Positions 1 to 64,000 of a stretch of 64,000 nucleotides of DNA are shown here, piece by piece. Source of the stretch: Aliihoeflea sp. 2WW (lineage in GTDB: Bacteria > Pseudomonadota > Alphaproteobacteria > Rhizobiales > Rhizobiaceae); contig NZ_AYOD01000005.1 of assembly GCF_000497755.1 (NCBI RefSeq), forward strand, positions 1 to 64,000. The letters run 5' to 3'. Position 1 is the first letter of the stretch. Every line of letters starts with the position of its first letter. A program made the position numbers and the translations under genes. The notes beneath the pieces were generated by a model. The model ran no database searches. It had not been told where the DNA came from and saw nothing but the letters and a program-made list of their open reading frames with translations.

Positions 1-51
1 CTGATCTCCCCCCTTGAGGGGGAGATGGCCGGCAGGGCAGAGGGGGGTGAG
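1..51 (+). repeat. Rhizobial palindromic repeat, family A, copy 1
   Basis: This GC-rich element contains the internal palindrome CTCCCCCTTGAGGGGGAG followed by a GGCAGGGCAGAGGGGGGTG tail. Two further copies lie at 14768-14813 (inverted) and 14861-14908. It overlaps the first in-frame ATG of the downstream ABC ATPase gene. The element may begin left of the window. Confidence 0.8.
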
Positions 52-885
52 CCGGGCTCGTACCCTCCACTCTTGGAAATCCGCGACGTCACCCGCAATT
101 ATGCCGGCCGGCGGCGCTCGCTGTTCTCAAAACCCGAGCCGTTCCGCGCCGTGCGGGGCGTGTCGTTCGACCTGCACGAAGGCCAGTCGATGGCGCTGGT
201 GGGGCGGTCGGGGTGTGGGAAATCCACCCTCGCCCGCATGATCCTCGCGCTCGACCGGCCGACAGCGGGCTCGATTCGTTTCGGCGGGGAGGAACTGACG
301 ACGAAAAGCGAAGCGGAACTGCGCCCTTCGCGGCGCAACATGCAGGTCGTCTTTCAGGACCCCTACGGCTCGTTCAACCCGCGCCACAAGGTGGAGCGGC
401 TGGTGGCCGAACCGCTGCATCTTCTGGAAAGCCAGCCATCGCGCTCAGAAAGGCGCGAGCGGGTGGCGCAGGCGCTTGGCGAAGTCGGGCTTTCGGCTGC
501 GGACATGGACAAATATCCGCACGAATTCTCCGGCGGCCAGCGGCAGCGGCTTTCGATCGCGCGGGCGCTGATCACGCGGCCGAAGCTGATCGTCGCCGAT
601 GAGCCGGTGTCGGCGCTGGACGTTTCGATCCGGGCGCAGGTGCTCGATCTCTTCGCTGATTTGAACCAGCGGCTCGGCGTCGCCTATCTCTTCATCACGC
701 ACGATCTGGCGGTCGCGCGGGCGATCACCGATCAGGTGATGGTGATGCATGAGGGCGAGATCGTGGAGCGCGGGGATACCGGCGCGGTGCTGGACGATCC
801 GCAATCGGAGGCCGGCAAGATGCTGGTCGCCGCCTCGCCCGACCTCGATCGCGCGCTTGCACGGCGGCAAGCCTTGCTCGTCTAG
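25..885 (+). CDS. Oligopeptide/dipeptide ABC transporter ATP-binding protein (DppF/OppF type)
   Basis: This is a cytoplasmic ATPase that would power import of peptides or related small solutes through a DppBC-like permease. The ABC order is complete: Walker A GRSGCGKST near residue 60, Q-loop FQDPYGSFNP near residue 110, signature FSGGQRQRLSIARAL, Walker B LIVADEPVSALD and the H-loop FITHDLAV. PYGSFNP is typical of the Opp/Dpp F subunit. The protein is somewhat short because the C-terminal oligopeptide-transporter tail is reduced. The ATG at 25 lies inside a palindromic repeat, so the first eight or so residues are repeat-derived. An in-frame TTG at 73 just before EIRDV is an alternative start. 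The partner genes must lie left of the window. The substrate cannot be told. Confidence 0.85.
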   Translation: MAGRAEGGEPGSYPPLLEIRDVTRNYAGRRRSLFSKPEPFRAVRGVSFDLHEGQSMALVGRSGCGKSTLARMILALDRPTAGSIRFGGEELTTKSEAELRPSRRNMQVVFQDPYGSFNPRHKVERLVAEPLHLLESQPSRSERRERVAQALGEVGLSAADMDKYPHEFSGGQRQRLSIARALITRPKLIVADEPVSALDVSIRAQVLDLFADLNQRLGVAYLFITHDLAVARAITDQVMVMHEGEIVERGDTGAVLDDPQSEAGKMLVAASPDLDRALARRQALLV

Positions 886-1238
886 AGGGGATCGTCGACG
901 GCCAGAATGTCGTCGACACGGATTGCCAGACGGCGCTGGTGCGGGCGCAGCAAAGGATCGGACGCGGCGAAGTCGAGCACCTGGCTTGCGAGGAGCCGAC
1001 GCCGGTCGCCGGGCAAGGCGCGCAATGCAAGTATGCTTGCAGCGGAACTGACGCCTGCGTGATAGGTTCGCAGCTCGCCCGCGAGCAGCTCGCGTTCTTC
1101 GGGCCCGAGCGCCAGCCAGTCGTAGACGCGCTCGGACAGCAGGCCGAGCTGATCCAGCCTGTCGCCCTCGCGCAGGATGATCGCCAGAACGAGCAAGGTT
1201 TCGACCGGCATCTTGAGGTCCTGGCCCGTCATCAGCAC
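882..1238 (-). CDS. Hypothetical protein, 118 residues
   Basis: I do not recognise a family. The reading frame is intact, leucine- and arginine-rich and probably helical and cytoplasmic. No signal peptide or membrane segment is visible. It converges on the ABC ATPase gene, and the two stop ends overlap by four bases. No function is proposed. Coding potential rests mainly on length and on the lack of a competing gene in 886-1238. Confidence 0.55.
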   Translation of the reverse strand: MLMTGQDLKMPVETLLVLAIILREGDRLDQLGLLSERVYDWLALGPEERELLAGELRTYHAGVSSAASILALRALPGDRRRLLASQVLDFAASDPLLRPHQRRLAIRVDDILAVDDPL

Positions 1239-1415
1239 TGATCAACCTCCGATGGTCACGTCACGGCCGCGCCGTACGTTTCATTGCTACCTGAACGACC
1301 CTTACGAACCATTTATACTTGGCGACGTGGCGCGGATATGTTCGTGGGGCTTCAATTCGCGCGTGCGGGCCGATAGCTGTGCGCGCTATTCTCGCTTCGA
1401 ATGTGGGAGGGAAGG

Positions 1416-1820
1416 ATGGACGAAGGATCAGGACCTCAGATCATCAAGCTCGCGGCCGGCGCCGGTCGAAGCTACGACATGCCGGGCATGCGGGCGATCT
1501 TCAAGGCGGACGAGACGGAAACGAAGGAGGCCTACAGCGTCTCCGAATGGTGGCTCGAACCGCAGACGACCGGGCCCGGCGCGCATAGCCACGAGGCGAA
1601 TGACGAGGTGTTCTACGGGATCGGCGGGGTCATGGCGGTGCTGGCCGGTGCGGAATGGCGCGATATCGGGCCGGGCGATTTCCTGCGCATCCCGGCCGGA
1701 ACGATCCACGATTTCGAGAACCGGACGGATGCGCGCGCCGGACTTCTCAACTTCTTCATCCCCGGCGGGTTCGAGCGCAACATGCCGGCGATCGTCGACT
1801 GGTTCAAGGAAAACGGCTGA
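1416..1820 (+). CDS. Cupin-domain protein
   Basis: This is a single-domain cupin of about 134 residues. The first cupin motif is visible as GAHSHEANDEVFYGIGG, with the H-x-H and downstream Glu expected of a metal site. The second is visible as GDFLRIPAGTIHDFEN, with its His. The start at 1416 follows GGGAGGGAAGG, whereas the ATG at 1401 has no such site. Proteins of this type are small metal-dependent oxygenases, isomerases or sugar-binding regulators, and the substrate is not predictable here. The gene stands alone and converges on cobQ with a three-base gap. Confidence 0.8.
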   Translation: MDEGSGPQIIKLAAGAGRSYDMPGMRAIFKADETETKEAYSVSEWWLEPQTTGPGAHSHEANDEVFYGIGGVMAVLAGAEWRDIGPGDFLRIPAGTIHDFENRTDARAGLLNFFIPGGFERNMPAIVDWFKENG

Positions 1821-1823
1821 CGA

Positions 1824-3287
1824 TCAGCGGGCTGCAGCAAACAGCGCGGCGCAGTCGAGATGGGTTTCGAGCGCTTCGGCGATGGCGTCGAGCGCGTCGT
1901 CGATGCGCTGTTCGAAGCCGAGCGGCGAGGCTTCGACGCCGTGATCGGCGAGGAAGCGGCGGCGGAACTCGTCTCCGGTGAAGAGGCCGTGGAGGTAGGT
2001 GCCCCAGACCTGGCCGTTAGCCGACATTGCACCGTCCGGCGCGCCGTCGATGCCGAAGACGGGACGCGCGCAATCCGGACCGGTGGTGTGGCCGAGGTGG
2101 ATTTCGTAGCCAGAGGTGTCGACGCCATGACGGAGCGAGCGGGCGGTCACCTCGCGAAGGGTTTTTTGCGGCTCGAGCACGGTTTCCACATCGAGAAGGC
2201 CGAGGCCGGGCGCGTCGCGGTCCAGTCCTTCGGTTCCGGTAGGGTCGCTGACGCGGCGGCCGAGCATCTGGAAGCCGCCGCAAAGGCCGATGATCGTGCC
2301 GCCGGCAGCATGGTGGCTGGCGATGTCGCGATCCCAGCCTTGCGCACGCAGGAAGGCGAGATCGGCGATGGTCGATTTGGAGCCCGGGAGGATGACGATA
2401 TCGACCGGCGGGATCGGGCGACCGGGCGGCACGAAGACGACATCTACGTCCGGTTCGGCGCGCAGCGGGTCGAGGTCGTCGAAATTGGCGATGCGCGAGA
2501 GCATGGGCACCGCGATCGTCAGCCGTCCCTTGCCGCCGCGCGGGGCGCGGTCGAGCACGACCGCATCTTCGGCGGGCAGGAGCGCGGCTTCCTTCAGCCA
2601 CGGCACGACGCCAAAGGAGCGCCAGCCGGTGAAGCGCTCGATGGCGGCGAGGCCGTCGTCGAACAGCGAAAGCTCGCCGCGGAATTTGTTGACGATGAAG
2701 CCGACGATCATCCGTCGGTCTTCGTCGGGCAGGATGAGGTGGGTGCCGGCGATGGAGGCGATGACCCCGCCGCGGTCGATGTCGCCGACGAGCACGACCG
2801 GGACATTTGCGACGGTGGCGAAGCCCATGTTGGCGATGTCGCGGTCGCGCAGATTGATCTCGGCCGGCGAGCCGGCGCCTTCGACGATGATGAGGTCCGC
2901 ATTCTCGCGCAGGCGCTGCCAGGATTCCATGACGGCCGCCATCAGCCGGTCCTTTTGCGCGCCGAAGTTACGCGCGGCCGCCTCGCCGGCCATTCGGCCA
3001 TGGATGACGATCTGGGCGCCGACGTCGCTTTGCGGTTTGAGCAGGACGGGGTTCATGTCGACGCTCGGCGCGACCTTGCAGGCGCGCGCCTGCAGCCATT
3101 GCGCGCGACCGATCTCGCCGGGCGAGCCGTCGAGGCCGATGGCGATCGCTGCGTTGTTCGACATGTTCTGCGGCTTGAACGGGCGCACGCGCAGGCCGCG
3201 ATGCAGGGCCGCTCGGCACAGGCCCGCGACCAGCAGCGTCTTGCCGACATCCGAGCCGGTGCCTTGAAGCATGATGGCGCGGGTCAA
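1824..3287 (-). CDS. cobQ: Cobyric acid synthase CobQ
   Basis: The enzyme amidates the b, d, e and g side chains of adenosylcobyrinic a,c-diamide, using glutamine and ATP, late in cobalamin synthesis. The N-terminal dethiobiotin-synthetase-like ATPase domain starts with the P-loop GTGSDVGKT. The C-terminal class I glutaminase domain shows the nucleophile Cys in GLCGGFQMLG and the His in GTYLHGLF. I place the start at a TTG (3287), giving MTRAIMLQGTGSD and 487 residues, the family's usual length. A GTG at 3317 would add ten residues. Other cob genes are not adjacent. Cobalamin may link functionally to the methyl-transfer genes further right, but that is inference. Confidence 0.93.
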   Translation of the reverse strand: MTRAIMLQGTGSDVGKTLLVAGLCRAALHRGLRVRPFKPQNMSNNAAIAIGLDGSPGEIGRAQWLQARACKVAPSVDMNPVLLKPQSDVGAQIVIHGRMAGEAAARNFGAQKDRLMAAVMESWQRLRENADLIIVEGAGSPAEINLRDRDIANMGFATVANVPVVLVGDIDRGGVIASIAGTHLILPDEDRRMIVGFIVNKFRGELSLFDDGLAAIERFTGWRSFGVVPWLKEAALLPAEDAVVLDRAPRGGKGRLTIAVPMLSRIANFDDLDPLRAEPDVDVVFVPPGRPIPPVDIVILPGSKSTIADLAFLRAQGWDRDIASHHAAGGTIIGLCGGFQMLGRRVSDPTGTEGLDRDAPGLGLLDVETVLEPQKTLREVTARSLRHGVDTSGYEIHLGHTTGPDCARPVFGIDGAPDGAMSANGQVWGTYLHGLFTGDEFRRRFLADHGVEASPLGFEQRIDDALDAIAEALETHLDCAALFAAAR

Positions 3288-3415
3288 ACGGCGCACCCCA
3301 GACTCGAACCCATGCACATCCCCTTGTCGCTCGGCGCACAGGCTTCACGTTGCGCGCGTCGGACAATGGTCTAGATTGCCGGCCGAGGAAAATCCATCGC
3401 GACAGGGAGGTCGGC

Positions 3416-4591
3416 ATGGACGCCGCGACCGACGCCACGGCCAGCCAGTTCGAACTCAACGAGGACCAGCGCGCCATCCAGGAAATGACGGCGGGCTTTG
3501 CCGCCGAGCGGGTCGCGCCCTATGCGCTCGACTGGGATCGCGAGCGGCACTTCCCCGCCAACGTGATCCGCGAGACGGGGCCGCTCGGCTTCGGCGGCAT
3601 CTATATCGGCGAGGATGTCGGCGGCTCGGGACTGGGACGGCTCGACGCGGTGCTGATCTTCGAGGCGCTGGCAGCCGCCTGCCCTGCCTTTTCGTCGTTC
3701 CTGTCGATCCACAACATGGCGGCGTGGATGATCGATAAGTTCGGCGACGAGGCGCAGCGCCAGCGCTTCCTGCCGAAGCTGACCTCGCTCGAATGGATCG
3801 CCAGCTACTGCCTGACCGAGCCGGGGGCTGGCTCCGACGCCGCCGCGCTCAAGACTCGCGCGACGCGCTCGGGCGGCAATGGCAGCGACTACATCGTCAA
3901 CGGCGCCAAGCAGTTCATCTCGGGCGCGGGCGAATCGGACGTCTATGTCGCGATGGTGCGCACCGGAGAGGACGGGCCGAAGGGCGTTTCGACGCTGGTC
4001 ATTCCCAAGGATGCGCCCGGCCTTTCCTTCGGCGCGAGCGAAAACAAGATGGGCTGGCACATGCAGCCGACCCGCCAGGTGATCTTCGACGACTGCAAGG
4101 TGCCGGCCGAAAACCTGCTCGCCGACGAGGGCATGGGCTTCAAGATCGCCATGGCCGGGCTCGACGGCGGGCGGCTCAACATCGCCGCCTGCTCGCTCGG
4201 CGGCGCGCAGTCCGCGCTCGACAAGGCGCTGGCCTATGCCGCCGAGCGGCAGGCCTTCGGCAAGACGCTCGACCAGTTTCAGGCTCTGCAGTTCAAGCTG
4301 GCCGACATGGAAACCGACCTCAGCGCCTCGCGCATGCTGCTCTACGCGGCGGCCTCCAAGCTCGACCGCAAGGCGCACGATGCCGGCAAGTGGTCCGCCA
4401 TGGCCAAGCGCTTCGTGACCGACACCTGCTTCGACGTCGCCAACGAGGCGCTGCAGGTGCATGGCGGCTATGGCTATCTGCACGATTACGGCGTCGAGAA
4501 GATCGTGCGCGATCTGCGCGTGCATCAGATTCTCGAAGGGACGAACGAGATCATGCGGGTGATTATCGCGCGCAGTTTGATCGGGAAGTGA
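3416..4591 (+). CDS. Acyl-CoA dehydrogenase, probably isobutyryl-CoA dehydrogenase
   Basis: This flavoprotein oxidises a short-chain acyl-CoA to its enoyl-CoA and passes electrons to ETF. Family marks are YCLTEPGAGSDAAALKTRA (FAD and substrate contacts), FGKTLDQFQALQFKLAD and the C-terminal ILEGTNEIMR, where the Glu before Gly-Thr is the usual catalytic base. At 391 residues it has normal length. The start at 3416 follows AGGGAGGTCGGC. The next gene encodes 3-hydroxyisobutyrate dehydrogenase, so the pair fits valine degradation and suggests isobutyryl-CoA as substrate. That assignment is inferred from context. A 2-methylbutyryl-CoA preference is also possible. Confidence 0.9.
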   Translation: MDAATDATASQFELNEDQRAIQEMTAGFAAERVAPYALDWDRERHFPANVIRETGPLGFGGIYIGEDVGGSGLGRLDAVLIFEALAAACPAFSSFLSIHNMAAWMIDKFGDEAQRQRFLPKLTSLEWIASYCLTEPGAGSDAAALKTRATRSGGNGSDYIVNGAKQFISGAGESDVYVAMVRTGEDGPKGVSTLVIPKDAPGLSFGASENKMGWHMQPTRQVIFDDCKVPAENLLADEGMGFKIAMAGLDGGRLNIAACSLGGAQSALDKALAYAAERQAFGKTLDQFQALQFKLADMETDLSASRMLLYAAASKLDRKAHDAGKWSAMAKRFVTDTCFDVANEALQVHGGYGYLHDYGVEKIVRDLRVHQILEGTNEIMRVIIARSLIGK

Positions 4592-4592
4592 A

Positions 4593-4663
4593 GAGGGGAA
4601 TAGGGGAGTACGGGAGTAGGTGAAAAGCGCTGACCGAACTTCCCCTACTCCCCTACTCCCCTC
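4593..4663. repeat. Intergenic inverted repeat between the two valine-catabolic genes
   Basis: The left arm (4593-4620) is made of GGGGA(A/G)TA units and the right arm (4641-4663) is its near-complement, built of CCCCTACT units. Together they fill almost the whole 87-base gap and would fold into a long imperfect hairpin in the transcript. There is no following T-run, so it is more likely an mRNA-stabilising or attenuating structure, or a repeat copy, than a terminator. Confidence 0.65.
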
Positions 4664-4678
4664 ACATCGGAGGAACAC

Positions 4679-5563
4679 ATGACGACCATCGCATTCATCG
4701 GCCTCGGCAATATGGGCAATCCCATGGCGGCCAATCTCGTCAAGGCGGGGCACAAGGTGACGGGGTTCGACCTCGTCGAGGCCAATCTCGAAACCGCCAG
4801 GGCCAATGGCGCGGCGGTGGCTGCGAGCGCGCGCGAGGCAATTTCCGGGGCCGAGGTGGTCATCACGATGCTGCCGGCGGGCAAGCATGTCGTGTCGGTC
4901 TATGAGGACATCGTGCCGGCGGCGGCCAAGGGGACGCTCTTCATTGATTCCTCCACAATCGACGTCGATTCGGCGCGCAAGGCGCACAAGATCGCAGCGG
5001 ATGCGGGCATGCTCTCGGTCGATGCGCCGGTTTCGGGCGGCGTCGGCGGGGCGGAGGCCGGCACGCTCACCTTCATGGCCGGCGGCAGCGCGGATGCGTT
5101 CGCCAAAGCCGCGCCGGTGCTGAAGCCGATGGCCGGCAAGGTGGTCAATTGCGGCGACGCCGGCGCCGGCCAGGCGGCGAAGATCTGCAACAACATGATC
5201 CTCGGCATCTCGATGATCGGCGTCGGCGAAGCGTTCGTGCTGGCCGAAAAGCTCGGCCTGTCGCACCAGGCGCTCTACGATGTCGCGTCGACGTCGTCGG
5301 GCCAGTGCTGGTCGCTGACGACCTACTGCCCCGTTCCGGGCCCCGTGCCGAACTCGCCTGCGAACCGCGATTACAAGCCGGGCTTTGCCGCCGCGCTGAT
5401 GCTAAAGGATTTGAAGCTCGCGCAGGAGGCCGCGCAGAATGCCGGCGCGGTGACGCCGCTGGGCGCCGAGGCGACGCAGCTCTACGCGCTTTTCAACGCG
5501 ATGGGCCAGGGCGGGACCGATTTTTCCGGCATCATCAACTTCCTGCGCGGGAAAACAGATTGA
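4679..5563 (+). CDS. mmsB: 3-hydroxyisobutyrate dehydrogenase
   Basis: The enzyme oxidises (S)-3-hydroxyisobutyrate to methylmalonate semialdehyde with NAD in valine breakdown. The N-terminal Rossmann domain begins AFIGLGNMGNPMAANL. The substrate loop DAPVSGGVGGAEAGTL follows, then GAGQAAKICNNM with the catalytic Lys near residue 171. The C-terminal helical domain carries NRDYKPGFAAALMLKDL, a close match to known HIBADH proteins rather than to tartronate semialdehyde reductases. It has 294 residues, the normal length. The start follows GGAGGAACAC. It is probably co-transcribed with the upstream acyl-CoA dehydrogenase across the hairpin gap. Confidence 0.93.
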   Translation: MTTIAFIGLGNMGNPMAANLVKAGHKVTGFDLVEANLETARANGAAVAASAREAISGAEVVITMLPAGKHVVSVYEDIVPAAAKGTLFIDSSTIDVDSARKAHKIAADAGMLSVDAPVSGGVGGAEAGTLTFMAGGSADAFAKAAPVLKPMAGKVVNCGDAGAGQAAKICNNMILGISMIGVGEAFVLAEKLGLSHQALYDVASTSSGQCWSLTTYCPVPGPVPNSPANRDYKPGFAAALMLKDLKLAQEAAQNAGAVTPLGAEATQLYALFNAMGQGGTDFSGIINFLRGKTD

Positions 5564-5635
5564 TCGACGCGATTTTCGGCAGATTCATCTTTGCTTAAGT
5601 GACTGCTAACCCGCTGGTAAGATTGTCCCGCTAGA

Positions 5636-5783
5636 ACAGATGACAAGGCGGTTGTCGCAGCCGCCTCCCGCTCCGGATCAGGTATTGCGTACCGGAGCAG
5701 TATCCTTCGCAAGTATCTTGTCGCGAAGTGCCATGCGTCTTTGTGGCAAGACCGCGTTTCTCTTCCGGAGAGCGCGGTTTTTG
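5636..5783 (+). ncRNA. Candidate small structured RNA with intrinsic terminator
   Basis: The 227-base gap after mmsB holds four successive hairpins on the plus strand and no reading frame of note. They are GGCGG/CCGCC (5647-5665), GCTCCGG/CCGGAGC (5670-5698), CTTCGC/GCGAAG (5705-5728) and ACCGCG/CGCGGT (5751-5778), the last followed by TTTTT. The second arm of hairpin 1 runs into CCTCCCG, an anti-Shine-Dalgarno-like stretch common in rhizobial sRNAs. The downstream gene is convergent, so this is not its leader. It could instead be a structured 3' end of the mmsB transcript. I cannot match it to a named family. Confidence 0.5.
5751..5783 (+). terminator. Intrinsic terminator
   Basis: The stem ACCGCG/CGCGGT, extended by an inner CTC/GAG pairing, is followed immediately by five T residues on the plus strand. 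It ends the candidate RNA or the mmsB transcript just before the convergent gene at 5791. Confidence 0.7.
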
Positions 5784-5790
5784 CGTTTAT

Positions 5791-6162
5791 CTACTTCACT
5801 CGGCTCAAACGGCGATGATTACTCTTGACCGCGCGCCCGGAGGGCAGAAGCGCGGCACGCATGGCCCTGTCGGCCGCGACGCCGCTCAAGAGTGCCGGTG
5901 TGCGGCCAGACCAGACTTCCGGCCAGAACTGGATCGCCGCCTGGGCGAACGCCATCTGCGCCGCCAGCGCCCCCTCGACCATGGCAGACATCTTTTCCGT
6001 CACGGCGCGCGTCGTCTCGACGCGATAAGGGTTGGAACTGTTGGCCTCGGCCGTCAGCATCGGCATGCGCATGGCGATGACGGCGGGCGCCAGCATGAGA
6101 TTTCCCGTCAGCGCAGCGGCGGCGCGCACGGAACGGGTGTTGGGCTTGATCGGCATGGTCAT
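5791..6162 (-). CDS. Phasin-like hypothetical protein
   Basis: This is a 123-residue, Ala- and Met-rich, probably helical protein without a signal peptide. The segment VTEKMSAMVEGALAAQMAFAQ and the later QFWPEVWSGRTP resemble small phasin-like proteins of Rhizobiales that coat polyhydroxyalkanoate granules. The basic C terminus SNHRRLSRVK is also typical. The start at 6162 follows a GAGGGAC site, and longer starts would run into the neighbouring gene. It lies 34 bases downstream of the CMD-family gene on the same strand. The phasin assignment comes from remembered similarity only. Confidence 0.6.
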   Translation of the reverse strand: MTMPIKPNTRSVRAAAALTGNLMLAPAVIAMRMPMLTAEANSSNPYRVETTRAVTEKMSAMVEGALAAQMAFAQAAIQFWPEVWSGRTPALLSGVAADRAMRAALLPSGRAVKSNHRRLSRVK

Positions 6163-6196
6163 GTCCCTCGCACAATATTGCGCTGCACAAAACGTA

Positions 6197-6613
6197 TCAC
6201 GTCTCGGGATGTTCCGGCAGGAATTGCGCATCGACCGGCGGTCGCAGACCATTGGCAAGTCGATTGGTCTCGTTCGCCATGCCGACGACTGCCATGACCT
6301 CCATCAACTGCGCGTCCGTCATGCCCTTGGCCCGGGCGCCGGCGGTGTGGGAATAGGTGCAATATTCGCAGCCATTGGTGGCGGAGACGGCGATGTAGAT
6401 AAGTTCCTTGGTCAAGGGATCGAGCGCGCCGGGTGCCATCACCTGCTTCACGTCCTGCCACGTCCGCTTCAACGTCGCGGGGTCGTGCGCGAGGACCTTC
6501 CAGAAATTGTTGATCCAGTCGGAGCCGCGCGTTTCCATGATGTCGTCATAGACCTCACGGACTTGCGGCGAAGCGTCTTCATATTCGACGAGTGGCAGGA
6601 TGGGTGCGGTCAT
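6197..6613 (-). CDS. Carboxymuconolactone decarboxylase / AhpD-like family protein
   Basis: This helical protein of 138 residues carries the AhpD-type redox motif NGCEYCTYSHT, with Cys-x-x-Cys and the following His near residues 80-86. Members reduce peroxides through the Cys pair or act as decarboxylases, and the Cys pair here favours a peroxidase or disulfide role. No signal peptide is seen, so it is cytoplasmic. It may be co-transcribed with the aminotransferase upstream (54-base gap containing a hairpin) and the phasin-like gene downstream. The partner reductant is unknown. Confidence 0.82.
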   Translation of the reverse strand: MTAPILPLVEYEDASPQVREVYDDIMETRGSDWINNFWKVLAHDPATLKRTWQDVKQVMAPGALDPLTKELIYIAVSATNGCEYCTYSHTAGARAKGMTDAQLMEVMAVVGMANETNRLANGLRPPVDAQFLPEHPET

Positions 6614-6632
6614 GGTGTCGGTCTCCGGTGGG

Positions 6633-6660
6633 GACCCTCCCGCGCCGACGCGGAAGGGTC
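6633..6660 (-). other. Intergenic hairpin between aminotransferase and CMD gene
   Basis: GACCCT at 6633-6638 pairs with AGGGTC at 6655-6660, with further pairing of CCGCG to CGCGG inside. No T-run follows on the minus strand, so it may moderate read-through rather than stop it. Confidence 0.4.
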
Positions 6661-6667
6661 GTGCGCA

Positions 6668-8044
6668 TTACTTGCGCAAATCGCGCTCGGCGAGGTCGAG
6701 CGCCTTGCCGATGCGCTCGCAGGCCATGTCGATGGTTTCCTTCGTCCAGATCAGCGGCGGCGACAGGATCATCGTGTCGCCCACGGCGCGCATCATCATG
6801 CCGCCCGCGATGGCATGGTCGCGGACCGTGGCGGCCGCCAAGCCGCCATTTTCGAACCGCTCGCGCGAGGCCTTGTCCTTGACGATCTCGATGGCGGCCA
6901 TGAGCCCGATGCTGCGGACTTCTCCGACGATGCCGTGACCGGCGAGGCGTTCCGCAAGCGCTCGGGCGAGATACGGTCCCGTTTCGTCACGCACGCGATC
7001 GATCAGGCCTTCCTTCTCGATGATGTCGAGATTGGCGAGCGCGACGGCGCAGGCGACCGGGTGACCGGAATAGGTGTAGCCGTGATAGAACTCGCCGCCC
7101 TTTTCGACCAGCGTCGAGGCGATCCGGTCGCCGACCAGAAGCGCGGAAAGGGGCTGGTAGCCGGAGGTCAGCGCCTTTGCGGTGGTGATCGTATCGGCCT
7201 CGATGCCGAGCGTTTGCGCGGCGAACCACTCGCCGGTGCGGCCATAGCCGGTGATGACCTCGTCGAGCATCAAGAGGACGTCGTGCTTGCGGCAGATGCG
7301 CTGGATTTCCGGCCAGTAGCTGTCGGGTGCAATCTTGACGCCCCCTGCCCCCATGACCGGCTCGCCGATGAAGGCGGCGACATTGTCCGCGCCCGCCTCG
7401 AGGATCGCATCTTCGACAGCCTTTGCGGCGCGCACGCCGAAATCATGGTCGCTCTCGCCGGGGTTCGCCAGTTCGAACGCATAGGGCGGCATGACGTGGA
7501 CGATGTTCGGCACCGCACCGTTCAACTGGCCGTGCATCGCCGACATGCCGCCGAGCGACGTGCCGGTGATGGTGGAGCCGTGATAGGCCCAGTTGCGCGA
7601 AATGATGCGGTTCTTCTGCGGCTTGCCTTCGAGCGCCCAGTAGTGACGCACGAGGCGCAGCGCGGTGTCGTTGGCCTCCGAACCGGACGAGCCGTAGAAG
7701 ACCTGGTTCATGTTGGCGGGCGCGATTTCGGCGAGCTTCCGTGCGAGCAGGACCGGCGTCGGCGTCGTGCATTTGAAGAAGGAATTGTAGTAGGGCAGTT
7801 CCTTCATCTGCGCGTAGGCGGCTTCGGCCAGTTCGTTGCGGCCGTAGCCGACATTCACGCACCACAGTCCGGCCATGCCGTCGAGAATCTGCTTGCCTTC
7901 GCTGTCATAGACGAACGGGCCCTCGGCGCGCGTGATCATGCGCGAGCCGGCGTCGCGCAGATCCTTGTGATCGGTGAAGGGGTGGAGATGATGGGCCGCA
8001 TCGATCTCCTGAAGCTGCTTCAGGGAATAGTTCTGGTAGGTCAT
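6668..8044 (-). CDS. Class III (omega) aminotransferase
   Basis: This PLP enzyme of 458 residues moves an amino group from an amine or omega-amino acid, usually to pyruvate. Visible marks are GMAGLWCVNVGYGR near the N terminus, the phosphate-binding YGSSGSEANDTALRL, the cofactor-binding LLMLDEVITGYGRTGEWFAA, and the catalytic Lys in TITTAKALTSGYQPLSA. This pattern fits the beta-alanine/putrescine:pyruvate group (SpuC-like) rather than acetylornithine aminotransferases. The start follows CGGAGAGACAAG. The neighbouring methylamine and betaine genes suggest a role in nitrogen-compound breakdown, but the substrate is not proven. Confidence 0.88.
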   Translation of the reverse strand: MTYQNYSLKQLQEIDAAHHLHPFTDHKDLRDAGSRMITRAEGPFVYDSEGKQILDGMAGLWCVNVGYGRNELAEAAYAQMKELPYYNSFFKCTTPTPVLLARKLAEIAPANMNQVFYGSSGSEANDTALRLVRHYWALEGKPQKNRIISRNWAYHGSTITGTSLGGMSAMHGQLNGAVPNIVHVMPPYAFELANPGESDHDFGVRAAKAVEDAILEAGADNVAAFIGEPVMGAGGVKIAPDSYWPEIQRICRKHDVLLMLDEVITGYGRTGEWFAAQTLGIEADTITTAKALTSGYQPLSALLVGDRIASTLVEKGGEFYHGYTYSGHPVACAVALANLDIIEKEGLIDRVRDETGPYLARALAERLAGHGIVGEVRSIGLMAAIEIVKDKASRERFENGGLAAATVRDHAIAGGMMMRAVGDTMILSPPLIWTKETIDMACERIGKALDLAERDLRK

Positions 8045-8212
8045 GTCTTGTCTCTCCGTTGAACGAGGGGTTCAGGCGGAGTGCGGAGGGGAATAGCCGA
8101 TACGGGCGCACAGGCGCAAAAGCTCGGCGTGCCGCGTGCGCGGCGACGGCGTCGAGGCATGTCTTTTGACAGAGCGATGCATATGGCTTTGTAGCGGCGG
8201 CGTCGCGGCGGT

Positions 8213-9376
8213 TCAAGCGCGCTGGCGGGCGCGAACGACGCCGACAAGCACGAGAGCCAAGCAGAGCGCGGCCATGACGGCCGGCAGGCCGTGCGGGCCG
8301 AAAATCTGCATCGCGACGCCGGCGCTCGGCGGGCCGGAAATGCCGCCGATGCCCCACATCAACGCGAACGCGGCGTTGCCCGCCACCAGCATGGAGCCGG
8401 AAAAACGCTGGCCGAGTTCGACGATCGCCATCGTGTAGATGCCATAGGCGAATGCGCCCCAGAAGAAGGCGACTGGCCATTGCGCGGGCGTGCCGAGCAC
8501 CAGCGGGAGAAGCCCGCAACCGACGATGGTCAGCACGGCGCAGACGAGCATGACGGCGCGGGCGCTCCACCAGTCCGCGATCATGCCGAACGGCACCTGC
8601 AGGGCGAAATTGCCGATGATGAAGACGGTGAGGAGCGTGGCCATTTCCGCCTCGCCGACCGCGAAGGCGCGGCCGTAGGACGGCAGGAGCGACAGCATCG
8701 CGGTCTCGAACCCGGCGGCGACGACGACCGCGAGAAGCAGCGTCGGCGCGACGGGGAGGAAGCGGCGCACGGTGCCCTGCTGCTCGTCCTCGTGGAACTG
8801 CGGCAGGCGCGGCGCGGCGGCCGCGACGAACAGGCCGCAGATGAGGAAGGCGGCGATTCCGACGAGAAAAGGCGGCCAGCCCTGGGTGCCGACCAGCGCA
8901 AGCGTTGCCGGACCGAGCGCGAAACCGAGCGAGATGGTCGAGGTGTAGAAGCCCATGAACCGGCCGCGCGCATGCGCCGGTGCTAGCGAGATCATCCACA
9001 CTTCGGAGAGCACATACAGCGGGATGACCGACATGCCGATCATGAAGCGCAGCGGGAACCAGAGCCAGACGTTCTGGGTCGCGCCGATGAGCGCGAGAAG
9101 CGTCGCGCAGAAGGCAGCGCAGCAAAGCACGGTGCGCACGCCGCCGAGCCGCTTGACCAGCATGGGCACGAGCGAGGACGAGACGATCGTGCCGAGCGGC
9201 GACATGGCGGCGGAGAGGCCGATCATGGTCGGTGAAACACCCTGCCGCTCGAGGATGAAACTCAGGAGCGGATAGGATAGGCCCTGCGCGATCGCGAACA
9301 CCGACACAGTCGCCGTCACGGCGCCGATGGCGAGCCATGGCACGGGCTTGATTGCGGGGACGACGGTCGTTTCCAT
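8213..9376 (-). CDS. Major facilitator superfamily transporter
   Basis: This inner-membrane protein of about 387 residues has roughly twelve hydrophobic segments. The cytoplasmic loop after helix 2 reads VPMLVKRLGGVRTVL, a degenerate form of the MFS loop 2-3 motif, and the central loop is charged (LPQFHEDEQQGTVRR). The YcaD-like arrangement fits a drug or sugar exporter. I choose the ATG at 9376 because upstream sequence in this frame is not protein-like. It is divergent from the MttB gene across 226 bases that must hold both promoters. The substrate is unknown. Confidence 0.85.
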   Translation of the reverse strand: METTVVPAIKPVPWLAIGAVTATVSVFAIAQGLSYPLLSFILERQGVSPTMIGLSAAMSPLGTIVSSSLVPMLVKRLGGVRTVLCCAAFCATLLALIGATQNVWLWFPLRFMIGMSVIPLYVLSEVWMISLAPAHARGRFMGFYTSTISLGFALGPATLALVGTQGWPPFLVGIAAFLICGLFVAAAAPRLPQFHEDEQQGTVRRFLPVAPTLLLAVVVAAGFETAMLSLLPSYGRAFAVGEAEMATLLTVFIIGNFALQVPFGMIADWWSARAVMLVCAVLTIVGCGLLPLVLGTPAQWPVAFFWGAFAYGIYTMAIVELGQRFSGSMLVAGNAAFALMWGIGGISGPPSAGVAMQIFGPHGLPAVMAALCLALVLVGVVRARQRA

Positions 9377-9602
9377 CGCAAGACATGAACCCGTCCTCAA
9401 GCTGCGCGCCAGAGCAAAACGAGCGTGGCCGAAAAGTTGGATTTCGGTGGTCCAGACACGGCAAATCCGGCGATGTCGCTCCTTCGATAGCGCCATGTCG
9501 CCCGTGTCGATTCCCTCGTTCTGCGGGTCGCCGGTCCGTTGTCGGATGGGTCGCCGGCGGTCCAGTATGCGGCCAGATTCTGAGCATTCCGCCGAGGCCG
9601 CG

Positions 9603-11177
9603 ATGACCGATCTGACTATGCCCACCGAGGCGCTCGTCACCGAACGCGGCCGGCGCGGCGGACGGGCTGGAAAACGCGCCGGTGGATCGGCGGCTTTCGA
9701 GCAACCGCTCTATCGCCGTCATACGATCCCCTTCCCACCGACCGAACTTCTCTCGGCGGACGAACTGGAGTCCATCCACCTTGCCTCCCTGCGCGTGCTG
9801 AAGGAGATCGGCGTCGACGTGCTGCATGACGAAGCGCGGCGGATCATGAAGGAGGCGGGCGCCGACGTGCGCGAGGGGTCGGAGCGCGTGCGCTTCGATG
9901 CCGATTTGATCCTGGAGTTGGTCTCGCATTGCCCGTCGCAGTTCACGCTGCACGCGCGCAATCCGGCGCATGACGTCCATTTCGGCGGGCGCAACCTCGT
10001 CTTCGCGCAGGTCGCTTCGGCCCCAAACTGCTCGGACCTCGACCGGGGTCGCCGGCCGGGCAACCAACAGGATTTCCGCAATTTCCTGAAGCTCGCGCAG
10101 GTCCACAACATCATCCACGCCACCGGCGGCTATCCGGTCGAGCCGACCGACATCCACCCGTCGATCCGGCACCTCGAATGCGTGCGCGATCTGGCGCTGA
10201 TCACCGACAAGCCGTTCCACATCTATTCGCTCGGGCGGGAGCGCAATGTAGACGGCATCGAAATCGCGCGGCTGGCGCGCGGGATCTCGGAAGAGCAACT
10301 CCTTCTGGAGCCGTCGGTCTATACGATCATCAACACCAACTCGCCGCTGAAGCTCGACATTCCGATGATGGAAGGCATCATCCAGATGGCGAGCCGCGGG
10401 CAGATCGTTATCATCACGCCCTTCACGTTGTCCGGCGCGATGGCGCCGGTGACGATCGCGGGCGCGCTGGTCCAGCAGAACGCCGAGGCGCTGTCGGCCA
10501 TCGCGTTCGCGCAGATGGTGCGGAAGGGCGCGCCGGTCGGCTATGGCGGGTTCACCTCCAATGTCGACATGAAGTCGGGCGCGCCGGCCTTCGGCACGCC
10601 GGAATACATGAAGGCGCAGCTCGTCGGCGGCCAACTCGCGCGGCGCTACGGCATCCCCTACCGCACGTCGAACGTCTGCGCTGCGAACGCCGTCGACGCA
10701 CAGGCGGCCTATGAGAGCGTCTTCTCGCTCTGGGGCGCGGTGCAGGCGGGCGCGAATTTCATGCTGCATTCGGCGGGCTGGCTCGAGGGCGGGCTGCGCT
10801 GCTCCTACGAGAAGATGATCCTCGACATCGACCTGTTGCAGATGGTGGCGGAGTTTTTGACACCGCTCGATCTTTCCGAAGACGCGCTGGCGGTCGATGC
10901 CATTCGCGAGGTCGGCCCCGGCGGGCACTTCTTCGGGACACAACACACGCAGGACCGCTACAAGAACGCTTTCTATTCGCCGATCCTGTCGGACTGGCGC
11001 AATTTCGAAAGCTGGCAACTGGCGGGCAGCCCGACGGCTGTTGAGAAGGCCAACCGGGTGTGGAAGGAACGGCTCGCGGCGTGGGAGAAACCGGCGATCG
11101 ACCCGGCGGTCGAGGAAGCCGTCAACGATTTCGTCCAGCGGCGGATCGCAGAGGGCGGCGCGCCGACGGATTTTTGA
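9603..11177 (+). CDS. Trimethylamine methyltransferase (MttB) family protein, non-pyrrolysine type
   Basis: This 524-residue TIM-barrel protein belongs to the MttB superfamily, whose members demethylate quaternary amines by passing the methyl group to a corrinoid protein. The frame runs through without an internal amber codon, so it is the non-pyrrolysine branch, of which glycine betaine methyltransferase MtgB is the known model. Recognisable blocks are ESIHLASLRVLKEIGVDVLH, TPFTLSGAMAPVTIAGAL and YGIPYRTSNVCAANAVDAQA. The DMGDH-like gene further right supports betaine or related methylamine breakdown. No corrinoid protein gene lies in the window. Substrate assignment is inference. Confidence 0.87.
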   Translation: MTDLTMPTEALVTERGRRGGRAGKRAGGSAAFEQPLYRRHTIPFPPTELLSADELESIHLASLRVLKEIGVDVLHDEARRIMKEAGADVREGSERVRFDADLILELVSHCPSQFTLHARNPAHDVHFGGRNLVFAQVASAPNCSDLDRGRRPGNQQDFRNFLKLAQVHNIIHATGGYPVEPTDIHPSIRHLECVRDLALITDKPFHIYSLGRERNVDGIEIARLARGISEEQLLLEPSVYTIINTNSPLKLDIPMMEGIIQMASRGQIVIITPFTLSGAMAPVTIAGALVQQNAEALSAIAFAQMVRKGAPVGYGGFTSNVDMKSGAPAFGTPEYMKAQLVGGQLARRYGIPYRTSNVCAANAVDAQAAYESVFSLWGAVQAGANFMLHSAGWLEGGLRCSYEKMILDIDLLQMVAEFLTPLDLSEDALAVDAIREVGPGGHFFGTQHTQDRYKNAFYSPILSDWRNFESWQLAGSPTAVEKANRVWKERLAAWEKPAIDPAVEEAVNDFVQRRIAEGGAPTDF

Positions 11178-11197
11178 CGCGATGAGCGAGGCCAGGC

Positions 11198-11370
11198 GAC
11201 CCCCACTCCGATCCGCTTCGCGGACCACCTCTCCCCCGAACGACGGGGGAGAGGAAATGCGGAGAGGAAGCGGGCTTCATTTTGAGGAGGAAGCGGTGAT
11301 GCGCGCCTTTCCTCTCCCTCCGGAGGGGGGAGAGGTGGCGCCGCGCAGCGGCGACGGAGTGGGGGAAGGC
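11198..11370. repeat. Rhizobial palindromic repeats, family B, inverted pair
   Basis: Copy one (about 11198-11258) reads from ACCCCCACTCCG through CCACCTCTCCCCC to GGGGGAGAGGAAA. Copy two (about 11307-11370) is its inverse, from CCTTTCCTCTCCCTCC through GGGGGGAGAGGTGGC to CGGAGTGGGGGAAGG. The pair could form a long cruciform or hairpin between the MttB gene and the DUF559 coding core. Copy two lies inside the open frame of the DUF559 gene if the 11299 start is used. Confidence 0.75.
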
Positions 11371-11808
11371 GGTGGTGAGACGCGAAGCCGCCGAAAGACG
11401 GGCACGACTGCTCGCGCGCGTGGCTTGCGTCAGAACGACAACCAGGCGGAGGCGCTGCTTTGGTTGGAGCTGAAGCGTCGCAAGCTCGGCGGATACAAAT
11501 TTACGCGGCAGTTTCCAGTCGGGCTGTACTTCGCTGACTTTGCCTGCCGCGAGCAGTGGCTCGTCGTTGAGATCGACGGAAGCCAACATGCCGGAAGTGT
11601 CCATGATATTCAGCGCGATGCGTTCATGAACACACAAGGGTTTTCCATCGTGCGCTTTTGGAATCACGACGTGATCAGGAAACGCGGCGAGGTTTGCGAC
11701 ATCATTCTCGCGGCGTTGACCGGGCGGCTTGCATCCAAGGTCGATGCCGTCGATCTTCAATTCAAACCATCAGTTTCATCAGAATTTCGGGCGGACAGGT
11801 TCATATGA
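11299..11808 (+). CDS. DUF559 (Vsr-like) endonuclease-domain protein
   Basis: The conserved core (about 11400-11740) is a DUF559 domain of the PD-(D/E)xK/Vsr fold. It contains ARGLRQNDNQAEALLWLEL, a QFPVGLYFADFACRE strand with the Asp, VVEIDGSQHAG with the Glu and Asp, and FSIVRFWNHDVI. ATG 11299 has a GAGGAGGA site but makes the first 25 or so residues repeat-derived. GTG 11359 is an alternative. The stop overlaps the next start as ATGA. Such proteins are common in rhizobia with unknown role, and DNA nicking is inferred from fold. The gene separates two genes of the betaine group, which suggests a later insertion together with the repeats. Confidence 0.8.
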   Translation: MRAFPLPPEGGEVAPRSGDGVGEGGGETRSRRKTGTTARARGLRQNDNQAEALLWLELKRRKLGGYKFTRQFPVGLYFADFACREQWLVVEIDGSQHAGSVHDIQRDAFMNTQGFSIVRFWNHDVIRKRGEVCDIILAALTGRLASKVDAVDLQFKPSVSSEFRADRFI

Positions 11809-14381
11809 AATCCCATGCAAAAGCGGTCGTGATCGGCGGGGGCGTCGTCGGGTGTTCGGTGCTTTACCATCTGGCGAAGGCCGGGTGGACGGATGTGATG
11901 CTGATCGAGCGGTCGGAACTGACGTCCGGCTCTTCCTGGCATGCGGCCGGTGGGTTTCACACGCTGAACGGCGATCCGAACGTCGCCAAGCTGCAGGCCT
12001 ATACGGTGCAGCTCTACAAGGAGCTGGAGGAGATTTCGGGCCAGTCCTGCTCGCTGCATCTGACGGGTGGCGTCATGCTGGCGGATACGCCGGAGCGCTT
12101 GGATTTCCTGCGGCTGGCGCACGCCAAGGGCCGCTATCTCGGCATGGACACCGAGCTCATCACGCCGTCCGAAGCCAAGGCGATGTTTCCGCTGATGGAC
12201 GAGACGAATTTCGTCGGCGCGATGTGGGACCCGGTCGAAGGGCATCTCGACCCTTCGGGCACGACGCACGCCTATGCCAAGGCGGCGAAGACGCTCGGCG
12301 CGGAGATCGTCCTGCGCAACCCGGTGATCGAGCTGACGCAGGAGGCCGATGGCACCTGGAACGTCGTCACCAGGAACGGCACCGTGAAGGCCGAGCATGT
12401 CGTCAATTGCGGAGGGCTCTGGGCGCGCGAGGTGGGACGCATGGTCGGCGTCGAGCTTCCGCTGCTCGCCATGGAGCATATGTATCTTTTGACCGAGCCG
12501 ATGCCGGCGGTCGAGGAGTTCAACGCCAGGACCGGCCGCGAGATGGTCGGCGTGCTCGACTTCAAGGGCGAAATCTATACGCGGCAGGAACGCAACGGTG
12601 TGCTGCTCGGCACATATGAAAAGGCATGCAAGCCCTGGTCGCCGGTCAACACGCCGTGGGACTTCGGCCACGAACTGCTGCAACCCGACCTCGACCGCAT
12701 CGCGCCGTCGCTCGAAGTCGGCTTCAAGCATTTTCCGGGCATCGAGAAGGCCGGCATCAAGCAGATCATCAACGGGCCCTTCACCTTCGCGCCGGACGGC
12801 AATCCGCTCGTCGGGCCGGTGCAGGGGCTGACGAATTTCTGGTGCGCCTGCGCTGTCATGGCCGGGTTCAGCCAGGGCGGCGGCGTCGGGCTGGCGCTCT
12901 CCAACTGGATGGTGAACGGCGATCCGGGGTTCGACGTCTGGGGCATGGACGTCGCGCGCTTCGGCGAGTGGGCGAGCCTGCGCTACACCAACGCCAAGGT
13001 GCGCGAGAACTATTCGCGGCGTTTCTCGATCAGGTTTCCCAATGAAGAGCTACCGGCTGCAAGGCCGGCACAGACGACGCCGCTCTACGACGTCATGGTG
13101 CGCGACAACAATGCCGTGATGGGTGATAGCTGGGGGCTGGAGACGCCGCTCTGGTTCGCGCCGAAGGGCACCGAGGCCAAGGATGTCGTCTCGTTCCACC
13201 GCTCCAACGATTTCGAGCATATTGGCGCGGAAGTTCGTGCGACGCGCGAACGCGTCGGCGTGACGGAAATCGCCAATTTCGCCAAATACGAAGTGGCCGG
13301 AACGGGCGCCGAAGAGTTCCTCAACCGGCTGATGACCAACCGGATGCCCAAGACCGGCCGCATCGTCCTAACGCCCATGCTGAACGAGTTCGGCAAGCTG
13401 ATCGGCGATTTCACTATCGCCAAGGCGGATGACGACCGCTTCATGGTCTGGGGTTCCTCGGCTGCGCAGAAATACCACATGCGCTGGTTCGAAAAGCACC
13501 TGCCGAAGGACCGCTCGGTGCGGATCATCCGCTTCGACCAGACGCTGGTAGGGCTCTCGATCGCCGGGCCGCGGTCGCGCGACCTGATACAGAAGCTGGT
13601 CGATGTCGACGTGTCGAACGCGGCGTTCAAGTTCATGGATTTTCGCGAGATGGCGGTGGCCGGTGCGCCCTGCATGGTCAACCGCATCTCCTATACGGGC
13701 GATCTCGGCTACGAAATCTGGATGGAGCCGGCCTATCAGCGGCTCGTCTACGAGGCGATCAAGCGCGAGGGCGCGGAATTCGGCATCGTCGATTTCGGCA
13801 TGCGGGCGCTGTTGTCGATGCGGCTCGAAAAGAACTTCCCGACCTGGTTCCGCGAGCTGCGGCCGATCTATGGGCCCTTCGAGGGTGCGATGGATCGCTT
13901 CATCAAGCTGGAGAAGAACGATTTCATCGGACGCGAGGCGGCGGCCAAGGAACAGGCCGAAGGATCGAAGCTGCAGCGCGTGTCATTCAAGGTCGATGCG
14001 CTCGACGCAGACGTGATGGGCGACGAACCGATCTGGGCGAAGGTCAACGGGCAGGAATTCGGCACGGTCGGAGAGCCGCACGGCTATGGCGCGCCGCGCT
14101 TCGATGCCGACGGCAAGGACGTCCGCGGATCGCAGGCGGCGACCGACGCCTCGGCCGTGCGCGGGATTCACGATGGCGAATGGTCGGTAGTCGGCTGGGT
14201 GACGTCGGGCGGCTATGCGCATTTCGTCGAAAAGTCGATGGCGCAAGGCTATGTGCCGGCGGCGCTTTCGGAGGATGCGAGCGACGGGATGTTCGAGATC
14301 GAGATCCTCGGGCATCGGCGTCCGGCACGAATCGCCATCGAGCCGCCGTTCGACCCGGCGGGCGAGAAGATGCGGGGTTGA
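11805..14381 (+). CDS. FAD-dependent dimethylglycine/sarcosine dehydrogenase-like protein with GcvT domain
   Basis: This is an 858-residue two-domain enzyme. The N-terminal DAO-type oxidase domain begins with the dinucleotide motif VVIGGGVVGCSVLYHLAKAG and has TSGSSWHAAGGFH, where the His is the covalent FAD site in DMGDH and sarcosine dehydrogenase. The C-terminal half (from about residue 430) is an aminomethyltransferase/GcvT fold with SYTGDLGYEIWM and GMRALLSMRLEK, expected to load the removed one-carbon unit on tetrahydrofolate. It would demethylate an N-methylglycine compound. ATG 11805 overlaps the DUF559 stop, and no strong Shine-Dalgarno site is visible. Dimethylglycine versus sarcosine cannot be settled. 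Confidence 0.88.
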   Translation: MKSHAKAVVIGGGVVGCSVLYHLAKAGWTDVMLIERSELTSGSSWHAAGGFHTLNGDPNVAKLQAYTVQLYKELEEISGQSCSLHLTGGVMLADTPERLDFLRLAHAKGRYLGMDTELITPSEAKAMFPLMDETNFVGAMWDPVEGHLDPSGTTHAYAKAAKTLGAEIVLRNPVIELTQEADGTWNVVTRNGTVKAEHVVNCGGLWAREVGRMVGVELPLLAMEHMYLLTEPMPAVEEFNARTGREMVGVLDFKGEIYTRQERNGVLLGTYEKACKPWSPVNTPWDFGHELLQPDLDRIAPSLEVGFKHFPGIEKAGIKQIINGPFTFAPDGNPLVGPVQGLTNFWCACAVMAGFSQGGGVGLALSNWMVNGDPGFDVWGMDVARFGEWASLRYTNAKVRENYSRRFSIRFPNEELPAARPAQTTPLYDVMVRDNNAVMGDSWGLETPLWFAPKGTEAKDVVSFHRSNDFEHIGAEVRATRERVGVTEIANFAKYEVAGTGAEEFLNRLMTNRMPKTGRIVLTPMLNEFGKLIGDFTIAKADDDRFMVWGSSAAQKYHMRWFEKHLPKDRSVRIIRFDQTLVGLSIAGPRSRDLIQKLVDVDVSNAAFKFMDFREMAVAGAPCMVNRISYTGDLGYEIWMEPAYQRLVYEAIKREGAEFGIVDFGMRALLSMRLEKNFPTWFRELRPIYGPFEGAMDRFIKLEKNDFIGREAAAKEQAEGSKLQRVSFKVDALDADVMGDEPIWAKVNGQEFGTVGEPHGYGAPRFDADGKDVRGSQAATDASAVRGIHDGEWSVVGWVTSGGYAHFVEKSMAQGYVPAALSEDASDGMFEIEILGHRRPARIAIEPPFDPAGEKMRG

Positions 14382-15242
14382 TCAGGCGACGATCAGGCCG
14401 GCAGCCATCAAGGCAGCGCGCATCGCGGCCACGGTTTCGGGCGGAGTCTGGCGGCTGGTGATGTAGGGCAGGCCCTTGCGTGGGGTCGTCCAGCCAATGG
14501 GTATGAGGTTTGCTGCGGCCGGTTCGTGGCGTTGGGCCAGCGCCCAGGAGCGGCAGTCGATGGCGCAGACATCGGCGTGATTGGACGCGACGGCGCGGAT
14601 CGAGGCGCGGTGGCCGCCGGTGGAGATGTGTTCGCTGAAGAGGTCGAGGGAGCCGAGGTCCGACTGGAGGGCGAGGTAGCCGGACATGGAGTCGGGGACG
14701 TTGTAGGCGAGGCGCTTGTTGCGGATCGCTTCCTGATGGGAGGTAATCGAAGGTAAGCGCTTCGTCACACCCCCCTCTGTCCTGCCGGACATCTCCCCCT
14801 CAGGGGGGGAGATTACGCGCGTCGTCAACTCAGCCAAGGTTGGCGCGACTGCGGAGAGATTGATCTCCCCCCTTGAGGGGGAGATGTCCGACAGGACAGA
14901 GGGGGGTGTTCCGGAGCTCAGCGAGTCATCATTCCGGCGCATCAGAACCACGCTGCGATAGAACTCCCCCTCCCCGCCTTCCACGTCCGAATAATCCGGC
15001 TGGCCGATGACGTGGACATGCTCCGCCAAACCATCCCCCATCGGGCCCCAGCAGGTCTGGGCGAACAGGAGTTCGGGGCGGCGCCAGAAGTCGTAGAGGT
15101 CGCCGGTTTCGCGGGTCAGCGTCTCGTGGGCATCAATGCCGGCGGTGCGCAGGATTTCGCGGATGCGCGTCCATTGCGCGTTCGTCTGCGCGCGAACTTC
15201 CGGCCAGTCGTACATGGGAAGGGCGGCGATGCGATCGGTCAT
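14382..15242 (-). CDS. PhnD/SsuA-type substrate-binding family protein carrying an in-frame repeat insertion
   Basis: This is a 286-residue protein of the phosphate/phosphonate binding-protein fold (type 2 periplasmic). AALPMYDWPEVRAQTNAQW opens it, WGPMGDGLAEHVHVIG follows, then RLAYNVPDSMSGYLALQSDL and later ADVCAIDCRSWALAQ. No signal peptide is present, which is unusual for an ABC binding protein and suggests a cytoplasmic or sensor role. Residues of about 110-165 (GTPPSVLSDISPSRGE through PPEGEMSGRTEGG) are translated from two inverted palindromic repeats and have no counterpart in the fold. The insertion keeps the frame. It converges on the DMGDH-like gene with no gap. Confidence 0.75.
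   Translation of the reverse strand: MTDRIAALPMYDWPEVRAQTNAQWTRIREILRTAGIDAHETLTRETGDLYDFWRRPELLFAQTCWGPMGDGLAEHVHVIGQPDYSDVEGGEGEFYRSVVLMRRNDDSLSSGTPPSVLSDISPSRGEINLSAVAPTLAELTTRVISPPEGEMSGRTEGGVTKRLPSITSHQEAIRNKRLAYNVPDSMSGYLALQSDLGSLDLFSEHISTGGHRASIRAVASNHADVCAIDCRSWALAQRHEPAAANLIPIGWTTPRKGLPYITSRQTPPETVAAMRAALMAAGLIVA
14768..14908. repeat. Rhizobial palindromic repeats, family A, copies 2 and 3 (inverted pair inside a gene)
   Basis: Copy 2 (14768-14813) is inverted and copy 3 (14861-14908) is direct, separated by about 47 bases. Each has the CTCCCCC..GGGGGAG palindrome plus the GTCC(G/T)..CAGGACAGAGGGGGGTG arm. Both match the element at 1-51. They lie entirely inside the PhnD-like coding sequence and together keep its reading frame. 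Confidence 0.85.
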
Positions 15243-15282
15243 GGGACCTTATCGGATGCCGCAAAGGCAGGATGCAAGCCCC

Positions 15283-16311
15283 CTACTCCGTCGATGGCTC
15301 GGCCGGGACGGGCGCGGTGCCGAGGCCGTGGACGGAGCGGGCACGGATGCGCGGACGGAATGCCCTGCCCTGCTCCGGCTGACGGCGCAGCACGGGGTGG
15401 ACGATCGGCTCCTTGGGCTTCAGCGCGAAGGTGCGGAACAGTGCGAGATAGTTGGGGAAGACGTAGCCGCCATTCATCCTGACCCAGTCTTCCCGCCGGG
15501 CGCGGAAGAGGCGCGGGAGTTCGTACCACGGCACGGTCGGCTGCTTGTGGTGGACGAGATGGAGGTTGTTATTGAGGAAGAGCAGCGCCAGCGGGGAACG
15601 CTCGACGATGATCGTGCGGCCATCGGGTCGCTCCGACCATTGATGCTCGGCAAAGGTGCGGATCGCGATCAGCGACTGGCCGAGATAGACCGGCACGAGA
15701 TAGAGCCAGAGCGGCATCTGGAATGCGAAGACGAGGATGGGGATGAGAACGGCGAGGCCGACGAGGTGATGGCGCCAGGCGCGCTGAACGCCGACATCGC
15801 CGGCCCGCAGAAGCTTCAGGTCGGACGCGAGGAACGCGACGTTCGACAGAGCGGGACCGATCAGGAAGCGGCCGACCATGGTGTTGTTGAAGGACAGGAG
15901 CCCGCGCAGCCAATCCGGCAGGGTCTCATGCCTCCAGAAGGCCTGATAGTAGCTCTCCGGATCGTCGAATGGATCGGTCAGCCGTTCGTCGGCGTGGTGG
16001 CAAAGGTGCAGCTTCTTGAAGCGGCGATAGGGATAGACGAGACCAATCGGCAGGCCGACGAGGATTTCATTGACGAAGCCGTTGCGGGTCGGGTGGCCGT
16101 GGGCGGCCTCGTGCATCAGGGAGGACTGTAGCGCTATGGCGATCGTGAGGACGATGATGGCCAGCCAGGGCGCGAACATCCAGCCGATCGTTCCGGCCGC
16201 AAGCCAGACGCCATAACAGCCTGCGATCAACGTGACTGTCGGCCATTCGACCGCGCCGATCGCGGCTGGAGAGCGTCGTGCGGTCCGTCTGTCGATTTCC
16301 TTCATCTCCAT
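15283..16311 (-). CDS. Membrane fatty acid desaturase
   Basis: This is an integral membrane di-iron desaturase of about 342 residues. The three histidine boxes are HEAAHGH, HLCHHADE and HLVHHKQP in the usual order, the first after hydrophobic segments of about residues 30-70 and the last near residue 260. It would introduce a double bond, or hydroxylate a lipid or related long-chain substrate, in the inner membrane. The ATG at 16311 is preferred. A TTG four codons upstream is possible. It is divergent from the XRE regulator, which could control it through the shared 160-base region. The substrate is not predictable. Confidence 0.86.
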   Translation of the reverse strand: MEMKEIDRRTARRSPAAIGAVEWPTVTLIAGCYGVWLAAGTIGWMFAPWLAIIVLTIAIALQSSLMHEAAHGHPTRNGFVNEILVGLPIGLVYPYRRFKKLHLCHHADERLTDPFDDPESYYQAFWRHETLPDWLRGLLSFNNTMVGRFLIGPALSNVAFLASDLKLLRAGDVGVQRAWRHHLVGLAVLIPILVFAFQMPLWLYLVPVYLGQSLIAIRTFAEHQWSERPDGRTIIVERSPLALLFLNNNLHLVHHKQPTVPWYELPRLFRARREDWVRMNGGYVFPNYLALFRTFALKPKEPIVHPVLRRQPEQGRAFRPRIRARSVHGLGTAPVPAEPSTE

Positions 16312-16439
16312 GTCCCGCCCCAAGTCCGAACCGCCGAATCCCCCGATCCTGCTGACATGATGCTGACATCAAATGAGGCTCACACCAATGTGACTTTGCG
16401 CATATTTCGTTGATAGTGAAACCCGAATGCCGCAGATGT

Positions 16440-16457
16440 TTTGTTTGGTCAACAAAC
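16440..16457. promoter_or_regulatory. Inverted repeat in the desaturase/XRE divergent promoter region
   Basis: TTTGTTTGGTCAACAAAC contains TTTGTT and AACAAA in inverted order around TGGTC, 16 bases before the XRE start. Its place between a regulator and a divergent gene suits an autoregulatory operator. Assignment to the XRE protein is inference. Confidence 0.4.
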
Positions 16458-16472
16458 GCGATATGCTGCGAT

Positions 16473-17318
16473 ATGGACAAGCGTGACCTTTCCCAGCTCT
16501 TCCGTGAGCGGCTGAAACTGATGTTGGCCCGGAGCGGCCAGAACCAGTCGGCCTTCGCCGCCGGCGTCGGCATCGATCGCTCGGCCCTGTCGCAGCTTCT
16601 ATCGGGCCAGTCGACGCGCCTGCCCCGCGCCGAAACGCTGCTCAACATCGCCGCGACCTACAATGTCTCGCTCGACTGGCTGCTCGGCATCAGCCAGGAC
16701 GAGGGGCTGGCCTCGGAAATCCGCGAGAGTCTCGAGATCGAGGAAGGCACCGGCAGTTTCGACCGCACGCTACTGGCGGCGTGGCATGCGGAGGCGGCGG
16801 GGACCAAGATCCGCTACGTGCCGGCGGGCATTCCCGACCTTCTGCGCACCGACGCCGTGATCGACTACGAGGCAGGGATCACGCGCAAGAACCGCGACAG
16901 CCAGATCGACGAGAAGGACTACCGGATCGACTACAACCGGCGGCCGGAGACGGACATGGAGGTGTGCATGCCGCGCCACATGCTGGAAATCTTCGCCAAG
17001 GGAAACGGCGTGTGGAGCGGGCTACCTGAGACCGAGCGGCGCGAGCAGCTTTCGCACATGGCGCGGCTGATCGACGACCTCTATCCGAGCTTCCGGCTCT
17101 ATCTGTATGACGGGCGCCAGCGCTACTCGATCCCCTACACGATCTTCGGGCAAATCCGTGCGGCGATCTATGTCGGCGAGATGTATCTGGTGCTGAACGC
17201 CGTGACCCCGGTGCGCACGCTGACGCGGCATTTCGACAATCTCATCCGCGCGGCCGAAATCAACGCGCACGAGGCCGCCGCCTATTGCCGGCAATTGGCC
17301 GACGACCCGATCGATTGA
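16473..17318 (+). CDS. XRE-family helix-turn-helix regulator
   Basis: This is a 281-residue cytoplasmic regulator. The N-terminal Cro/CI-type HTH spans about residues 10-70, with QSAFAAGVGIDRSALSQLLS as helices 2-3 and YNVSLDWLLGIS closing the domain. The C-terminal 200 residues (for example DLYPSFRLYLYDGRQRYS and YVGEMYLVLNA) form an uncharacterised sensing or dimerisation domain found with this HTH in Rhizobiales. The start at 16473 gives the standard N terminus. It is followed after 53 bases by the BHMT gene and is divergent from the desaturase, either of which could be its target. Confidence 0.85.
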   Translation: MDKRDLSQLFRERLKLMLARSGQNQSAFAAGVGIDRSALSQLLSGQSTRLPRAETLLNIAATYNVSLDWLLGISQDEGLASEIRESLEIEEGTGSFDRTLLAAWHAEAAGTKIRYVPAGIPDLLRTDAVIDYEAGITRKNRDSQIDEKDYRIDYNRRPETDMEVCMPRHMLEIFAKGNGVWSGLPETERREQLSHMARLIDDLYPSFRLYLYDGRQRYSIPYTIFGQIRAAIYVGEMYLVLNAVTPVRTLTRHFDNLIRAAEINAHEAAAYCRQLADDPID

Positions 17319-17321
17319 CCA

Positions 17322-17343
17322 GATATAAAGATTTCTTTATATC
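17322..17343. promoter_or_regulatory. Perfect 10-base inverted repeat upstream of bmt (candidate SahR-type operator)
   Basis: GATATAAAGA and its exact complement TCTTTATATC are separated by TT, 28 bases before the bmt start and just after the XRE stop. AT-rich palindromes with ATATAAAGA half-sites precede methionine-cycle genes in many proteobacteria, where the ArsR-type repressor SahR senses S-adenosylhomocysteine. The half-sites and target gene fit, but the regulator gene is not in the window. Confidence 0.6.
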
Positions 17344-17371
17344 TTCCGCAAACAGCAAATCGAGACCTTCC

Positions 17372-18382
17372 ATGGAAAATCCGATCGACGCCCTGATCGC
17401 CGAGAAAGGCGTCCTCCTCGCGGACGGCGCCACAGGCACCAATCTCTTCGCGATGGGCCTTGAGGCCGGCGACGCGCCGGAGCTCTGGAACGAGACCGCG
17501 CCGGAGAAGATCGAGGCGCTGCATCAGGGTTTCGTCGATGCGGGCGCAGACATCATCCTCACCAATTCCTTTGGTGGCACGCGTCACCGGTTGAAGCTGC
17601 ACCATGCGCAGGATCGCGTGCACGAGATCAACCGCAGGGCGGCGGAGATCGCGCGCGGCGTCGCCGACGGGGCTGGGCGTCGCGTCATCGTGGCGGGCTC
17701 GGTCGGGCCGACGGGCGAACTGCTCGTCCCGCTCGGTGCGATGACCTATGATGAGGCGGTTGCCGCCTTTGTCGAGCAGATCGAGGGGTTGAAGGCCGGC
17801 GGTGCGGAGGTCGCGTGGATCGAGACCATGTCGGCGCCCGACGAGATCAAGGCCGCTGCCGAGGCCGCGATCAGGGTCGGCCTGCCTTATACCTATACCG
17901 GATCGTTTGACACGGCCGGGCGCACGATGATGGGCCTCGCGCCGGACGCGATCCACGAGGTCGGCGACCAGCTTTCGCAGCATCCCGTCGCGGTCGGCGC
18001 CAATTGCGGCGTCGGCGCGTCAGATATCCTCGCCTCGCTCCTCGACATGAGCGCGGCGCGGCCGGATGCGACGATCATCGTCAAGGGCAATTGCGGCATT
18101 CCCGAATTCCGTGGTTCGGAAATTCACTATTCGGGTACGCCGGAACTGATGGCCGACTATGCTCGGCTGGCTGTCGATGGCGGGGCGCAGATCGTGGGCG
18201 GCTGCTGCGGCACGTCGTTCGGGCATCTGGCCGCGATGCGCGCGGCCATCGACGGTTACACCAAAGGCGAGCGGCCAAACGTCGAGACGATCGAGGCGCG
18301 GATCGGCCCGATGCGCAACAAGCTGGCCTCGCAAAGCGGCGGCGAGGGAAATCGCCGGGAGCGACGACGCCCGCGCGGGTGA
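17372..18382 (+). CDS. bmt: Betaine-homocysteine methyltransferase type (Bmt)
   Basis: This zinc enzyme of 336 residues moves a methyl group from a betaine-type donor to homocysteine, making methionine. The homocysteine-binding TIM barrel begins GVLLADGATGTNLFAMGLE. The zinc ligands are the Cys in VGANCGVGAS and the Cys pair in VGGCCGTSFGH. NSFGGTRHRL and GSVGPTGELL are family blocks. It is shorter than MetH and lacks the cobalamin modules. The start follows a palindromic operator-like site, and a strong intrinsic terminator lies 100 bases downstream. Together with the MttB and DMGDH-like genes it supports a route that strips methyl groups from betaines. Confidence 0.9.
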   Translation: MENPIDALIAEKGVLLADGATGTNLFAMGLEAGDAPELWNETAPEKIEALHQGFVDAGADIILTNSFGGTRHRLKLHHAQDRVHEINRRAAEIARGVADGAGRRVIVAGSVGPTGELLVPLGAMTYDEAVAAFVEQIEGLKAGGAEVAWIETMSAPDEIKAAAEAAIRVGLPYTYTGSFDTAGRTMMGLAPDAIHEVGDQLSQHPVAVGANCGVGASDILASLLDMSAARPDATIIVKGNCGIPEFRGSEIHYSGTPELMADYARLAVDGGAQIVGGCCGTSFGHLAAMRAAIDGYTKGERPNVETIEARIGPMRNKLASQSGGEGNRRERRRPRG

Positions 18383-18390
18383 CCCCTTGC

Positions 18391-18411
18391 AGGATGGGGA
18401 ATCGATTCCCA
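18391..18411 (+). other. Palindromic hairpin downstream of bmt
   Basis: GGATGGGGAATCGATTCCCA and the next bases form a near-perfect hairpin with an AATCGATT centre, directly after the bmt stop and before the terminator. It may stabilise the 3' end of the mRNA or belong to a small RNA. I see no further support. Confidence 0.4.
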
Positions 18412-18483
18412 TCTATGGTTCTACGAGAGATCGTCTCCGGCCGGTGACCACGGATGTACTGGCACCGCCGTCGAGACTTTAGA

Positions 18484-18509
18484 GGTCGGGCCGCAAGCCC
18501 GGCCTTTTT
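18484..18509 (+). terminator. Intrinsic terminator of bmt
   Basis: GGTCGGGC pairs with GCCCGGCC across a CGCAA loop and is followed by TTTTT and then CGTTTT. This is a classical rho-independent terminator for the bmt transcript. Confidence 0.85.
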
Positions 18510-18555
18510 CGTTTTGAGCCTTGCATGTGGGCTAAACGCGCGGGACAGTCGCACG

Positions 18556-18720
18556 ATGATCAACGATCCGGGAAAGCGACTGGCGGCAGGATTCTGGAAA
18601 GTTCTTGCGGGGCTTGCGCTCGTGTTGCTGCTCCTGACGCAACAGGCGCGCGAGCCGGAACCCGAGGCGACGGATGAGATCGCCCCGCAGGTCGAGACCG
18701 GAGAGGAACAACAGCCGTAG
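18556..18720 (+). CDS. Small single-pass membrane protein
   Basis: This is a 54-residue frame. An N-terminal basic stretch (NDPGKRLAAGFWK) precedes a membrane helix (VLAGLALVLLLLTQQ), followed by an acidic tail rich in Glu and Pro. The layout is that of a small inner-membrane protein. It starts 47 bases after the bmt terminator. No family is recognised, and coding status rests on composition. Confidence 0.5.
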   Translation: MINDPGKRLAAGFWKVLAGLALVLLLLTQQAREPEPEATDEIAPQVETGEEQQP

Positions 18721-18788
18721 AATTGCGAAGTCGAAACCCGGCTTGAGAGCCGAGTTGAAACATTTCGACAGCGATCTGCTGAGAGAAA

Positions 18789-18865
18789 TGGCGCGAGTGA
18801 CGGGGCTCGAACCCGCGACCTCCGGCGTGACAGGCCGGCACTCTAACCGACTGAGCTACACCCGC
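18789..18865 (-). tRNA. tRNA-Asp (anticodon GTC)
   Basis: The 77-base gene on the minus strand folds as a full cloverleaf. The acceptor stem is GCGGGTG/CACTCGC with one G-U pair. The anticodon loop CTGTCAC lies between CCGGC and GCCGG, the T arm is GCGGGTTCGAGCCCCGT, and CCA is encoded. Anticodon GTC reads aspartate codons. Confidence 0.96.
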
Positions 18866-19061
18866 GCTTGACGCTTGCGGCACGTTTCGTGCGGCCCGCG
18901 TTGGTGGGTGAATTAAGCGGTTCGACTGGAGGTGTCAAGCGCTCCAAGCGCGCCGGACGGTTATTTCGCAGGCGATCCGACGCGACGCAGCGGAAGCCCG
19001 CCGCGCCGCCAATTCGGCCTTGCACGCACGACGCTAACCGCATAAATCTCCAGCCTCGTGA

Positions 19062-19137
<76 letters not shown>

Positions 19138-19225
19138 TGTCCTCCAAGGGTTTGCCCGATTTTTACGAAGTGTTCGGCAGGTTCACTGAACGGGAGCCCT
19201 CGCCTTCACCTGCCGGAGAATCCCT

Positions 19226-19633
19226 TTGCTGCGCATTGCCTCTCTCGCCTTCTTGCTTGTCGCAGCAGGTCCTGCGTATGCGATTGACATGTGCTCGGGC
19301 GGCAATCGCGAGGCGCGAAAAGTCACGTGCATCGTCGATGGCGACACTGGATGGTACCGCGGATCGAAATGGCGCCTGCTCGACATCGACACGCCTGAAT
19401 ATGCTCCGCATGCCGAGTGCCCAGCGGAGACTGTCACGGCGGCGCAATCAACGGAACGCATGCGCGACCTGATGCGTGGCGGCTACGTCATCGAGGACAG
19501 CGGCCGCGCGGATCGCAACGGCCGTGCGCTGGTGACCATCCGCATTCCAGACGGCCGCGACGCCGGCCGGGTGCTCGTCGAGGAAGGGCTTGCTGTTGTC
19601 TGGCCGCATGAGCCTGGCATCTGGTGCCGTTGA
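19226..19633 (+). CDS. Secreted thermonuclease-like (SNase-fold) protein
   Basis: This is a 135-residue protein with a Sec signal peptide (LRIASLAFLLVAAGPAYA) and a small OB-fold nuclease domain. VTCIVDGDTGWYRGSKWRLLDID matches the SNase start with its Asp residues, TPEYAPHAECP follows, and GRADRNGRALVTIRI and GRVLVEEGLAV match later blocks. The catalytic Arg/Glu set of true micrococcal nuclease is only partly evident, so activity is uncertain. The start is a TTG at 19226 behind CCGGAGAA. It is the first gene after tRNA-Val and is likely exported to the periplasm. Confidence 0.8.
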   Translation: MLRIASLAFLLVAAGPAYAIDMCSGGNREARKVTCIVDGDTGWYRGSKWRLLDIDTPEYAPHAECPAETVTAAQSTERMRDLMRGGYVIEDSGRADRNGRALVTIRIPDGRDAGRVLVEEGLAVVWPHEPGIWCR

Positions 19634-19774
19634 TCACGTGACGATAGGACAGCAATCCTTTCCGGATTGACTCTACGGATCGACGAGAACATTCTAGGAA
19701 CATCACCAATCGAGATTGATGCCGCGCCGGCGCACACCGCGCCGCGATCGATCTCCTATTGCCCGGAGATTCCC

Positions 19775-19984
19775 ATGCCGCGCCCTGCCCCCGTTGTCGA
19801 ACCCAACGATGTCGACTGGATGATTGTCGAGCATGGCGGCGATCTGCGCGCAGCGCTGGAGGTGTCGATGACCGAAGTCGAACGGCTGCGGCACGAACTG
19901 GCATTGGCGAGCCTGGCGGTCAGCTCCGGCTTTACCCGCGGTTGGCAGCCAACGATCGCGACCGATGGTATTACGCAAGGGTGA
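19775..19984 (+). CDS. Hypothetical protein, 69 residues
   Basis: No family is recognised. The start at 19775 follows CCCGGAGATTCCC. The sequence is Pro-rich at first and then forms a likely amphipathic helix (VSMTEVERLRHELALASLAV). It overlaps the next gene by about 20 bases in another frame, suggesting translational coupling. A plausible phage- or island-borne accessory gene. Confidence 0.5.
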   Translation: MPRPAPVVEPNDVDWMIVEHGGDLRAALEVSMTEVERLRHELALASLAVSSGFTRGWQPTIATDGITQG

Positions 19985-20339
19985 GCTGCGGCTGTCGCAC
20001 GTCAGACGGGACTGGCCGATCTGTATTGTTGTGCCCCGAGACCTATGGGGACCGTTGATCCCGTGGATGGGCCGGCACACCGCCCCTCGCGGACAGGGCT
20101 CTATTGACGACAATGGGGAACAGCTTGCAGTGCTCTACCTGCGTGATCCGCTGATCGCCGACAGGATCATCAGGTTCTGCGACGGGTGGCGGTTCGACCC
20201 TAAACATTTCAAGCAGGGGACGAGCAAGCGCGTCATATGCCGGCCGGTCGAGCAAACCCTCCACGTCGGTCCGGACGTGTCGATGTCGCAACGACGGCCA
20301 TTCTGGCCGCCTCCGGTTGACGACCCTCACTGCCGGTGA
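19965..20339 (+). CDS. Hypothetical protein, 124 residues
   Basis: The N terminus KGELRLSHVRRDWPICIVVP resembles small uncharacterised proteins that occur beside SRAP (YedK) genes in Rhizobiales; this is recollection rather than a search result. It has no signal peptide or membrane segment and is rich in Trp, Arg and Pro. The spacing of 12 bases to the SRAP gene suggests one transcript. No function is proposed. Confidence 0.6.
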   Translation: MVLRKGELRLSHVRRDWPICIVVPRDLWGPLIPWMGRHTAPRGQGSIDDNGEQLAVLYLRDPLIADRIIRFCDGWRFDPKHFKQGTSKRVICRPVEQTLHVGPDVSMSQRRPFWPPPVDDPHCR

Positions 20340-20351
20340 AAGACATTCGAT

Positions 20352-21080
20352 ATGTGCAACCTCTACAACATCACGATCGGCCCACAGGCCATTCTCGAGC
20401 TGACCCGAGCGATGACCAATAGCGTGGGCAACCTTGAACCGCAGAACATCTACCCCGACTACCCCGCGCCGATTGTGCGGGAAGGCGGCGCCAGCCGTGA
20501 ACTCGTCCGGGCTCGCTGGGGAATGCCGTCGTCGAAGAAGGCGACCTTCGACGCGACGGTGAAGCGGGTCGACAAGATGCGAGCCAAGGGCAAGGTTGTT
20601 GACGACGAGGAGTTCAAGCGGCTGCTTTCGATCGAGCCGGATGCTGGCACGACGAACGTCCGCAACCTGTCCTCGCCGCACTGGCGTCCGTGGCAGGGCG
20701 TTGAGAGCCGCTGCGTGGTTCCAGCCACCTCATTCAGTGAATACGGCAATGTCCGCGGCCCCGATGGCCGCCTTCCCCTGCACTGGTTCGCGATCGATGA
20801 AACCAAGCCATTGTTCGTCTTCGCCGGCATGTGGACGACCTGGAACGGCGTCCGTAAGGCGAAGGAGGGTATGGTGACGGCCGACATCTTTGCGTTTCTG
20901 ACTACCGAGCCGAACGCTGTCGTCGCGCCGTTCCACCCGAAGGCGATGCCGGTGATCTTGACGTCCCATGAGGAGATCGACGTCTGGCTGCGCGCACCTT
21001 GGGACGAAGCGACATCGCTGCAACGTCCCCTGCCCGATCATCAACTCATCAAGATCGAACAGCTACAACCGAAAAGCTAG
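20352..21080 (+). CDS. yedK: SOS response-associated peptidase (SRAP/YedK/HMCES family)
   Basis: This 242-residue SRAP protein covalently traps abasic sites in single-stranded DNA and protects them from cleavage. The catalytic Cys is residue 2 (MCNLYN), exposed after Met removal. The Asn block appears as TTNVRNLSS, the Glu as VVPATSFSEYG and the His as VAPFHPKAMPVIL, in family order. It lies downstream of two small genes and ends the GC-rich accessory set. SRAP genes are common on prophages and islands as well as in core genomes. No LexA-like operator was identified upstream. Confidence 0.9.
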   Translation: MCNLYNITIGPQAILELTRAMTNSVGNLEPQNIYPDYPAPIVREGGASRELVRARWGMPSSKKATFDATVKRVDKMRAKGKVVDDEEFKRLLSIEPDAGTTNVRNLSSPHWRPWQGVESRCVVPATSFSEYGNVRGPDGRLPLHWFAIDETKPLFVFAGMWTTWNGVRKAKEGMVTADIFAFLTTEPNAVVAPFHPKAMPVILTSHEEIDVWLRAPWDEATSLQRPLPDHQLIKIEQLQPKS

Positions 21081-21451
21081 ACGTGCGCGAGCGCACCAAC
21101 AGTTTATGACCGCTGCGACGTCGAGAGTGCACGTACACGATCATGCTTGTTCGGGAAATCTGAGGGCCAGCTAAGGGGCTTGGTATCTTGCATGGGTGTT
21201 CCTAATGGCCAAACTGCTGCGGCATTTACCTGTCCCACCCGCATAGCGCGCAATCGAACCGATAACGTGTGTTATGGCAAGCCGTACTCCAATTGAAGAC
21301 CTATCGCGCAAAAAATAGTAACCCTGACCCGCACGGGACAAATGTATGGCTGCAATGAAACTTGCACGCACCGGCGTCGTTGCAATCAAGCTAGGCCTGT
21401 GTCATGAGCCCTCCCGCTGTTTCAAATGAGATTCGATTGTGAGATTTCCGA
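21081..21451. other. Intergenic region, transition to low-GC polysaccharide locus
   Basis: These 371 bases carry no convincing gene. GC content falls here towards that of the following locus, and short A/T runs such as GCGCAAAAAATAG could serve a promoter for pseB. I see no JUMPstart/ops element, no insertion sequence end and no tRNA remnant. Confidence 0.5.
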
Positions 21452-22450
21452 ATGCTGTCCAACTCTTCAATTCTAGTTACCGGCGGAACCGGATCTTTTG
21501 GTCACACTTTTGTCCCCTTGACACTTAAAAAGTACAATCCGCGGCGGCTCGTGATATTCTCTCGAGACGAGATGAAGCAGTGGGAAATGGCCAAACTCTA
21601 CGGTGACGATCCCCGCGTGCGGTTCTTCATCGGCGATGTTCGTGACAAAGCACGCCTAGAACGGGCATTGGACGGCATCGAGTACGTGGTTCACGCTGCG
21701 GCTACCAAAATCGTACCTACTGCTGAATACAATCCGTTTGAATGCATCAAAACAAATATTCTCGGCGCAATGAACCTTATCGACGCTTGCATCGATCAGA
21801 AGGTGCGAAGAGTTGTTGCACTATCAACTGACAAGGCCAGCAGTCCACTAAATCTCTACGGCGCAACGAAGCTGGCATCTGATAAGCTTTTCACTGCGAG
21901 CAATTCGTACGTTGGCACCCAAGACACTGAGTTTTCAGTGGTTAGATACGGTAATGTGATGGGGTCTAGGGGATCGGTCATCCCGCTCTTTATGTCACTT
22001 GCCGAGAGCGGCGAATTACCAATTACTGACCCTCGCATGACGAGGTTCATGATCACGCTCGAACAGGGCGTCGAGCTCGTTTGGCACGCCTTCGAAGACA
22101 TGGTCGGCGGGGAAATTTACGTCAAAAAAATCCCTTCTATGAATATTGTGGACATTGCGAATACGGTCGCGCCAGGCGTTCCGCATCGACCTGTAGGCAT
22201 CCGTCCCGGCGAAAAGCTGCATGAGCAGATGATTGGAGAGGAGGACGTGCCCTACACGTACGAGTATGAGGGCCACTACAAGATTCTTCCGGCGATCAAC
22301 GACTGGTTCAAGGACCCCAATCGCATCAAGAACGGGAAACCTGTAGCCCCTGATTTTTCGTATCGTTCGGATAACAACCCAGCTTGGATGAGCCAGGGCG
22401 ATCTCGCCTCCTGGATCGACAGCAATCGAGGCAAGATTGGTAAAATCTAA
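21452..22450 (+). CDS. pseB: UDP-N-acetylglucosamine 4,6-dehydratase (inverting), PseB
   Basis: This is the first step of pseudaminic acid synthesis, turning UDP-GlcNAc into the 4-keto-6-deoxy-L-arabino sugar. It is an extended SDR protein of 332 residues with NAD(P) motif VTGGTGSFGHTF and the catalytic block STDKASSPLNLYGATK (Asp, Lys and Tyr-x3-Lys), typical of PseB/FlaA1 short forms. HAAATKIVPTAEYNPFECI and RYGNVMGSRGSVIPLF are family blocks. It is cytoplasmic. Its end overlaps pseC by 14 bases, so it heads a tightly coupled operon. Confidence 0.94.
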   Translation: MLSNSSILVTGGTGSFGHTFVPLTLKKYNPRRLVIFSRDEMKQWEMAKLYGDDPRVRFFIGDVRDKARLERALDGIEYVVHAAATKIVPTAEYNPFECIKTNILGAMNLIDACIDQKVRRVVALSTDKASSPLNLYGATKLASDKLFTASNSYVGTQDTEFSVVRYGNVMGSRGSVIPLFMSLAESGELPITDPRMTRFMITLEQGVELVWHAFEDMVGGEIYVKKIPSMNIVDIANTVAPGVPHRPVGIRPGEKLHEQMIGEEDVPYTYEYEGHYKILPAINDWFKDPNRIKNGKPVAPDFSYRSDNNPAWMSQGDLASWIDSNRGKIGKI

Positions 22451-23609
22451 GAAGTCCATTCCATACGGCAGACAGTCGATAAGCCAAGCGGACGTCGACG
22501 CGGTCATAGCGGTCCTGAACTCTGATTATCTAACACAAGGTCCGACTGTAGCTGCGTTTGAACGTGCGGTTGCGGACCGCGTCGGCGCCGCTCATGCCAT
22601 TGCTTCCAATAGTGCGACATCATCGCTTCATCTCGCCTGTCTAGCGTTAGGGGTCGGTCCAGGCGATGTAGTCTGGACGACGCCGATCACATTTGTTGCA
22701 AGCGCAAATTGCGCTCGGTACTGCGGTGCATCGGTTGATTTCGTCGATATTGATCCGCTGAGCTACAATCTCAGCGTCGATCGACTGCGCGAAAAGCTCG
22801 AGCAAGCGGAGAAGCATGGGCAGTTGCCCAAAGCCGTCGTGGTCGTGCACTTGGCCGGGCATCCAGCTGATATGTCGGCAATCCGATCACTGAGCCGACA
22901 GTATGGCTTCTATGTCATCGAAGATGCTTCTCATGCGATCGGTGGAAGCTATCGATCGACCAAGATCGGAAGCTGCGCCTACTCTGACATAACCATCTTC
23001 AGCTTTCATCCTGTGAAGGTGATAACAAGCGGCGAAGGTGGGATGGCTCTGACAAATGACGAGCGCCTCGCTCGCAAAATTGCGCGTCTAAATAGTCATG
23101 GGATCACGCGCCAAGCGGACGAAATGCAACATTCGTCACACGGACCCTGGTATTATGAGCAGCTAGAACTCGGCTACAATTACCGGATGACTGATATCCA
23201 TGCCGCATTGGGTCTGAGCCAGCTCAGTCGCCTAGAGGAGTTTGTTTCGCGTCGCCACTTGCTCGCACGGCGATATGATGAAGCCCTCAAAGACTTACCA
23301 TTGGTCCTGCCCTGGAGGCACGAGCAAGATTACTCGGGCTTCCATCTGTATGTGGTAAGGCTACGCGACGATCTGAAGAAAAATCATCGTGCGATTTTTG
23401 AGGCGCTAAGAGAACGTGGTGTTTTGGTCAACCTTCACTACATTCCCGTCTATCGTCAGCCGGACTACGAGCCACTAGAGTTTAATGCAGCGAATTTCCC
23501 CCAGGCAGAAACTTACTATGCTTCGGCTATGAGCATACCGCTCTATCCAGATCTCTCAGAAGACGAGCAGAACGAAGTGGTTTTGGCCTTACGTGAGGTC
23601 CTGGGATAG
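22437..23609 (+). CDS. pseC: UDP-4-amino-4,6-dideoxy-AltNAc aminotransferase, PseC
   Basis: PseC is a PLP-dependent DegT/DnrJ/EryC1-family aminotransferase that adds the 4-amino group to the PseB product. It has 390 residues. The N-terminal YGRQSISQADVDAVIAVL and SNSATSSLHLACLALGVG match the family, and the PLP-binding Lys lies in FSFHPVKVITSGEGG. LHYIPVYRQPDY near the end is a PseC mark. The start is a TTG at 22437 with a GAGGCAAGA site, inside the pseB coding end. Only the downstream biosynthetic context separates it from other sugar aminotransferases. Confidence 0.92.
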   Translation: MVKSKKSIPYGRQSISQADVDAVIAVLNSDYLTQGPTVAAFERAVADRVGAAHAIASNSATSSLHLACLALGVGPGDVVWTTPITFVASANCARYCGASVDFVDIDPLSYNLSVDRLREKLEQAEKHGQLPKAVVVVHLAGHPADMSAIRSLSRQYGFYVIEDASHAIGGSYRSTKIGSCAYSDITIFSFHPVKVITSGEGGMALTNDERLARKIARLNSHGITRQADEMQHSSHGPWYYEQLELGYNYRMTDIHAALGLSQLSRLEEFVSRRHLLARRYDEALKDLPLVLPWRHEQDYSGFHLYVVRLRDDLKKNHRAIFEALRERGVLVNLHYIPVYRQPDYEPLEFNAANFPQAETYYASAMSIPLYPDLSEDEQNEVVLALREVLG

Positions 23610-24307
23610 TGAGTGCGATTGCCATCATACCGGCCCGCGGTGGTAGCAAGCGTATCCCGGGCAAGAACATCAAACAGTTCCATGGCAAGCCAATGCTGGC
23701 CTATGCCATAGCTGCTGCCCGAGACTCTGGATTATTCGAGAGGATTGTGGTCTCGAGTGATGACAGCTCGATCCTGAAAATAGCTTCAGAACTGGGTGCG
23801 ACTTCGTTGGCTAGGCCGGTTCATCTCGCAGATGACCATACTCCAACCGTCCCAGTCATAGCGCACGCTATTGAATCGCTCGAACGAGCGACCAAGACGT
23901 CCATCGAGGCAGCTTGTTGCATATATCCGTCGGTTCCGTTTCTCGATCCTGTTGATCTCTGCCAGGCAAAGCAATTAGCGGCTCAGACTGGTGATCGGTA
24001 TGTGTTCCCCGTTGTAGCTTTCCCTTCGTCGATACACCGAGCAATCCGGCGTACATCCGAAGGGGTAGCAGTTCCTTTTTTTCCTGAAAATGTCCTAGCC
24101 AGAACGCAGGACATGAGCGAGGCATTCTACGACGCTGGCCAGTTCTATTGGGCGAACCGCGATGTGTGGCTTAGACAACTGCCGGTCCACGCAAATGGAA
24201 CAACCTTGGTCGTGCCGGCATGGCGAGCAATCGATATCGATACTGCCGATGATTGGTACATGGCTGAATTGTTGTATCAGGCGTTGAAACTACCGAGCGC
24301 CCAGTAA
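23609..24307 (+). CDS. pseF: CMP-pseudaminic acid synthetase, PseF
   Basis: PseF is a cytidylyltransferase of 232 residues that activates pseudaminic acid with CTP. The nucleotide-binding motif IIPARGGSKRIPGKNIKQF opens the protein. EAFYDAGQFYWAN and the closing DIDTADDWYMAELLY are typical of PseF rather than of NeuA. The GTG start shares one base with the pseC stop, showing coupling. It sits before PseG/PseH and PseI, although it acts last in the pathway, an order common in Pse operons. Confidence 0.93.
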   Translation: MSAIAIIPARGGSKRIPGKNIKQFHGKPMLAYAIAAARDSGLFERIVVSSDDSSILKIASELGATSLARPVHLADDHTPTVPVIAHAIESLERATKTSIEAACCIYPSVPFLDPVDLCQAKQLAAQTGDRYVFPVVAFPSSIHRAIRRTSEGVAVPFFPENVLARTQDMSEAFYDAGQFYWANRDVWLRQLPVHANGTTLVVPAWRAIDIDTADDWYMAELLYQALKLPSAQ

Positions 24308-25788
24308 TGAATGTGCTGATACGAGCGGACTCGTCGTCGCAAATGGGGCTTGGCCACCTTATGCGTTGTCGCAGTCTGGCTCGGGAGCTTTTGCGGAACG
24401 GCCATGAAGTGACATTCGTTTGCCGCGAGTTGCCCGGACATCAGACCGGCATTATCACGGCCGATGGGTTTGCTACGCGGGTCATCCCTTGGGAGGGGCG
24501 TGATCCAGCGCCCGAGGCGATGGATTTCTCGGACACCGTGGATGCCGTCGATGGTGGGTACTATGACTGCGTCGTTGTCGATCACTACTCGCTCGGGCGC
24601 TCTTGGGAAGAGCAGATGCAGGCCCACTGCAATCGTCTCGTAGTGATAGACGATCTCGCCAATCGCTCTCACTCGTGTGATTTTCTTTTAGATCAGAATG
24701 TCCAAGCCGCTGGGCGTTATGACAGCTATGCTCCCGGTGCTCTCCAGATGCTGGGTCCTCGTTACGCGCTTCTTGACCGATCATTCTTGCACCAGCACCC
24801 AAGAGTGCGGACAGGCATTAACCGGATCCTCGTCTTTTTCGGTGGCGGAGATACATTCGATCTAACGTCAAAAACGATTGAAAGCCTCTCCGCCACGGAG
24901 TTCGCTCATCTGAAACTGGATGTAGTTGTCGGACCGACGCATCCCCGTCTGCACTCAATTGAGTCCTTGGTTTCTAGTCGTGGCAACGCGTCCCTCTATC
25001 CTTTGCAGCCGTCCTTAGCTGGATTGATGAACGACGCTGATCTCTCAATTGGTGCTGGCGGCTCGACGAACTGGGAAAGACTTTACAGCGGCCTTCCTGC
25101 AATCGTCGTGAGCGTCGCCGATAATCAGATCGGCCCGAGCGAGGCTTTGGCGCAAGCAGGTCTGATCTCCTATATCGGTTCCCACGAGCGTATTTCTGAT
25201 GTCGCGCGAGTCGTGCGGGAATTCTTGTTGTCTCCCGACAAGCTTGCTGCAATGTCTGAGGCTGGGCCACTTAGCGTCGACGGTTACGGTGCTCTAAGGG
25301 CCGCTGAGGTGATCGCGCCAACCGGCAACGACTCTGTCAGTCTCCGCCCTGCCCGGCTCTCAGACGCCGTGGTCTACTTCGCGTGGGCTAACGAGACTGA
25401 GGCCCGGCAAAATTCATTATCGGTAGATGCTATAAGTTGGAACGATCACGAGGCTTGGTTCCGTAACCGCATATCTTCAAGAGATAGCAGATTATTCGTA
25501 CTGGAGACCTCAGCCGGCCTTCCAATCGGCCAAATTCGCTTTGACCGATTGGAGGATGAGATTTATCGCCTCAGTTACGCATTAGACCCCTTGGTTCGCG
25601 GTCGCGGCCTCGCGAAAATAATCATAGCGCGGGGCATGCAACTGATGGCGCTTAGTGGGGCCAGCAAATTGGTTGCGGAGGTGAAGGCGTTCAACACTCG
25701 TTCGGTACGCGTGTTCGAAGGCATGGGCTTTCGCAGCGAGCAAGACGGATCTGAAGTTCGCCGTTTCACGGTCGACCTGACAATTTAG
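24307..25788 (+). CDS. pseG: Fused PseG (UDP-sugar hydrolase) and PseH (N-acetyltransferase)
   Basis: This 493-residue protein joins two pathway enzymes. Residues of about 1-335 are PseG, a GT-B-like hydrolase removing UDP from the diacetamido sugar: IRADSSSQMGLGHLMRCRSLA with the His, the middle FFGGGDTFDLT, and IGAGGSTNWERLYSGLPAI. Residues of about 343-493 form a GNAT domain equivalent to PseH: VSLRPARLSDAVVYFAWAN, PLVRGRGLAKIIIARG as the acetyl-CoA loop, and NTRSVRVFEGMGF. PseH acts just before PseG, so the fusion couples consecutive steps. The start shares bases with the pseF stop (TAATG). Confidence 0.92.
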   Translation: MNVLIRADSSSQMGLGHLMRCRSLARELLRNGHEVTFVCRELPGHQTGIITADGFATRVIPWEGRDPAPEAMDFSDTVDAVDGGYYDCVVVDHYSLGRSWEEQMQAHCNRLVVIDDLANRSHSCDFLLDQNVQAAGRYDSYAPGALQMLGPRYALLDRSFLHQHPRVRTGINRILVFFGGGDTFDLTSKTIESLSATEFAHLKLDVVVGPTHPRLHSIESLVSSRGNASLYPLQPSLAGLMNDADLSIGAGGSTNWERLYSGLPAIVVSVADNQIGPSEALAQAGLISYIGSHERISDVARVVREFLLSPDKLAAMSEAGPLSVDGYGALRAAEVIAPTGNDSVSLRPARLSDAVVYFAWANETEARQNSLSVDAISWNDHEAWFRNRISSRDSRLFVLETSAGLPIGQIRFDRLEDEIYRLSYALDPLVRGRGLAKIIIARGMQLMALSGASKLVAEVKAFNTRSVRVFEGMGFRSEQDGSEVRRFTVDLTI

Positions 25789-25804
25789 TTTAAAGGAACC
25801 AGCC

Positions 25805-26860
25805 ATGATCAAGATTGGCAATCATTCGGTAGGACGTGACCATCCGCCGTTCATCATTGCGGAGATGTCTGGCAATCACAACCAGTCGCTAGAGCGCGCT
25901 TTGAAGATCGTCGACGCTGCTGCGGATACCGGCGCCCACGCCGTTAAATTGCAGACCTACACCGCCGACACCATGACCATCGATCTCGAGGACGGGGATT
26001 TCTTTATCTCCGACCCTCAGAGTTTATGGAAAGGCAAGTCGCTATATAAACTCTATGAAGAGGCACACACCCCATGGGATTGGCAGCGCGCGATTTTTGA
26101 GCGAGCGGCTGAACGTGGCATAGTATGCCTGAGCACCCCCTTTGATGCCAGCGCCGTCGACTTCCTAGAGGAGTTAGATGCGCCTTGCTATAAAATTGCT
26201 TCCTTTGAAAATACTGACGTCGAACTTATTCGACGGGTGGCTGCTACCGGCAAGCCGATGATCATTTCCACTGGAATGGCAACGGTTGCAGAACTGGATG
26301 AATCAGTGCGGGCTGCTCGCGAAGGGGGGTGTGACGATATTATCCTTCTTCAATGCACCAGCACGTATCCTGCGACGCCTGCAAACTCCAACATTCTTAC
26401 GATCCCTCATTTGCGTCAGTTGTTCGGAACAGAGGTTGGCCTGTCGGATCATACGATGGGGGTCGGCGTTTCAGTTGCCAGTGTCGCGCTCGGTGCCACG
26501 CTTATTGAGAAGCATTTCACTTTGGCGCGCGCAGATGGAGGTGTGGACAGCACATTCTCCATGGAGCCGGCGGAAATGGAGCAGTTGGTCATCGAAACGA
26601 AGCGAGCTTGGGAATCCCTAGGCTCTGTAACTTATGGCCCGCTTTCGGCTGAGAAAAAATCATTGCAGTTCAGACGCTCACTCTATGTCGTTCAAGACGT
26701 CCCTCCAGGAGGGATGTTGGACGAGCAGAATTTGCGGGCTATTCGTCCTGGCCGCGGATTACCAACAAAATATCTGTCCACTCTTCTCGGTCAGAAGCTA
26801 CCAGCCGGTGCAGCGCGTGGAACGCCGTTCACTTGGGATCTGCTGAAAAGCGAACAGTAA
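25805..26860 (+). CDS. pseI: Pseudaminic acid synthase, PseI
   Basis: PseI condenses the hexose product of PseG with phosphoenolpyruvate to give pseudaminic acid. It is a NeuB-family protein of 351 residues. The TIM barrel carries FIIAEMSGNHNQSLERAL, CLSTPFDASAVDFLEEL, MIISTGMATVAELDE and GLSDHTMGVG. The C-terminal SAF/antifreeze domain begins near residue 290 (RSLYVVQDVPPGGMLDEQNL) and ends RAGRGLPTKY-like. The SGNHNQ wording is closer to PseI than to NeuB sialate synthases. The start follows AAAGGAACCAGCC. The gap to the next gene is nil. Confidence 0.93.
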   Translation: MIKIGNHSVGRDHPPFIIAEMSGNHNQSLERALKIVDAAADTGAHAVKLQTYTADTMTIDLEDGDFFISDPQSLWKGKSLYKLYEEAHTPWDWQRAIFERAAERGIVCLSTPFDASAVDFLEELDAPCYKIASFENTDVELIRRVAATGKPMIISTGMATVAELDESVRAAREGGCDDIILLQCTSTYPATPANSNILTIPHLRQLFGTEVGLSDHTMGVGVSVASVALGATLIEKHFTLARADGGVDSTFSMEPAEMEQLVIETKRAWESLGSVTYGPLSAEKKSLQFRRSLYVVQDVPPGGMLDEQNLRAIRPGRGLPTKYLSTLLGQKLPAGAARGTPFTWDLLKSEQ

Positions 26861-29818
26861 ATGACACATTCCTCGTTTACGAACGGGTGCAAACGGGCCG
26901 TATGGATCGCCGAGAAGAATGTCAGTTTTAGAAGTATTGTTACTTCTAAAGCCCCTCAAGGACTGCTTGCCCTTGAGAGGACAACAGACAGATCTACCCA
27001 ATCAAGCATTTTTAACCGTGTTATTCTCGATTATACATCTAGAATAACGATCTACGCGACCGAACGCTCCGATATTTGTTTTTTCGGAAAAACCGTAAAC
27101 AACCGTAAAGAATTTGCGTTTTTGAAGGCAATTCTTTCGGAGAACGGCGTTGACTTTTCGGACGTCAACTTCATTGACAGTTTTCAGCATGCGCGCGTGC
27201 ACGCAAAGTCGCATTTCGGCTTAATCTCGCGCATCCGGGCAGAGGCTGCTTCCTTCGCGGAACAATGCGATTTTCAGGTCGCCCAATGCTGGCAGTTGAT
27301 CCAGTACGCATCTTCATACGCTTCCTTTTGCGCATCCTATAGTGATCGACCGGACAGTTGTCCAAAGATCGGTGTCGTCGCCAACGATCATTCACCAGCG
27401 CAAGTTGCATACAAAGCCGTTATGGACGAGCTAAAGGTCCCTGTCGTTTACCTACAGCACGCGGAAATCTCCCCCGCATTCCCGCCGTTGGACTTTCACG
27501 TTAGCGTGCTTCGAAACGCGAAGTCTTTGGAGACTTATCAAGCGATTGGGCCCGTCAAAGGCTCAACAGCCGTCTTGTCTCGAACGCTGTCGAACTCGCG
27601 TTTTCCTGAAGTTGTAGCTGCACAAACGTTTACCAACGATCGGCCCGTGGTGGGTATTTACCCGACATCTCAATTCGATGCTGCTCGAGTTGAAGGTATC
27701 GCCAAGAAAATTAGTCAAAACCCTTTCGTTGAAAAAGTTGTTATCAAACTGCACCCTAATAGTGGAACGAAGCTCATAAGTCCTAAAGATGCTCGCTATG
27801 AGGTGACAACAGACATTCCTGAACAGCCCCACGTAGCTGTTGTCGGAAACTCGTCCGTCGCAGCCGAATTGCTCGGCATGGGTGTTCCTGTCTTCCAGCT
27901 TTTCGCATTGGATGACATTGAGAACGACTACTATGGGTTTGTAGCAGGGGGGCTTACGAAGTCAGTCACGATTGAGGAATGTGAACGCTCAAGGTTCTGG
28001 TGCGCTGAATTCTACAATGATGACTGGTTGCGGCGGTCAGCGCGTTTCGATCCTTCAGCAGCCGCGGGGCAAGAGGACGCACGACGCGACTTGGCAATGC
28101 TGATTGCACGCGAGCTAGTTCTGGACCCTGTCGCGCCGATCGACGAAGGGGTCAAAGGCGTCCGCCAGGCGGTGACCTTCCGAAACAGGATCAATCGCAG
28201 TTTGGCGGCAGGCATCCAACGTCTATTGGACATTCTCGCAAAACATTTTCCCCGCGAGTTTAACCGCTTGGCCGTAATAGTTTCATCATCCGTTCCTTTA
28301 TCGGCGCGGTCGTTTAACCTCCAAGTCGGAGACATTAGCAGACCGCCCAGTCGAGATGTCGCGTGGCTGATGAACGGGTCTAAAAATCCTTACAATCTCG
28401 CGGATGCAATATTGAACACGTCGGATGCGTCAGTAAAACTTGCGCTGATCTCATGGTTCAATTCGAATTGGGCTTCGCGTAGCCCTCTGTCTTTCGATCT
28501 CATTCGGGGCGCTGTTGATCGTCAGTCCGACAACACCGATCCTTGGCTGCAAATGATTACGCACGAGATTGCAGCCATCCCAATCTCCCCAGAAGACGCA
28601 CAGCTATTGATCGCCAAATTGAGCTCCGTTCATGACCTCAAACTAAGGAGGACATATGAACAAACAGCGATGCGTGTCCTGCTGAAGAACAAGCATATCT
28701 CCGCGGCTTTGGCGCTCATCGAACGGTCGCCAGTGCATCAGGTCAGCACTTTGAGCGGCAACATGAAGGTGGAGATCGCGAAACATTTGCTTCCTGCAAA
28801 TGCACCATTTGACGACCGGCAAAAAGACCAATTTGTGGCGGGCCTGAGCCACTTCGATCGATTGAAGATCTCTGCGAGCGGTGGTCCCGCGATGGTTTCT
28901 TCGTCAGACCATAAATCGCTCGAGGTGATGTTCGCTGCGCTGGCCAGACCGTCTCTGTCGGCGAAATTTCGAGAGCTGGTCCTTCCGGCTTATGATGCGA
29001 TGCGCGAGCGCATGATCTACATGGACGCGCGCACCAATCTCCAGGTTCGGAACGATCTTATCGAGGCGATCGCCACCGCCATCACCGGACGCAAGCCCTT
29101 CTCACTACTCCGACTGGGCGACGGAGAAGCTTACTTGTTTGACGACGAAGGCTTGCCCTTTACCGAGGCTGATCGTCGAATGCGAGAGAGGCATTGGTGG
29201 AATTGTGAGCTGGACGCGGAGACGAGAACGGATATTTGTGTACGGGGCAAATATGCTTTACGGCAGGCTGACGTCGTCGGTGTTCCCAGTATCCATCGAT
29301 TTGTTCGAGACTATTCAGAAAGCTCGTCGGATCTTCTCGGCAGTACGGCGAATAGGGGCATTGTCTCGTCGTTGGTAGGCTTTCAGAATTTGGGGCTTAA
29401 CCATTCCCTAGTAACCGAAGATCGAATTCATCACTTGGTTTTTACCCCAGAATTGTTGGCGCCATATTTGAGCACTGCTGATCGGACGATTGTTATCTCT
29501 AGCATAAAAAGGAGCGTGGTTGAGGAAGCTATTGGACGTGCATGCAACAGGCTCGATGTGATTGAAATTCCGACACATGCGAAAACCGTATCCAATCCGG
29601 TATTTACCGAAGCGATAGAGGCTCTTCCGGTCGTGATCTCAAGGATCGCTGAGCAGTTGCGTTCTGTTGGAGTGGGCCCTGGCGACCTAGTGTTGGTTAG
29701 CGCTGGCGTTGCGGGCAAAGGCTTGATCGGGCTAGCCAAAGACAACGGGGCAGTTGCGCTCGATCTCGGTGGCCAAGTTGAAGCGTTAGTGGGAGTTCCA
29801 AATGGAGCGCTCTTTTAG
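26861..29818 (+). CDS. Large bimodular glycosyltransferase-like protein (GT-B-like plus GT-D domain)
   Basis: This is a 985-residue cytoplasmic protein starting one base after pseI. Residues of about 130-400 look like a GT-B capsule transferase: PKIGVVANDHSPAQVAYKAV, VVYLQHAEISPAFPP, VVIKLHPNSGT near residue 300 and VVGNSSVAAELLGMGVPVF. A helical middle follows. Residues of about 725-985 match GT-D (DUF1792-like) enzymes, with the nucleotide-sugar motif SLLRLGDGEAYLFDDEG near residue 747 and a closing LVLVSAGVAGKGLIGLAKDNG. Its place in the Pse operon suggests that one module transfers pseudaminic acid. Linkage and acceptor are unknown, and domain limits are estimates. Confidence 0.75.
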   Translation: MTHSSFTNGCKRAVWIAEKNVSFRSIVTSKAPQGLLALERTTDRSTQSSIFNRVILDYTSRITIYATERSDICFFGKTVNNRKEFAFLKAILSENGVDFSDVNFIDSFQHARVHAKSHFGLISRIRAEAASFAEQCDFQVAQCWQLIQYASSYASFCASYSDRPDSCPKIGVVANDHSPAQVAYKAVMDELKVPVVYLQHAEISPAFPPLDFHVSVLRNAKSLETYQAIGPVKGSTAVLSRTLSNSRFPEVVAAQTFTNDRPVVGIYPTSQFDAARVEGIAKKISQNPFVEKVVIKLHPNSGTKLISPKDARYEVTTDIPEQPHVAVVGNSSVAAELLGMGVPVFQLFALDDIENDYYGFVAGGLTKSVTIEECERSRFWCAEFYNDDWLRRSARFDPSAAAGQEDARRDLAMLIARELVLDPVAPIDEGVKGVRQAVTFRNRINRSLAAGIQRLLDILAKHFPREFNRLAVIVSSSVPLSARSFNLQVGDISRPPSRDVAWLMNGSKNPYNLADAILNTSDASVKLALISWFNSNWASRSPLSFDLIRGAVDRQSDNTDPWLQMITHEIAAIPISPEDAQLLIAKLSSVHDLKLRRTYEQTAMRVLLKNKHISAALALIERSPVHQVSTLSGNMKVEIAKHLLPANAPFDDRQKDQFVAGLSHFDRLKISASGGPAMVSSSDHKSLEVMFAALARPSLSAKFRELVLPAYDAMRERMIYMDARTNLQVRNDLIEAIATAITGRKPFSLLRLGDGEAYLFDDEGLPFTEADRRMRERHWWNCELDAETRTDICVRGKYALRQADVVGVPSIHRFVRDYSESSSDLLGSTANRGIVSSLVGFQNLGLNHSLVTEDRIHHLVFTPELLAPYLSTADRTIVISSIKRSVVEEAIGRACNRLDVIEIPTHAKTVSNPVFTEAIEALPVVISRIAEQLRSVGVGPGDLVLVSAGVAGKGLIGLAKDNGAVALDLGGQVEALVGVPNGALF

Positions 29819-29819
29819 C

Positions 29820-31376
29820 TTAAGGCAGCAATTCCGCAGGCACGGGAAAAGCACGATTTTTGGGAGCGTGGGGCAGATATAGGTTGCTTGCTGACTCATG
29901 CCACGCACAATAGGATCGCCTATATTCGTTCCGCAGCGGCGAGAAACTACCCGTGTTGTCGTCGATTGAGAATGGTCCTCCGCCGGTGAGCGAGGTTTCC
30001 GAAAGCGCGACGAAATTTAAGGTAAGCGGCATATCAATAAGGGATTCACTCCCGAATGTACGTTCGAGACGAAACTGATGCTCCCCATCTGCACCCGCTC
30101 TAACTTCGTCGTAATACCCTATAGCTTGAACAACTTTCTCCCGTCGATAAAGCAACGACGATATGTCTCTCCTAGTATAATGCCCATTTCGATTGTGCAT
30201 TCCATGGACCGCTGAGCAGCGGACATGATGCGAAAACGCCCCAATTTTATCGCAACTTTTCGCAAGGCTCGCCGTTAGCTTCTCAAGCTTCTGAGGGTGT
30301 GCCCAGTCATCGGAATCCTGGCACGTCACGAATTCGCCCTTCGCATGCAATAGAGCTACGTTCCTAGCGGCATAGGTTCCAACATTCTTCGGTAGGGAGA
30401 CGATTTTAGCCCTCTCATCCGATCCGATCGCGCGCTGCGCTGTTGCCACGGTCAGATCTTCACTGTCGTCATCGATGATGATTAGCTCTAGATTTCGGTG
30501 GGTTTGTCTGAGGATCGATTCAATTGCATAAGCAATCGTGGCGGAGCTGTTCCGAGCGGTCATGATGACACTCACAGAATTCAGGAGCGCTCCAGTGGCA
30601 GGTCCAACCTCACCGCGGATGTTATTCGCGGCGAAGGGACTGCCAACGTCGATCAGCGCAACTGATGAAAGCCCTTGGGCAAGCAGTGCTAGGTTTATAG
30701 CTGCGACCTGACCGCCGTAGTTGCCATGCTTAAATTGCAGTTGGCTTGCCAACAGCTGTAAATCGACGGCCGATCCTGCCACCCGGACGTCACGCTCACG
30801 TAGGTCATTTTGCAACTGCGTTGCCTTCTCGATTTCCCCGCGCTCAAGACAATCGTGCGCCAGCATCACCTTCTGGACGAGAGTCAAAGCCCTGTAATCT
30901 GGGTGCTCGATCAGAGAATTAGAAAACTCCGATACCCGCTCTGGGGAGCACCTCCTTACGTATCGGAACAGGTATGCCAGTTGATCAATGTCGTCGTGCG
31001 ATCCTGCAATTTCTTCGACAGATTGCTCGCCAGTTCGCTTAGAATCTAAGTTTGCTAAAGCTTCAAGATTGATCCTGCGCAACTTTTTCGTACAGCAACC
31101 CAATTCGATTGATCGGGCATGGATCCGCAAAACGCCTTCGAAATCTCGAGCTTGCAGATAATTAAACGCACGCCTCTCAAGGGTGACGGAAGTGTCAGGC
31201 AGGGCTTCCAGCAGTGCGATTGATTTTCGGAAGTTTCGGTTGCGGGCTTCAATGTCCGCTTCGCGAATGGCTCTGGTAGCGGGGCCGGCAAGTATTTGGT
31301 TCAGAGCTGTCGAGGCTCGCAGGCGCCGTCCGAATCTGCGCAGTTCCCACAGCCATTTTCGAAGCACTTCAGTCAC
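29820..31376 (-). CDS. Family 2 glycosyltransferase with N-terminal helical region
   Basis: This is a 518-residue protein. The first 260 residues are helical and TPR-like (ATRAIREADIEARNRNFRKS and later repeats). The C-terminal half is a GT-A catalytic domain: VSVIMTARNSSATIAYAIES, LELIIIDDDSEDLT, VGTYAARNVALLHAKGEF and the metal-binding CQDSDDWAHP. It probably adds one sugar to the polysaccharide at the cytoplasmic face of the membrane. It is on the strand opposite to the pse genes, converges with the bimodular GT gene, and overlaps the epimerase gene upstream by four bases. Donor and acceptor are unknown. Confidence 0.83.
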   Translation of the reverse strand: MTEVLRKWLWELRRFGRRLRASTALNQILAGPATRAIREADIEARNRNFRKSIALLEALPDTSVTLERRAFNYLQARDFEGVLRIHARSIELGCCTKKLRRINLEALANLDSKRTGEQSVEEIAGSHDDIDQLAYLFRYVRRCSPERVSEFSNSLIEHPDYRALTLVQKVMLAHDCLERGEIEKATQLQNDLRERDVRVAGSAVDLQLLASQLQFKHGNYGGQVAAINLALLAQGLSSVALIDVGSPFAANNIRGEVGPATGALLNSVSVIMTARNSSATIAYAIESILRQTHRNLELIIIDDDSEDLTVATAQRAIGSDERAKIVSLPKNVGTYAARNVALLHAKGEFVTCQDSDDWAHPQKLEKLTASLAKSCDKIGAFSHHVRCSAVHGMHNRNGHYTRRDISSLLYRREKVVQAIGYYDEVRAGADGEHQFRLERTFGSESLIDMPLTLNFVALSETSLTGGGPFSIDDNTGSFSPLRNEYRRSYCAWHESASNLYLPHAPKNRAFPVPAELLP

Positions 31377-32485
31377 GGCTTAAGTCCCGCAGACCGCCAC
31401 CACGTGCTGAGTACATGTGCGCAGCGGAGTGCAGTAAAGCCGTCCCAAAGAGGAATATTTTGGGATGGCCAACCACGGATGGCGGCAGCTCGCGAATGCT
31501 CCACGACATCGTCAAAGCTGACTAGCACATTTGTGCCCAGAATGGTCGTGACCGGTCGTTCGGTCGTTTCCCGGAGCGTCAGGCAAGGCGTGCCGACATA
31601 ACTCGTCTCTTCTTGAATCCCCCCAGAGTCGGTCACTACAAATTCCGCCTCCCGCAACAGGTTGACAAACTCTGGATAGGCTAAAGGCTCCGACAAAATA
31701 ACCCGTTCACTAGCATGTAGTCTCTCAACTTGAGCAGCCGTCATCCGGGCTCGAGTTCTAGGATGAACTGGGAAAATTAGCGGACGGGACGCCGAAAGTT
31801 CAATGATAAGTTCCACGATCTTGTCCAGGCTTTGGGGATCGTCGACGTTGCTGGGTCGGTGGAACGTCGCAATCGCAAATCCTTTCGGTGACACTCCAAA
31901 TCTCTTCAATTGCGCGTCGGCTCTTTCTTTCGAGAGCACGGAAACGAGAGCGTCGATCATTATGTTACCTACAAAATGGACCTTCTCTCGTGGTTGACCT
32001 TCGCCGAAGATGAGGTTCTCAGCAGCCGCCTCGGATGGCGCAAGAAGGATGTCAGAAATCGAATCTATCAACACCCTGTTCAGCTCTTCGGGCATTCGGC
32101 GATCTGTACTGCGCAGACCCGCTTCAAGGTGCGCGACGGGTCGCAGCGCACGCTTCGCCGCCAGTGCCGCTCCTAGCGAGACGTCAACATCTCCGGGCAC
32201 AACGACGAGGTCCGGCGCGTCTCGCTGCAATTCCGAAGTGTACGAGCTGACTATCGAACCGAGACGGAGGCCAAAGTCACCATCAGTCAGTTGCAGTTTC
32301 GTGATGCCGTCTACGCCAAATTCCTCGAAGATGCCCGCGCCCATATGGGCACTAGCATGCTGCTCAAGAAAAACTACCTTAGGGAGACACCATTTTTGCG
32401 TTTTGAGCACCTTGTATAATGGCGCGATTTTCATAACATTTGGACGGGTACCCGCGATAAGATGAACCTTGCACACGTGCTGCAT
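31373..32485 (-). CDS. wecB: UDP-N-acetylglucosamine 2-epimerase (non-hydrolysing)
   Basis: The enzyme interconverts UDP-GlcNAc and UDP-ManNAc. It is a GT-B-fold protein of 370 residues with IAGTRPNVMKIAPL at the start, VPGDVDVSLGAALAAKR, VAHLEAGLRSTDRRMPEELNR (the catalytic Glu/Asp region), IATFHRPSNVDDP and the UDP-binding DSGGIQEETSYVGTPCLTLR. ATG 32485 is chosen over a TTG two codons upstream. Co-transcribed with the GT2 gene (ATGA overlap), it would supply UDP-ManNAc or a derived sugar to the same polysaccharide. Confidence 0.92.
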   Translation of the reverse strand: MQHVCKVHLIAGTRPNVMKIAPLYKVLKTQKWCLPKVVFLEQHASAHMGAGIFEEFGVDGITKLQLTDGDFGLRLGSIVSSYTSELQRDAPDLVVVPGDVDVSLGAALAAKRALRPVAHLEAGLRSTDRRMPEELNRVLIDSISDILLAPSEAAAENLIFGEGQPREKVHFVGNIMIDALVSVLSKERADAQLKRFGVSPKGFAIATFHRPSNVDDPQSLDKIVELIIELSASRPLIFPVHPRTRARMTAAQVERLHASERVILSEPLAYPEFVNLLREAEFVVTDSGGIQEETSYVGTPCLTLRETTERPVTTILGTNVLVSFDDVVEHSRAAAIRGWPSQNIPLWDGFTALRCAHVLSTWWRSAGLKP

Positions 32486-32631
32486 CGACAATTTTCCTAG
32501 TCACCTTATGCTCTGCGGTACGTAGCCCCCTGTACGGGCGCTAGCAAGCCTCGCTCACCTGGCTGGAAAAAGCTGCGGACCAGTTTTCAACGCGCTCGAA
32601 GTTCACTTGTGGTATCAAAGCGCCATCGCTT

Positions 32632-33507
32632 TTGAGTGGAGTACCCGACCCGGCAGTGATTGCGTCAAGGGCGCTAGCGGGCTATGCGCACCCTAACCCT
32701 GAAACGCGCGAGCTGATAAAGTTGACAGTCTGGAACACCATTCGCCCCCACCTATCTTGGTTGGTGCGTTTTTTTCATATCAGCTTCATTGAGGCGCGCT
32801 CAGAGCGTCAGTCCAGCTATCTGGGAATTTTATGGGCGCCCTTGTCCACCCTGATTTTCACGCTGATGCTTGCTTTGGTGTTTCGGCAACCACACCTGAT
32901 CACGGCAAGCGAATTCTATCTTTACGTGTTGTCTGGGTATGCGTTGTGGAGCTTTATAGCGGCCACCATCACTTCCAGCACGATGGTCATCCAGAAGCGG
33001 TATGATTTTGCCATCCACAACGGGCTGACGTTGGGGCGGCTATATCTCAAGCTTCTCATCGATCGGCTATTCTCTATGGGCATGGACCTTATTTTGGTCG
33101 TCATTGCCCTCATAATTTTAGCACCTGGAAGCATTGGAGTTCATCTTCTGCTTCTGCCGCCGCTGCTGCTCATTTTAGCGCTGGTGTCGCTCGCAGTTGC
33201 CTATCTGACCAACATAGCTGTTATCTTTTTTCCGGATTTGGACACGATACTTTCTGTGGGTGTAAGGCTCATGTTCTTTGTGTCGCCGGTGTTTTGGGGC
33301 GCCGAAGGCGATGCCACCGGCATTCGCGCTATGCTTATCGACTATAATCCTGCAGCCTATTTTTTATCGTCGTTCAGGCAGGCTTTTGGGGTCCTACCGA
33401 TCGAAATCAAAGACTGGATTGTCATGATTGGCATATCGGCAACACTCTGCGCCGTTGCCGCAATTGCATATCGCCGCTCAAATTCATTTGTCAGGAATCT
33501 GAAATAG
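32632..33507 (+). CDS. ABC-2 type polysaccharide exporter permease (KpsM/Wzm family)
   Basis: This 291-residue inner-membrane protein is the permease half of a capsule or O-antigen exporter. After a polar N terminus, the ABC-2 signature region SSYLGILWAPLSTLIFTL leads into about six membrane helices. MFFVSPVFWGAEG and YNPAAYFLSSFRQAF are typical of Wzm/KpsM/TagG proteins. The start appears to be a TTG at 32632. Upstream alternatives are poor and the true start is uncertain. It is followed after three bases by its ATPase. It would move the lipid-linked, Pse-containing chain across the inner membrane. Confidence 0.88.
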   Translation: MSGVPDPAVIASRALAGYAHPNPETRELIKLTVWNTIRPHLSWLVRFFHISFIEARSERQSSYLGILWAPLSTLIFTLMLALVFRQPHLITASEFYLYVLSGYALWSFIAATITSSTMVIQKRYDFAIHNGLTLGRLYLKLLIDRLFSMGMDLILVVIALIILAPGSIGVHLLLLPPLLLILALVSLAVAYLTNIAVIFFPDLDTILSVGVRLMFFVSPVFWGAEGDATGIRAMLIDYNPAAYFLSSFRQAFGVLPIEIKDWIVMIGISATLCAVAAIAYRRSNSFVRNLK

Positions 33508-33510
33508 CGC

Positions 33511-34260
33511 ATGGCAAAAATCGAGATGCACGATGTTAACGTCAGCTACTTCATGCGAAGGACGGCATCTGCTGGAAAAAAGTTTGAACGCGACGCAGTC
33601 GGCGCGCCCATCATCGTCGGCCAAGCCTATCTGGAAATTGCCGCACTGCGAAACATCAATCTCGCCATTTCCGAAGGAGATCGTGTGGGATTGATCGGTT
33701 CGAACGGCTCTGGAAAGTCAACGCTGCTCAAACTCTGCGCTGGCGCATTGTCAGCTCAGTCTGGCTCAGTCCTCATTGAAGGCGCTGTGAGCCCGCAATT
33801 CGCCCTAGCCGCCGGGCTGAAGCAAGACTTGTCGGGAAGGCTTAATGCCGAACTCAAGTGCCTCTATCTCGGCGTGCCACAGCGGTCGATCGCCAAATAC
33901 GTTGAAGACGTCAAACTTCTGAGCGGTCTAGGCGGCTATTTCGAACTACCTATGCGTAGCTACTCAGCTGGCATGCGGTCGCGGCTAGTGATGAGCCTCT
34001 TGGGTTTGGTGCGAGGCGAAATTCTAATTATGGACGAATGGGTCAATGCTGCTGACCCGCGATTGAGTGAGGCTATTGAAGGCATTCAGAGTCGTCTTCT
34101 GCAGCGAAGTAAGATCCTCGTTTTGGCTAGCCATTCAGAGCGTGTTCTTAAGAGTTGGGTAGATCGACTGATATGGCTCGAGCAAGGTGAAATAGTTGCT
34201 GATGGGTCGATCGCTGATGTGTATGCGCAATATAAGTCCTGGCTCAAAACGCATCAGTGA
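33511..34260 (+). CDS. Polysaccharide ABC exporter ATPase (KpsT/Wzt family)
   Basis: This is the 249-residue ATPase partner of the preceding permease. Walker A is IGSNGSGKSTLLKL, the signature appears as SYSAGMRSRLVMSL, Walker B as ILIMDEWVNAAD and the switch His as LASHSERVL. ISEGDRVGLIGSNGSGKST is the classical Wzt/KpsT block. There is no C-terminal carbohydrate-binding domain, so it resembles KpsT and two-gene capsule exporters rather than O-antigen Wzt proteins that recognise the chain end. It is the last plus-strand polysaccharide gene before the phage lysis genes, 43 bases away and convergent. Confidence 0.92.
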   Translation: MAKIEMHDVNVSYFMRRTASAGKKFERDAVGAPIIVGQAYLEIAALRNINLAISEGDRVGLIGSNGSGKSTLLKLCAGALSAQSGSVLIEGAVSPQFALAAGLKQDLSGRLNAELKCLYLGVPQRSIAKYVEDVKLLSGLGGYFELPMRSYSAGMRSRLVMSLLGLVRGEILIMDEWVNAADPRLSEAIEGIQSRLLQRSKILVLASHSERVLKSWVDRLIWLEQGEIVADGSIADVYAQYKSWLKTHQ

Positions 34261-34303
34261 TTTCCTTCTACACCACGGTGGTCTATTACAGCATCAGCAT
34301 TAG

Positions 34304-34618
34304 TCACCGGCGCCGCATCTGCATTTCACGCCGGATCTCGCCCAGCTCGGTGCGAAGCCGCTCAATCTCTTCAACCAGTTCGTGCCCGATCTTTCGCGCC
34401 CGCTCTTGGTCGACGCGGTAGTGTTCAATGACCTCTGCCAGAATGCGAACGGACGAGCCGTCAACCAGCGCGCCGGCGACGGCGACGGTCGCGTCTTCCG
34501 GCGTCTGAGGGGGCGACTTCTTGCCCGAGCGCCAGCCGAGCCCGGCCGCCAGGCCGACGATCAGGATGACGAGTGCATTGGCTGCCTGAACAAGATCGAT
34601 CTTCGTCATCCATTCCAT
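34304..34618 (-). CDS. Small phage membrane/coiled-coil protein of the lysis module
   Basis: This 104-residue protein has one N-terminal membrane helix (ALVILIVGLAAGLGW) followed by a basic stretch and a long charged helix (EVIEHYRVDQERARKIG through LGEIRREMQMRRR). The layout resembles an i-spanin or small accessory lysis protein, but no family is recognised. ATG 34618 overlaps the upstream stop as TGATG. It is the last gene of the prophage late operon visible here. Confidence 0.65.
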   Translation of the reverse strand: MEWMTKIDLVQAANALVILIVGLAAGLGWRSGKKSPPQTPEDATVAVAGALVDGSSVRILAEVIEHYRVDQERARKIGHELVEEIERLRTELGEIRREMQMRRR

Positions 34619-35073
34619 CAGCCCCGCTCCGCAGCATTCTTTCCGACATCCGACCACGAGCGGTAGGTGTTCATTATCTCGAGAAGGACCATCGTCGACC
34701 ACGCGACCGCACCTGACGGCGCGCCGCCGACGTTCATCCACGCCATCAGGAAGCCGAGCGAGACCTGCGACCAGATCGCGGCCCCGACGATCGATGCGGC
34801 GGCGCGGATGTGCGGTGAGAACGCAAAGCCTTTGAACGTCCCGTTGATCGTCAGGGCGCTCAGTCTCATCAGGCCGCACAACCCGATGATCGCCGCCCAG
34901 GTTCGCTCGTCCGCCCAATGCGCCAGGTAGGCGAACGAGTTCGAGGTCTCGAACATGTCAGGCGAGAGCTGCAGCCCGATCCACAACCCGAGTGCCGGCC
35001 AGAGCATCACCCATTCCGACATGCGGATAGGGAAATGGTCTGCGACGCCGCGATAGACACGAACGATGATCAT
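34618..35073 (-). CDS. Phage membrane protein, possible holin
   Basis: This 151-residue protein has about three to four hydrophobic segments (MLWPALGLWIGLQL, WAAIIGLCGLMRLSALTI, IVGAAIWSQVSLGFLMAWM, GAVAWSTMVLLEIM). It lies directly behind the endolysin gene with TGATG start-stop overlap, the place expected for a holin. Sequence similarity to a named holin family is not evident, so the role is inferred from location and topology. Confidence 0.65.
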   Translation of the reverse strand: MIIVRVYRGVADHFPIRMSEWVMLWPALGLWIGLQLSPDMFETSNSFAYLAHWADERTWAAIIGLCGLMRLSALTINGTFKGFAFSPHIRAAASIVGAAIWSQVSLGFLMAWMNVGGAPSGAVAWSTMVLLEIMNTYRSWSDVGKNAAERG

Positions 35074-36038
35074 CAGCCCGGCTCGGCATTTTTCGGCGCA
35101 CGGTAGGCACCGATCGCGCCCGCAGCCGCACCGATGAAGGCGGTGACCGCAGCATTGAACTCCGGAGTCGTGAACGCCGCCGGCAGCACATCGGCAGCGA
35201 CGATTGCGGTCCAGAGCGCGCCAGCAATGGCGGCCCACTTGCCGGCACCGACAGCCTTGGCCGATTGCTCGACTGGAGACGGCTTCGGCGTATGCTCATA
35301 GCCAAGCTCGATCGGCGGGCCGCCATTGTGGCCGATGGGCGGATAGGTTGGCATGGGCGTTTCCTCGATCGGTGGGATGGGCCGGACGATGATCTCCGGC
35401 TGCGAGCCGAACCCAGCCGCCTGCAGCGCGGAGACGAACGCGCGGTGATAGCCGGCGACCTCGACATCGGTCCCGTCGACACCATTGACGATCCGGCGCG
35501 GGTTGGAGCTTGGCGACGCATCGAGCGCGGCAGGGAAATTGTAATCGCCGAGCTTCTTGCCGGTGAACAGGCCCTCGGACATGCCGACGACGGCGATGTC
35601 GGCGCCGACCGACTTCTCCAGCGCCAGATCGCGGTTGCCAACCAGATCCACGCCCAGCCGGCGACCCATGCGCTCGTAGTTGGCTTCATGTGTGAGCTGG
35701 ACAGGACCGCGGCCGAACCATCCATCCCGCCAGTAAGGCGTCTTCACCCACGATAGCTGCCCCTTGGCAAAGGCGGCATCGAGGCGGGCGATCACCGTTG
35801 CGTCAGACGGGTTCTTGTCCTTGTGGCTCGCGTACACCGTCTCCTTGATCGGCAGCATGTACGCGCCGGTCTCGCGATAGACCTGTGCCAGGATGTTCGC
35901 AACGTGATGGATGTTGGAGACGCCATGGCGCTCGGCAGCATTGATCAAGGCTTCGGTGCCCTCGACCTGTTGCTGAAGCAGCCGGCTGCCAAAGAGCGGC
36001 CCAGAGCGCAAGGCAGCGAAGAACGCAGCTCGGTTCAT
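35073..36038 (-). CDS. Phage endolysin, GH19 chitinase-like, with C-terminal hydrophobic domain
   Basis: This is a 321-residue lysis enzyme. Residues of about 1-215 form a GH19-like muramidase domain: VANILAQVYRETGAYMLPIKE with the catalytic Glu, WRDGWFGRGPVQLTHEANY and GDYNFPAALD. A Pro-rich linker (PIPPIEETPMPTYPP) follows, then a hydrophobic C terminus (KWAAIAGALWTAIVAADVLP, FIGAAAGAIGAY) with two likely membrane helices. There is no N-terminal signal, so the tail may anchor the enzyme or act holin-like. The start follows GGGGGAAAGGACACTCGCC, which is part of a leader found again at 36773-36808. Confidence 0.85.
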   Translation of the reverse strand: MNRAAFFAALRSGPLFGSRLLQQQVEGTEALINAAERHGVSNIHHVANILAQVYRETGAYMLPIKETVYASHKDKNPSDATVIARLDAAFAKGQLSWVKTPYWRDGWFGRGPVQLTHEANYERMGRRLGVDLVGNRDLALEKSVGADIAVVGMSEGLFTGKKLGDYNFPAALDASPSSNPRRIVNGVDGTDVEVAGYHRAFVSALQAAGFGSQPEIIVRPIPPIEETPMPTYPPIGHNGGPPIELGYEHTPKPSPVEQSAKAVGAGKWAAIAGALWTAIVAADVLPAAFTTPEFNAAVTAFIGAAAGAIGAYRAPKNAEPG

Positions 36039-36044
36039 GGCGAG

Positions 36045-36078
36045 TGTCCTTTCCCCCGGTGCGGCCGGGTGATTAAAG
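36045..36078 (-). repeat. Phage leader repeat, copy A
   Basis: On the minus strand it reads CTTTAATCACCCGGCCGCAC followed by CGGGGGAAAGGACA and includes the endolysin ribosome-binding site. CCCGG/CCGGG can form a small stem. Related copies lie at 36272-36305 and 36773-36808. Confidence 0.6.
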
Positions 36079-36124
36079 TTTTAGGGAGTGCGGATAGAGT
36101 TGCCGCCCAGGCGGAGGGCGCGAG

Positions 36125-36250
36125 ATGTCGAGTGGCTACGACAAGGATCCAAATGGACCTTACAAGATCACGCGTTGGACGTGGCTGAAGGCGGCATCGG
36201 GGTTGGCGGTCGTTCTTGCTTTGACCGTCTACGCAATGGGTGGCGGTTAA
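36125..36250 (+). CDS. Small membrane protein, 41 residues
   Basis: This short frame encodes a polar head (SSGYDKDPNGPYKITRW) and one membrane helix (ASGLAVVLALTVYAMGGG). GGCGGAGGG lies eight bases before the ATG. It is on the plus strand, against the phage late genes, between leader copies A and B. The short polar head with a C-terminal helix is common in small accessory proteins. No family is recognised. Confidence 0.55.
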   Translation: MSSGYDKDPNGPYKITRWTWLKAASGLAVVLALTVYAMGGG

Positions 36251-37161
36251 TCGGGGCGCTCTCTGGTTATAGGGAATGGTGCCCGATGCGGCCAGGTGAT
36301 TGAACGTTTCACATTTTGGGCTAGGCTAGTAGTTGGTGGCGTTGCGCAAGCGTCGCTTGTCGGGTCGGCGTCCCAATCCTGGTGTTGGACGCCGATCCCT
36401 CACTACATCACCAAATCTCGCTATGCAGTCGAAGCGTCCTCCGTTAGGCTCACGCACCGACTTTGGCTAGGTAACGCCTCTCGTTCATAGCGTTGAGGCA
36501 AGCAGCAAGCTCCTTAGCATAGCCGCGATTGTGGCGCATACGGCGAGCATCGCCTGCTTGGACAGACACACGCAAGCCGCGATAAGCTAAGCTGGCGTGT
36601 CTAGCTGCACCTGAACATCCTCGACAGTCATTGGCGTGACCGGCTTGGCGAGCCTGTCCGGCGTGCAGCCTAGACGACATTAAGGCTATGCGGTCTAAGC
36701 CCCAAACTCGATCTGGCTACCCAAATCGAGCAACCGGACGACGCCGGCCGGTACTATGGAGTCCACGACAAATGTCCTTTCCCGTGGGCACGGCCCGCGT
36801 GATTAAAGACTTGATGGAGGAGGCTTTTATTTGCGGTTTACCCCGGTGGCGTTTGCCTGTATTGCCGGCAGCCTATGGTAGAAACTCCTTTGCCCCGCAA
36901 GAATTTAAATCAGGACGCTCACAAGGATTTTGTAGAATCAGCTACTCGTTTCCTTGGCTCGCCCGATTGTGGAACGCGGCGAATGACCGGTGCATTGCAT
37001 CGCTAAATCGCACTTATTATTGGGATGTGAAAACGGAAGGACGATTCACATCAGTTAGCATCAATCAGCGAAAGGGTAGCGGGTAGCGAGCCTCAAGTCG
37101 CCTACAGGCTCGCCAGCGGAACCCATTGACCCAGATTTCTGCAACACCACGAGGCTTTAAT
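36251..37161. other. Gap between endolysin and glycosyltransferase genes: leader repeats and decayed frames
   Basis: Leader copies B (36272-36305) and C (36773-36808) lie here. On the minus strand, copy C is followed by a GTG-initiated 23-residue frame (36695-36766, VDSIVPAGVVRLLDLGSQIE) and then by short broken frames, including one reading LGCTPDRLAKPVTPMTVED without a usable start. These look like remains of phage genes. The rest shows no gene I can support. Average GC is lower than in the flanking phage genes. Confidence 0.45.
36773..36808 (-). repeat. Phage leader repeat, copy C
   Basis: On the minus strand it begins CTTTAATCACGCGGGCCGTG and ends CACGGGAAAGGACA, matching copy A at both ends with a variable GC-rich centre. 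It precedes a truncated frame rather than a full gene. Confidence 0.55.
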
Positions 37162-39267
37162 ATGAGGAATGCTGTGTTCTTGCCCAAAAGATTGCGGTTG
37201 ATAGCTCACGGTCTCATCAACCGATTTCCTGCCGCAGCACAGCCAAAATTGCGTTCGATCGGTCGAAAACTATCAACAAAAATCGCTCGACCGACGCAAG
37301 TGACTGGAAAAAGCAGAAGTCTACAGGCCGCAGTCCAGGCGCATGTCGCTGACGAGGCACCTAGCAAAGGCCCGTTAAGCAGGCGGTTAGTTCCTATCGG
37401 TTGGCTGAGCGCCCTCAGGATCATCGCCGCAAAACGAGATTGTGCGATTATTTCTGAAGAACTGCATTCGGCGCTCGTCTCCGCTGAACCTTCTCAACGG
37501 CCATTCATGTTAGAAGCTGCGACTAACTTTCTATCACCGCGAGTACTTTCTGCCGCGGCCCACAGCTTCAAGGAAACTACAAAAGATGTCAGAACGCTCC
37601 ATGCTATAGCTCAAGCGTCGCTCGATGTCGGCGATCTCAGTACCGCTAGCCGAGAGCTTGCTTTAACCGCTTCAATCGCTCGGGGGACTGCGGGATCCCA
37701 CCAGTTGGTGTTATCAGCCCAACTGGCCTTATATGCCGGAGAACAGATCTCGAGCCGAGTTTTTTTGCAGACACTGCTTAATCTCAATCATCAGACCGTC
37801 AATCAACTCGCACGGTCTCTAGATGTGGCGGAAGACCTAGGGGACGCCGAGCTGGTAAAGCTGATCCAGCAGCGATTGGCCAAGTTCCAGAACGGTAAAG
37901 ACGGATTGGCCGCTGGACGGAGAATCTATGAATCTGGCGGACATGGCCTAGGGATGGCTATGTTGGCAGGCCTTCTTAATGACTCCCAAGTTTCGCACCT
38001 GGCGGCATTTTGGATAGCTCATTATCTAAGGAATTCCGGGCAACTTTTTGAAGCAAAAGTGATCCTTGAGACATTACTTCGCTTAGATCATCGACCAGAC
38101 AAAGTCCGACTGGAACTCGCCGAAATAGCCGTTGAACAAGGCAACCTTGAGACAGCGACTGAGTTGGCAGACAAGGCCACCTCTGACGGAAAGACTGCTG
38201 CTTTCTCTTCAGCTCGATTTGCCGCCAAATTTTCAAAGCGAGACTATGCTAAGGCGTTCTCTGAGTACACTAGTCGTGGCACATTGCAGCCTTTTCGAGA
38301 CGGAGTCGCTGGCTCTAACTATACAGGTGACTATAAATCTTGGAGCAAGGCAACTAAACGACTGCTTCTGGCGTCTTCGGGGGTAGGAGATGAAATTCGC
38401 TGGGCATCCACTTACAGACGGCTGCCGCAGGACGGATCGACCTATGTCACGTGCGATCCTCGACTACACGAACTGCTTTGCGAGGCCTACCCTGCTATCC
38501 ATTTCATCCCGGTACGCCGGAGGTTTAAAATTGTTAATCGTGTTCCCCGTTCGGAATACGATCAGGTACCCGTTGGATCACTCACTTACTTCTTAGACAA
38601 TGTCGGATGGGAGAAACTAGAAGATTTTGATGCCGTATGCACGACTTACGATGCCATGCCCAGTTTAGCGAATGCTCTTGAGAACTCAGACAATCGGACT
38701 GGTTCAGCGCATCGAGTATCATCATCAATAGGTATGATTGCAGCGCAGTGTTTAGGCCTAGCATGGAGAAGCGATCTCGCCGGGTACGCTCGTGGTAGGC
38801 ACTACACACCATTCTCAGTCATTTTGGATGTTGTTGGACGTATCAATAAGCACTGGATCATTTTGCAGGCCGACGTGTCGATGGAGGAAGCTAAATCGCT
38901 GCGAAACGCAGCACCAGGCAGAGTCCATTTTGTGGATACGGTTGACCTCAAAAATGACTTCAATGCCAAAGCCGCACTGATCTCTCAGCTCGATATTGTC
39001 ATATCTCCTGCTACCTTTTTGGCGGAACTGTCGGGCTTCATCGGAGCCCCTACGATTTTGACCTCCAGAAGTTCGGCTGTGGCAATGAGGCAGTTGGACA
39101 GCGGAAGGGACATATGGTTCCCGTCAATCGTACACGCGAATTCGCCCTTCGAAGGGGACTTCTCAGGTACCGGGCTAGCCGAACTCATTATTTCGCGTAT
39201 CGAACAACTCCTTGTTCAGGGGGAAAGTAAGGATCATGGTCGATCAAACTCAACAGCACCTCGCTGA
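37162..39267 (+). CDS. TPR-containing glycosyltransferase-like protein
   Basis: This is a protein of about 701 residues. A basic N terminus is followed by TPR-like helical repeats through about residue 380 (for example LAEIAVEQGNLETATELADK). A C-terminal GT9/GT-B-like domain starts LLLASSGVGDEIRWASTYRR near residue 400 and includes ISPATFLAELSGFIGAPTILT, the usual nucleotide-sugar region of heptosyltransferase-like enzymes. It probably modifies surface polysaccharide. The first ATG is used, though a TTG at 37126 is also in frame. The 3' end overlaps the next gene by 32 bases. It lies on the plus strand between phage lysis and tail-fibre genes. Confidence 0.72.
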   Translation: MRNAVFLPKRLRLIAHGLINRFPAAAQPKLRSIGRKLSTKIARPTQVTGKSRSLQAAVQAHVADEAPSKGPLSRRLVPIGWLSALRIIAAKRDCAIISEELHSALVSAEPSQRPFMLEAATNFLSPRVLSAAAHSFKETTKDVRTLHAIAQASLDVGDLSTASRELALTASIARGTAGSHQLVLSAQLALYAGEQISSRVFLQTLLNLNHQTVNQLARSLDVAEDLGDAELVKLIQQRLAKFQNGKDGLAAGRRIYESGGHGLGMAMLAGLLNDSQVSHLAAFWIAHYLRNSGQLFEAKVILETLLRLDHRPDKVRLELAEIAVEQGNLETATELADKATSDGKTAAFSSARFAAKFSKRDYAKAFSEYTSRGTLQPFRDGVAGSNYTGDYKSWSKATKRLLLASSGVGDEIRWASTYRRLPQDGSTYVTCDPRLHELLCEAYPAIHFIPVRRRFKIVNRVPRSEYDQVPVGSLTYFLDNVGWEKLEDFDAVCTTYDAMPSLANALENSDNRTGSAHRVSSSIGMIAAQCLGLAWRSDLAGYARGRHYTPFSVILDVVGRINKHWIILQADVSMEEAKSLRNAAPGRVHFVDTVDLKNDFNAKAALISQLDIVISPATFLAELSGFIGAPTILTSRSSAVAMRQLDSGRDIWFPSIVHANSPFEGDFSGTGLAELIISRIEQLLVQGESKDHGRSNSTAPR

Positions 39268-41074
39268 CTGGCTCTCGGAAAATTCCGAAGAGCGGACCAC
39301 CTGGGTAGCCGCTAAGAAACTATGGGAAAATAACTATTTCTCAAGAAGTGGCGCGTTGCTCGTGGGCGAGCGTTGGTCGGAAAGGGCTTCGCTTCCCTAT
39401 CGCCGCCGCTTCGCGCATACTTTGCTGAGATCTGGATACTATCCACAAGCAGTCGAATTAGAGAATTCCGTCCTAAAGGATATCGATCCCAGCCATGAAA
39501 ATGCCGATAAGGAAAGAAGGCGCGCCAAAAATCATATGGGCATTGCACAGCTCTATATAGATGGTAGCGATTACTTAAAGCGTGTTCCGCCTCCGAAGAT
39601 CGATGAACAAAAAGGTTTTTGCATCGCATTCAACGTTGCGCATGATATTTTGTCAGGAGTTTCACTTCCGATAGGATTGGCTCTCCGTCAACGCGGTTAT
39701 CACTTCGGCGCCGCGGCCTTTGCAACCTGGGAGGCACCTGCAGGTGTTCCAGAGTTTGACGCCGTATGCAGCATGTTGGCTAACGACGGATCCGGCCTAG
39801 TGAACGATCCATTTACTGGGTTCTATCATGTGTGGCACGTTGACTGGTCCGCCGGTACTGTCGAATGTGAAGGTATCAATTATTTCCCATATTTCCATGA
39901 GCGGGTGTCTCAGAAGGCGCGACGTTACAGCGCCAACATTCTTGACGATCCAGAATCGTCTAAGCTTTTCCAAATGCTGTTGCTGAGAGCGGATCGAGCA
40001 TTAAAATTTTGCAAAATGCTAATACCCTTGGCCTCGAAAGGGCTGCCGATCCGAATTCTTTGTATGGATAGCCACTTCGCTCCTTGGGGGATCCCAAGAG
40101 AGTGGTGCAACGTTGTTGGCCGAGATTTTGATATTCACGTGGTGGCCCTAAGTGCCGGCTACGAGAACTATTACAGCAATCTGTCGACCCGTGAGGCTGC
40201 GACGCTTGCAGTGGAAGACCTCACTGCGCATCCAGACGTCAGAACCCCTCTACTAGGCGGCGCGGAGCGCTTCAAACAATTCACATCTAACTTCCCAGAC
40301 GTATTAGATTTTGCTGATGAGGAGGTATTTTCGTGGATTACACAGAACAGAAGCAAAACAGTCCCGTCCGATTTTTCCGAGATCAAAGATCGTATTCTGT
40401 CGGTCAGATCCCGGGGGGGGAAGGTCTTCGTTGCCTTTGGAAAGGTTTCTATCGACTTCGCCGCTCCCGGGGACGGCGGCCTAGCGCATGGTGATTTCGT
40501 AGAATGGATTAATCACCTAATCGATGGGATCTCGAAGACTGACAATTTGCTGCTGATTAAACCTCATCCGCACGAACTCCGCGAAGAGATTGTCATGGGC
40601 GGCGTGCAGTTACTGAGAGATCTTGTGCCCGCCGACTTACCCGGTAACGCCGTCTTTTTACCCCACGATGGATTGAACACGCATGAACTGGCCGAAATCG
40701 TAGATGCGGCTTTTCTCTGGAACGGGACCGCCTCTGTCGAATTTCCAGTGTTAGGCGTTCCCGTGTTCCAAGCGAGCGTATGGGGTCCGCGAGACTATCC
40801 TGTTGGGCTTGATATCCTGGAAACCAGAGAGGCTTACGAGCGCGTTCTCAGCGGCCAGAGTAGTGTGGGAGTTTCGGAGGAGACGCGGCGTAAAGCGGCG
40901 GCATTTCTCAGGTTTATGAAATCGGAGTATGTTTCTATGCCCTATAGATACGTGCGCAGAGCTGCCATAAACGATTACATTGGTCCGCCTCGATTTTACG
41001 AGGAAGATTTGGATGATCTTCTTACAGAAGGCGATCCAATCATGGATGAGATCATCTCAAGAATTTTTCCTTGA
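39236..41074 (+). CDS. Capsular polysaccharide biosynthesis protein (capsule-transferase-like)
   Basis: This is a 612-residue cytoplasmic protein. The C-terminal half resembles capsule synthesis transferases of the KpsS/KpsC type: KVFVAFGKVSIDFAAPGD, LLLIKPHPHELREE near residue 442, and LWNGTASVEFPVLGVPVFQ, a loop used for nucleotide-sugar binding in GT-B enzymes. The N-terminal part is helical and of unknown role. The start at 39236 follows AAGTAAGGATC and overlaps the TPR-GT gene, so the two are translationally linked. It would act on the same class of polysaccharide as the 21-34 kb locus. The donor sugar is unknown. Confidence 0.68.
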   Translation: MVDQTQQHLADWLSENSEERTTWVAAKKLWENNYFSRSGALLVGERWSERASLPYRRRFAHTLLRSGYYPQAVELENSVLKDIDPSHENADKERRRAKNHMGIAQLYIDGSDYLKRVPPPKIDEQKGFCIAFNVAHDILSGVSLPIGLALRQRGYHFGAAAFATWEAPAGVPEFDAVCSMLANDGSGLVNDPFTGFYHVWHVDWSAGTVECEGINYFPYFHERVSQKARRYSANILDDPESSKLFQMLLLRADRALKFCKMLIPLASKGLPIRILCMDSHFAPWGIPREWCNVVGRDFDIHVVALSAGYENYYSNLSTREAATLAVEDLTAHPDVRTPLLGGAERFKQFTSNFPDVLDFADEEVFSWITQNRSKTVPSDFSEIKDRILSVRSRGGKVFVAFGKVSIDFAAPGDGGLAHGDFVEWINHLIDGISKTDNLLLIKPHPHELREEIVMGGVQLLRDLVPADLPGNAVFLPHDGLNTHELAEIVDAAFLWNGTASVEFPVLGVPVFQASVWGPRDYPVGLDILETREAYERVLSGQSSVGVSEETRRKAAAFLRFMKSEYVSMPYRYVRRAAINDYIGPPRFYEEDLDDLLTEGDPIMDEIISRIFP

Positions 41075-41397
41075 AGCAAATCATTAATACTCTCTACTTG
41101 ATGAACCTACTTTTAATTGTTTCTGGATGTCACTTTAGCAATACGTGGATCTTCCGCCCTCGGTTAAGGAGTTGCACCATAGGGAAGTTAGCTGTATCCG
41201 ACACCCGTGCGGGTCAGCCACTTGGCGTGTATCGAGCATAGTAATCGACGCATGCACTTTTGAGCGAATACAAATGGCTGCCTTATGTATTTGCTGCAGT
41301 CGAATTGCAAAGTTTATCGGAGCATAACTGTTGTTAAAATCAGTCTATTCGGTTCACAGGCTATTTAAACTCGCTAGTGCGATAGATTTGGTTTGCA
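41075..41397. other. AT-rich intergenic region
   Basis: These 323 bases show no credible reading frame, hairpin terminator or repeat. The stretch is poorer in GC than its surroundings and probably carries the promoter of the 250-residue membrane protein gene that follows. Confidence 0.45.
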
Positions 41398-42150
41398 ATG
41401 TACGAATCAAAATATCGCGCTAGTCTGGAAAGGCTTCTGGCCGGTTCGGACCCATCAAATCCGAGAAGCTTCTTCCAAGCGGTGGACCGGCTCCGAAACG
41501 CTCACGACCAACTTCTCGTCAAAAACCCACATTTGCTCAATTCCGAAAGAGAAGCAGCCATGAGGGCGGGGATGGAGCAGGCTATCGCGGCGGTCCAGGA
41601 TGAAGCAAGGGACGTCTCATCTACGCGGCAAGCGGGGCTCCATCAAACCCAAGGCTCGACTGCCGCGGTGTTTGGCGGGGCAGTCTTATCGACAACTGCT
41701 GGCGTCCTTCTCTACCTCGTTCTCGTGGCAGCCGGATGGATAAGTATCGCCATTGGTCCGTCTGCCGAACAGAGCGCTTTTCTTCATGAGCGTCTTACTC
41801 AGGGACGTATCCATCTATCCAACGCGGTGACTGCTCTTGACGAAATAGAGAAGGAGGTTCTCCGTCGGCAGCGGGAGGATCCTGCGGGCTTGGAAGCTAT
41901 CGCTGGGGAGCGCCATTTAGCACTACGCATATTCGATGCAGACCTTGCGGCCCGGGTTCTGGCCGGTTTTCCGCGTGGAACAGCGGTCACCATTCGCGCA
42001 GACAGAATGGGTTATAAAATTCTTTTCAACTGGACGCTGTGCTGGGTCGCGTATCTTGATCGGCCGGACCTGATTGATCGCGGCCGCTCTCGTGATGAGT
42101 TTGTCTGCGCCGCATTTGGCAAATGGAATCAGGAAGGTGCTTCTTTCTGA
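41398..42150 (+). CDS. Hypothetical membrane protein, 250 residues
   Basis: No family is recognised. The N-terminal 90 residues are polar and helical. One strong membrane segment (VLLYLVLVAAGWISIAI) lies near residue 110, followed by a soluble part with FDADLAARVLAGFPRGTAVT and a Trp-rich end. It is on the plus strand between the capsule-type genes and the tail-fibre gene, as expected for a prophage cargo gene. Confidence 0.65.
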   Translation: MYESKYRASLERLLAGSDPSNPRSFFQAVDRLRNAHDQLLVKNPHLLNSEREAAMRAGMEQAIAAVQDEARDVSSTRQAGLHQTQGSTAAVFGGAVLSTTAGVLLYLVLVAAGWISIAIGPSAEQSAFLHERLTQGRIHLSNAVTALDEIEKEVLRRQREDPAGLEAIAGERHLALRIFDADLAARVLAGFPRGTAVTIRADRMGYKILFNWTLCWVAYLDRPDLIDRGRSRDEFVCAAFGKWNQEGASF

Positions 42151-42316
42151 TGTCCAGCACTCTGTCCATTCTGGACTTCTTTGTCAGATCGCGCTCAGGC
42201 TTTCCGATAGCCAGCGCCGCAATACCCCTTTATTTAGCTACGCTGAGTTCCTCCGGTAAGCGTGGATCTCGAGCGCAATGAAGCGTTAGCAAACCAGCAG
42301 CAAACAACGGATTTAC

Positions 42317-42754
42317 ATGGACCCGCTATTCAAAACCGACTTATGGGCAGCGGCAAACGCTGCTGCTGGCAAGCGAGTTGAGGTAAGACTTCGTGACAGT
42401 TCGCCATCTCCGGCAAATTTTATTGCACGTCTGAATGTTGCGTGCGAATTCCTTGGCTTGGAGCGTATCAACATCTTTTACAAGGCTGAGGCTGAGATTT
42501 TTGCGGTTGGCAGCGGCAGCATAAAAACACTCGCCTGGGATAAGGAGCCCGCGACGATCGCCTTCAGTGAGTTTTCTGAGGACGACATTACGGCGCTCGT
42601 CGATGGACGCGATATTTTCGAACGCGCCAACGAGATGCTCGACACGGTAGATGAAGGTGACGACGCGATGGGCGAGCACATGTTTTTCGAGGATGATGAA
42701 AACGACTCTTACGGCTTAACGCCCAAAGCGAATGACCGTGACCGGCAGGCTTAA
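42317..42754 (+). CDS. Hypothetical acidic protein, 145 residues
   Basis: No family is recognised. It is soluble and strongly acidic towards the C terminus (ERANEMLDTVDEGDD, FFEDDENDSYG). It overlaps the next small membrane-protein gene by 23 bases in another frame. It is part of the plus-strand block next to the tail-fibre genes. Confidence 0.6.
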   Translation: MDPLFKTDLWAAANAAAGKRVEVRLRDSSPSPANFIARLNVACEFLGLERINIFYKAEAEIFAVGSGSIKTLAWDKEPATIAFSEFSEDDITALVDGRDIFERANEMLDTVDEGDDAMGEHMFFEDDENDSYGLTPKANDRDRQA

Positions 42755-42911
42755 AGTCGGCCGGTTTAGCCTACTAGCCATAGCAACACCGCTTTGGCTG
42801 CTCGCTCTCGGGCCCGGCTATTCGCCTAGTCTCGCTGTGCTCGCAATAATCATCGCGATACTATCAATATTCAATTGGGCGTTCGGCGCCCCGCTAGAGC
42901 CGCATAATTGA
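42732..42911 (+). CDS. Small two-helix membrane protein, 59 residues
   Basis: The frame encodes MTVTGRLKVGRF, then two hydrophobic helices (SLLAIATPLWLLALG and LAVLAIIIAILSIFNWAFG) joined by a short PGYSPS turn, and ends EPHN. It begins inside the preceding gene, suggesting coupling. It is a plausible inner-membrane cargo protein of the prophage, such as a superinfection-exclusion or toxin-like peptide, but nothing proves this. Confidence 0.55.
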   Translation: MTVTGRLKVGRFSLLAIATPLWLLALGPGYSPSLAVLAIIIAILSIFNWAFGAPLEPHN

Positions 42912-42927
42912 AGTTGATAGGGATAGG

Positions 42928-43263
42928 CTAGATACCCTTCCATTGGATCTTCGGTAGGCCGCCAATCAATTGCTCCACACTCGGCTGCTCGCGCTCGCCG
43001 GCCATGACCTTGTCGAGCTCAGCATATGCATGGAGCCAGACCGCATCGCGCCAGGCGACGAAGGCCTGTGCCTCGGCCGCCCATTGCGAGTTGGTGCTGG
43101 CGACATAGGACGCGAGCGCGTTGCCACCATCGTAATTGTGGCTCTTGCCCGTTACGTCGACATGCGCCTGGATGGCGGCGCGAAAAACCTCGACGGTAGC
43201 GGCTTGCGCTTCCGCTGCCTTCTGCGCCGCGGTGACGATGATCTCGGGGTCAGGCGTCCACAT
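42928..43263 (-). CDS. Phage tail-fibre-associated protein
   Basis: This is a 111-residue soluble protein. The segment NYDGGNALASYVASTNSQW and the end VEQLIGGLPKIQW resemble small proteins that follow tail fibres in rhizobial siphophages and may act as fibre chaperones. The start at 43263 overlaps the upstream gene by 14 bases. It is the last structural gene before the plus-strand cargo block. Confidence 0.68.
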   Translation of the reverse strand: MWTPDPEIIVTAAQKAAEAQAATVEVFRAAIQAHVDVTGKSHNYDGGNALASYVASTNSQWAAEAQAFVAWRDAVWLHAYAELDKVMAGEREQPSVEQLIGGLPKIQWKGI

Positions 43264-43579
43264 CGGCAGGCTCCTCCTCGGGTTCATCGTGCGGGACCGA
43301 AATCGGCCCGTCGTCGCTCACTGCGAGCGGCTCGGGGAAAGCGACGGCCTGCGAAGGGTTCGGCCCATGCGGCAGTACAATCGTCAGGCGCACCTCGCCG
43401 TCGATCCGCTCGACCGGGCCGACGATCCATTCGCAGGGGATTGTACCGGCCGGGATCGTGTCGCCATCCGCCAGCGGGTTGAAGTTGAACAGGTCGCCAT
43501 TGATGCGCAGCCGGTCGCCCGAGGTCTTTTCGAGCGTGAGGGTGTCGTTACGACGCTGAGGAGCAAATGTGATGATCAT
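43250..43579 (-). CDS. Phage structural hypothetical protein, 109 residues
   Basis: A beta-rich N-terminal part (IITFAPQRRNDTLTLEKTSG, DLFNFNPLADGDTIP) is followed by an acidic Pro-rich tail (HDEPEEEPADVDA). The start overlaps the tail-fibre stop as TGATG. No family is recognised. Its position suggests a tail-fibre accessory role. Confidence 0.65.
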   Translation of the reverse strand: MIITFAPQRRNDTLTLEKTSGDRLRINGDLFNFNPLADGDTIPAGTIPCEWIVGPVERIDGEVRLTIVLPHGPNPSQAVAFPEPLAVSDDGPISVPHDEPEEEPADVDA

Positions 43580-44490
43580 CAAAACCACCTCCCTATGGCG
43601 CCGAGACTTGCCGCGTAGCTTCCGCCGCTCAAGTCTCCGAGCCAGGTTTGAACTGTGTTCTCCAGTCGGTATGCCCACGCCTGGCCGTCGCGCGAAAGCA
43701 AGGTTCCCTGAAACGCTCTAAGCCTTGGCGAATAACCACTGCCGCCAAGCGGCGACAGACTTCCGGACGAGGTTTCGCCGGATATGAAATTGGCAATAGG
43801 GGCTGATGCGAACGTTGCCGGGTACGGCCACGAAACGATACTGCCATTTGATGCATCGACGGTGATGGATCGCATGCAAATCTGGGTTCCATCAGCAAAG
43901 CGGACATACTCGCCGTTTGCGTTCGATCCGCGTTCGATGACCGCGCCTGTGGGGACACCACCCGACTGGGAGAGACTTCCAAGGACGTTCCCGCGCCGAT
44001 AAGCCTTATCGGCCGGTAGATCGCTACGGATTTGTGCGTTCGGGATTTCTCCCAAGGTCGCATAGAATGCCGCCGCGTTTGCATCATCCAGCAGCGTACG
44101 CGCGAATGCAGTCAGGTCCGTGAGAGCCAAAGTGCCCGCGCCGCTGAAGAACGGTAGCTTGTTGGCGGCGCCGGTAAGGTCCGACAGAGCCTTCACGTTA
44201 CCGGACGAGAGCGCCGACAGCGCGGCTCGCCCGAGGCCCTCGAGGGTGACATCGTCGGGCGTGTACCAAGCCTTGTAAGCCGCCGCCGTCTGCCCCGTCC
44301 CCCGCCAGAGCTTGTCCAACGTGATAGAGGTGGCGGAGTTGACGCTTGCGATCGTCGCGCGCCGGCCGTCATCGCTCTCGATCGTGTCGCCCGGCCGCAA
44401 GAGAGACAGGTTGAAGCTTGTCCCTTGCCCGACGACGGCGGCCGAGTTCGTCGCCAGCGTGATGGTGCCTGTGTTCCAGAACGCCGGCAT
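43579..44490 (-). CDS. Phage tail fibre protein
   Basis: This is a 303-residue, Gly/Ser/Ala-rich, beta-structured protein. The N-terminal part (FWNTGTITLATNSAAVVGQG, DGRRATIASVNSATSITLDK) is the usual virion-binding domain of siphophage fibres. DLTAFARTLLDDANAAAFYA is a repeated fibre motif, and the C-terminal FADGTQICMRSITVD region resembles receptor-binding tips. It is expected at the tail end, contacting the cell surface. It overlaps the next upstream gene by one base. Confidence 0.8.
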   Translation of the reverse strand: MPAFWNTGTITLATNSAAVVGQGTSFNLSLLRPGDTIESDDGRRATIASVNSATSITLDKLWRGTGQTAAAYKAWYTPDDVTLEGLGRAALSALSSGNVKALSDLTGAANKLPFFSGAGTLALTDLTAFARTLLDDANAAAFYATLGEIPNAQIRSDLPADKAYRRGNVLGSLSQSGGVPTGAVIERGSNANGEYVRFADGTQICMRSITVDASNGSIVSWPYPATFASAPIANFISGETSSGSLSPLGGSGYSPRLRAFQGTLLSRDGQAWAYRLENTVQTWLGDLSGGSYAASLGAIGRWF

Positions 44491-44708
44491 CAGGACGGCT
44501 CCTTCGCGCCAAGCGCCGCCTCGAGCTCCGTTACCCGCTGTGCGGACGCGGCGAGCTGGCCGGCCAGGTCATGCGCCTGTTGGGCAAGGATCAGGTTGCG
44601 GTGGTGATAGTGCGTGTCGATCGCCTGCATCAAAAGCTTGGTTTCGCGCAGCGCGATGGCCGGGTCGATGCGCACGGCTTCGCCCGCCGAGGGGTTCGGG
44701 TCGGTCAT
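44490..44708 (-). CDS. Small phage protein, 72 residues
   Basis: This is a helical, charged protein (AIALRETKLLMQAIDTHYHH, ASAQRVTELEAALGAKE) with coiled-coil character. It sits in the tail-fibre operon with a one-base overlap. No family is recognised. Confidence 0.6.
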   Translation of the reverse strand: MTDPNPSAGEAVRIDPAIALRETKLLMQAIDTHYHHRNLILAQQAHDLAGQLAASAQRVTELEAALGAKEPS

Positions 44709-44731
44709 GTCGGATTGTCCTGTTGGTGGGA

Positions 44732-44890
44732 TCAGGCCGGTTCGAAGAGAACGAAGCCGTGGTTGCGGTAGCAGGCGACGACGCGGCCATTCGCATCGAT
44801 CAGCTTGAGGAAGTTGGGCCCGCCCTCGACGGTCTCGGCTTCATGCAGCCGCTCGGTGCCGTCCGGCAGGACGATGCGATAGAGCGTCAT
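44732..44890 (-). CDS. Small phage protein, 52 residues
   Basis: The frame reads TLYRIVLPDGTERLHEAETV near the start and ends RNHGFVLFEPA. It is beta-rich and has a four-base ATGA overlap with the gene upstream at 44887-45054. The packing and intact frame in the operon support coding. Function unknown. Confidence 0.6.
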   Translation of the reverse strand: MTLYRIVLPDGTERLHEAETVEGGPNFLKLIDANGRVVACYRNHGFVLFEPA

Positions 44891-45054
44891 GGCGCATCCT
44901 CCACCGGCAGGCAGGAAGCGATGTCGCTGTCCTGGTAGGAGACGACGAGCCCGCCATTCTCGTCGCGCAGCGTCAGCGTCTGGCCGTCATCGTCCATCGA
45001 CGCTGCCTCATAGTCGAAGAACAGGCCGTGCCTGAAAGTGACCCGGAATTTCAT
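44887..45054 (-). CDS. Small phage protein, 55 residues
   Basis: KFRVTFRHGLFFDYEAAS opens the protein, and DDDGQTLTLRDENGGLVVSY suggests a small beta-sheet domain. It overlaps both neighbours by four bases. It resembles its downstream neighbour in size and build but the similarity is too weak to call them paralogues. Function unknown. Confidence 0.6.
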   Translation of the reverse strand: MKFRVTFRHGLFFDYEAASMDDDGQTLTLRDENGGLVVSYQDSDIASCLPVEDAP

Positions 45055-45365
45055 CGCAACCTCACAACTGCCCGGATGCGCGGCGACGGGCTCGTATTGC
45101 CGCTGATCGTGTAGGTGTCGCCACTGGCCGGCTCCGGATCGACGAACATGGCGGCGATCACCGGACCGCTCGTCTGGCCGATCAGGACGTTGCCCCGTGT
45201 GCGCCGTACCTGGACGTTCGAGCCGGCGGCCCGGATGAAGATTTCGACCGGGTTCGGCGTGGCGGCATTGACGACGACGCTTGTGCCCGCGCCGCCGAAG
45301 AAGGCGGTCAGCGCACCATCCTTGATCTTGATGGTGTCGACGCTGAGCTCTTCAATCTTCGCCAT
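45051..45365 (-). CDS. Tail-module protein, tandem paralogue 1 (AKI-x-x-L-x-VDT domain)
   Basis: This 104-residue protein starts MAKIEELSVDTIKIKDGALT. The same opening recurs in the next gene and in the C-terminal domain of the one after it, so three copies lie in tandem. The rest is predicted beta sandwich (NPVEIFIRAAGSNVQVRRTR, GDTYTISGNTS). A structural role at the tail tip is likely from position. No named family is recognised. Confidence 0.7.
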   Translation of the reverse strand: MAKIEELSVDTIKIKDGALTAFFGGAGTSVVVNAATPNPVEIFIRAAGSNVQVRRTRGNVLIGQTSGPVIAAMFVDPEPASGDTYTISGNTSPSPRIRAVVRLR

Positions 45366-45367
45366 GG

Positions 45368-45781
45368 CTATTTCTTCACCGCGAGGCAATAGAGATGCGA
45401 CGAGTTCATCGTCACGCCACCCTGTCCGCCCGGCGTGCCGGGGCTATAGCTCGGCAGTTCCTCAACGCGGTACGTCTCCGATGCCGTCGCCTGATCGTCG
45501 AGGATCGATGCGTTGACCAACGCGGCGCCCCCACCCGATCCGTTGAAGCCGTAGCTCTCTTCGAACAGGATGGCGTTGTCGCGGTTGCGGCGAATGCGAT
45601 AGGTCGCGGAGCCGTTCGATCCGCTGGCAACGCCCTGATACTGGATCGTGGAGGTGCCATGGATCTCGATCGGCAGTGCGGCCGGGTTCGAGACCCCGAT
45701 CGGATTGCCGACCGACACTGTGGTGATTGCAGCCGGCACGATGTTAAGCGTGTCGACCGCCAGATTGCCGATCTTCGCCAT
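45368..45781 (-). CDS. Tail-module protein, tandem paralogue 2
   Basis: This 137-residue protein opens MAKIGNLAVDTLNIVPAAIT, then VSVGNPIGVSNPAALPIEIH, TYRIRRNRDNAILFEESYGF and ASETYRVEELP. It is a beta-rich domain matching the C-terminal part of the next upstream protein block for block. The start overlaps the upstream stop as TGATG. It is probably a virion surface or tail-tip component. Confidence 0.72.
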   Translation of the reverse strand: MAKIGNLAVDTLNIVPAAITTVSVGNPIGVSNPAALPIEIHGTSTIQYQGVASGSNGSATYRIRRNRDNAILFEESYGFNGSGGGAALVNASILDDQATASETYRVEELPSYSPGTPGGQGGVTMNSSHLYCLAVKK

Positions 45782-46758
45782 CACCGCTTCCTGTAGAGCG
45801 CTTTGATCACGACGTCCGACCACGGAATGATCGTGATGCCGAGGCCAGGGGTCGCGGCAAAGGTCTCGGTCTGCACGGTGTAGGTCTGCGAGGTGTGCAG
45901 GGCGAGGTCGACAGCCGAGAGGGGGATGTGAAGGGCCTCGGTGCCGCTGCCCGCTCTGGTGAATGTGTAGATCGCCAGGATGCGATTGCCCGTCGAAGCC
46001 CGTATGCGGATCTCGAACTGCACCGATCCGGACGAGCCGGTGTTGCGGTAGTTCGCCGTTCCAGACGCAAAGAGCTTGACCGGTGCAGCCATCGGGTTCG
46101 GCACGCCGATCGACGAGGTTCCGGTCACTACTGCCAGCGCCGCATTGTTGGCGATGTTGATCGTGTCGACTTCGAGATTGGCGATCTTCGCGGCAAAGCT
46201 TGGCCGAAAGGGCTTTGCCATCAGGATCGGCCAGCGATCGAGGACGTAGCTCGACAGTGCGCCTCGCGACAGGCAACTGTGCAGGCAAAAGCCAGCAACG
46301 ACGCCATGCTCAGCCCGCTGCTGCGCCATCATGCGCCTACCGCTGCCGACGATGTCGAGCGGGTCGAAGGTGATATGGCAGCTTAGTGAGCGCACCATCG
46401 ATCCGGGTCCAAGCTGATGAACCCGCCCGCGCTCCTCCAGGGCAACGCCGACAGTCTCGCCGTCTTCTATGCCGGCGAGGATCACCGAATAGGCCATCTC
46501 GATCGGCACCGCACCGGCCAAGAGAACGGCCGCTGCAGCGCACAGCCCAGCAAGGCTCGCGATATCAGCCTCCTCGATCCGGCGCAGGATCTCCGGTATG
46601 GCGCCGGTCGGACCCGAGAAGGCGAGGATTGCGTCGTAGCGCGGCAGATGGAATGTCTTCGCGCCGACGCGCACGATGTTGCCAGCCGGGTCATAATGCC
46701 CGCCATCGCTGAAGACATGCACCTCGTCGGCGGTCAGCAGGACGTTGACCGCGGTCAC
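45781..46758 (-). CDS. Proteasome/HslV-like Ntn-hydrolase domain fused to a tail-module domain
   Basis: This is a 325-residue protein. Residues 1-185 resemble a T1-family peptidase. After removal of Met1 the order is Thr1 (TAVNVLLTADEVHV), Asp17 in SDGGHYD and Lys33 in VGAKTFHLPRYDAILAFSGP. The Gly-Ser-Gly motif follows as DIVGSGRRMMAQQRAE near residue 138. Both the residues and their spacing match proteasome beta and HslV. Residues of about 188-325 (AKIANLEVDTINIANNAALA, GTSSIGVPNPMAAPVKLF) are the domain found as separate genes at 45051-45781. It sits between the tail-tip gene and those paralogues. Peptidase activity and target, perhaps a virion or cell-surface protein, are inferred. Confidence 0.72.
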   Translation of the reverse strand: MTAVNVLLTADEVHVFSDGGHYDPAGNIVRVGAKTFHLPRYDAILAFSGPTGAIPEILRRIEEADIASLAGLCAAAAVLLAGAVPIEMAYSVILAGIEDGETVGVALEERGRVHQLGPGSMVRSLSCHITFDPLDIVGSGRRMMAQQRAEHGVVAGFCLHSCLSRGALSSYVLDRWPILMAKPFRPSFAAKIANLEVDTINIANNAALAVVTGTSSIGVPNPMAAPVKLFASGTANYRNTGSSGSVQFEIRIRASTGNRILAIYTFTRAGSGTEALHIPLSAVDLALHTSQTYTVQTETFAATPGLGITIIPWSDVVIKALYRKR

Positions 46759-49478
46759 TGGACGATCAGCCCGTGGCGCTTGGTCGAGGTGATCGCGGCA
46801 TTGGCGATCTGGGCGTTGGTCACCTGCACATTGTCGATCTGCGCCCAGTTTGCGCGGATGCCGCCGCCGATACGGAAAACTCCACCCGAGAACGTGGCAA
46901 GCTGGGTCAGCTCGTCTCCCTGGCGAAGGTATGTCCGGTTTGAAATCAGGCCGATTTCGGAGATACCGCCCGCCTTCGCGCTCATGATGATAGCTGCCTG
47001 AGACGGCGTCGCCGCTCCTTCCGACGCAGCCACCGAAAGTGCGACGGTCGATAGGGCACCGGCATCCGTGGCGATCTGCTGGAAACGAAGAATGCCTCCG
47101 GCATAGAAGTTGCCGACCTTGGCGTCGATCGCGATCTGGGCATCGCCGATGGCGGTGATCGTCTCGCCCTGCATCGTGATCGCCGTAGACAGGAGGTTGA
47201 CGGCCGACAGGCTCGCTTTCTCACCAAGCTGAGCAGAGACTTCCTCGAAGCGCTGTGCGATGACCTGGTCCTGCGCAACGACGAGCGTCACGACGTTTTC
47301 GTACCGCGCCTCCATCCCTTGCGCGGCGGCCGTGATGACCGTGCGCAGTTCCTGCTTGTCGAGGACGTTCGCACCATCCTGCTCGAGGCCGTACATGGCG
47401 AGGCGTCGGGCTGCCTCGCGCGCCTGGCGGGCCAACTCGCCAGTAAACGCGACCGCGTGCTGGTAGCTTTCCTCGATCTCTGCGCGAAGGTCATCGGAAA
47501 AGATCACATCCAGCTCCGACAGCCGGACGTCAGGCGTGACCACCTCCAGCGGCGCGGACCAGACGGCAGTGCGTCCGCTGGTGGGGATCAGGATGCCTTG
47601 AACGACATGCGGCGTGTTCGGCGGGAAGTTTCCGTTGAGGATCACTGACCGAGGGTTCTGGTTCTCTAGCGGATCGCCATAGGGCAGATAGCCATCGAAG
47701 TTCGGCTTTGTCGCCCCTGCCACGCGCGTGACGATCCGCACCTCGCGCACGTCTTCCAGATCGCCGTCGAAGAACACTTCGATTGATGGCCTGCGCGCTC
47801 GGCCCTGCTCGTCATAGATGATCGCCGGCGCCACCTGCCACCCGGTGAGAAGCTGTGCCGGCGGGCGGTTCGGCGTGAGCGATGCGACAGACCACGACAG
47901 CTCGAACGATGTCGACCAGTCATAGTCCGACGGGTCCGCTTCCTGCAGCGCGACGTTCTGGTTGACGTTGTCGAGGTCGTCCATCGCGTTGATGGGGAAG
48001 TGCTTGACCTCATACCCGTTGCGCGCGCTCGACCATGCCACGACGTCGAGGGGCTCCAGTAGGAACGCCTCTGGCGGCAAGGTCAGCTGATGCCGGCGAA
48101 AGCGCCTGTTGTCCTCGGCGGTGGCCCGCATGAGGCGCTGAACCTGGCCGGCGAAGGGGACGGCGTTGTAGGTGACCGAGGCAAGGCGCTCCTCACCGTC
48201 GGCCGACACATGGGCTATGTTCACGTAGCGCGGCGCGTCTTTCATCTCCCAACCCGCGGCGGGCTCGGGATAGGTCGACGTTACGCCATTGAAGACGCTC
48301 TGATAGCCGGGGAACGGGTCGAAGTTCTGTGTGCTGTTGAGCACCTCGATATCGTCATCGGTGAAGAAGTACACCGGCACGCCCGGCGCACCGACATGGA
48401 TCTTGAAGGTTCCGCCGAGTTCAGCGATGCGGCCGTTGCAGCTCGTCAGCAATTCCTCGATGACGTCGGCCGGCTCCATCTCCTCGACCTTGATCTCGTA
48501 GCCGCACCGGAACTGAGGCTCCGTGCCGCCACCAGCGCGCGCGATAGGCCGATCGCACTCGTTCATGGCCGCGAACCAATTCGCTAATGGCAGCGCCAGC
48601 GCAGGCACTTCCGGGCCGTATATCCACTCCCCCTGATAATAGATGCCGCGCAGGATATTGTAGATGATCACCGCGGGGTTGTTTGAGAACTCATAGGTCG
48701 ACGCGGGCGTGCCTGCGGTGGCGGGGTTCCAGCGATGCGCGCCTGAACCGCCGACGGTCGAGTCCTTGCGCGGATCGTAAAGCGCCAGGCCGTCGACCTG
48801 CCAACGTCCGGCCGGAAACCCCTTGAACAGCTCGCGCTTGACCTCGGCCGACAGGATCACTTGCGCCAGACCGCGCCCGACCATGTCGTTCATCCATGGA
48901 CGCGCGCCGGTGCCAAGGCGCGACAGCAGTGCCGGATCGGCCGTCGTCTGGTGACCGAGCAGGTACTTGGCAAACAGGAAGTAGTAGCCGCCGCTATAGT
49001 ACTCGGTGAACGGAAAGCTGCCGGCGCCAAGCCACGCGTGCGTCGCCGGATTGATTGTCGCCGCCGGATTGCGGTTACACTCCTCGCCATTGATCCAGGC
49101 CCGATTGCCGATTGCGGTCACGGGCAGATCGGACAGCGTGAAGACCTGGATCAGACCCGCGTTCGGCGTCTTTCCCACGCGTCCATAGGTGCCGGGATAT
49201 TCGAGCTGGCCGGCCGTGGCATAGGTGCCGACGATAAACGAGAATGAGTTGTTGCCGCCGACCTGGATCTGGCCGGTGATGCCCGGGTCGACCTGCTTCT
49301 TCTGCCTCGCGCGATCGAGCAGCGATGTGCCGAGCTGCAGGGCCACGCCCAGCACCAGCTTGCCCAAAGTTGATGTCGCGAGCCAGCCGATCGCCGCGGC
49401 CACCACGCCGGCATTGGCAACGCCGGCCAATGCGAAGGTGAACCACGCGACCAGAGCCGCAAGGTTAAGAAGCTTCAT
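46755..49478 (-). CDS. Phage tail tip / host specificity protein (gpJ-like)
   Basis: This 907-residue baseplate hub/tip protein has a hydrophobic N terminus (LLNLAALVAWFTFALAG). Then follow FSFIVGTYATAGQLEYPGTY, IYNILRGIYYQGEWIYGPEV, and the tip domain VEEMEPADVIEELLTSCNGR, typical of phage tail proteins that line the hub. The last 230 residues are helical (EESYQHAVAFTGELARQAREA) and then DUF1983-like (AQIAIDAKVGNFYAGGILRF). It would close the tail tube and contact the receptor. It overlaps the Ntn-hydrolase-like gene by four bases, and a 14-base gap separates it from the peptidase-like gene. Confidence 0.85.
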   Translation of the reverse strand: MKLLNLAALVAWFTFALAGVANAGVVAAAIGWLATSTLGKLVLGVALQLGTSLLDRARQKKQVDPGITGQIQVGGNNSFSFIVGTYATAGQLEYPGTYGRVGKTPNAGLIQVFTLSDLPVTAIGNRAWINGEECNRNPAATINPATHAWLGAGSFPFTEYYSGGYYFLFAKYLLGHQTTADPALLSRLGTGARPWMNDMVGRGLAQVILSAEVKRELFKGFPAGRWQVDGLALYDPRKDSTVGGSGAHRWNPATAGTPASTYEFSNNPAVIIYNILRGIYYQGEWIYGPEVPALALPLANWFAAMNECDRPIARAGGGTEPQFRCGYEIKVEEMEPADVIEELLTSCNGRIAELGGTFKIHVGAPGVPVYFFTDDDIEVLNSTQNFDPFPGYQSVFNGVTSTYPEPAAGWEMKDAPRYVNIAHVSADGEERLASVTYNAVPFAGQVQRLMRATAEDNRRFRRHQLTLPPEAFLLEPLDVVAWSSARNGYEVKHFPINAMDDLDNVNQNVALQEADPSDYDWSTSFELSWSVASLTPNRPPAQLLTGWQVAPAIIYDEQGRARRPSIEVFFDGDLEDVREVRIVTRVAGATKPNFDGYLPYGDPLENQNPRSVILNGNFPPNTPHVVQGILIPTSGRTAVWSAPLEVVTPDVRLSELDVIFSDDLRAEIEESYQHAVAFTGELARQAREAARRLAMYGLEQDGANVLDKQELRTVITAAAQGMEARYENVVTLVVAQDQVIAQRFEEVSAQLGEKASLSAVNLLSTAITMQGETITAIGDAQIAIDAKVGNFYAGGILRFQQIATDAGALSTVALSVAASEGAATPSQAAIIMSAKAGGISEIGLISNRTYLRQGDELTQLATFSGGVFRIGGGIRANWAQIDNVQVTNAQIANAAITSTKRHGLIVQ

Positions 49479-49492
49479 CGGAGTTCCGTGGT

Positions 49493-49909
49493 TCAGATGC
49501 GAAAGGCGCGGGTGGCGCTCAGTAGGTCAACAGTGCCCATGCCTGACTGCCCCGGCCGCAGAACGAAGATGCGTTCGCCCTGGACAACCCCCAGAGCGAT
49601 CAGCGCGGCGTCATCGACGGGAACCGCTGCGAGGTCACCGACACGCGCAAGGCTCGGATGGATTTCATCGAACAGCGATGCGGCGAGGTCAGCGTGCGTG
49701 GCAAAGCCCTTGCGCTTCAAGAGGCCAAGGCCACCCCGCAGGCTCTTGTATCGGCCGCGATAGGGCTTGGCGAAGTCCTCGCCGGTCATGGCTTGAACGG
49801 CACCTGCCGCGAACATCGCACAATCATGTGTGCCCCAGGCGAAGGGACGCGCCCCGACGCTGACGATGTAGGCCGCCAGATCGGCATGCCAGGTCTCGGA
49901 CCGCGTCAT
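49493..49909 (-). CDS. Phage tail cysteine-peptidase-like protein (DUF6950 type)
   Basis: This 138-residue protein carries FAWGTHDCAMFAAGAVQAMTG, the Cys-centred N-terminal motif of NlpC/P60-like phage proteins of the DUF6950 group, and a later HPSLARVGDLAAVP with the His. In many siphophages this gene lies just before the tip protein, and its product degrades peptidoglycan during DNA entry. The start at 49909 overlaps the upstream gene by four bases. Confidence 0.75.
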   Translation of the reverse strand: MTRSETWHADLAAYIVSVGARPFAWGTHDCAMFAAGAVQAMTGEDFAKPYRGRYKSLRGGLGLLKRKGFATHADLAASLFDEIHPSLARVGDLAAVPVDDAALIALGVVQGERIFVLRPGQSGMGTVDLLSATRAFRI

Positions 49910-50535
49910 CGCTTGCCCTCTTCGCCCCAGCTGATGTTGGCAAGCCAGCCCCCGGCGACGTCTGTGTAACGGCGGACACGATCGCCCTGGCGCCGGCGCT
50001 GTTGTTCGTCCGACTTCTTCAGCGGATTGGTGAAGGTGAGCTTGCGCGCAAAGCTGACGCACGACACCTGCACCCCGCCCTCGCCATTGGCCGCCGGCGT
50101 CTCGATCGGGTTGCCATTGATCCAGCCGACAAAGCGTGGCACCGGCGGCGCGATCATCAAGCTCGTGGCCGGGTCGAGGAGCCCGCGATGGACTTCGATC
50201 GGCGCGCGACGCGTCTCATAGCCCCGCACGAGCTGCTGGACCGCCTGGCTGATCTGCGACAGCCCCACCCGGATAGTCCGGATGTTCAGGTCTGTTGTTT
50301 GCGGGATCGAATCGACGCGCAGATTGCCGCCAATGCCCTGATAGGTGCGCGTGACTGGCAGCCGTGTTCTGCCATCGATCACCGTCAGCGTCACCGTGTC
50401 GTCGAGGTTGGAAAGGCCAAGCGTCTCGATACCGCCGGTCTGGCGGTTCCAGGCCTCGACCCAAACCAGGTTTATGGGCGCCACGCCTTTGCGAGCGCGC
50501 AGGTGCGCCTCTGTTGCTGCATCGACTTGCTTCAT
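49906..50535 (-). CDS. Phage tail assembly protein (minor tail, 209 residues)
   Basis: A beta-rich protein with LVWVEAWNRQTGGIETLGLS, then TRTYQGIGGNLRVDSIPQTT and IEVHRGLLDPATSLMIAPPV. Proteins of this type lie between the distal tail protein and the NlpC-like protein in rhizobial prophages and resemble the minor tail/hub group. It overlaps both neighbours by four bases. The exact role is inferred from order. Confidence 0.72.
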   Translation of the reverse strand: MKQVDAATEAHLRARKGVAPINLVWVEAWNRQTGGIETLGLSNLDDTVTLTVIDGRTRLPVTRTYQGIGGNLRVDSIPQTTDLNIRTIRVGLSQISQAVQQLVRGYETRRAPIEVHRGLLDPATSLMIAPPVPRFVGWINGNPIETPAANGEGGVQVSCVSFARKLTFTNPLKKSDEQQRRRQGDRVRRYTDVAGGWLANISWGEEGKR

Positions 50536-51185
50536 GGCCGCTGCATCACCTGAAACGACATGCCCGCCGTGATGAGGCCTTCCGCCGTGCCGGGATCGAA
50601 CGTGTCGGGCATGATGAACACCTTGGCGGCAGGCTTGCGAAGCGCGACAGCGAGACCGGTCACGACGCCAGGCCTCAGATGGGGCCGCACTTCGAACAGC
50701 GGCGTCAGTCCGCCCGACGAGGCTTGCACGGTCTCGACAACGCGGTGGAAGGCACGGCGGACGGGATTGGCGCCATACTCGAAGGCGAGGAAATCACCAA
50801 CCGTCAGGCGGTAGCCGTTCGGCAGGCCGGTCACGCGCAGCGACTTGTTGTTCGCGCCGATCGTGTGGAGCGTTGGCATCGATACCCCCAGGTTCGACCC
50901 ATCTGGGTCATGCTGCGGATACGGAAGCTGGGGCGCATAGAGGTAGAAGCTGCGCATAGGACCATCGAGGCTTTCGACCAATGCCTGAACCTGCGCCGCG
51001 TCGGCATGGTACATCGGGCCAAGGCTCACATCACCCGTCCACTTCGGCATCGACATCTGCGCGGCCAGCACGTCTCCCGACGCCAGCCCCGAGAGTTCGT
51101 CGAACCGCTGCAGGTGCCATTTGACCGAGCGAATGCGCAGCCGATCGACGAACGTCTCGGCTGGCAGAATATCTGGCAGAGCCAT
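50532..51185 (-). CDS. Phage minor/distal tail protein (217 residues)
   Basis: The protein has WHLQRFDELSGLASGDVLAA and WTGDVSLGPMYHADAAQVQA, then GPMRSFYLYAPQLPYPQHDP, matching the class of tail proteins directly downstream of tape-measure genes. It probably forms the ring joining tail tube to hub. The start shares bases with the tape-measure stop (TGATG). Confidence 0.75.
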   Translation of the reverse strand: MALPDILPAETFVDRLRIRSVKWHLQRFDELSGLASGDVLAAQMSMPKWTGDVSLGPMYHADAAQVQALVESLDGPMRSFYLYAPQLPYPQHDPDGSNLGVSMPTLHTIGANNKSLRVTGLPNGYRLTVGDFLAFEYGANPVRRAFHRVVETVQASSGGLTPLFEVRPHLRPGVVTGLAVALRKPAAKVFIMPDTFDPGTAEGLITAGMSFQVMQRP

Positions 51186-53527
51186 CAGCCAACCATCCTC
51201 GGATCGTTCGCGATCTCGTTGACCCTGCCGGCGAGGTTGCGGTCATACTCGCCGATACCCTGCCGCACGCCGCTTTCGACCATCTGCATGATCTCCTGGT
51301 TGCCGCGCGCGCCGGAAACGTTGACGTTGATCTGGACCGGCTGATTTCCGTTTGCAGCCACTGGCTGGTTGTTGTTTGCGCTGACCGGTCGACCGGAATT
51401 GATGGCCTCGAGCAGTTGCCGGTGCTGAGCGGCCGGGCCCGCGCGGACGACGAACTCCTGACCGTGGACAAAGCCTGCAGCTGCACTGGTTGCGCCGCTA
51501 CCCGTCCAGCCGCCCGACGAGAACCCGAACATCTTGCCGAGCCCGCTGAACAAACTGCCGAACATCCCGCCGCCGCCGGAGGACGCTGCACCGCTTGCAC
51601 CACCGAACGCGTTGGCCCAAAGGCTGTTGATCGCCATTTCGATGAGCTTGTCAGCGATCTTGTTCAGCGCGCCGAGCGCCGCGTCGGCAAAGGAACGAAG
51701 CACGCCCTTGCCCTGCTCCAGCCCCGACTTGAAATCGTTGAGGAAGCCCGACGTGACCTCCTTGGCGAAGTCAAAGGCATCGCGCAGCGCAGTGGTGTTC
51801 GCTTCTGCATCGGCCATGGCGGAGGCCAAGCCTTCAAGTTCCGCCTTCTGAGCCGAAGTGAGCTTGATCCCCGCATCCTGCGCCTGGTTGAGCAGATCCT
51901 GCGTGTAGCGAAGCCGGTTGGCCTCGCGCTCGGTCATGCCGATGGCCTGCGCTTCGAGCTTCTGCGCTTCGATGTACTGCTGTGCGAAGCGCGTGATGCG
52001 CTCGTAGGACTTCGCCGCCCGTTCCGCTGCGCGCTGCGCCGCCTTGTCAACTTCGCCGGTTGGCTTGATGCCCGACCCGCTACCGCCCGGTAGCTCGACA
52101 GCGGCCCCTTCACGTGGACGCGTGCCATGGTTCCATGCCAGTTGCGCCAGATTGCCGGATGCGTCGGCAAGAGCGGTGGCAAGCTCCGCCTCGTTGCGCA
52201 GCTTGTCCACCATGCCGGACACCTGCTCAACACCGATGCCGAATGCCCGAAGGATGCCGCCGAACGAGCTTTCGAAGCCCTCGACCATATCGGCCAAGAA
52301 GGTGGCCCAGACAGACTGAATCCCGGCCACGACCGATTCAAAGCCATAGCCGAATGCCGCCGCGATGGCCTTCGACCGCTCGAACACGTCCTCGAACGCC
52401 TGACCCCAGCTATCGACGTGCTGGCGCGCTTCGATCAATTGATAGACGAGCTCGCCGAGAAGAACGACGACGGCGCCGATGCCAGTGCGGATCAGGGCGG
52501 CCCTCAAGAATGCGAGGGAGCCGGCCAGCGTCATGGTGGCGACATTGGCTGCCACGAATGCCGCGACGTAGTATGTGCCGTACATCGTGACCGCGGTTGC
52601 GGCGGTGGTGACGATACGCCCGATGTTGTCCGCGATGATGATCAGACCGGCGGCGAAAGTTTCAGACGCGCCAGCGGCTTGGTCCATCGTGCCTATGTAC
52701 TGCATTAAAGAGTTGCGGATCAGCATCACGCCATCGCCCATCGTGGCTGGCATCAGTTCGGCCTCAGCGCGAAGGCCTTCCATCCGCTTCGTCAGGGCAT
52801 TGTAGATAACGTCGCCAGTGATCTTGCCGTCGGCGCCGAACTGGCGGAGCTGATTGACGCCGATTCCAAGCTCTTCGGCCAAGACTTCGGCAACGCGGCC
52901 GCCCGTCTCGATGACGGTATTGAGCTCATCACCGCTCAGCTTACCCCCCGCCATGGCCTTGCCGAGAGCGTCCTGAACGCGCGCTGCGCGATCAGCGCGG
53001 GCGCCAGAAACGACCAGTGCGAGGTTCAGCGCCTCGGTGTAGTCCAACTGATCGGCGGTGGTCCTCCCGAGTTCGCGCAGAACCGTGGCGTTTCGAATGA
53101 AGCTTTCGGCCGTCAGGTCCAGAGCCGAGTATGTGCGCCGGGCAACGGTCGCCAGGCGATCCAGCACGACGCCGCTCGCATCCATATTGCCTACGGCCAG
53201 CCCGACACGGGCGTTGATGTCGGACCACGTATCGGCGAACTGGATCAGGGCGTTCGTGGCCAGCGCGCCAAGAACGGCACCGATCGCGCGGGCAGCCATT
53301 GCGGCGGACTTCTCCCACCCACCATAGGCTTGCGCCGCACGGCTTGCCGATGCTGCCGCATTGTCATTGGCGGCTGCAGCCATGCGCCCGGCCTTGGTCG
53401 CCTCTGTTCCGACGTTCTTGGCGGCGCGTTCTGCTGCGCCTGATGCCTGCGCGAAGCGCTGGAGAGAGGCATTGGCCTGGTCGACCTGCTCGGAGCGGAC
53501 CGCAATGCCCAGGGTAGCAATGTCCAT
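51185..53527 (-). CDS. Tail tape measure protein
   Basis: This 780-residue protein sets tail length. The N-terminal coiled region (LGIAVRSEQVDQANASLQRF) leads into the tape-measure domain near residues 85-270, with LATVARRTYSALDLTAESF and AMAGGKLSGDELNTVIETGG. Hydrophobic helices follow near residues 310-360 (VVVLLGELVYQLIEAR), then long Lys/Glu/Ala coiled coils, and a Gly-rich end. At 780 residues it predicts a tail of moderate length. It is a clear mark of a long non-contractile or contractile tail, and the absence of sheath genes favours a siphovirus. Confidence 0.92.
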   Translation of the reverse strand: MDIATLGIAVRSEQVDQANASLQRFAQASGAAERAAKNVGTEATKAGRMAAAANDNAAASASRAAQAYGGWEKSAAMAARAIGAVLGALATNALIQFADTWSDINARVGLAVGNMDASGVVLDRLATVARRTYSALDLTAESFIRNATVLRELGRTTADQLDYTEALNLALVVSGARADRAARVQDALGKAMAGGKLSGDELNTVIETGGRVAEVLAEELGIGVNQLRQFGADGKITGDVIYNALTKRMEGLRAEAELMPATMGDGVMLIRNSLMQYIGTMDQAAGASETFAAGLIIIADNIGRIVTTAATAVTMYGTYYVAAFVAANVATMTLAGSLAFLRAALIRTGIGAVVVLLGELVYQLIEARQHVDSWGQAFEDVFERSKAIAAAFGYGFESVVAGIQSVWATFLADMVEGFESSFGGILRAFGIGVEQVSGMVDKLRNEAELATALADASGNLAQLAWNHGTRPREGAAVELPGGSGSGIKPTGEVDKAAQRAAERAAKSYERITRFAQQYIEAQKLEAQAIGMTEREANRLRYTQDLLNQAQDAGIKLTSAQKAELEGLASAMADAEANTTALRDAFDFAKEVTSGFLNDFKSGLEQGKGVLRSFADAALGALNKIADKLIEMAINSLWANAFGGASGAASSGGGGMFGSLFSGLGKMFGFSSGGWTGSGATSAAAGFVHGQEFVVRAGPAAQHRQLLEAINSGRPVSANNNQPVAANGNQPVQINVNVSGARGNQEIMQMVESGVRQGIGEYDRNLAGRVNEIANDPRMVG

Positions 53528-53772
53528 TGGTTACCTCGTAGGCACGGCCAGATTGCTCGCAGAGACGCTGACGGCGGTTACCTGCCTGATTGCGATTGCC
53601 ATCGTCGCGGCCGGCGGCGTGATCGGTTAGCGGCTAATCAACGGCTCGCCATTCGGCACGTTCTTCGGTGGCGCCGTTGCTATTCTGGTCGCGGCACTCG
53701 CGTGCGGGATGATTGCCTATGTCGCGCTGATCGAACGTCATCTGGCGAAGCTGGCAGGTGCGCATCACCGAA
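53528..53772. other. Gap between tape measure and chaperone genes
   Basis: On the minus strand nothing convincing is encoded. On the plus strand one frame gives two hydrophobic helices (CLIAIAIVAAGGVIG and GGAVAILVAALACGMIAYVAL) separated by a single TAG at 53628-53630. It may be a small antisense membrane gene, a decayed one, or chance. Confidence 0.35.
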
Positions 53773-54512
53773 CTAGCCAAACAGCGCATCGAACAGTTCA
53801 CCGCTGAGAGGCCGGCTCTCGACCTTCTTGCGCTCGCTCTCCGGCTTACTGGCATATTCGAGATAGGCGCCATCCATGGCCCTGATGCAGGCCCGGAAAG
53901 TCGCCGTCTCGACATCGTCCAGACCAGACTGTGCCGCCCACGAGTTGATGGCGGACGCCGGGATGGCCCCGACGCCCATGCCTATCTGGCGATCGGTGCA
54001 GAGCTCCCAAAAGGCATGAAGCCAGTCCAGGGTGCCGGGCAGCAGATCGCCTTCAAGGATCAGGTCGTCGCCGGCGAGGCTGCGCGCGACGACCGCTTTG
54101 AGCCGTTTCCCATGTCATCCGTCTCCCCGGCGCGGCCTTTGTCGACGATTTGGGCGGCCCAGACGACCGCATCGGCGAAGGCGACGTAATCGGGGTTGGT
54201 CAGCCATTCCTTCGCGAGGTTGGCGTCGAATGGCAGCGGCTGTTTGCCGTTCGTGAAGCCGTCCCAATCGAAGAGGACCGCCTCGTGCAGCACTTCGCCG
54301 AAGATGCGCATGGCAGCTTCGGGCTTGAGCGATCCGTCACGCTCCCGATCTTCCCGCGTGACCTTGCGCTCCTTGCGCGAGCGCAGCGCAACGACGGTTG
54401 GGCTGGAGAGGCCGCGGACACGCAAACGAACGTCCCCCATGCCAGGGATGTCGCTCACCCAATCGCCGGCTTCGACCTTGGAACTGTCACGCTTGAGAGA
54501 TGCGATATCCAT
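53773..54512 (-). CDS. Tail assembly chaperone, long form (gpGT-like) made by minus-one frameshift
   Basis: The product is predicted at about 246 residues. Translation starts at 54512, slips at GGGAAAC (54111-54105) and continues in the minus-one frame without a stop to 53773. The added part begins RLKAVVARSLAGDDLILEGD and ends with a helical domain (CIRAMDGAYLEYASKPESER). The 42 codons between the slip site and the first ATG of the T frame are open, and that region has no good start of its own. In lambda the equivalent gpGT links the tape measure to tail tube subunits. The frameshift is inferred from sequence. Confidence 0.75.
54060..54512 (-). CDS. Tail assembly chaperone, short form (gpG-like)
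   Basis: This is the zero-frame product of 150 residues. It starts MDIASLKRDSSKVEAGDWVS and has PGMGDVRLRVRGLSSPTVVA and an Asp/Lys-rich centre (LRSRKERKVTREDRERDGS). It ends shortly after the slip site with GNGSKRSSRAASPATT. Proteins of this pattern lie between tail tube and tape measure and chaperone tail assembly. The start overlaps the tail tube stop (TAATG). Confidence 0.8.
   Translation of the reverse strand: MDIASLKRDSSKVEAGDWVSDIPGMGDVRLRVRGLSSPTVVALRSRKERKVTREDRERDGSLKPEAAMRIFGEVLHEAVLFDWDGFTNGKQPLPFDANLAKEWLTNPDYVAFADAVVWAAQIVDKGRAGETDDMGNGSKRSSRAASPATT
54105..54111 (-). promoter_or_regulatory. Slippery heptamer for minus-one frameshift (GGGAAAC)
   Basis: On the minus strand the zero-frame codons are GGA AAC preceded by G, the X-XXY-YYZ form needed for tandem slippage onto GGG AAA. 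Lambda uses GGGAAAG at the equivalent place. The zero frame ends 14 codons later. Confidence 0.75.
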
Positions 54513-55039
54513 TATTCTGCAACTCCGATCGGGCCACCGGTTGCTGATGCCGCAACCTTGACCGTGTTGCGGAACTTGACCAACTCGCACGTCATCGCCT
54601 GCATGGTGTTCGCCTCCCCGCCTTGCTCATTGGGCTGCTTGACGTAGGCCGCGAAGAGCCGAAGGCTCCCGTGGGGCGATGCACCCACAGGAGCGTCGGG
54701 CAGCTCAACAATGAACGAGCGCAGTCGCCTGTCGCCAGCGGCCGCGTAAAGCGCTATCTGACCGGGATCAGCATCCAACACCCCGAACGTGTTCTGCATC
54801 ACGCCGGGGTTCTTGGTGCCCATCTGGACGTCGTCGTAGTCCTCGTTGATGTACGCCTGCGTGATCGTGGCCTGGTCGCCGCCGAGTGCGCCCATCGTTT
54901 GCCACTTTCCGATACGGATGAAACCACTGTCGCCGATCTCGGGGAAATCGTCGATGGTAAGGAGCCGACCTGTCGTGGGCGGCACAAAGACACCGCCGAT
55001 GAACAGGTTTGCGCCCGCGACGGGGAATGACTGGGCCAT
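54512..55039 (-). CDS. Major tail tube protein
   Basis: This is a 175-residue protein. SFPVAGANLFIGGVFVPPTT opens it, followed by LTIDDFPEIGDSGFIRIGKW and ATITQAYINEDYDDVQMGTK, a pattern of lambda gpV-type tube subunits. LRLFAAYVKQPNEQGGEANT is a late conserved strand. Hexameric rings of it would form the tail tube. The start at 55039 follows CACAGGAGGCCGAC, a strong site that suits high expression. A structured, gene-free 180-base leader precedes it. Confidence 0.85.
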   Translation of the reverse strand: MAQSFPVAGANLFIGGVFVPPTTGRLLTIDDFPEIGDSGFIRIGKWQTMGALGGDQATITQAYINEDYDDVQMGTKNPGVMQNTFGVLDADPGQIALYAAAGDRRLRSFIVELPDAPVGASPHGSLRLFAAYVKQPNEQGGEANTMQAMTCELVKFRNTVKVAASATGGPIGVAE

Positions 55040-55221
55040 GTCGGCCTCCTGTGCTGATGATGCCCTTGCCGAAGGAGCCTGAACGGCGTAAATTTGCGCC
55101 ACGGTGCGCTGCTGCCTCTGAGGCGTAAAGGACGGCAAACAAATCTCAGGTGGAAACCTTCAGAGACAATTTCCTGATGGAAACCGAATAGCGGGTTCGA
55201 ACCCCGCCGGCGCGCTGCTCT
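55040..55221 (-). other. Structured leader upstream of the tail tube gene
   Basis: This 182-base stretch has no gene. It holds a perfect T-arm-like stem (GCGGG-TTCGAAC-CCCGC, 55191-55207, read on the plus strand), a TTTCC/GGAAA hairpin (55170-55183), a GCCTC/GAGGC hairpin (55114-55124) and two GGTTTCCA copies on the minus strand. It probably regulates or processes the tail tube mRNA, or carries a separate promoter. Confidence 0.45.
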
Positions 55222-55635
55222 CTAAGTCAACGCTTCGTAGCTCACGCTGACCGGCACGATCCACGCGGCGTCTTCCTTGAGCGCCGGCGCGATGTCTGGA
55301 GCCTTGGTCACCCGCACGGACACGCCGCCAGGGGTCATGCGCAGATCCATCGGGAAATGCTCCGCCACCTGCCCTGCCATGCGTGTGGCGGCGCTGGCGC
55401 CCACGTTGAGCGGCACCACGACGCTGATCTGCAAGATGCCTGGCCGGCGATGGGCGGCGGAGTTGATGAAGAGCCGTTGCGTCTGGTTCGGCAGGTGCGA
55501 CACGCGCAGATAGCGGCCGCTCAGCGGTGCGGTAAAGGACACGTTCGGCCACGAGATCGCCAGGCCGGTTAGCGCAGCCAGCCCATTGGCGCGCGTGAAG
55601 AGCGCCGTCTCGATGCTTTCCTCGATCGATGGCAT
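55222..55635 (-). CDS. Phage tail completion/terminator-like protein (DUF4128 type)
   Basis: This 137-residue protein has PSIEESIETALFTRANGLAA, then GRYLRVSHLPNQTQRLFINS and GILQISVVVPLNVGASAATR, a pattern of gpU/DUF4128 proteins that cap the tail and join it to the head. It lies between the HK97-gp10-like gene and the tail tube gene, as expected. The start at 55635 faces a plus-strand small gene starting at 55634. Confidence 0.78.
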   Translation of the reverse strand: MPSIEESIETALFTRANGLAALTGLAISWPNVSFTAPLSGRYLRVSHLPNQTQRLFINSAAHRRPGILQISVVVPLNVGASAATRMAGQVAEHFPMDLRMTPGGVSVRVTKAPDIAPALKEDAAWIVPVSVSYEALT

Positions 55636-55834
55636 GGGTTACCTTCTGCACGTGAACCAGACACCCCCGCCCTTGAATGACGACGAGATTGTTGACCGCC
55701 TCCACCAGATGGCGTTCGAACTCGAGCATCTGAAAGGCGAGACGTTGCGTGGTGATACCGCTCTCAGAGCAAGCCGCGGCGCACTGGTGATGATGATGGC
55801 CGGGCTTATCCGCGCGAGCGAACCGCAGCCTTAG
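55634..55834 (+). CDS. Small plus-strand protein within the tail operon
   Basis: This 66-residue frame reads GYLLHVNQTPPPLNDDEIVD and then a clean amphipathic helix (RLHQMAFELEHLKGETLRG) and ALVMMMAGLIRASEPQP. It fills a 170-base interval that carries no minus-strand gene and overlaps both flanking genes slightly. The actual start may be a TTG further in. It is a plausible cargo gene with unknown role. Confidence 0.45.
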   Translation: MGYLLHVNQTPPPLNDDEIVDRLHQMAFELEHLKGETLRGDTALRASRGALVMMMAGLIRASEPQP

Positions 55835-56222
55835 CCTCTGCCGTGGCGCGGTCGACATGCGCCTGCCAGTTCTGGACCGACAGCCGGACCATGCCCCGCC
55901 CTTCCCGGCCGCGCGCTCCATACTCAATCGCTGCCGCGTATTCCGCCACGAATGAGGCATAGATGGTGTCGCCGAGATCGGCTCCGACGATCGCCAGCGC
56001 ATATGGTGCGGCGGCGTATCCATCGCCCTGCGTGCCACGCATCGGCAGCGGTCCATCCAGTGAGACGGTGAGCGAGTTCTTCAGGTAGCCCGTGTTAACT
56101 GGCGTCCGGTCCCGCACGTCCTCGATGACGTACTGCGCTGCGGTCCTGAACACCGCGAGGACGCGCGCAAGGGTCGTCATGACCCACTCGTCGATTGTTG
56201 CCGTGAACGATTGCTGTGCCAT
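55806..56222 (-). CDS. HK97 gp10-like head-tail connector
   Basis: This 138-residue protein is of the HK97 gp10/tail-component family: LAVFRTAAQYVIEDVRDRTP, VNTGYLKNSLTVSLD, then YALAIVGADLGDTIYASF and YAAAIEYGARGREGRGMVRL. It is a neck component linking head and tail. It precedes the DUF4128 gene in the transcript. Confidence 0.85.
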   Translation of the reverse strand: MAQQSFTATIDEWVMTTLARVLAVFRTAAQYVIEDVRDRTPVNTGYLKNSLTVSLDGPLPMRGTQGDGYAAAPYALAIVGADLGDTIYASFVAEYAAAIEYGARGREGRGMVRLSVQNWQAHVDRATAEAKAAVRSRG

Positions 56223-56226
56223 CGGA

Positions 56227-57252
56227 TCAGGTCAGGTTCGCGAAGAAGTCGATGCGATAGTCGACGCTACAGCGGCAGTTCACGACCTCTGACGCCGGCC
56301 CGTTCGGATCGCAGGGATAAAGCAGCCCATTCGAGAACAATTCATCGTAGCCGACGCTTTCGTCGCCGATCGCCCGATGCGTATCGCGGGTGCGGTTGTC
56401 GCGGGTCGCGCGCCATACCTTGCGCACGTCCTGACGCCGCACGTTGCCCGACGCGATGGCCTGCTCAAAGCTTTCCCTGTGCGAGGCGTTCAGGGCGCCG
56501 ATGGCTTCCGTTCGTGCGATCGTCTCACCGCGCAGGAGCAAATAGCTGTCCGACAACCGCGCGATCATGCGATCGACGACGTCGCGCATCAGCGGCTTGC
56601 CGTCTCGAATAGCCGCAAGAACCGTCCGGTCGTATCGCTTGTCGCGCCGGCCAAGCCCGAGATAGTGCCGCAGCCGCGACGGATCGCCCGAGAGCAGGTC
56701 TTGCCGCGCCGTGGCGACGAAACCCTCCTGACTGGACGAAAGGCCAATGATCGCGCCCTCGCGGCGTCCTGTGGCCCGATTGATGCGGCCGACGAGGTCC
56801 AGAGCGACAGAGCGTGGATTGCGGCCATCCACCATGCCCTGCGTCATGTGCTGGCGCGCTGCGACGAGGATATCGTCGGTCATGCGCGTGATGCGACGGC
56901 CGGACAGATCCTGCATGAAGGCTTCCGCACCTGGCGACCGGGCATCGAAGCGAAACACGACTTGCGCACCGCTCGGGTCGCGCAGCGCGGGCAGTCCGTT
57001 CGTGGTAGCAATGCCGCCGCCGATATAGGCCTCGCGATTGCTCTCCTCGAACAGCCGGAACGCGGCAGGCTCAATGTTCAGCGCTCGCAGCGCCCCGTCG
57101 ATGTCGCCCCGCTCCAGCCGTTCAGCAATGCGGCCGATCTGGGCGCCATTGCGGAGGTCGTCGATTGCGGCGAGGAACGCAGCCTGTAGCGCGGGCTCGA
57201 ACTTGGCAGACAGAGTCTCAAGCTGCTGCCGTGCGGTCGGACGACGCGCCAT
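56227..57252 (-). CDS. Phage minor head protein (Mu gpF/SPP1 gp7-like)
   Basis: This is a 341-residue protein. The C-terminal part carries the family block RGETIARTEAIGALNASHRE, then KVWRATRDNRTRDTHRAIGD and PCDPNGPASEVVNCRCSVDY, with the conserved Cys/His residues of the Mu F-like domain. The N-terminal half is helical. It is a head component that interacts with the portal and DNA exit. It lies among connectors rather than next to portal, an order seen in some rhizobial prophages. The start at 57252 is the second in-frame start and gives MARRPTARQQLE. Confidence 0.85.
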   Translation of the reverse strand: MARRPTARQQLETLSAKFEPALQAAFLAAIDDLRNGAQIGRIAERLERGDIDGALRALNIEPAAFRLFEESNREAYIGGGIATTNGLPALRDPSGAQVVFRFDARSPGAEAFMQDLSGRRITRMTDDILVAARQHMTQGMVDGRNPRSVALDLVGRINRATGRREGAIIGLSSSQEGFVATARQDLLSGDPSRLRHYLGLGRRDKRYDRTVLAAIRDGKPLMRDVVDRMIARLSDSYLLLRGETIARTEAIGALNASHRESFEQAIASGNVRRQDVRKVWRATRDNRTRDTHRAIGDESVGYDELFSNGLLYPCDPNGPASEVVNCRCSVDYRIDFFANLT

Positions 57253-57318
57253 CGCTGCATTTCCTTGCAAGGTCGTTCTGAACTGGTAGAAGCCGGCAAC
57301 CTCAAAGGAGATATCGCC

Positions 57319-57783
57319 TTGCTCGAAGAAACCGCCCTGTCCGGCACTTCCCCGGATCAGAACATCGAACTAACTGCCGAAATCGTATCGGCGTATGTGT
57401 CGAATAATCCCGTTCCGGCTGCGGAATTGGCCGCCTTGATCGCCGCTGTCCATTCCGCTCTGGTGACTTTGGGGACGCCCTCAGTTCCCGAACCAGAAAA
57501 GGCACAGAAGCCCGCCGTTAACCCGAAGAAGTCTGTGTTTCCGGACTACATCATCAGCCTGGAGGACGGGAAGCATTACAAGTCGCTCAAGCGCCACCTG
57601 ATGGCGAACTTCGGGCTGACCCCAGAAGAGTACCGCTCCAAATGGGGCCTGCCCTCCGACTATCCGATGGTTGCTCCCAACTATGCCGCTGCCCGATCGG
57701 CGCTGGCAAAGCAAATGGGACTCGGTCGCAAGGCTGGCGAGAAGAAGCCACCGAAGGGCCGCGGCAAGACGAAGGCCGCCTAG
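57319..57783 (+). CDS. Ros/MucR-family transcriptional regulator, zinc-ligand-poor form
   Basis: This 154-residue DNA-binding protein shows NIELTAEIVSAYVSNNPVPA, then FPDYIISLEDGKHYKSLKRH, LTPEEYRSKWGLPSDYPMVA and ARSALAKQMGLGRK, all standard MucR blocks. In ordinary MucR the finger has a Cys before LEDG and a second His after KRHL. Here these are Ser and Asn, so two of four zinc ligands are missing. Mesorhizobium is known to have Ros homologues that fold without zinc. The start is a TTG at 57319 behind AAAGGAGATATC. It lies on the plus strand inside the head module and may control lysogeny or host genes. Confidence 0.88.
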   Translation: MLEETALSGTSPDQNIELTAEIVSAYVSNNPVPAAELAALIAAVHSALVTLGTPSVPEPEKAQKPAVNPKKSVFPDYIISLEDGKHYKSLKRHLMANFGLTPEEYRSKWGLPSDYPMVAPNYAAARSALAKQMGLGRKAGEKKPPKGRGKTKAA

Positions 57784-57801
57784 AACCGGCAGCTCCGGCG
57801 G

Positions 57802-58182
57802 TCATTGCGACCCGACAATGTCGTGGATCACCGGAATGCCCGCCGGCGAAAGCGTGCTGTTCTTGACGATCGTGTAGACGCCGTCCGCCGTGACGACATA
57901 GTCCGTCGTCGTCGGCGTGATGGTCAGCCCCTTGACAGATACCAGTATGCGCTTGTCGCTGGCCTTGATCAGCGTTCCGCCGACGTCCTTACCCGCGTCC
58001 TGCAGATTGATCGGCAGCACTGCCAGCGTGCAGGGATGGTCAACCGTCGTCGGCCCCTCCGGGTCCCATGGGTTGCCGCCACCGCTCGACGATGCGCGTC
58101 GGATGGCTCCGGCCTGGCCGAATTTCTTGAGCAGGCGGTCAGCGGTCGCGGCGCTCTTGGCGTAATCGAACTGGTTCAACAT
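57802..58182 (-). CDS. Phage head-tail joining protein (126 residues)
   Basis: It opens LNQFDYAKSAATADRLLKKF and has PCTLAVLPINLQDAGKDVGG, then DKRILVSVKGLTITPTTTDY and VVTADGVYTIVKNSTLSPAG. This is the layout of small connector proteins found between adaptor and gp10-like genes. A head-tail stopper role is likely from gene order. Flanked by plus-strand genes on both sides. Confidence 0.72.
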   Translation of the reverse strand: MLNQFDYAKSAATADRLLKKFGQAGAIRRASSSGGGNPWDPEGPTTVDHPCTLAVLPINLQDAGKDVGGTLIKASDKRILVSVKGLTITPTTTDYVVTADGVYTIVKNSTLSPAGIPVIHDIVGSQ

Positions 58183-58241
58183 ACCCTCGGATCATTTTGC
58201 GTCTGGCGATGTTGGTCATCCATCAGAGAGTGGAGGACGCC

Positions 58242-58547
58242 ATGAACATCGCAAATCTGCAGCTCGAGGGGCTTTGCCTCGCAATCGCGGCGATCAACCA
58301 CGAACTGGTCGCGAAGGGCGTGCTCTCGCAGGACGAGATGGACACGGCGCTTCGCAAGGCCGAGGCCACGGCGATCGGCGATGAACGGTTCATTGATCAA
58401 CTGTCCCCAGCGAACCGCGACGCAGTTTGCTTTCCCATCCGCGTGCTGCAGATCGCGAACCTCACAGGCGCCGATCATCCATGGTCATTCTCGAAACTGG
58501 CGAAAACAGTCGGCGAAACGAAGCAGCCCTATAACGACCAACGGTAG
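58242..58547 (+). CDS. Hypothetical protein, 101 residues (prophage cargo)
   Basis: The start follows GAGTGGAGGACGCC. It is a soluble helical protein (LQLEGLCLAIAAINHELVAK, SQDEMDTALRKAEATAIG). No family is recognised. It is paired with the next plus-strand gene, 13 bases away, opposite to the late operon. Confidence 0.62.
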   Translation: MNIANLQLEGLCLAIAAINHELVAKGVLSQDEMDTALRKAEATAIGDERFIDQLSPANRDAVCFPIRVLQIANLTGADHPWSFSKLAKTVGETKQPYNDQR

Positions 58548-58560
58548 AGGAGTGTGGATC

Positions 58561-58878
58561 ATGAAAGAGAAAATCATCATCAACACAGACGAAATCGAGA
58601 GCGACGATAGCAGCGAGGACGATGGCCGCATCATTGAAGTAGACAAAGGTGGCGTGGCCGAAATCCATGAAAAGGACGAGCGAAAAATGCCCAGCGGTCC
58701 TGAACTTCCATATGACGTGACCGAATCGCATTCGTCCGCAACCGATGACCAGGGCTCCGATATGGCTCGCGAGGCGGCGAACCACGAGGTTGCGATGCGC
58801 GAGGCCAAGAAGAAGGCCCGCTTGATCAGCGAGGATGCGTACTACAACATAACATCGCCCATCCGGACGCCCGATTAG
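58561..58878 (+). CDS. Hypothetical acidic protein, 105 residues (prophage cargo)
   Basis: It is highly charged, with an acidic N-terminal half (TDEIESDDSSEDDGRIIEVD) and a basic helix late (REAKKKARLISEDAYYN). GTAGAGGAGTGTG precedes the ATG. Its last bases overlap the convergent connector gene. Function unknown. The acidic surface would suit a DNA-mimic or anti-restriction protein, but nothing specific supports that. Confidence 0.6.
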   Translation: MKEKIIINTDEIESDDSSEDDGRIIEVDKGGVAEIHEKDERKMPSGPELPYDVTESHSSATDDQGSDMAREAANHEVAMREAKKKARLISEDAYYNITSPIRTPD

Positions 58879-59306
58879 GCACGTGCCAGAAAGCAGGTCG
58901 TGACGTTGCCGGCATCGCGGATCAGACCGGCAAGTAATCCGTCGATGATCGGCAACCGCGGGCGCGCGTCGTCAGGCTCTTTCGCGTCCGCATACTGGAC
59001 CTCGAGGTCTCCGACCTTCTCGCGAAGCACACGCTCCGTGCCGACCACGTCCGGCATCAGCGATCCGGGTGCGGCCAGTTCGCGACGCGCGGCCTCGATG
59101 ATCGCATAGATGACGACCTGCGGCGCAGTCTCGTTGTCGAACTCGATATTCCAGCGGCTGTTGTACAGGCCGGCAATGTAGTCCTGACCGCGGCGGAGCG
59201 CAGCGGTCTTCGCACTCTCTTCGCCGGTCCAGTTCGTCCAGGCGCGCAACGTCGCATAGGCATCGGCTTCGGCCGCCGTGACAGCAAGCGTTTCGTATGA
59301 AAGCAT
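58875..59306 (-). CDS. Phage head-tail adaptor (DnaT-like domain protein)
   Basis: This 143-residue protein has SYETLAVTAAEADAYATLRA, then AALRRGQDYIAGLYNSRWNI and VVIYAIIEAARRELAAPGSL. The pattern matches phage proteins annotated as putative DnaT-like ssDNA-binding, which sit where gp6-like head-tail adaptors belong. The adaptor role is from position. It follows the small zinc-binding gene by two bases. Confidence 0.75.
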   Translation of the reverse strand: MLSYETLAVTAAEADAYATLRAWTNWTGEESAKTAALRRGQDYIAGLYNSRWNIEFDNETAPQVVIYAIIEAARRELAAPGSLMPDVVGTERVLREKVGDLEVQYADAKEPDDARPRLPIIDGLLAGLIRDAGNVTTCFLARA

Positions 59307-59307
59307 G

Positions 59308-59532
59308 TCAGGTCCTCGCCTGCTCAGCATAGGCCGCAATGTCAGCCTCGCGTGTGTCGCCCCAGACCCAGCGCATCACCAGCGCGTTCAGTTCGATGTC
59401 GCATTCCTCGCAGAGACCGCGGAACACCCGATTGTCTGCGCATATCTGCCACTGATATCGCGAGGAAAGCCCGCACCTCGCGCACGGCACTCGGCTGATG
59501 CCGATCTGCGTGTACGGCTTGGTGCGGGCCAT
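59308..59532 (-). CDS. Small phage zinc-ribbon-like protein
   Basis: This 74-residue protein has two Cys pairs (VPCARCGLSSRYQW and GLCEECDIEL) likely to bind one zinc, followed by a helical end (MRWVWGDTREADIAAYAEQ). Its packing between two head genes supports coding. Role unknown, perhaps in DNA or protein contact during head assembly. Confidence 0.68.
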   Translation of the reverse strand: MARTKPYTQIGISRVPCARCGLSSRYQWQICADNRVFRGLCEECDIELNALVMRWVWGDTREADIAAYAEQART

Positions 59533-59536
59533 CCGT

Positions 59537-60139
59537 TCAGCCGCGCCGCTTCAACTCGGCTTCGATCGCTGCGTTGGCCTGCTCGCCATTGGTGATCGGG
59601 TCATCGCTGAGCTGCGAGGCCAGCGAGCGGCGCTCCTGCCAGGACAGCGAGGTCCAGTCCTCGGGGATCGCAACGCCGGCACGGCTCTCTGCCGTTTCGG
59701 TGGTGCGCAGGCGCCCAGAGGCAGCCTCGCCCACCGGCTGATCGCCGACGAACTTCTGCGCGCCCTCCTGCGTTGCCACACCGGCCTGCTCGATGGTCTG
59801 TGCAGGCTTGCCGGTCGTCGGATCAGTGTTGCTGGCTTCGACGCCGATGCCACCGACCGATGCCACCTCGGCATTGGCAGCGAAATTGCCCTTGCTGTCT
59901 GCCAGTTGACGAGCCGTGCCTTCGGGATCGGGTTTCGCCGGCTCGAGTTCGCTGAGCGCGGTCGATGACGTCTTCGCCTGCTGTTCGGCCTGCTTAGCCA
60001 GCCGGTCGAAGGCATCGGCCATACGGTCGGCCGCAGTGCCACCATTGCGATTGGCACGAGCTCGCAGTATCTGCGCACGGCTTTCGTCACGACGCGCGAT
60101 CGCCTCGGCAAGAAGCGGATCGTTCTGATGGTCGGTCAT
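59537..60139 (-). CDS. Phage head-associated hypothetical protein, 200 residues
   Basis: The first 60 residues are helical and basic (AIARRDESRAQILRARANRN). A low-complexity Thr/Ala/Glu-rich middle follows, and a helical end (DWTSLSWQERRSLASQLSDD). It lies directly after the capsid gene. No family is recognised. It could be a decoration, internal or scaffold-related protein. Confidence 0.65.
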   Translation of the reverse strand: MTDHQNDPLLAEAIARRDESRAQILRARANRNGGTAADRMADAFDRLAKQAEQQAKTSSTALSELEPAKPDPEGTARQLADSKGNFAANAEVASVGGIGVEASNTDPTTGKPAQTIEQAGVATQEGAQKFVGDQPVGEAASGRLRTTETAESRAGVAIPEDWTSLSWQERRSLASQLSDDPITNGEQANAAIEAELKRRG

Positions 60140-60192
60140 GTCAGTTCTCCAGATTGAGGGGTCAGAGCGGATAGGGGTCGAAGTCCCTGCCC

Positions 60193-61197
60193 TCAGCCGT
60201 TCGTCGTGACGGCGACCATGCGGACGAGCTTGGGATCATAGACCCGCGTCCAATTCGTGCCGGTGCCGAGTTCGGTATCGGTGACGCCGGATGCCGATGC
60301 TGGGTTGCCGGTAAACGACACGCCACGCGGGTGCATGACCCAGTGGCGGCGGTACCAGACCGTCTCCACGCCTTCACCGTTACCGGCTTCGGCGACCGAA
60401 GAGAGTTCGACAGGCTTCTTCGGCCCGCCCTCGCCGGTAGCCTCGGCATAGCCGATGGCGCCATTGCCGAAGAGGTAAGACGTGTATTTGAAGCCACTGT
60501 CGTCGCCCGGCTCGCGCGGGCACTGGTCCGACACGTAGACGATCTTGTCGTCCCACATGTTGAAGTCGAGCCCCGTAGCCGGGTCCTTGAACTTCTCGAT
60601 CGCCCGGGCCGCCCGCAGGTTGTAGAAGATGCGGCTGTGCATGAGCACCGCAGAGAGCGTTGTGCCATACTCACCGAGCAGCGCGTAGGCGTTGGCGGCA
60701 ATCTCGGCATCGAGGTTGATCGGCGTTACGGCGCCATCCTCGGATGCGACGTCGAGCACATTGCCGGCCATGCCCGCCGAGGCAAACACGCCGCGCATCT
60801 GCTCGCCCATGATGCGCTGCTCTTCACGCACCCAGTATTCGGCGATGAGCGTGGCGACCGCATCGAGCGGGTCTTCCGCCAGCATCGAGGCGACGAGGTT
60901 CGCTGACTGCCAGCCGTTGTTGCGCCGGATCTTGCGAGCCATGTCCTGGCCCTGCGTCAGCTTGTTCGGCGTGGCGTTCTGCGCCGGGTCGTCCGTCGAG
61001 ACGTTGGAGTTGCCGGTCAGGTCGTTCCAGAACGGCATCTGGACGAGATCGCCGGGACCGTTCGCAAAGCGCTGCAGTTCGGCGTCGGTCGACACGATTG
61101 GCGAGTTGCGGATGCGCGAAAGCTGCGCAATGCGCTGGATCGTCGTGGGGAGGAAGAGCGGGCCATAGATGACGTCGCTCAGACGGGTCGTTGCCAT
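60193..61197 (-). CDS. Major capsid protein
   Basis: This is a 334-residue HK97-fold coat protein. TRLSDVIYGPLFLPTTIQRI opens it. FANGPGDLVQMPFWNDLTGN, QGQDMARKIRRNNGWQSANL, SAVLMHSRIFYNLRAARAIE and the late RRHWVMHPRGVSFTGNPASA match coat proteins of this phage group. Its length, place between scaffold and connectors, and Gly/Asp-rich loops support the call. The start follows CAGGAGCCTCAA. Confidence 0.88.
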   Translation of the reverse strand: MATTRLSDVIYGPLFLPTTIQRIAQLSRIRNSPIVSTDAELQRFANGPGDLVQMPFWNDLTGNSNVSTDDPAQNATPNKLTQGQDMARKIRRNNGWQSANLVASMLAEDPLDAVATLIAEYWVREEQRIMGEQMRGVFASAGMAGNVLDVASEDGAVTPINLDAEIAANAYALLGEYGTTLSAVLMHSRIFYNLRAARAIEKFKDPATGLDFNMWDDKIVYVSDQCPREPGDDSGFKYTSYLFGNGAIGYAEATGEGGPKKPVELSSVAEAGNGEGVETVWYRRHWVMHPRGVSFTGNPASASGVTDTELGTGTNWTRVYDPKLVRMVAVTTNG

Positions 61198-61295
61198 TTG
61201 AGGCTCCTGTAGTTGGGAGAATGTGGGGTGGTAGTCGTCTCGGCCACCCCACTGGGCATGACCTCGTCTTTGGTAGCGTCACTGACGCCGAATGC

Positions 61296-62114
61296 TCACC
61301 AGTTCGGAGCTGCGCCGGCCGCTTTTGCGAGCTGACGGGCCTTTTCCGGATTGGCGGAAATCAGTTCCTGCTGCTTGGTCAGGTTGGGCTTCTTGCCGTT
61401 GCTGTTGTCCCACGGGTTATCGCCCAGGATGCGCGCGTTGCTTCCGGTCGCGTCGCCGCCGGTCGCCTTCGCGACGAAGACCCTGCCCTCGTCGGACTGC
61501 GACCAGTTAGCGACGTATTTGCCGATCTCGTCCTCGCCTAAATCGGTTTCAACCACAGCGCGGCGGGTTCCATCATCGTCGCGGACGACTTTGACCGATG
61601 GCTTCAGGAGCGCACGAGCAGCGCGCAGGTATTCCTTGGCGACACCGGATTCGACCAACGCCTTCGTCAGCCCGTCCTCGACCAGCACGCTTTCGATAAC
61701 GCTGTCGCGCTCGACGATCTCGCCGTCCTTGGCCTTCATCTCTTCGGTGTGCTTCTTCTCCAGGTTCGCGATGCGCTGCTCGTAGAGGCGCTTTTGCGAC
61801 TGCAGGTGTTCGTCGCTCGGCTTCTTCTTTTCGGGGTCGGCCGGATCGGGAGCCTCGGCCTTGAGCCTGATCCACTCCTCGGCGTCGAAATCTTCCGGCA
61901 GATCGGCGAGTTTGCCCTCGGCCGTCGTCAGCTTCTCGCTGAGCGTGCGCTTCTCGGTACGGACGCGATCGAGCGCGGCCTTGAGCGACTGGGCGCCGGG
62001 GTGCGCTTCGATCCCCTCGATCTGAAGAACGAATTTACCGTCCTGCTCCTCGTAGAGCACGTGGAATTGTTCCTCGACACTGTCGAGACTTTCGATGATT
62101 GCTTTCAGGGCCAC
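61296..62114 (-). CDS. Phage scaffolding protein
   Basis: This 272-residue protein is largely coiled coil (VRTEKRTLSEKLTTAEGKLA, QSQKRLYEQRIANLEKKHTE), with a C-terminal tail (GDNPWDNSNGKKPNLTKQQE) common to GP20-like scaffolds that contact the capsid. The start is a GTG at 62114 behind AGGAGAAGGCCA. It would organise procapsid assembly and then be released or cleaved. It lies one gene before the capsid, as is usual. Confidence 0.82.
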   Translation of the reverse strand: MALKAIIESLDSVEEQFHVLYEEQDGKFVLQIEGIEAHPGAQSLKAALDRVRTEKRTLSEKLTTAEGKLADLPEDFDAEEWIRLKAEAPDPADPEKKKPSDEHLQSQKRLYEQRIANLEKKHTEEMKAKDGEIVERDSVIESVLVEDGLTKALVESGVAKEYLRAARALLKPSVKVVRDDDGTRRAVVETDLGEDEIGKYVANWSQSDEGRVFVAKATGGDATGSNARILGDNPWDNSNGKKPNLTKQQELISANPEKARQLAKAAGAAPNW

Positions 62115-62213
62115 TGGCCTTCTCCTGGGTTGCAAGCCCGACGCGCGGGCATAGGATGCCGCCAACTAGCGGCAAGACACGAGGCTTCAGTGCCTCGAAA
62201 CATGGAGATGAGA

Positions 62214-62615
62214 ATGGACATTCGACGTAGCGGCTCTGCGCCCTCACGACGCGGCCCGTCCGACTATTTCACCGGCTCGGTTTGGCATGACCCGATCGTC
62301 GAAGCCGAAGCACCGGCACGCGTGCGCTCGTTGATCGTTCGCTTCGATCCGGGCGCGCGGACACACTGGCACACGCACCCCCTCGGACAGACGCTGCACG
62401 TCGTCGCCGGTTCTGGCCTCATCCAGAAGGAAGGTGAACCCATTCAGCCGATCAATCCGGGCGATTCCGTCTGGATCGCGCCTGGCGAGAAGCACTGGCA
62501 CGGTGCCGGCCCAGATACGGCGATGACGCACATCGCCATCCATGAAGCGCTGGACGGCAGCAACGTGGAATGGCTAGAGCCGGTCAGCGACCAACAATAT
62601 GGCAGCTACCGTTAG
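62214..62615 (+). CDS. Cupin-domain protein (cargo gene in the head module)
   Basis: This is a 133-residue single cupin. The metal site is clear: HWHTHPLGQTLHVVAGSG supplies His-x-His and Gln, and GEKHWHGAGPDTAMTHIAI supplies the last His, a set also seen in cupin hydroxynitrile lyases and small dioxygenases. YFTGSVWHDPIV precedes it. ATG 62214 follows GGAGATGAGA. An ATG at 62202 is also in frame. It is on the plus strand between scaffold and transglutaminase-like genes, so it is a host-type cargo gene inside the phage structural block. Confidence 0.8.
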   Translation: MDIRRSGSAPSRRGPSDYFTGSVWHDPIVEAEAPARVRSLIVRFDPGARTHWHTHPLGQTLHVVAGSGLIQKEGEPIQPINPGDSVWIAPGEKHWHGAGPDTAMTHIAIHEALDGSNVEWLEPVSDQQYGSYR

Positions 62616-62722
62616 CACGAGCGGGGTGACGGCTCTTATAGACGTTGGCTGCTGTTACTGCCGGTGGTGAAAGCCGCCCCAGGCGTGCGACGGCAGCCGG
62701 CCGCCAGTGCCGAACGCTTAAG

Positions 62723-63538
62723 CTAAGTTGAGGAAGTAGCTTCTTCCGTTATCACCTTGAACCCCGTCAACATGTTGGGTCCAAAAGTCAGCGTGAGTGG
62801 AACATCGGCAGCGTCTCGCCCTCGAGCAACCAAAATCCGACCGATCCTCGGATCGTTGTTTCGAGGGTCAAACATGTGCCACCTTCCACCAAGGAAGACC
62901 TCAATCCAAGCTGCGAAATCCTGCGGCGCGTGAGGCAGTGGCAAGCCGATGTCGCTTATGTATCCCGTGCAGTACCGAGCCGGAATGTTCAGACACCGGC
63001 AAAATGCGAGGGCCAAGTGCGCGTAATCACGACAAACACCCTGGCGCTCATTGAACGCTTCTGACGCGGTCCTCGTGGCGCGAGAGTGCTCATAACCGAA
63101 GGCCAAATGATTGTGAACGAAGTCCACGATCGCTTGAACCCTTGCCCATCCTAGCGGCTCCCCACCAAATAGCTGCCATGCAGTCTCGGAAAGGAGATCC
63201 GTGTCGCAATAGCGGCTGCCGAGCAGGAATTGCACCGTTTCGGCCGGCAGCATATGCACTGGTGCCTGCTCAGCAGCAGGATCGATACTGTCCCATTGCC
63301 CGGAGTCTCGAACGATCGTTTCGGTGCGAAGGGAGAACGTCCCCGCGGGTGCCAGTAGTCGGTTGCACCAGTTGCCGAACGTGTCCCGGTAACCCTCGAC
63401 TGGAACTGAAGGAAGCGTGATTAGGTAATCTGGCTTTTCCAAGTCCGAAACACGGGACGAATGGACGTTGAGGGTTGCAATGAGTGGTGTGGGCTGAGGA
63501 AATTCAAAGGTAAGTTCACTGCCGACGCGAATTCGCAA
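62723..63538 (-). CDS. Transglutaminase-like protein lacking the usual catalytic His
   Basis: This 271-residue protein has an N-terminal beta domain and a transglutaminase/protease-like core. The nucleophile Cys lies in NERQGVCRDYAHLALAFCRC. The expected His block reads PQDFAAWIEVFLGGRWHMFD, with Ala where many relatives have His, while the Asp in FDPRNNDPRIGRILVARGRD is kept. It may be a non-classical or inactive member. It is on the late strand between portal and scaffold genes but has no known structural role, so it is probably cargo. No signal peptide is visible. Confidence 0.78.
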   Translation of the reverse strand: MRIRVGSELTFEFPQPTPLIATLNVHSSRVSDLEKPDYLITLPSVPVEGYRDTFGNWCNRLLAPAGTFSLRTETIVRDSGQWDSIDPAAEQAPVHMLPAETVQFLLGSRYCDTDLLSETAWQLFGGEPLGWARVQAIVDFVHNHLAFGYEHSRATRTASEAFNERQGVCRDYAHLALAFCRCLNIPARYCTGYISDIGLPLPHAPQDFAAWIEVFLGGRWHMFDPRNNDPRIGRILVARGRDAADVPLTLTFGPNMLTGFKVITEEATSST

Positions 63539-63605
63539 ACTGATCTCCGTCCTGTTTCATCTGGCCACAGCCGATGGCGTGGAGCAGAGTAACAGAAGGA
63601 AAGGC

Positions 63606-64000
63606 CTATTGTGGCGCCGATAGCAATCCCGCCTGCACCGGATCACTGCCTATGTCTTCCTTGTCGATCAGAATAAGCTCAGCCTCATGGTCGCGCTCGG
63701 CGGAGGCGATTTCGCCGCGCTGCAGGTTCTCGTACAGCGTTTGATACGACACCGCGCCGTCCTGCCAGAGCTTGACCAGTGAAGCCGCATCCTGCGGGCT
63801 CAGCGTAGCATCGACGAACGACAGGTTCGGCTTGACGATCACCTCGTCGGGCCGGGCGCCGATCATCACCGCGATATGCCGAAGTGACTTCTCCAGACCC
63901 TGAGCGCTGGCGAGCGCGATCGAGGTCAGCGTTGCCGTCTGAGCCGCATATCGGATGCGAAGGGCGTCGCCGCTCTCGGCCGACTTCTTCTCGCTGTCGA
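63606..64000 (-). CDS. Phage portal protein, C-terminal part (DUF4055 type)
   Basis: The frame is open to the window edge, so the N terminus lies to the right. The visible part reads SAESGDALRIRYAAQTATLT, SIALASAQGLEKSLRHIAVM and PDEVIVKPNLSFVDATLSPQ, the closing helices of SPP1 gp6-like DUF4055 portals. It then continues into DAASLVKLWQDGAVSYQTLY and an acidic tail. The portal forms the DNA entry ring at one capsid vertex. The large terminase gene is expected just beyond 64 kb. Confidence 0.8.
   Translation of the reverse strand, partial: DSEKKSAESGDALRIRYAAQTATLTSIALASAQGLEKSLRHIAVMIGARPDEVIVKPNLSFVDATLSPQDAASLVKLWQDGAVSYQTLYENLQRGEIASAERDHEAELILIDKEDIGSDPVQAGLLSAPQ

Follow-up and report, generated by a model that had tools for sequence, protein, structure and literature searches.

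A prophage tail module of Aliihoeflea sp. 2WW carries a gene whose product resembles the peptidases of the proteasome, and we asked whether this resemblance is real and what an enzyme of this type might do in a phage tail. The window that we analysed is the whole stretch of positions 1 to 64,000 of contig NZ_AYOD01000005.1 (64,000 nucleotides).

A prophage tail gene with a predicted proteasome-like domain

The initial annotation had placed the gene at 45781-46758, which proved correct, and had left out the strand, which is minus. It had also assigned the gene to a phage tail module, and genes for J, the tape measure and the distal and major tail proteins were indeed found around it (Table 1). 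The window prophage is full-size, with genes for TerL, scaffold, major head protein and head-tail adaptor, and then from the major tail protein to the fibre. Four genes, J included, separate the tape-measure gene from the Ntn-hydrolase (Ntn) gene, whose start overlaps the stop of the J-like gene by 4 bp (GTGA). The DUF6950 protein of this tail module is presumably NlpC-like. As had been read from the letters alone, the C-terminal domain of the gene product recurs in the next two genes, the copies in the window being 31 and 32% identical to one another. The host itself encodes HslV and a second PF00227 protein (G000:C35:347409-347921 and G000:C1:303411-303956, G000 being the Aliihoeflea genome), the second gene being taken for Anbu, so the prophage gene is no substitute for a missing host proteasome homologue.

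Table 1. Features of the window, the small element of the same genome, and genes beside the Ntn gene in the related loci
Feature	Position or locus	Strand	Remarks
Ntn-hydrolase/jelly-roll fusion gene	45781..46758	(-)	325 aa, GTG start, stop included
Proteasome-like Ntn-hydrolase domain (predicted)	46210..46758	(-)	residues 1-183; AlphaFold2 and 20S proteasome/Anbu matches
Thr2 codon (Thr1 without Met), predicted nucleophile	46753..46755	(-)	Ser/Thr in 27/27 members
Asp18 codon (Asp17, proteasome numbering)	46705..46707	(-)	27/27 members
Lys34 codon (Lys33)	46657..46659	(-)	27/27 members
Gly49 codon, likely equivalent of oxyanion-hole Gly47	46612..46614	(-)	27/27 members
C-terminal domain, copy 1 of the repeated domain	45784..46206	(-)	alignment
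Second copy of the C-terminal domain, alone; TNF/C1q-like jelly roll (predicted)	45368..45781	(-)	137 aa
Third, shorter copy of the C-terminal domain	45051..45365	(-)	alignment
Tail fibre	43579..44490	(-)	phrog_2712
Central tail fibre/tip protein, J-like	46755..49478	(-)	907 aa; PF13550, phrog_5616, phrog_31
DUF6950 tail-module protein	49493..50062	(-)	PF22262
Distal tail protein	50532..51185	(-)	phrog_1302
Tape measure protein	51185..53527	(-)	780 aa; PF20155, phrog_339
Major tail protein	54512..55138	(-)	phrog_158
Major head protein, same full-size prophage	60193..61197	(-)	phrog_247
TerL	C5:64976-66541		just outside the window
Own-genome element (L070, L089)	G000:C35:290296-301340		about 11.0 kb, att-like repeats at both ends
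Loci with integrase, head and Ntn genes	L070, L071, L032, L034, L026, L036, L087		
Tape measure neighbour	L070 (own genome), L075, L076, L085, L087, L037		4-bp overlap
Tape measure neighbour	L036, L073/L022		
Tape measure neighbour	L074		one small ORF between
Tape measure neighbour	L032, L088		L032 convergent; L088 downstream
gpI-like neighbour	L034, L072		L034 4-bp overlap; L072 downstream
gpI-like/J-N-terminus-like neighbour	L026, L071		
J neighbour	window, L013		4-bp overlaps
Fibre next	L073/L017		tape measure two genes away
Ntn remnant between	L033		tape measure 1.6 kb away
TerL, then two Ntn genes	L038		
MCP and TerL at a distance	L025		
681-aa gene of no assigned kind next	L028		4-bp overlap

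Sequence searches with the window protein gave no match in Pfam or PHROGs up to E 1 and none in PADLOC, and the N-terminal domain together with two relatives gave no Pfam match up to E 10, the PF00227 cut-off not being reached. An enoyl-CoA hydratase assignment from NCBIfam (E 0.045, 13 bits against a cut-off of 330) was rejected, as were two PDB chains that were not meaningful, an integrin at E 1.1 and, with a 13-row profile, a light-harvesting chain at 0.15. When aligned by hhalign with 20 HslV rows, T2 fell on T1 and K34 on K33 in register, at a probability of about 1% and an E-value of 0.05-0.06, which is not significant; alignment with Anbu-like rows gave an E-value of about 0.3 and was out of register. 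Because the HslV profile match is not significant, the filing in the proteasome-like family rests on fold and active site and not on a sequence score.

The fold was taken from an AlphaFold2 model of the window protein built from 13 sequences, in which the ten-residue blocks of residues 1-180 had pLDDT values of 81-95, with one block excepted (69), and the part past residue 180 had values of 39-66. Foldseek against the PDB returned proteasome subunits or Anbu in all of the best 50 rows, with a best E-value of 2e-7. Among the chains taken from the Foldseek ranking, 985 of 989 reached Z >= 8 in VIA-align, and the best chain aligned 173 residues over model residues 1-179 with Z 18.8 and rmsd 2.5. 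In many of these rows the first aligned model residue was residue 2, placed on chain residue 1, the number that the catalytic Thr usually has in mature beta subunits. The model consists of S1-S2, further strands, H1 (53-64), H2 (69-80), four strands, H3 (136-151) and two strands; it holds, as a prediction, the beta-sheet core S1-S11 of the proteasome-like family, and no helix H4 was found between H3 and the next strand (157-164). Against a viral fold library the full protein gave a mixture of tail-fibre and phage proteasome-like matches, with E 4e-5 at best. The Ntn fold of the T1-peptidase/proteasome type, as proposed in the initial annotation, is thus borne out by prediction, the model being related to known Ntn hydrolases.

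Another proposed signature, Gly-Ser-Gly at 138-140, did not hold up, as Ser occurs there in 4 of the 27 family members described below and the Gly after it in 20. Since this motif is not conserved and H4 is missing, the idea that the window protein forms a self-compartmentalising ring is weak; the model without H4 argues against stacked rings, short of proving their absence.

The active site is retained in a rare and divergent family

We collected 27 family members, the window protein included, from viral contigs, a Hoeflea MAG, Devosia, two Aureimonas, three Methylobacterium, Enterovirga and further genomes; two of them share 97% identity and one is a fragment. At a median pairwise identity of 24%, D18, K34 and G49 are invariant in all 27, and residue 2, which stands right after the start codon in every member, is Ser in 14 and Thr in 13. 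Thr1, Asp17 and Lys33 lie where they had been claimed once Met is removed and are kept as S/T, D and K in 27/27, and Gly48 in this numbering corresponds to the oxyanion Gly47. A loss of Thr2, Asp18 and Lys34 across homologues was not seen, with Ser replacing Thr in half of the family. As a rough control, S/T occurs at residue 2 in 10 of 40 neighbouring reference proteins, a set that uses longest-ORF starts and contains one gene twice. In nine loci the start of the Ntn gene is secure, because the upstream tail gene overlaps it by 4 bp. With Ser or Thr at residue 2 and invariant Asp18, Lys34 and Gly49, the window protein therefore looks catalytic, and we regard a proteasome-like fold with an intact active site as nearly certain. 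The same conservation bears on the alternative that the Ntn fold has a purely structural, non-enzymatic function at the tail tip, which would suit the structural gene neighbourhood and the jelly-roll fusion; however, no member has lost the nucleophile class, the Asp, the Lys or the oxyanion Gly despite the low identity, and such a function is very improbable.

The family is rare. A single-sequence query of 199 genomes from the same taxonomic family left two with matches after four false ones had been dropped. In the samples from the order, the class and the phylum, matches occurred in 7 of 297, 6 of 385 and 7 of 398 genomes, respectively, the last count including one genome (G307) with short pieces only; these samples overlap. 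The genes at L007-L010 were read as enoyl-CoA hydratases and dropped, which leaves real matches in only two of six genomes of the taxonomic family, the Aliihoeflea genome and G139. The short pieces of G307 and a truncated frame (L101) were left uncounted. The Ntn family was absent from the 50,697 phage records searched, and weak Gordonia phage matches, which lay under WhiB/helicase genes, were dropped. Among the relatives, L006 has a match to phrog_13702 (E 4e-4). This entry of 218 positions is labelled terminase large subunit and matches Ntn members from the first residue; it is probably mislabelled, because an Ntn gene can follow TerL.

Another class supplied three intact relatives (L098-L100, two genomes), which stand outside both the 27 members and the 22 loci considered below. 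They have 204 aa, begin M-S-I-L-N-V and carry D17, K33 and G48, and the reference set used found no tail neighbours for them. As they keep the Ser, Asp, Lys and Gly without detected tail neighbours, the family appears wider than tails. Nearby ORFs of 498 and 389 aa are common to L099 and L100. Multiple copies also occur: two Ntn genes stand in a row at L038:5032-6852, one genome (G232) has three copies (L073:7388-12437, L088:7988-8665), and an Ntn remnant lies beside an intact copy at L033:5399-5581. These tandem and multi-copy genes look as if specificity were under turnover.

Most relatives adjoin a tail-initiator gene

Readable context was available for 22 loci from the 27 members. L035 (97% identical to L016), L027 and L086 (contig edge) and L039 (truncated) were left out of the locus count, the two Ntn genes of L038 were counted as one locus, and the gene calls behind the tally are simple longest-ORF calls. 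We found that a tail-initiator gene adjoins the Ntn gene in 17 of the 22 loci, being a tape-measure gene in 11, a gpI-like or J-N-terminus-like gene in four and a J gene in two, and that the two genes overlap by 4 bp in nine loci, the window included. The five other loci have no adjacent tape-measure, gpI-like or J gene.

PHROGs assigned nine of ten long neighbours tested to tape measures, eight of them among the 11 and the ninth at L033, and the tape-measure assignment at L085, L087 and L088 came from phmmer matches to other tape measures. Pfam Lambda_tail_I was above its cut-off in three of the five gpI-like genes tested (L034, L072 and L035), after which a reading of the gpI-like gene as a J fragment was dropped. 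At L026 and L071 the Pfam Lambda_tail_I cut-off was not reached and no match to the Lambda_tail_I group was found; both neighbours resemble one another as well as residues 46-162 of the L013 J protein, and we infer from their sequences that they are gpI-like. At these two loci (L026:5520-6206, L071:8315-9082) the gpI-like frame overlaps the Ntn frame by about 200-290 bp in a different frame, which may reflect a true overlap of the genes or a stop that comes late. The 681-aa overlap partner at L028 (L028:3959-6768) shows weak similarity to phage proteins of very large size, virion RNA polymerase among them, and the long ORF after it resembles a tail fibre (putative). This pairing is perhaps an ejection-protein counterpart of the tape-measure pairing.

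A rough binomial tail for 17 of 22, with guessed chances and related loci, is 4e-4 at a chance of 0.4 and 1e-8 at 0.2. These counts bear on whether the gene merely rides in late operons as a late-expressed accessory enzyme aimed at a host protein. Such an enzyme would fit L038 and L025, which are near TerL with no tape-measure or gpI gene seen, and the other-class relatives in surroundings without detected phage genes; PPH and AAH are known phage-carried proteasome homologues (PMC8665760), and RXM g89 lies in a replication region. Nevertheless, the share of loci in which the Ntn gene adjoins a tape-measure, gpI-like or J gene (17 of 22, nine with a 4-bp overlap) exceeds by a rough estimate what riding would lead us to expect, and we consider this alternative quite improbable. 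A role of the Ntn enzyme in tail assembly is, in our judgement, likely.

Several relatives lie in small elements that look like capsid-encoding satellites

An integrase, a major head protein and an Ntn gene were read within 11-19 kb in seven of the 22 loci. The element in the Aliihoeflea genome itself is bounded by a 17-bp repeat whose two copies, at C35:290296 and 301324, are identical; the right one lies at the 3' end of a tRNA-Leu(cag) gene, and the second-longest repeat shared by the compared stretches has 15 bp. Its genes encode an integrase, a replication protein, an HNH protein, a head protease, a major head protein, a tape measure and the Ntn protein, and among ten of its ORFs compared with PHROGs there was no TerL, portal or second tail gene. 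The genes of L087 are those for a portal piece, protease/MCP, adaptor, TerS, TerL, Ntn, tape measure and integrase, and both L034 and L026 have head genes, TerS, TerL, a gpI-like gene, Ntn and integrase; each of these three loci has one tail gene, together with Ntn. A cf-PICI-like satellite has an integrase, its own capsid and packaging genes, and lacks a full tail set. By gene content, the seven small elements look like capsid-encoding satellites, with the 11.0-kb element as a candidate in the host of the window phage; alternatively, they may be decayed prophages.

The window tape measure was matched by 8 of 12 other tape measures at E <= 1e-3, with 25-52% identity over 107-416 aa (38% over 416 aa for L070 and 52% over 225 aa for L076), and this similarity would make a phage like that of the window a plausible helper for some of the elements. 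Putative tmp genes were described in PLE-like elements and cf-PICIs in 2026, PLE11 is reported to give rise to chimeric tails, and PLE11 Rta blocks ICP1 tails via its tape measure (PMC12987554). The Ntn enzyme could be a competition factor that cuts or blocks the tail proteins of a helper or rival phage, the element's own tape measure or gpI being resistant, with Rta as the precedent (PMC12987554). The pairing with element-encoded tape-measure or gpI-like genes and the strong divergence around a fixed active site, with multiple copies (L038, L073 and the L033 remnant), are consistent with such a factor. It is also found, however, in full-size phages that own their tail genes (the window and L013), and we hold this alternative to be improbable.

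The C-terminal jelly roll and a possible role at the tail tip

The stand-alone copy of the C-terminal domain gave a jelly-roll model with a pLDDT of 82.6. The nearest structures were BxpB (Z 9.9) and TNF (up to 9.7), the TNF-like lectins PLTL and BC2L-C matched at Z 9.0-9.4, and the nearest viral models were collagen-like, C1q and tail-fibre proteins. Fusion of the Ntn domain to a jelly roll was present in the window and L013 only, the latter a second phage contig with the Ntn gene and two similar repeats in the same order as in the window. The jelly-roll domain likely has a role in tip or fibre attachment or in binding.

This architecture raises the alternative of a virion-borne tail-tip hydrolase, held by the jelly roll, that would act on the host envelope at entry, whether on a surface protein, a peptide or an acyl amide. 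The Ntn gene stands right after J and before the tail fibre, and the TNF/C1q-like jelly roll to which it is fused, in L013 likewise, resembles trimeric lectins, all of which would suit an entry enzyme. The other intact members have 204-283 aa, however, and are too short for such a fusion, and most of these shorter members are paired with a tape-measure or gpI-like gene. The lambda tape measure and gpI act in the assembling tail. As the relatives lie mostly by tape-measure or gpI-like genes, several of them in small elements, tail assembly is favoured over the cutting of host surface proteins, and we rate an entry enzyme as unlikely.

A proposed role in tail maturation

The reading that we prefer is that the N-terminal domain would be a competent proteasome-like Ntn hydrolase with Thr1 (Ser1 in half of the family) as its nucleophile, needing no activation beyond loss of the start Met and having no propeptide. 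Its target would be the tail-initiator complex of J, gpI and tape measure, one of whose proteins it would cut at one or a few specific sites, or modify by acyl transfer, presumably during tail assembly. In the window phage, the jelly-roll domain, which is of a kind often trimeric, would carry the enzyme to the tail tip, where it would stay in the virion; in the small capsid-encoding elements the enzyme would be paired with the element's own tape-measure or gpI-like gene.

Invariant catalytic residues, drifting surfaces and the recurrent pairing with tape-measure, gpI-like or J genes together point to an enzyme with a specific tail-initiator partner, and since the tape measure is cleaved in lambda and T5, this pairing favours a tail-maturation cut or acyl transfer. 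We know of no protease assigned to the lambda tape measure. We thus favour tail maturation first, then an entry enzyme at the tip and then a competition factor. Taken as a whole, the best explanation, a Ser/Thr amidohydrolase acting on the tail-tip/tape-measure complex and perhaps a tail-maturation protease, is put forward tentatively, with a little less than an even chance of being right, and specific cleavage of a tail protein is a possibility that we would back to the same degree. Several results weigh against it: the phage records searched gave no match, the HslV profile comparison is not significant, five of the 22 loci have no adjacent tail-initiator gene, two of the four gpI-like assignments (L026 and L071) lack Pfam support, the relatives from another class show no tail neighbours by the reference set used, four genes separate the tape-measure and Ntn genes in the window, and host involvement in the cleavage has been reported for T5. 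More doubtful is the wider proposal that phages process the initiator complex with a proteasome-fold enzyme and that capsid-encoding satellites of Alphaproteobacteria combine it with a tape measure or gpI of their own, the pair forming a two-gene cassette from which chimeric tails would be built on helper phages.

Comparison with known systems

The proteasome-like family includes the 20S proteasome, HslV, Anbu, BPH and connectase, together with 22 families (Fuchs, Alva and Lupas 2021, PMC8665760). The window domain shares with it Ser/Thr1, Asp17, Lys33, Gly47 and the sheet core, and like the members outside 20S beta and HslV it has no propeptide. It differs in having no significant sequence link to the family (by Pfam and hhalign) and no H4 in the model, and in that its own family is coupled to tail-initiator genes. 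Two phage families, PPH and AAH, belong to the proteasome-like family, and the authors of the study came upon no genomic context hinting at a function of phage proteasome homologues (PMC8665760). PPH and the window protein are both phage-carried proteasome homologues; whereas PPH has about 140 aa and is without H2, the window domain has about 183 aa and, in the model, has H2 and is missing H4. H2 is absent from RPC as well. RXM g89, likely an example of PPH, adjoins a DNA primase/polymerase in a replication region and, unlike the window gene, is not in a tail operon. FC4, listed for Firmicutes only, has a proteasome-like domain and a C-terminal domain that has been likened to phage tail proteins (PMC8665760), a likeness to the proteasome-like and tail-like domains of the window protein that is by description only. 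The window family differs from PPH and RPC by the features stated, and it may coincide with DPH, GPH, FC4 or another of the named families.

In both T5 and lambda, the tape measure undergoes cleavage while the tail is being assembled (PMC10038345, PMC3224144), and host involvement in T5 tail-protein cleavage is reported in the title of a paper cited in the T5 literature. The cleavage of lambda gpH and T5 pb2 is a proteolytic step on a protein encoded beside many Ntn relatives. In the excerpts searched, the literature on this cleavage names no phage protease of the Ntn kind, and those of two reviews name no tape-measure protease (PMC3185693, PMC8718954). No tail-coupled Ntn hydrolase was recognised in searches of the open-licence PMC literature, and the Ntn family is a concrete candidate for a proteolytic step on phage tail proteins.

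PLEs and cf-PICIs (PMC12987554) are small elements with their own tape measure, as are those described here. The excerpts of that paper mention no Ntn hydrolase in them, whereas the present elements add one, and in these a gpI-like gene can replace the tape measure. This suggests that satellite-like elements may reshape tails by means of an enzyme besides their own tape measure. Phage proteasome homologues were known before, as PPH and AAH; what is new in the family described here is a sharp genomic context, namely its pairing with tail-initiator genes.
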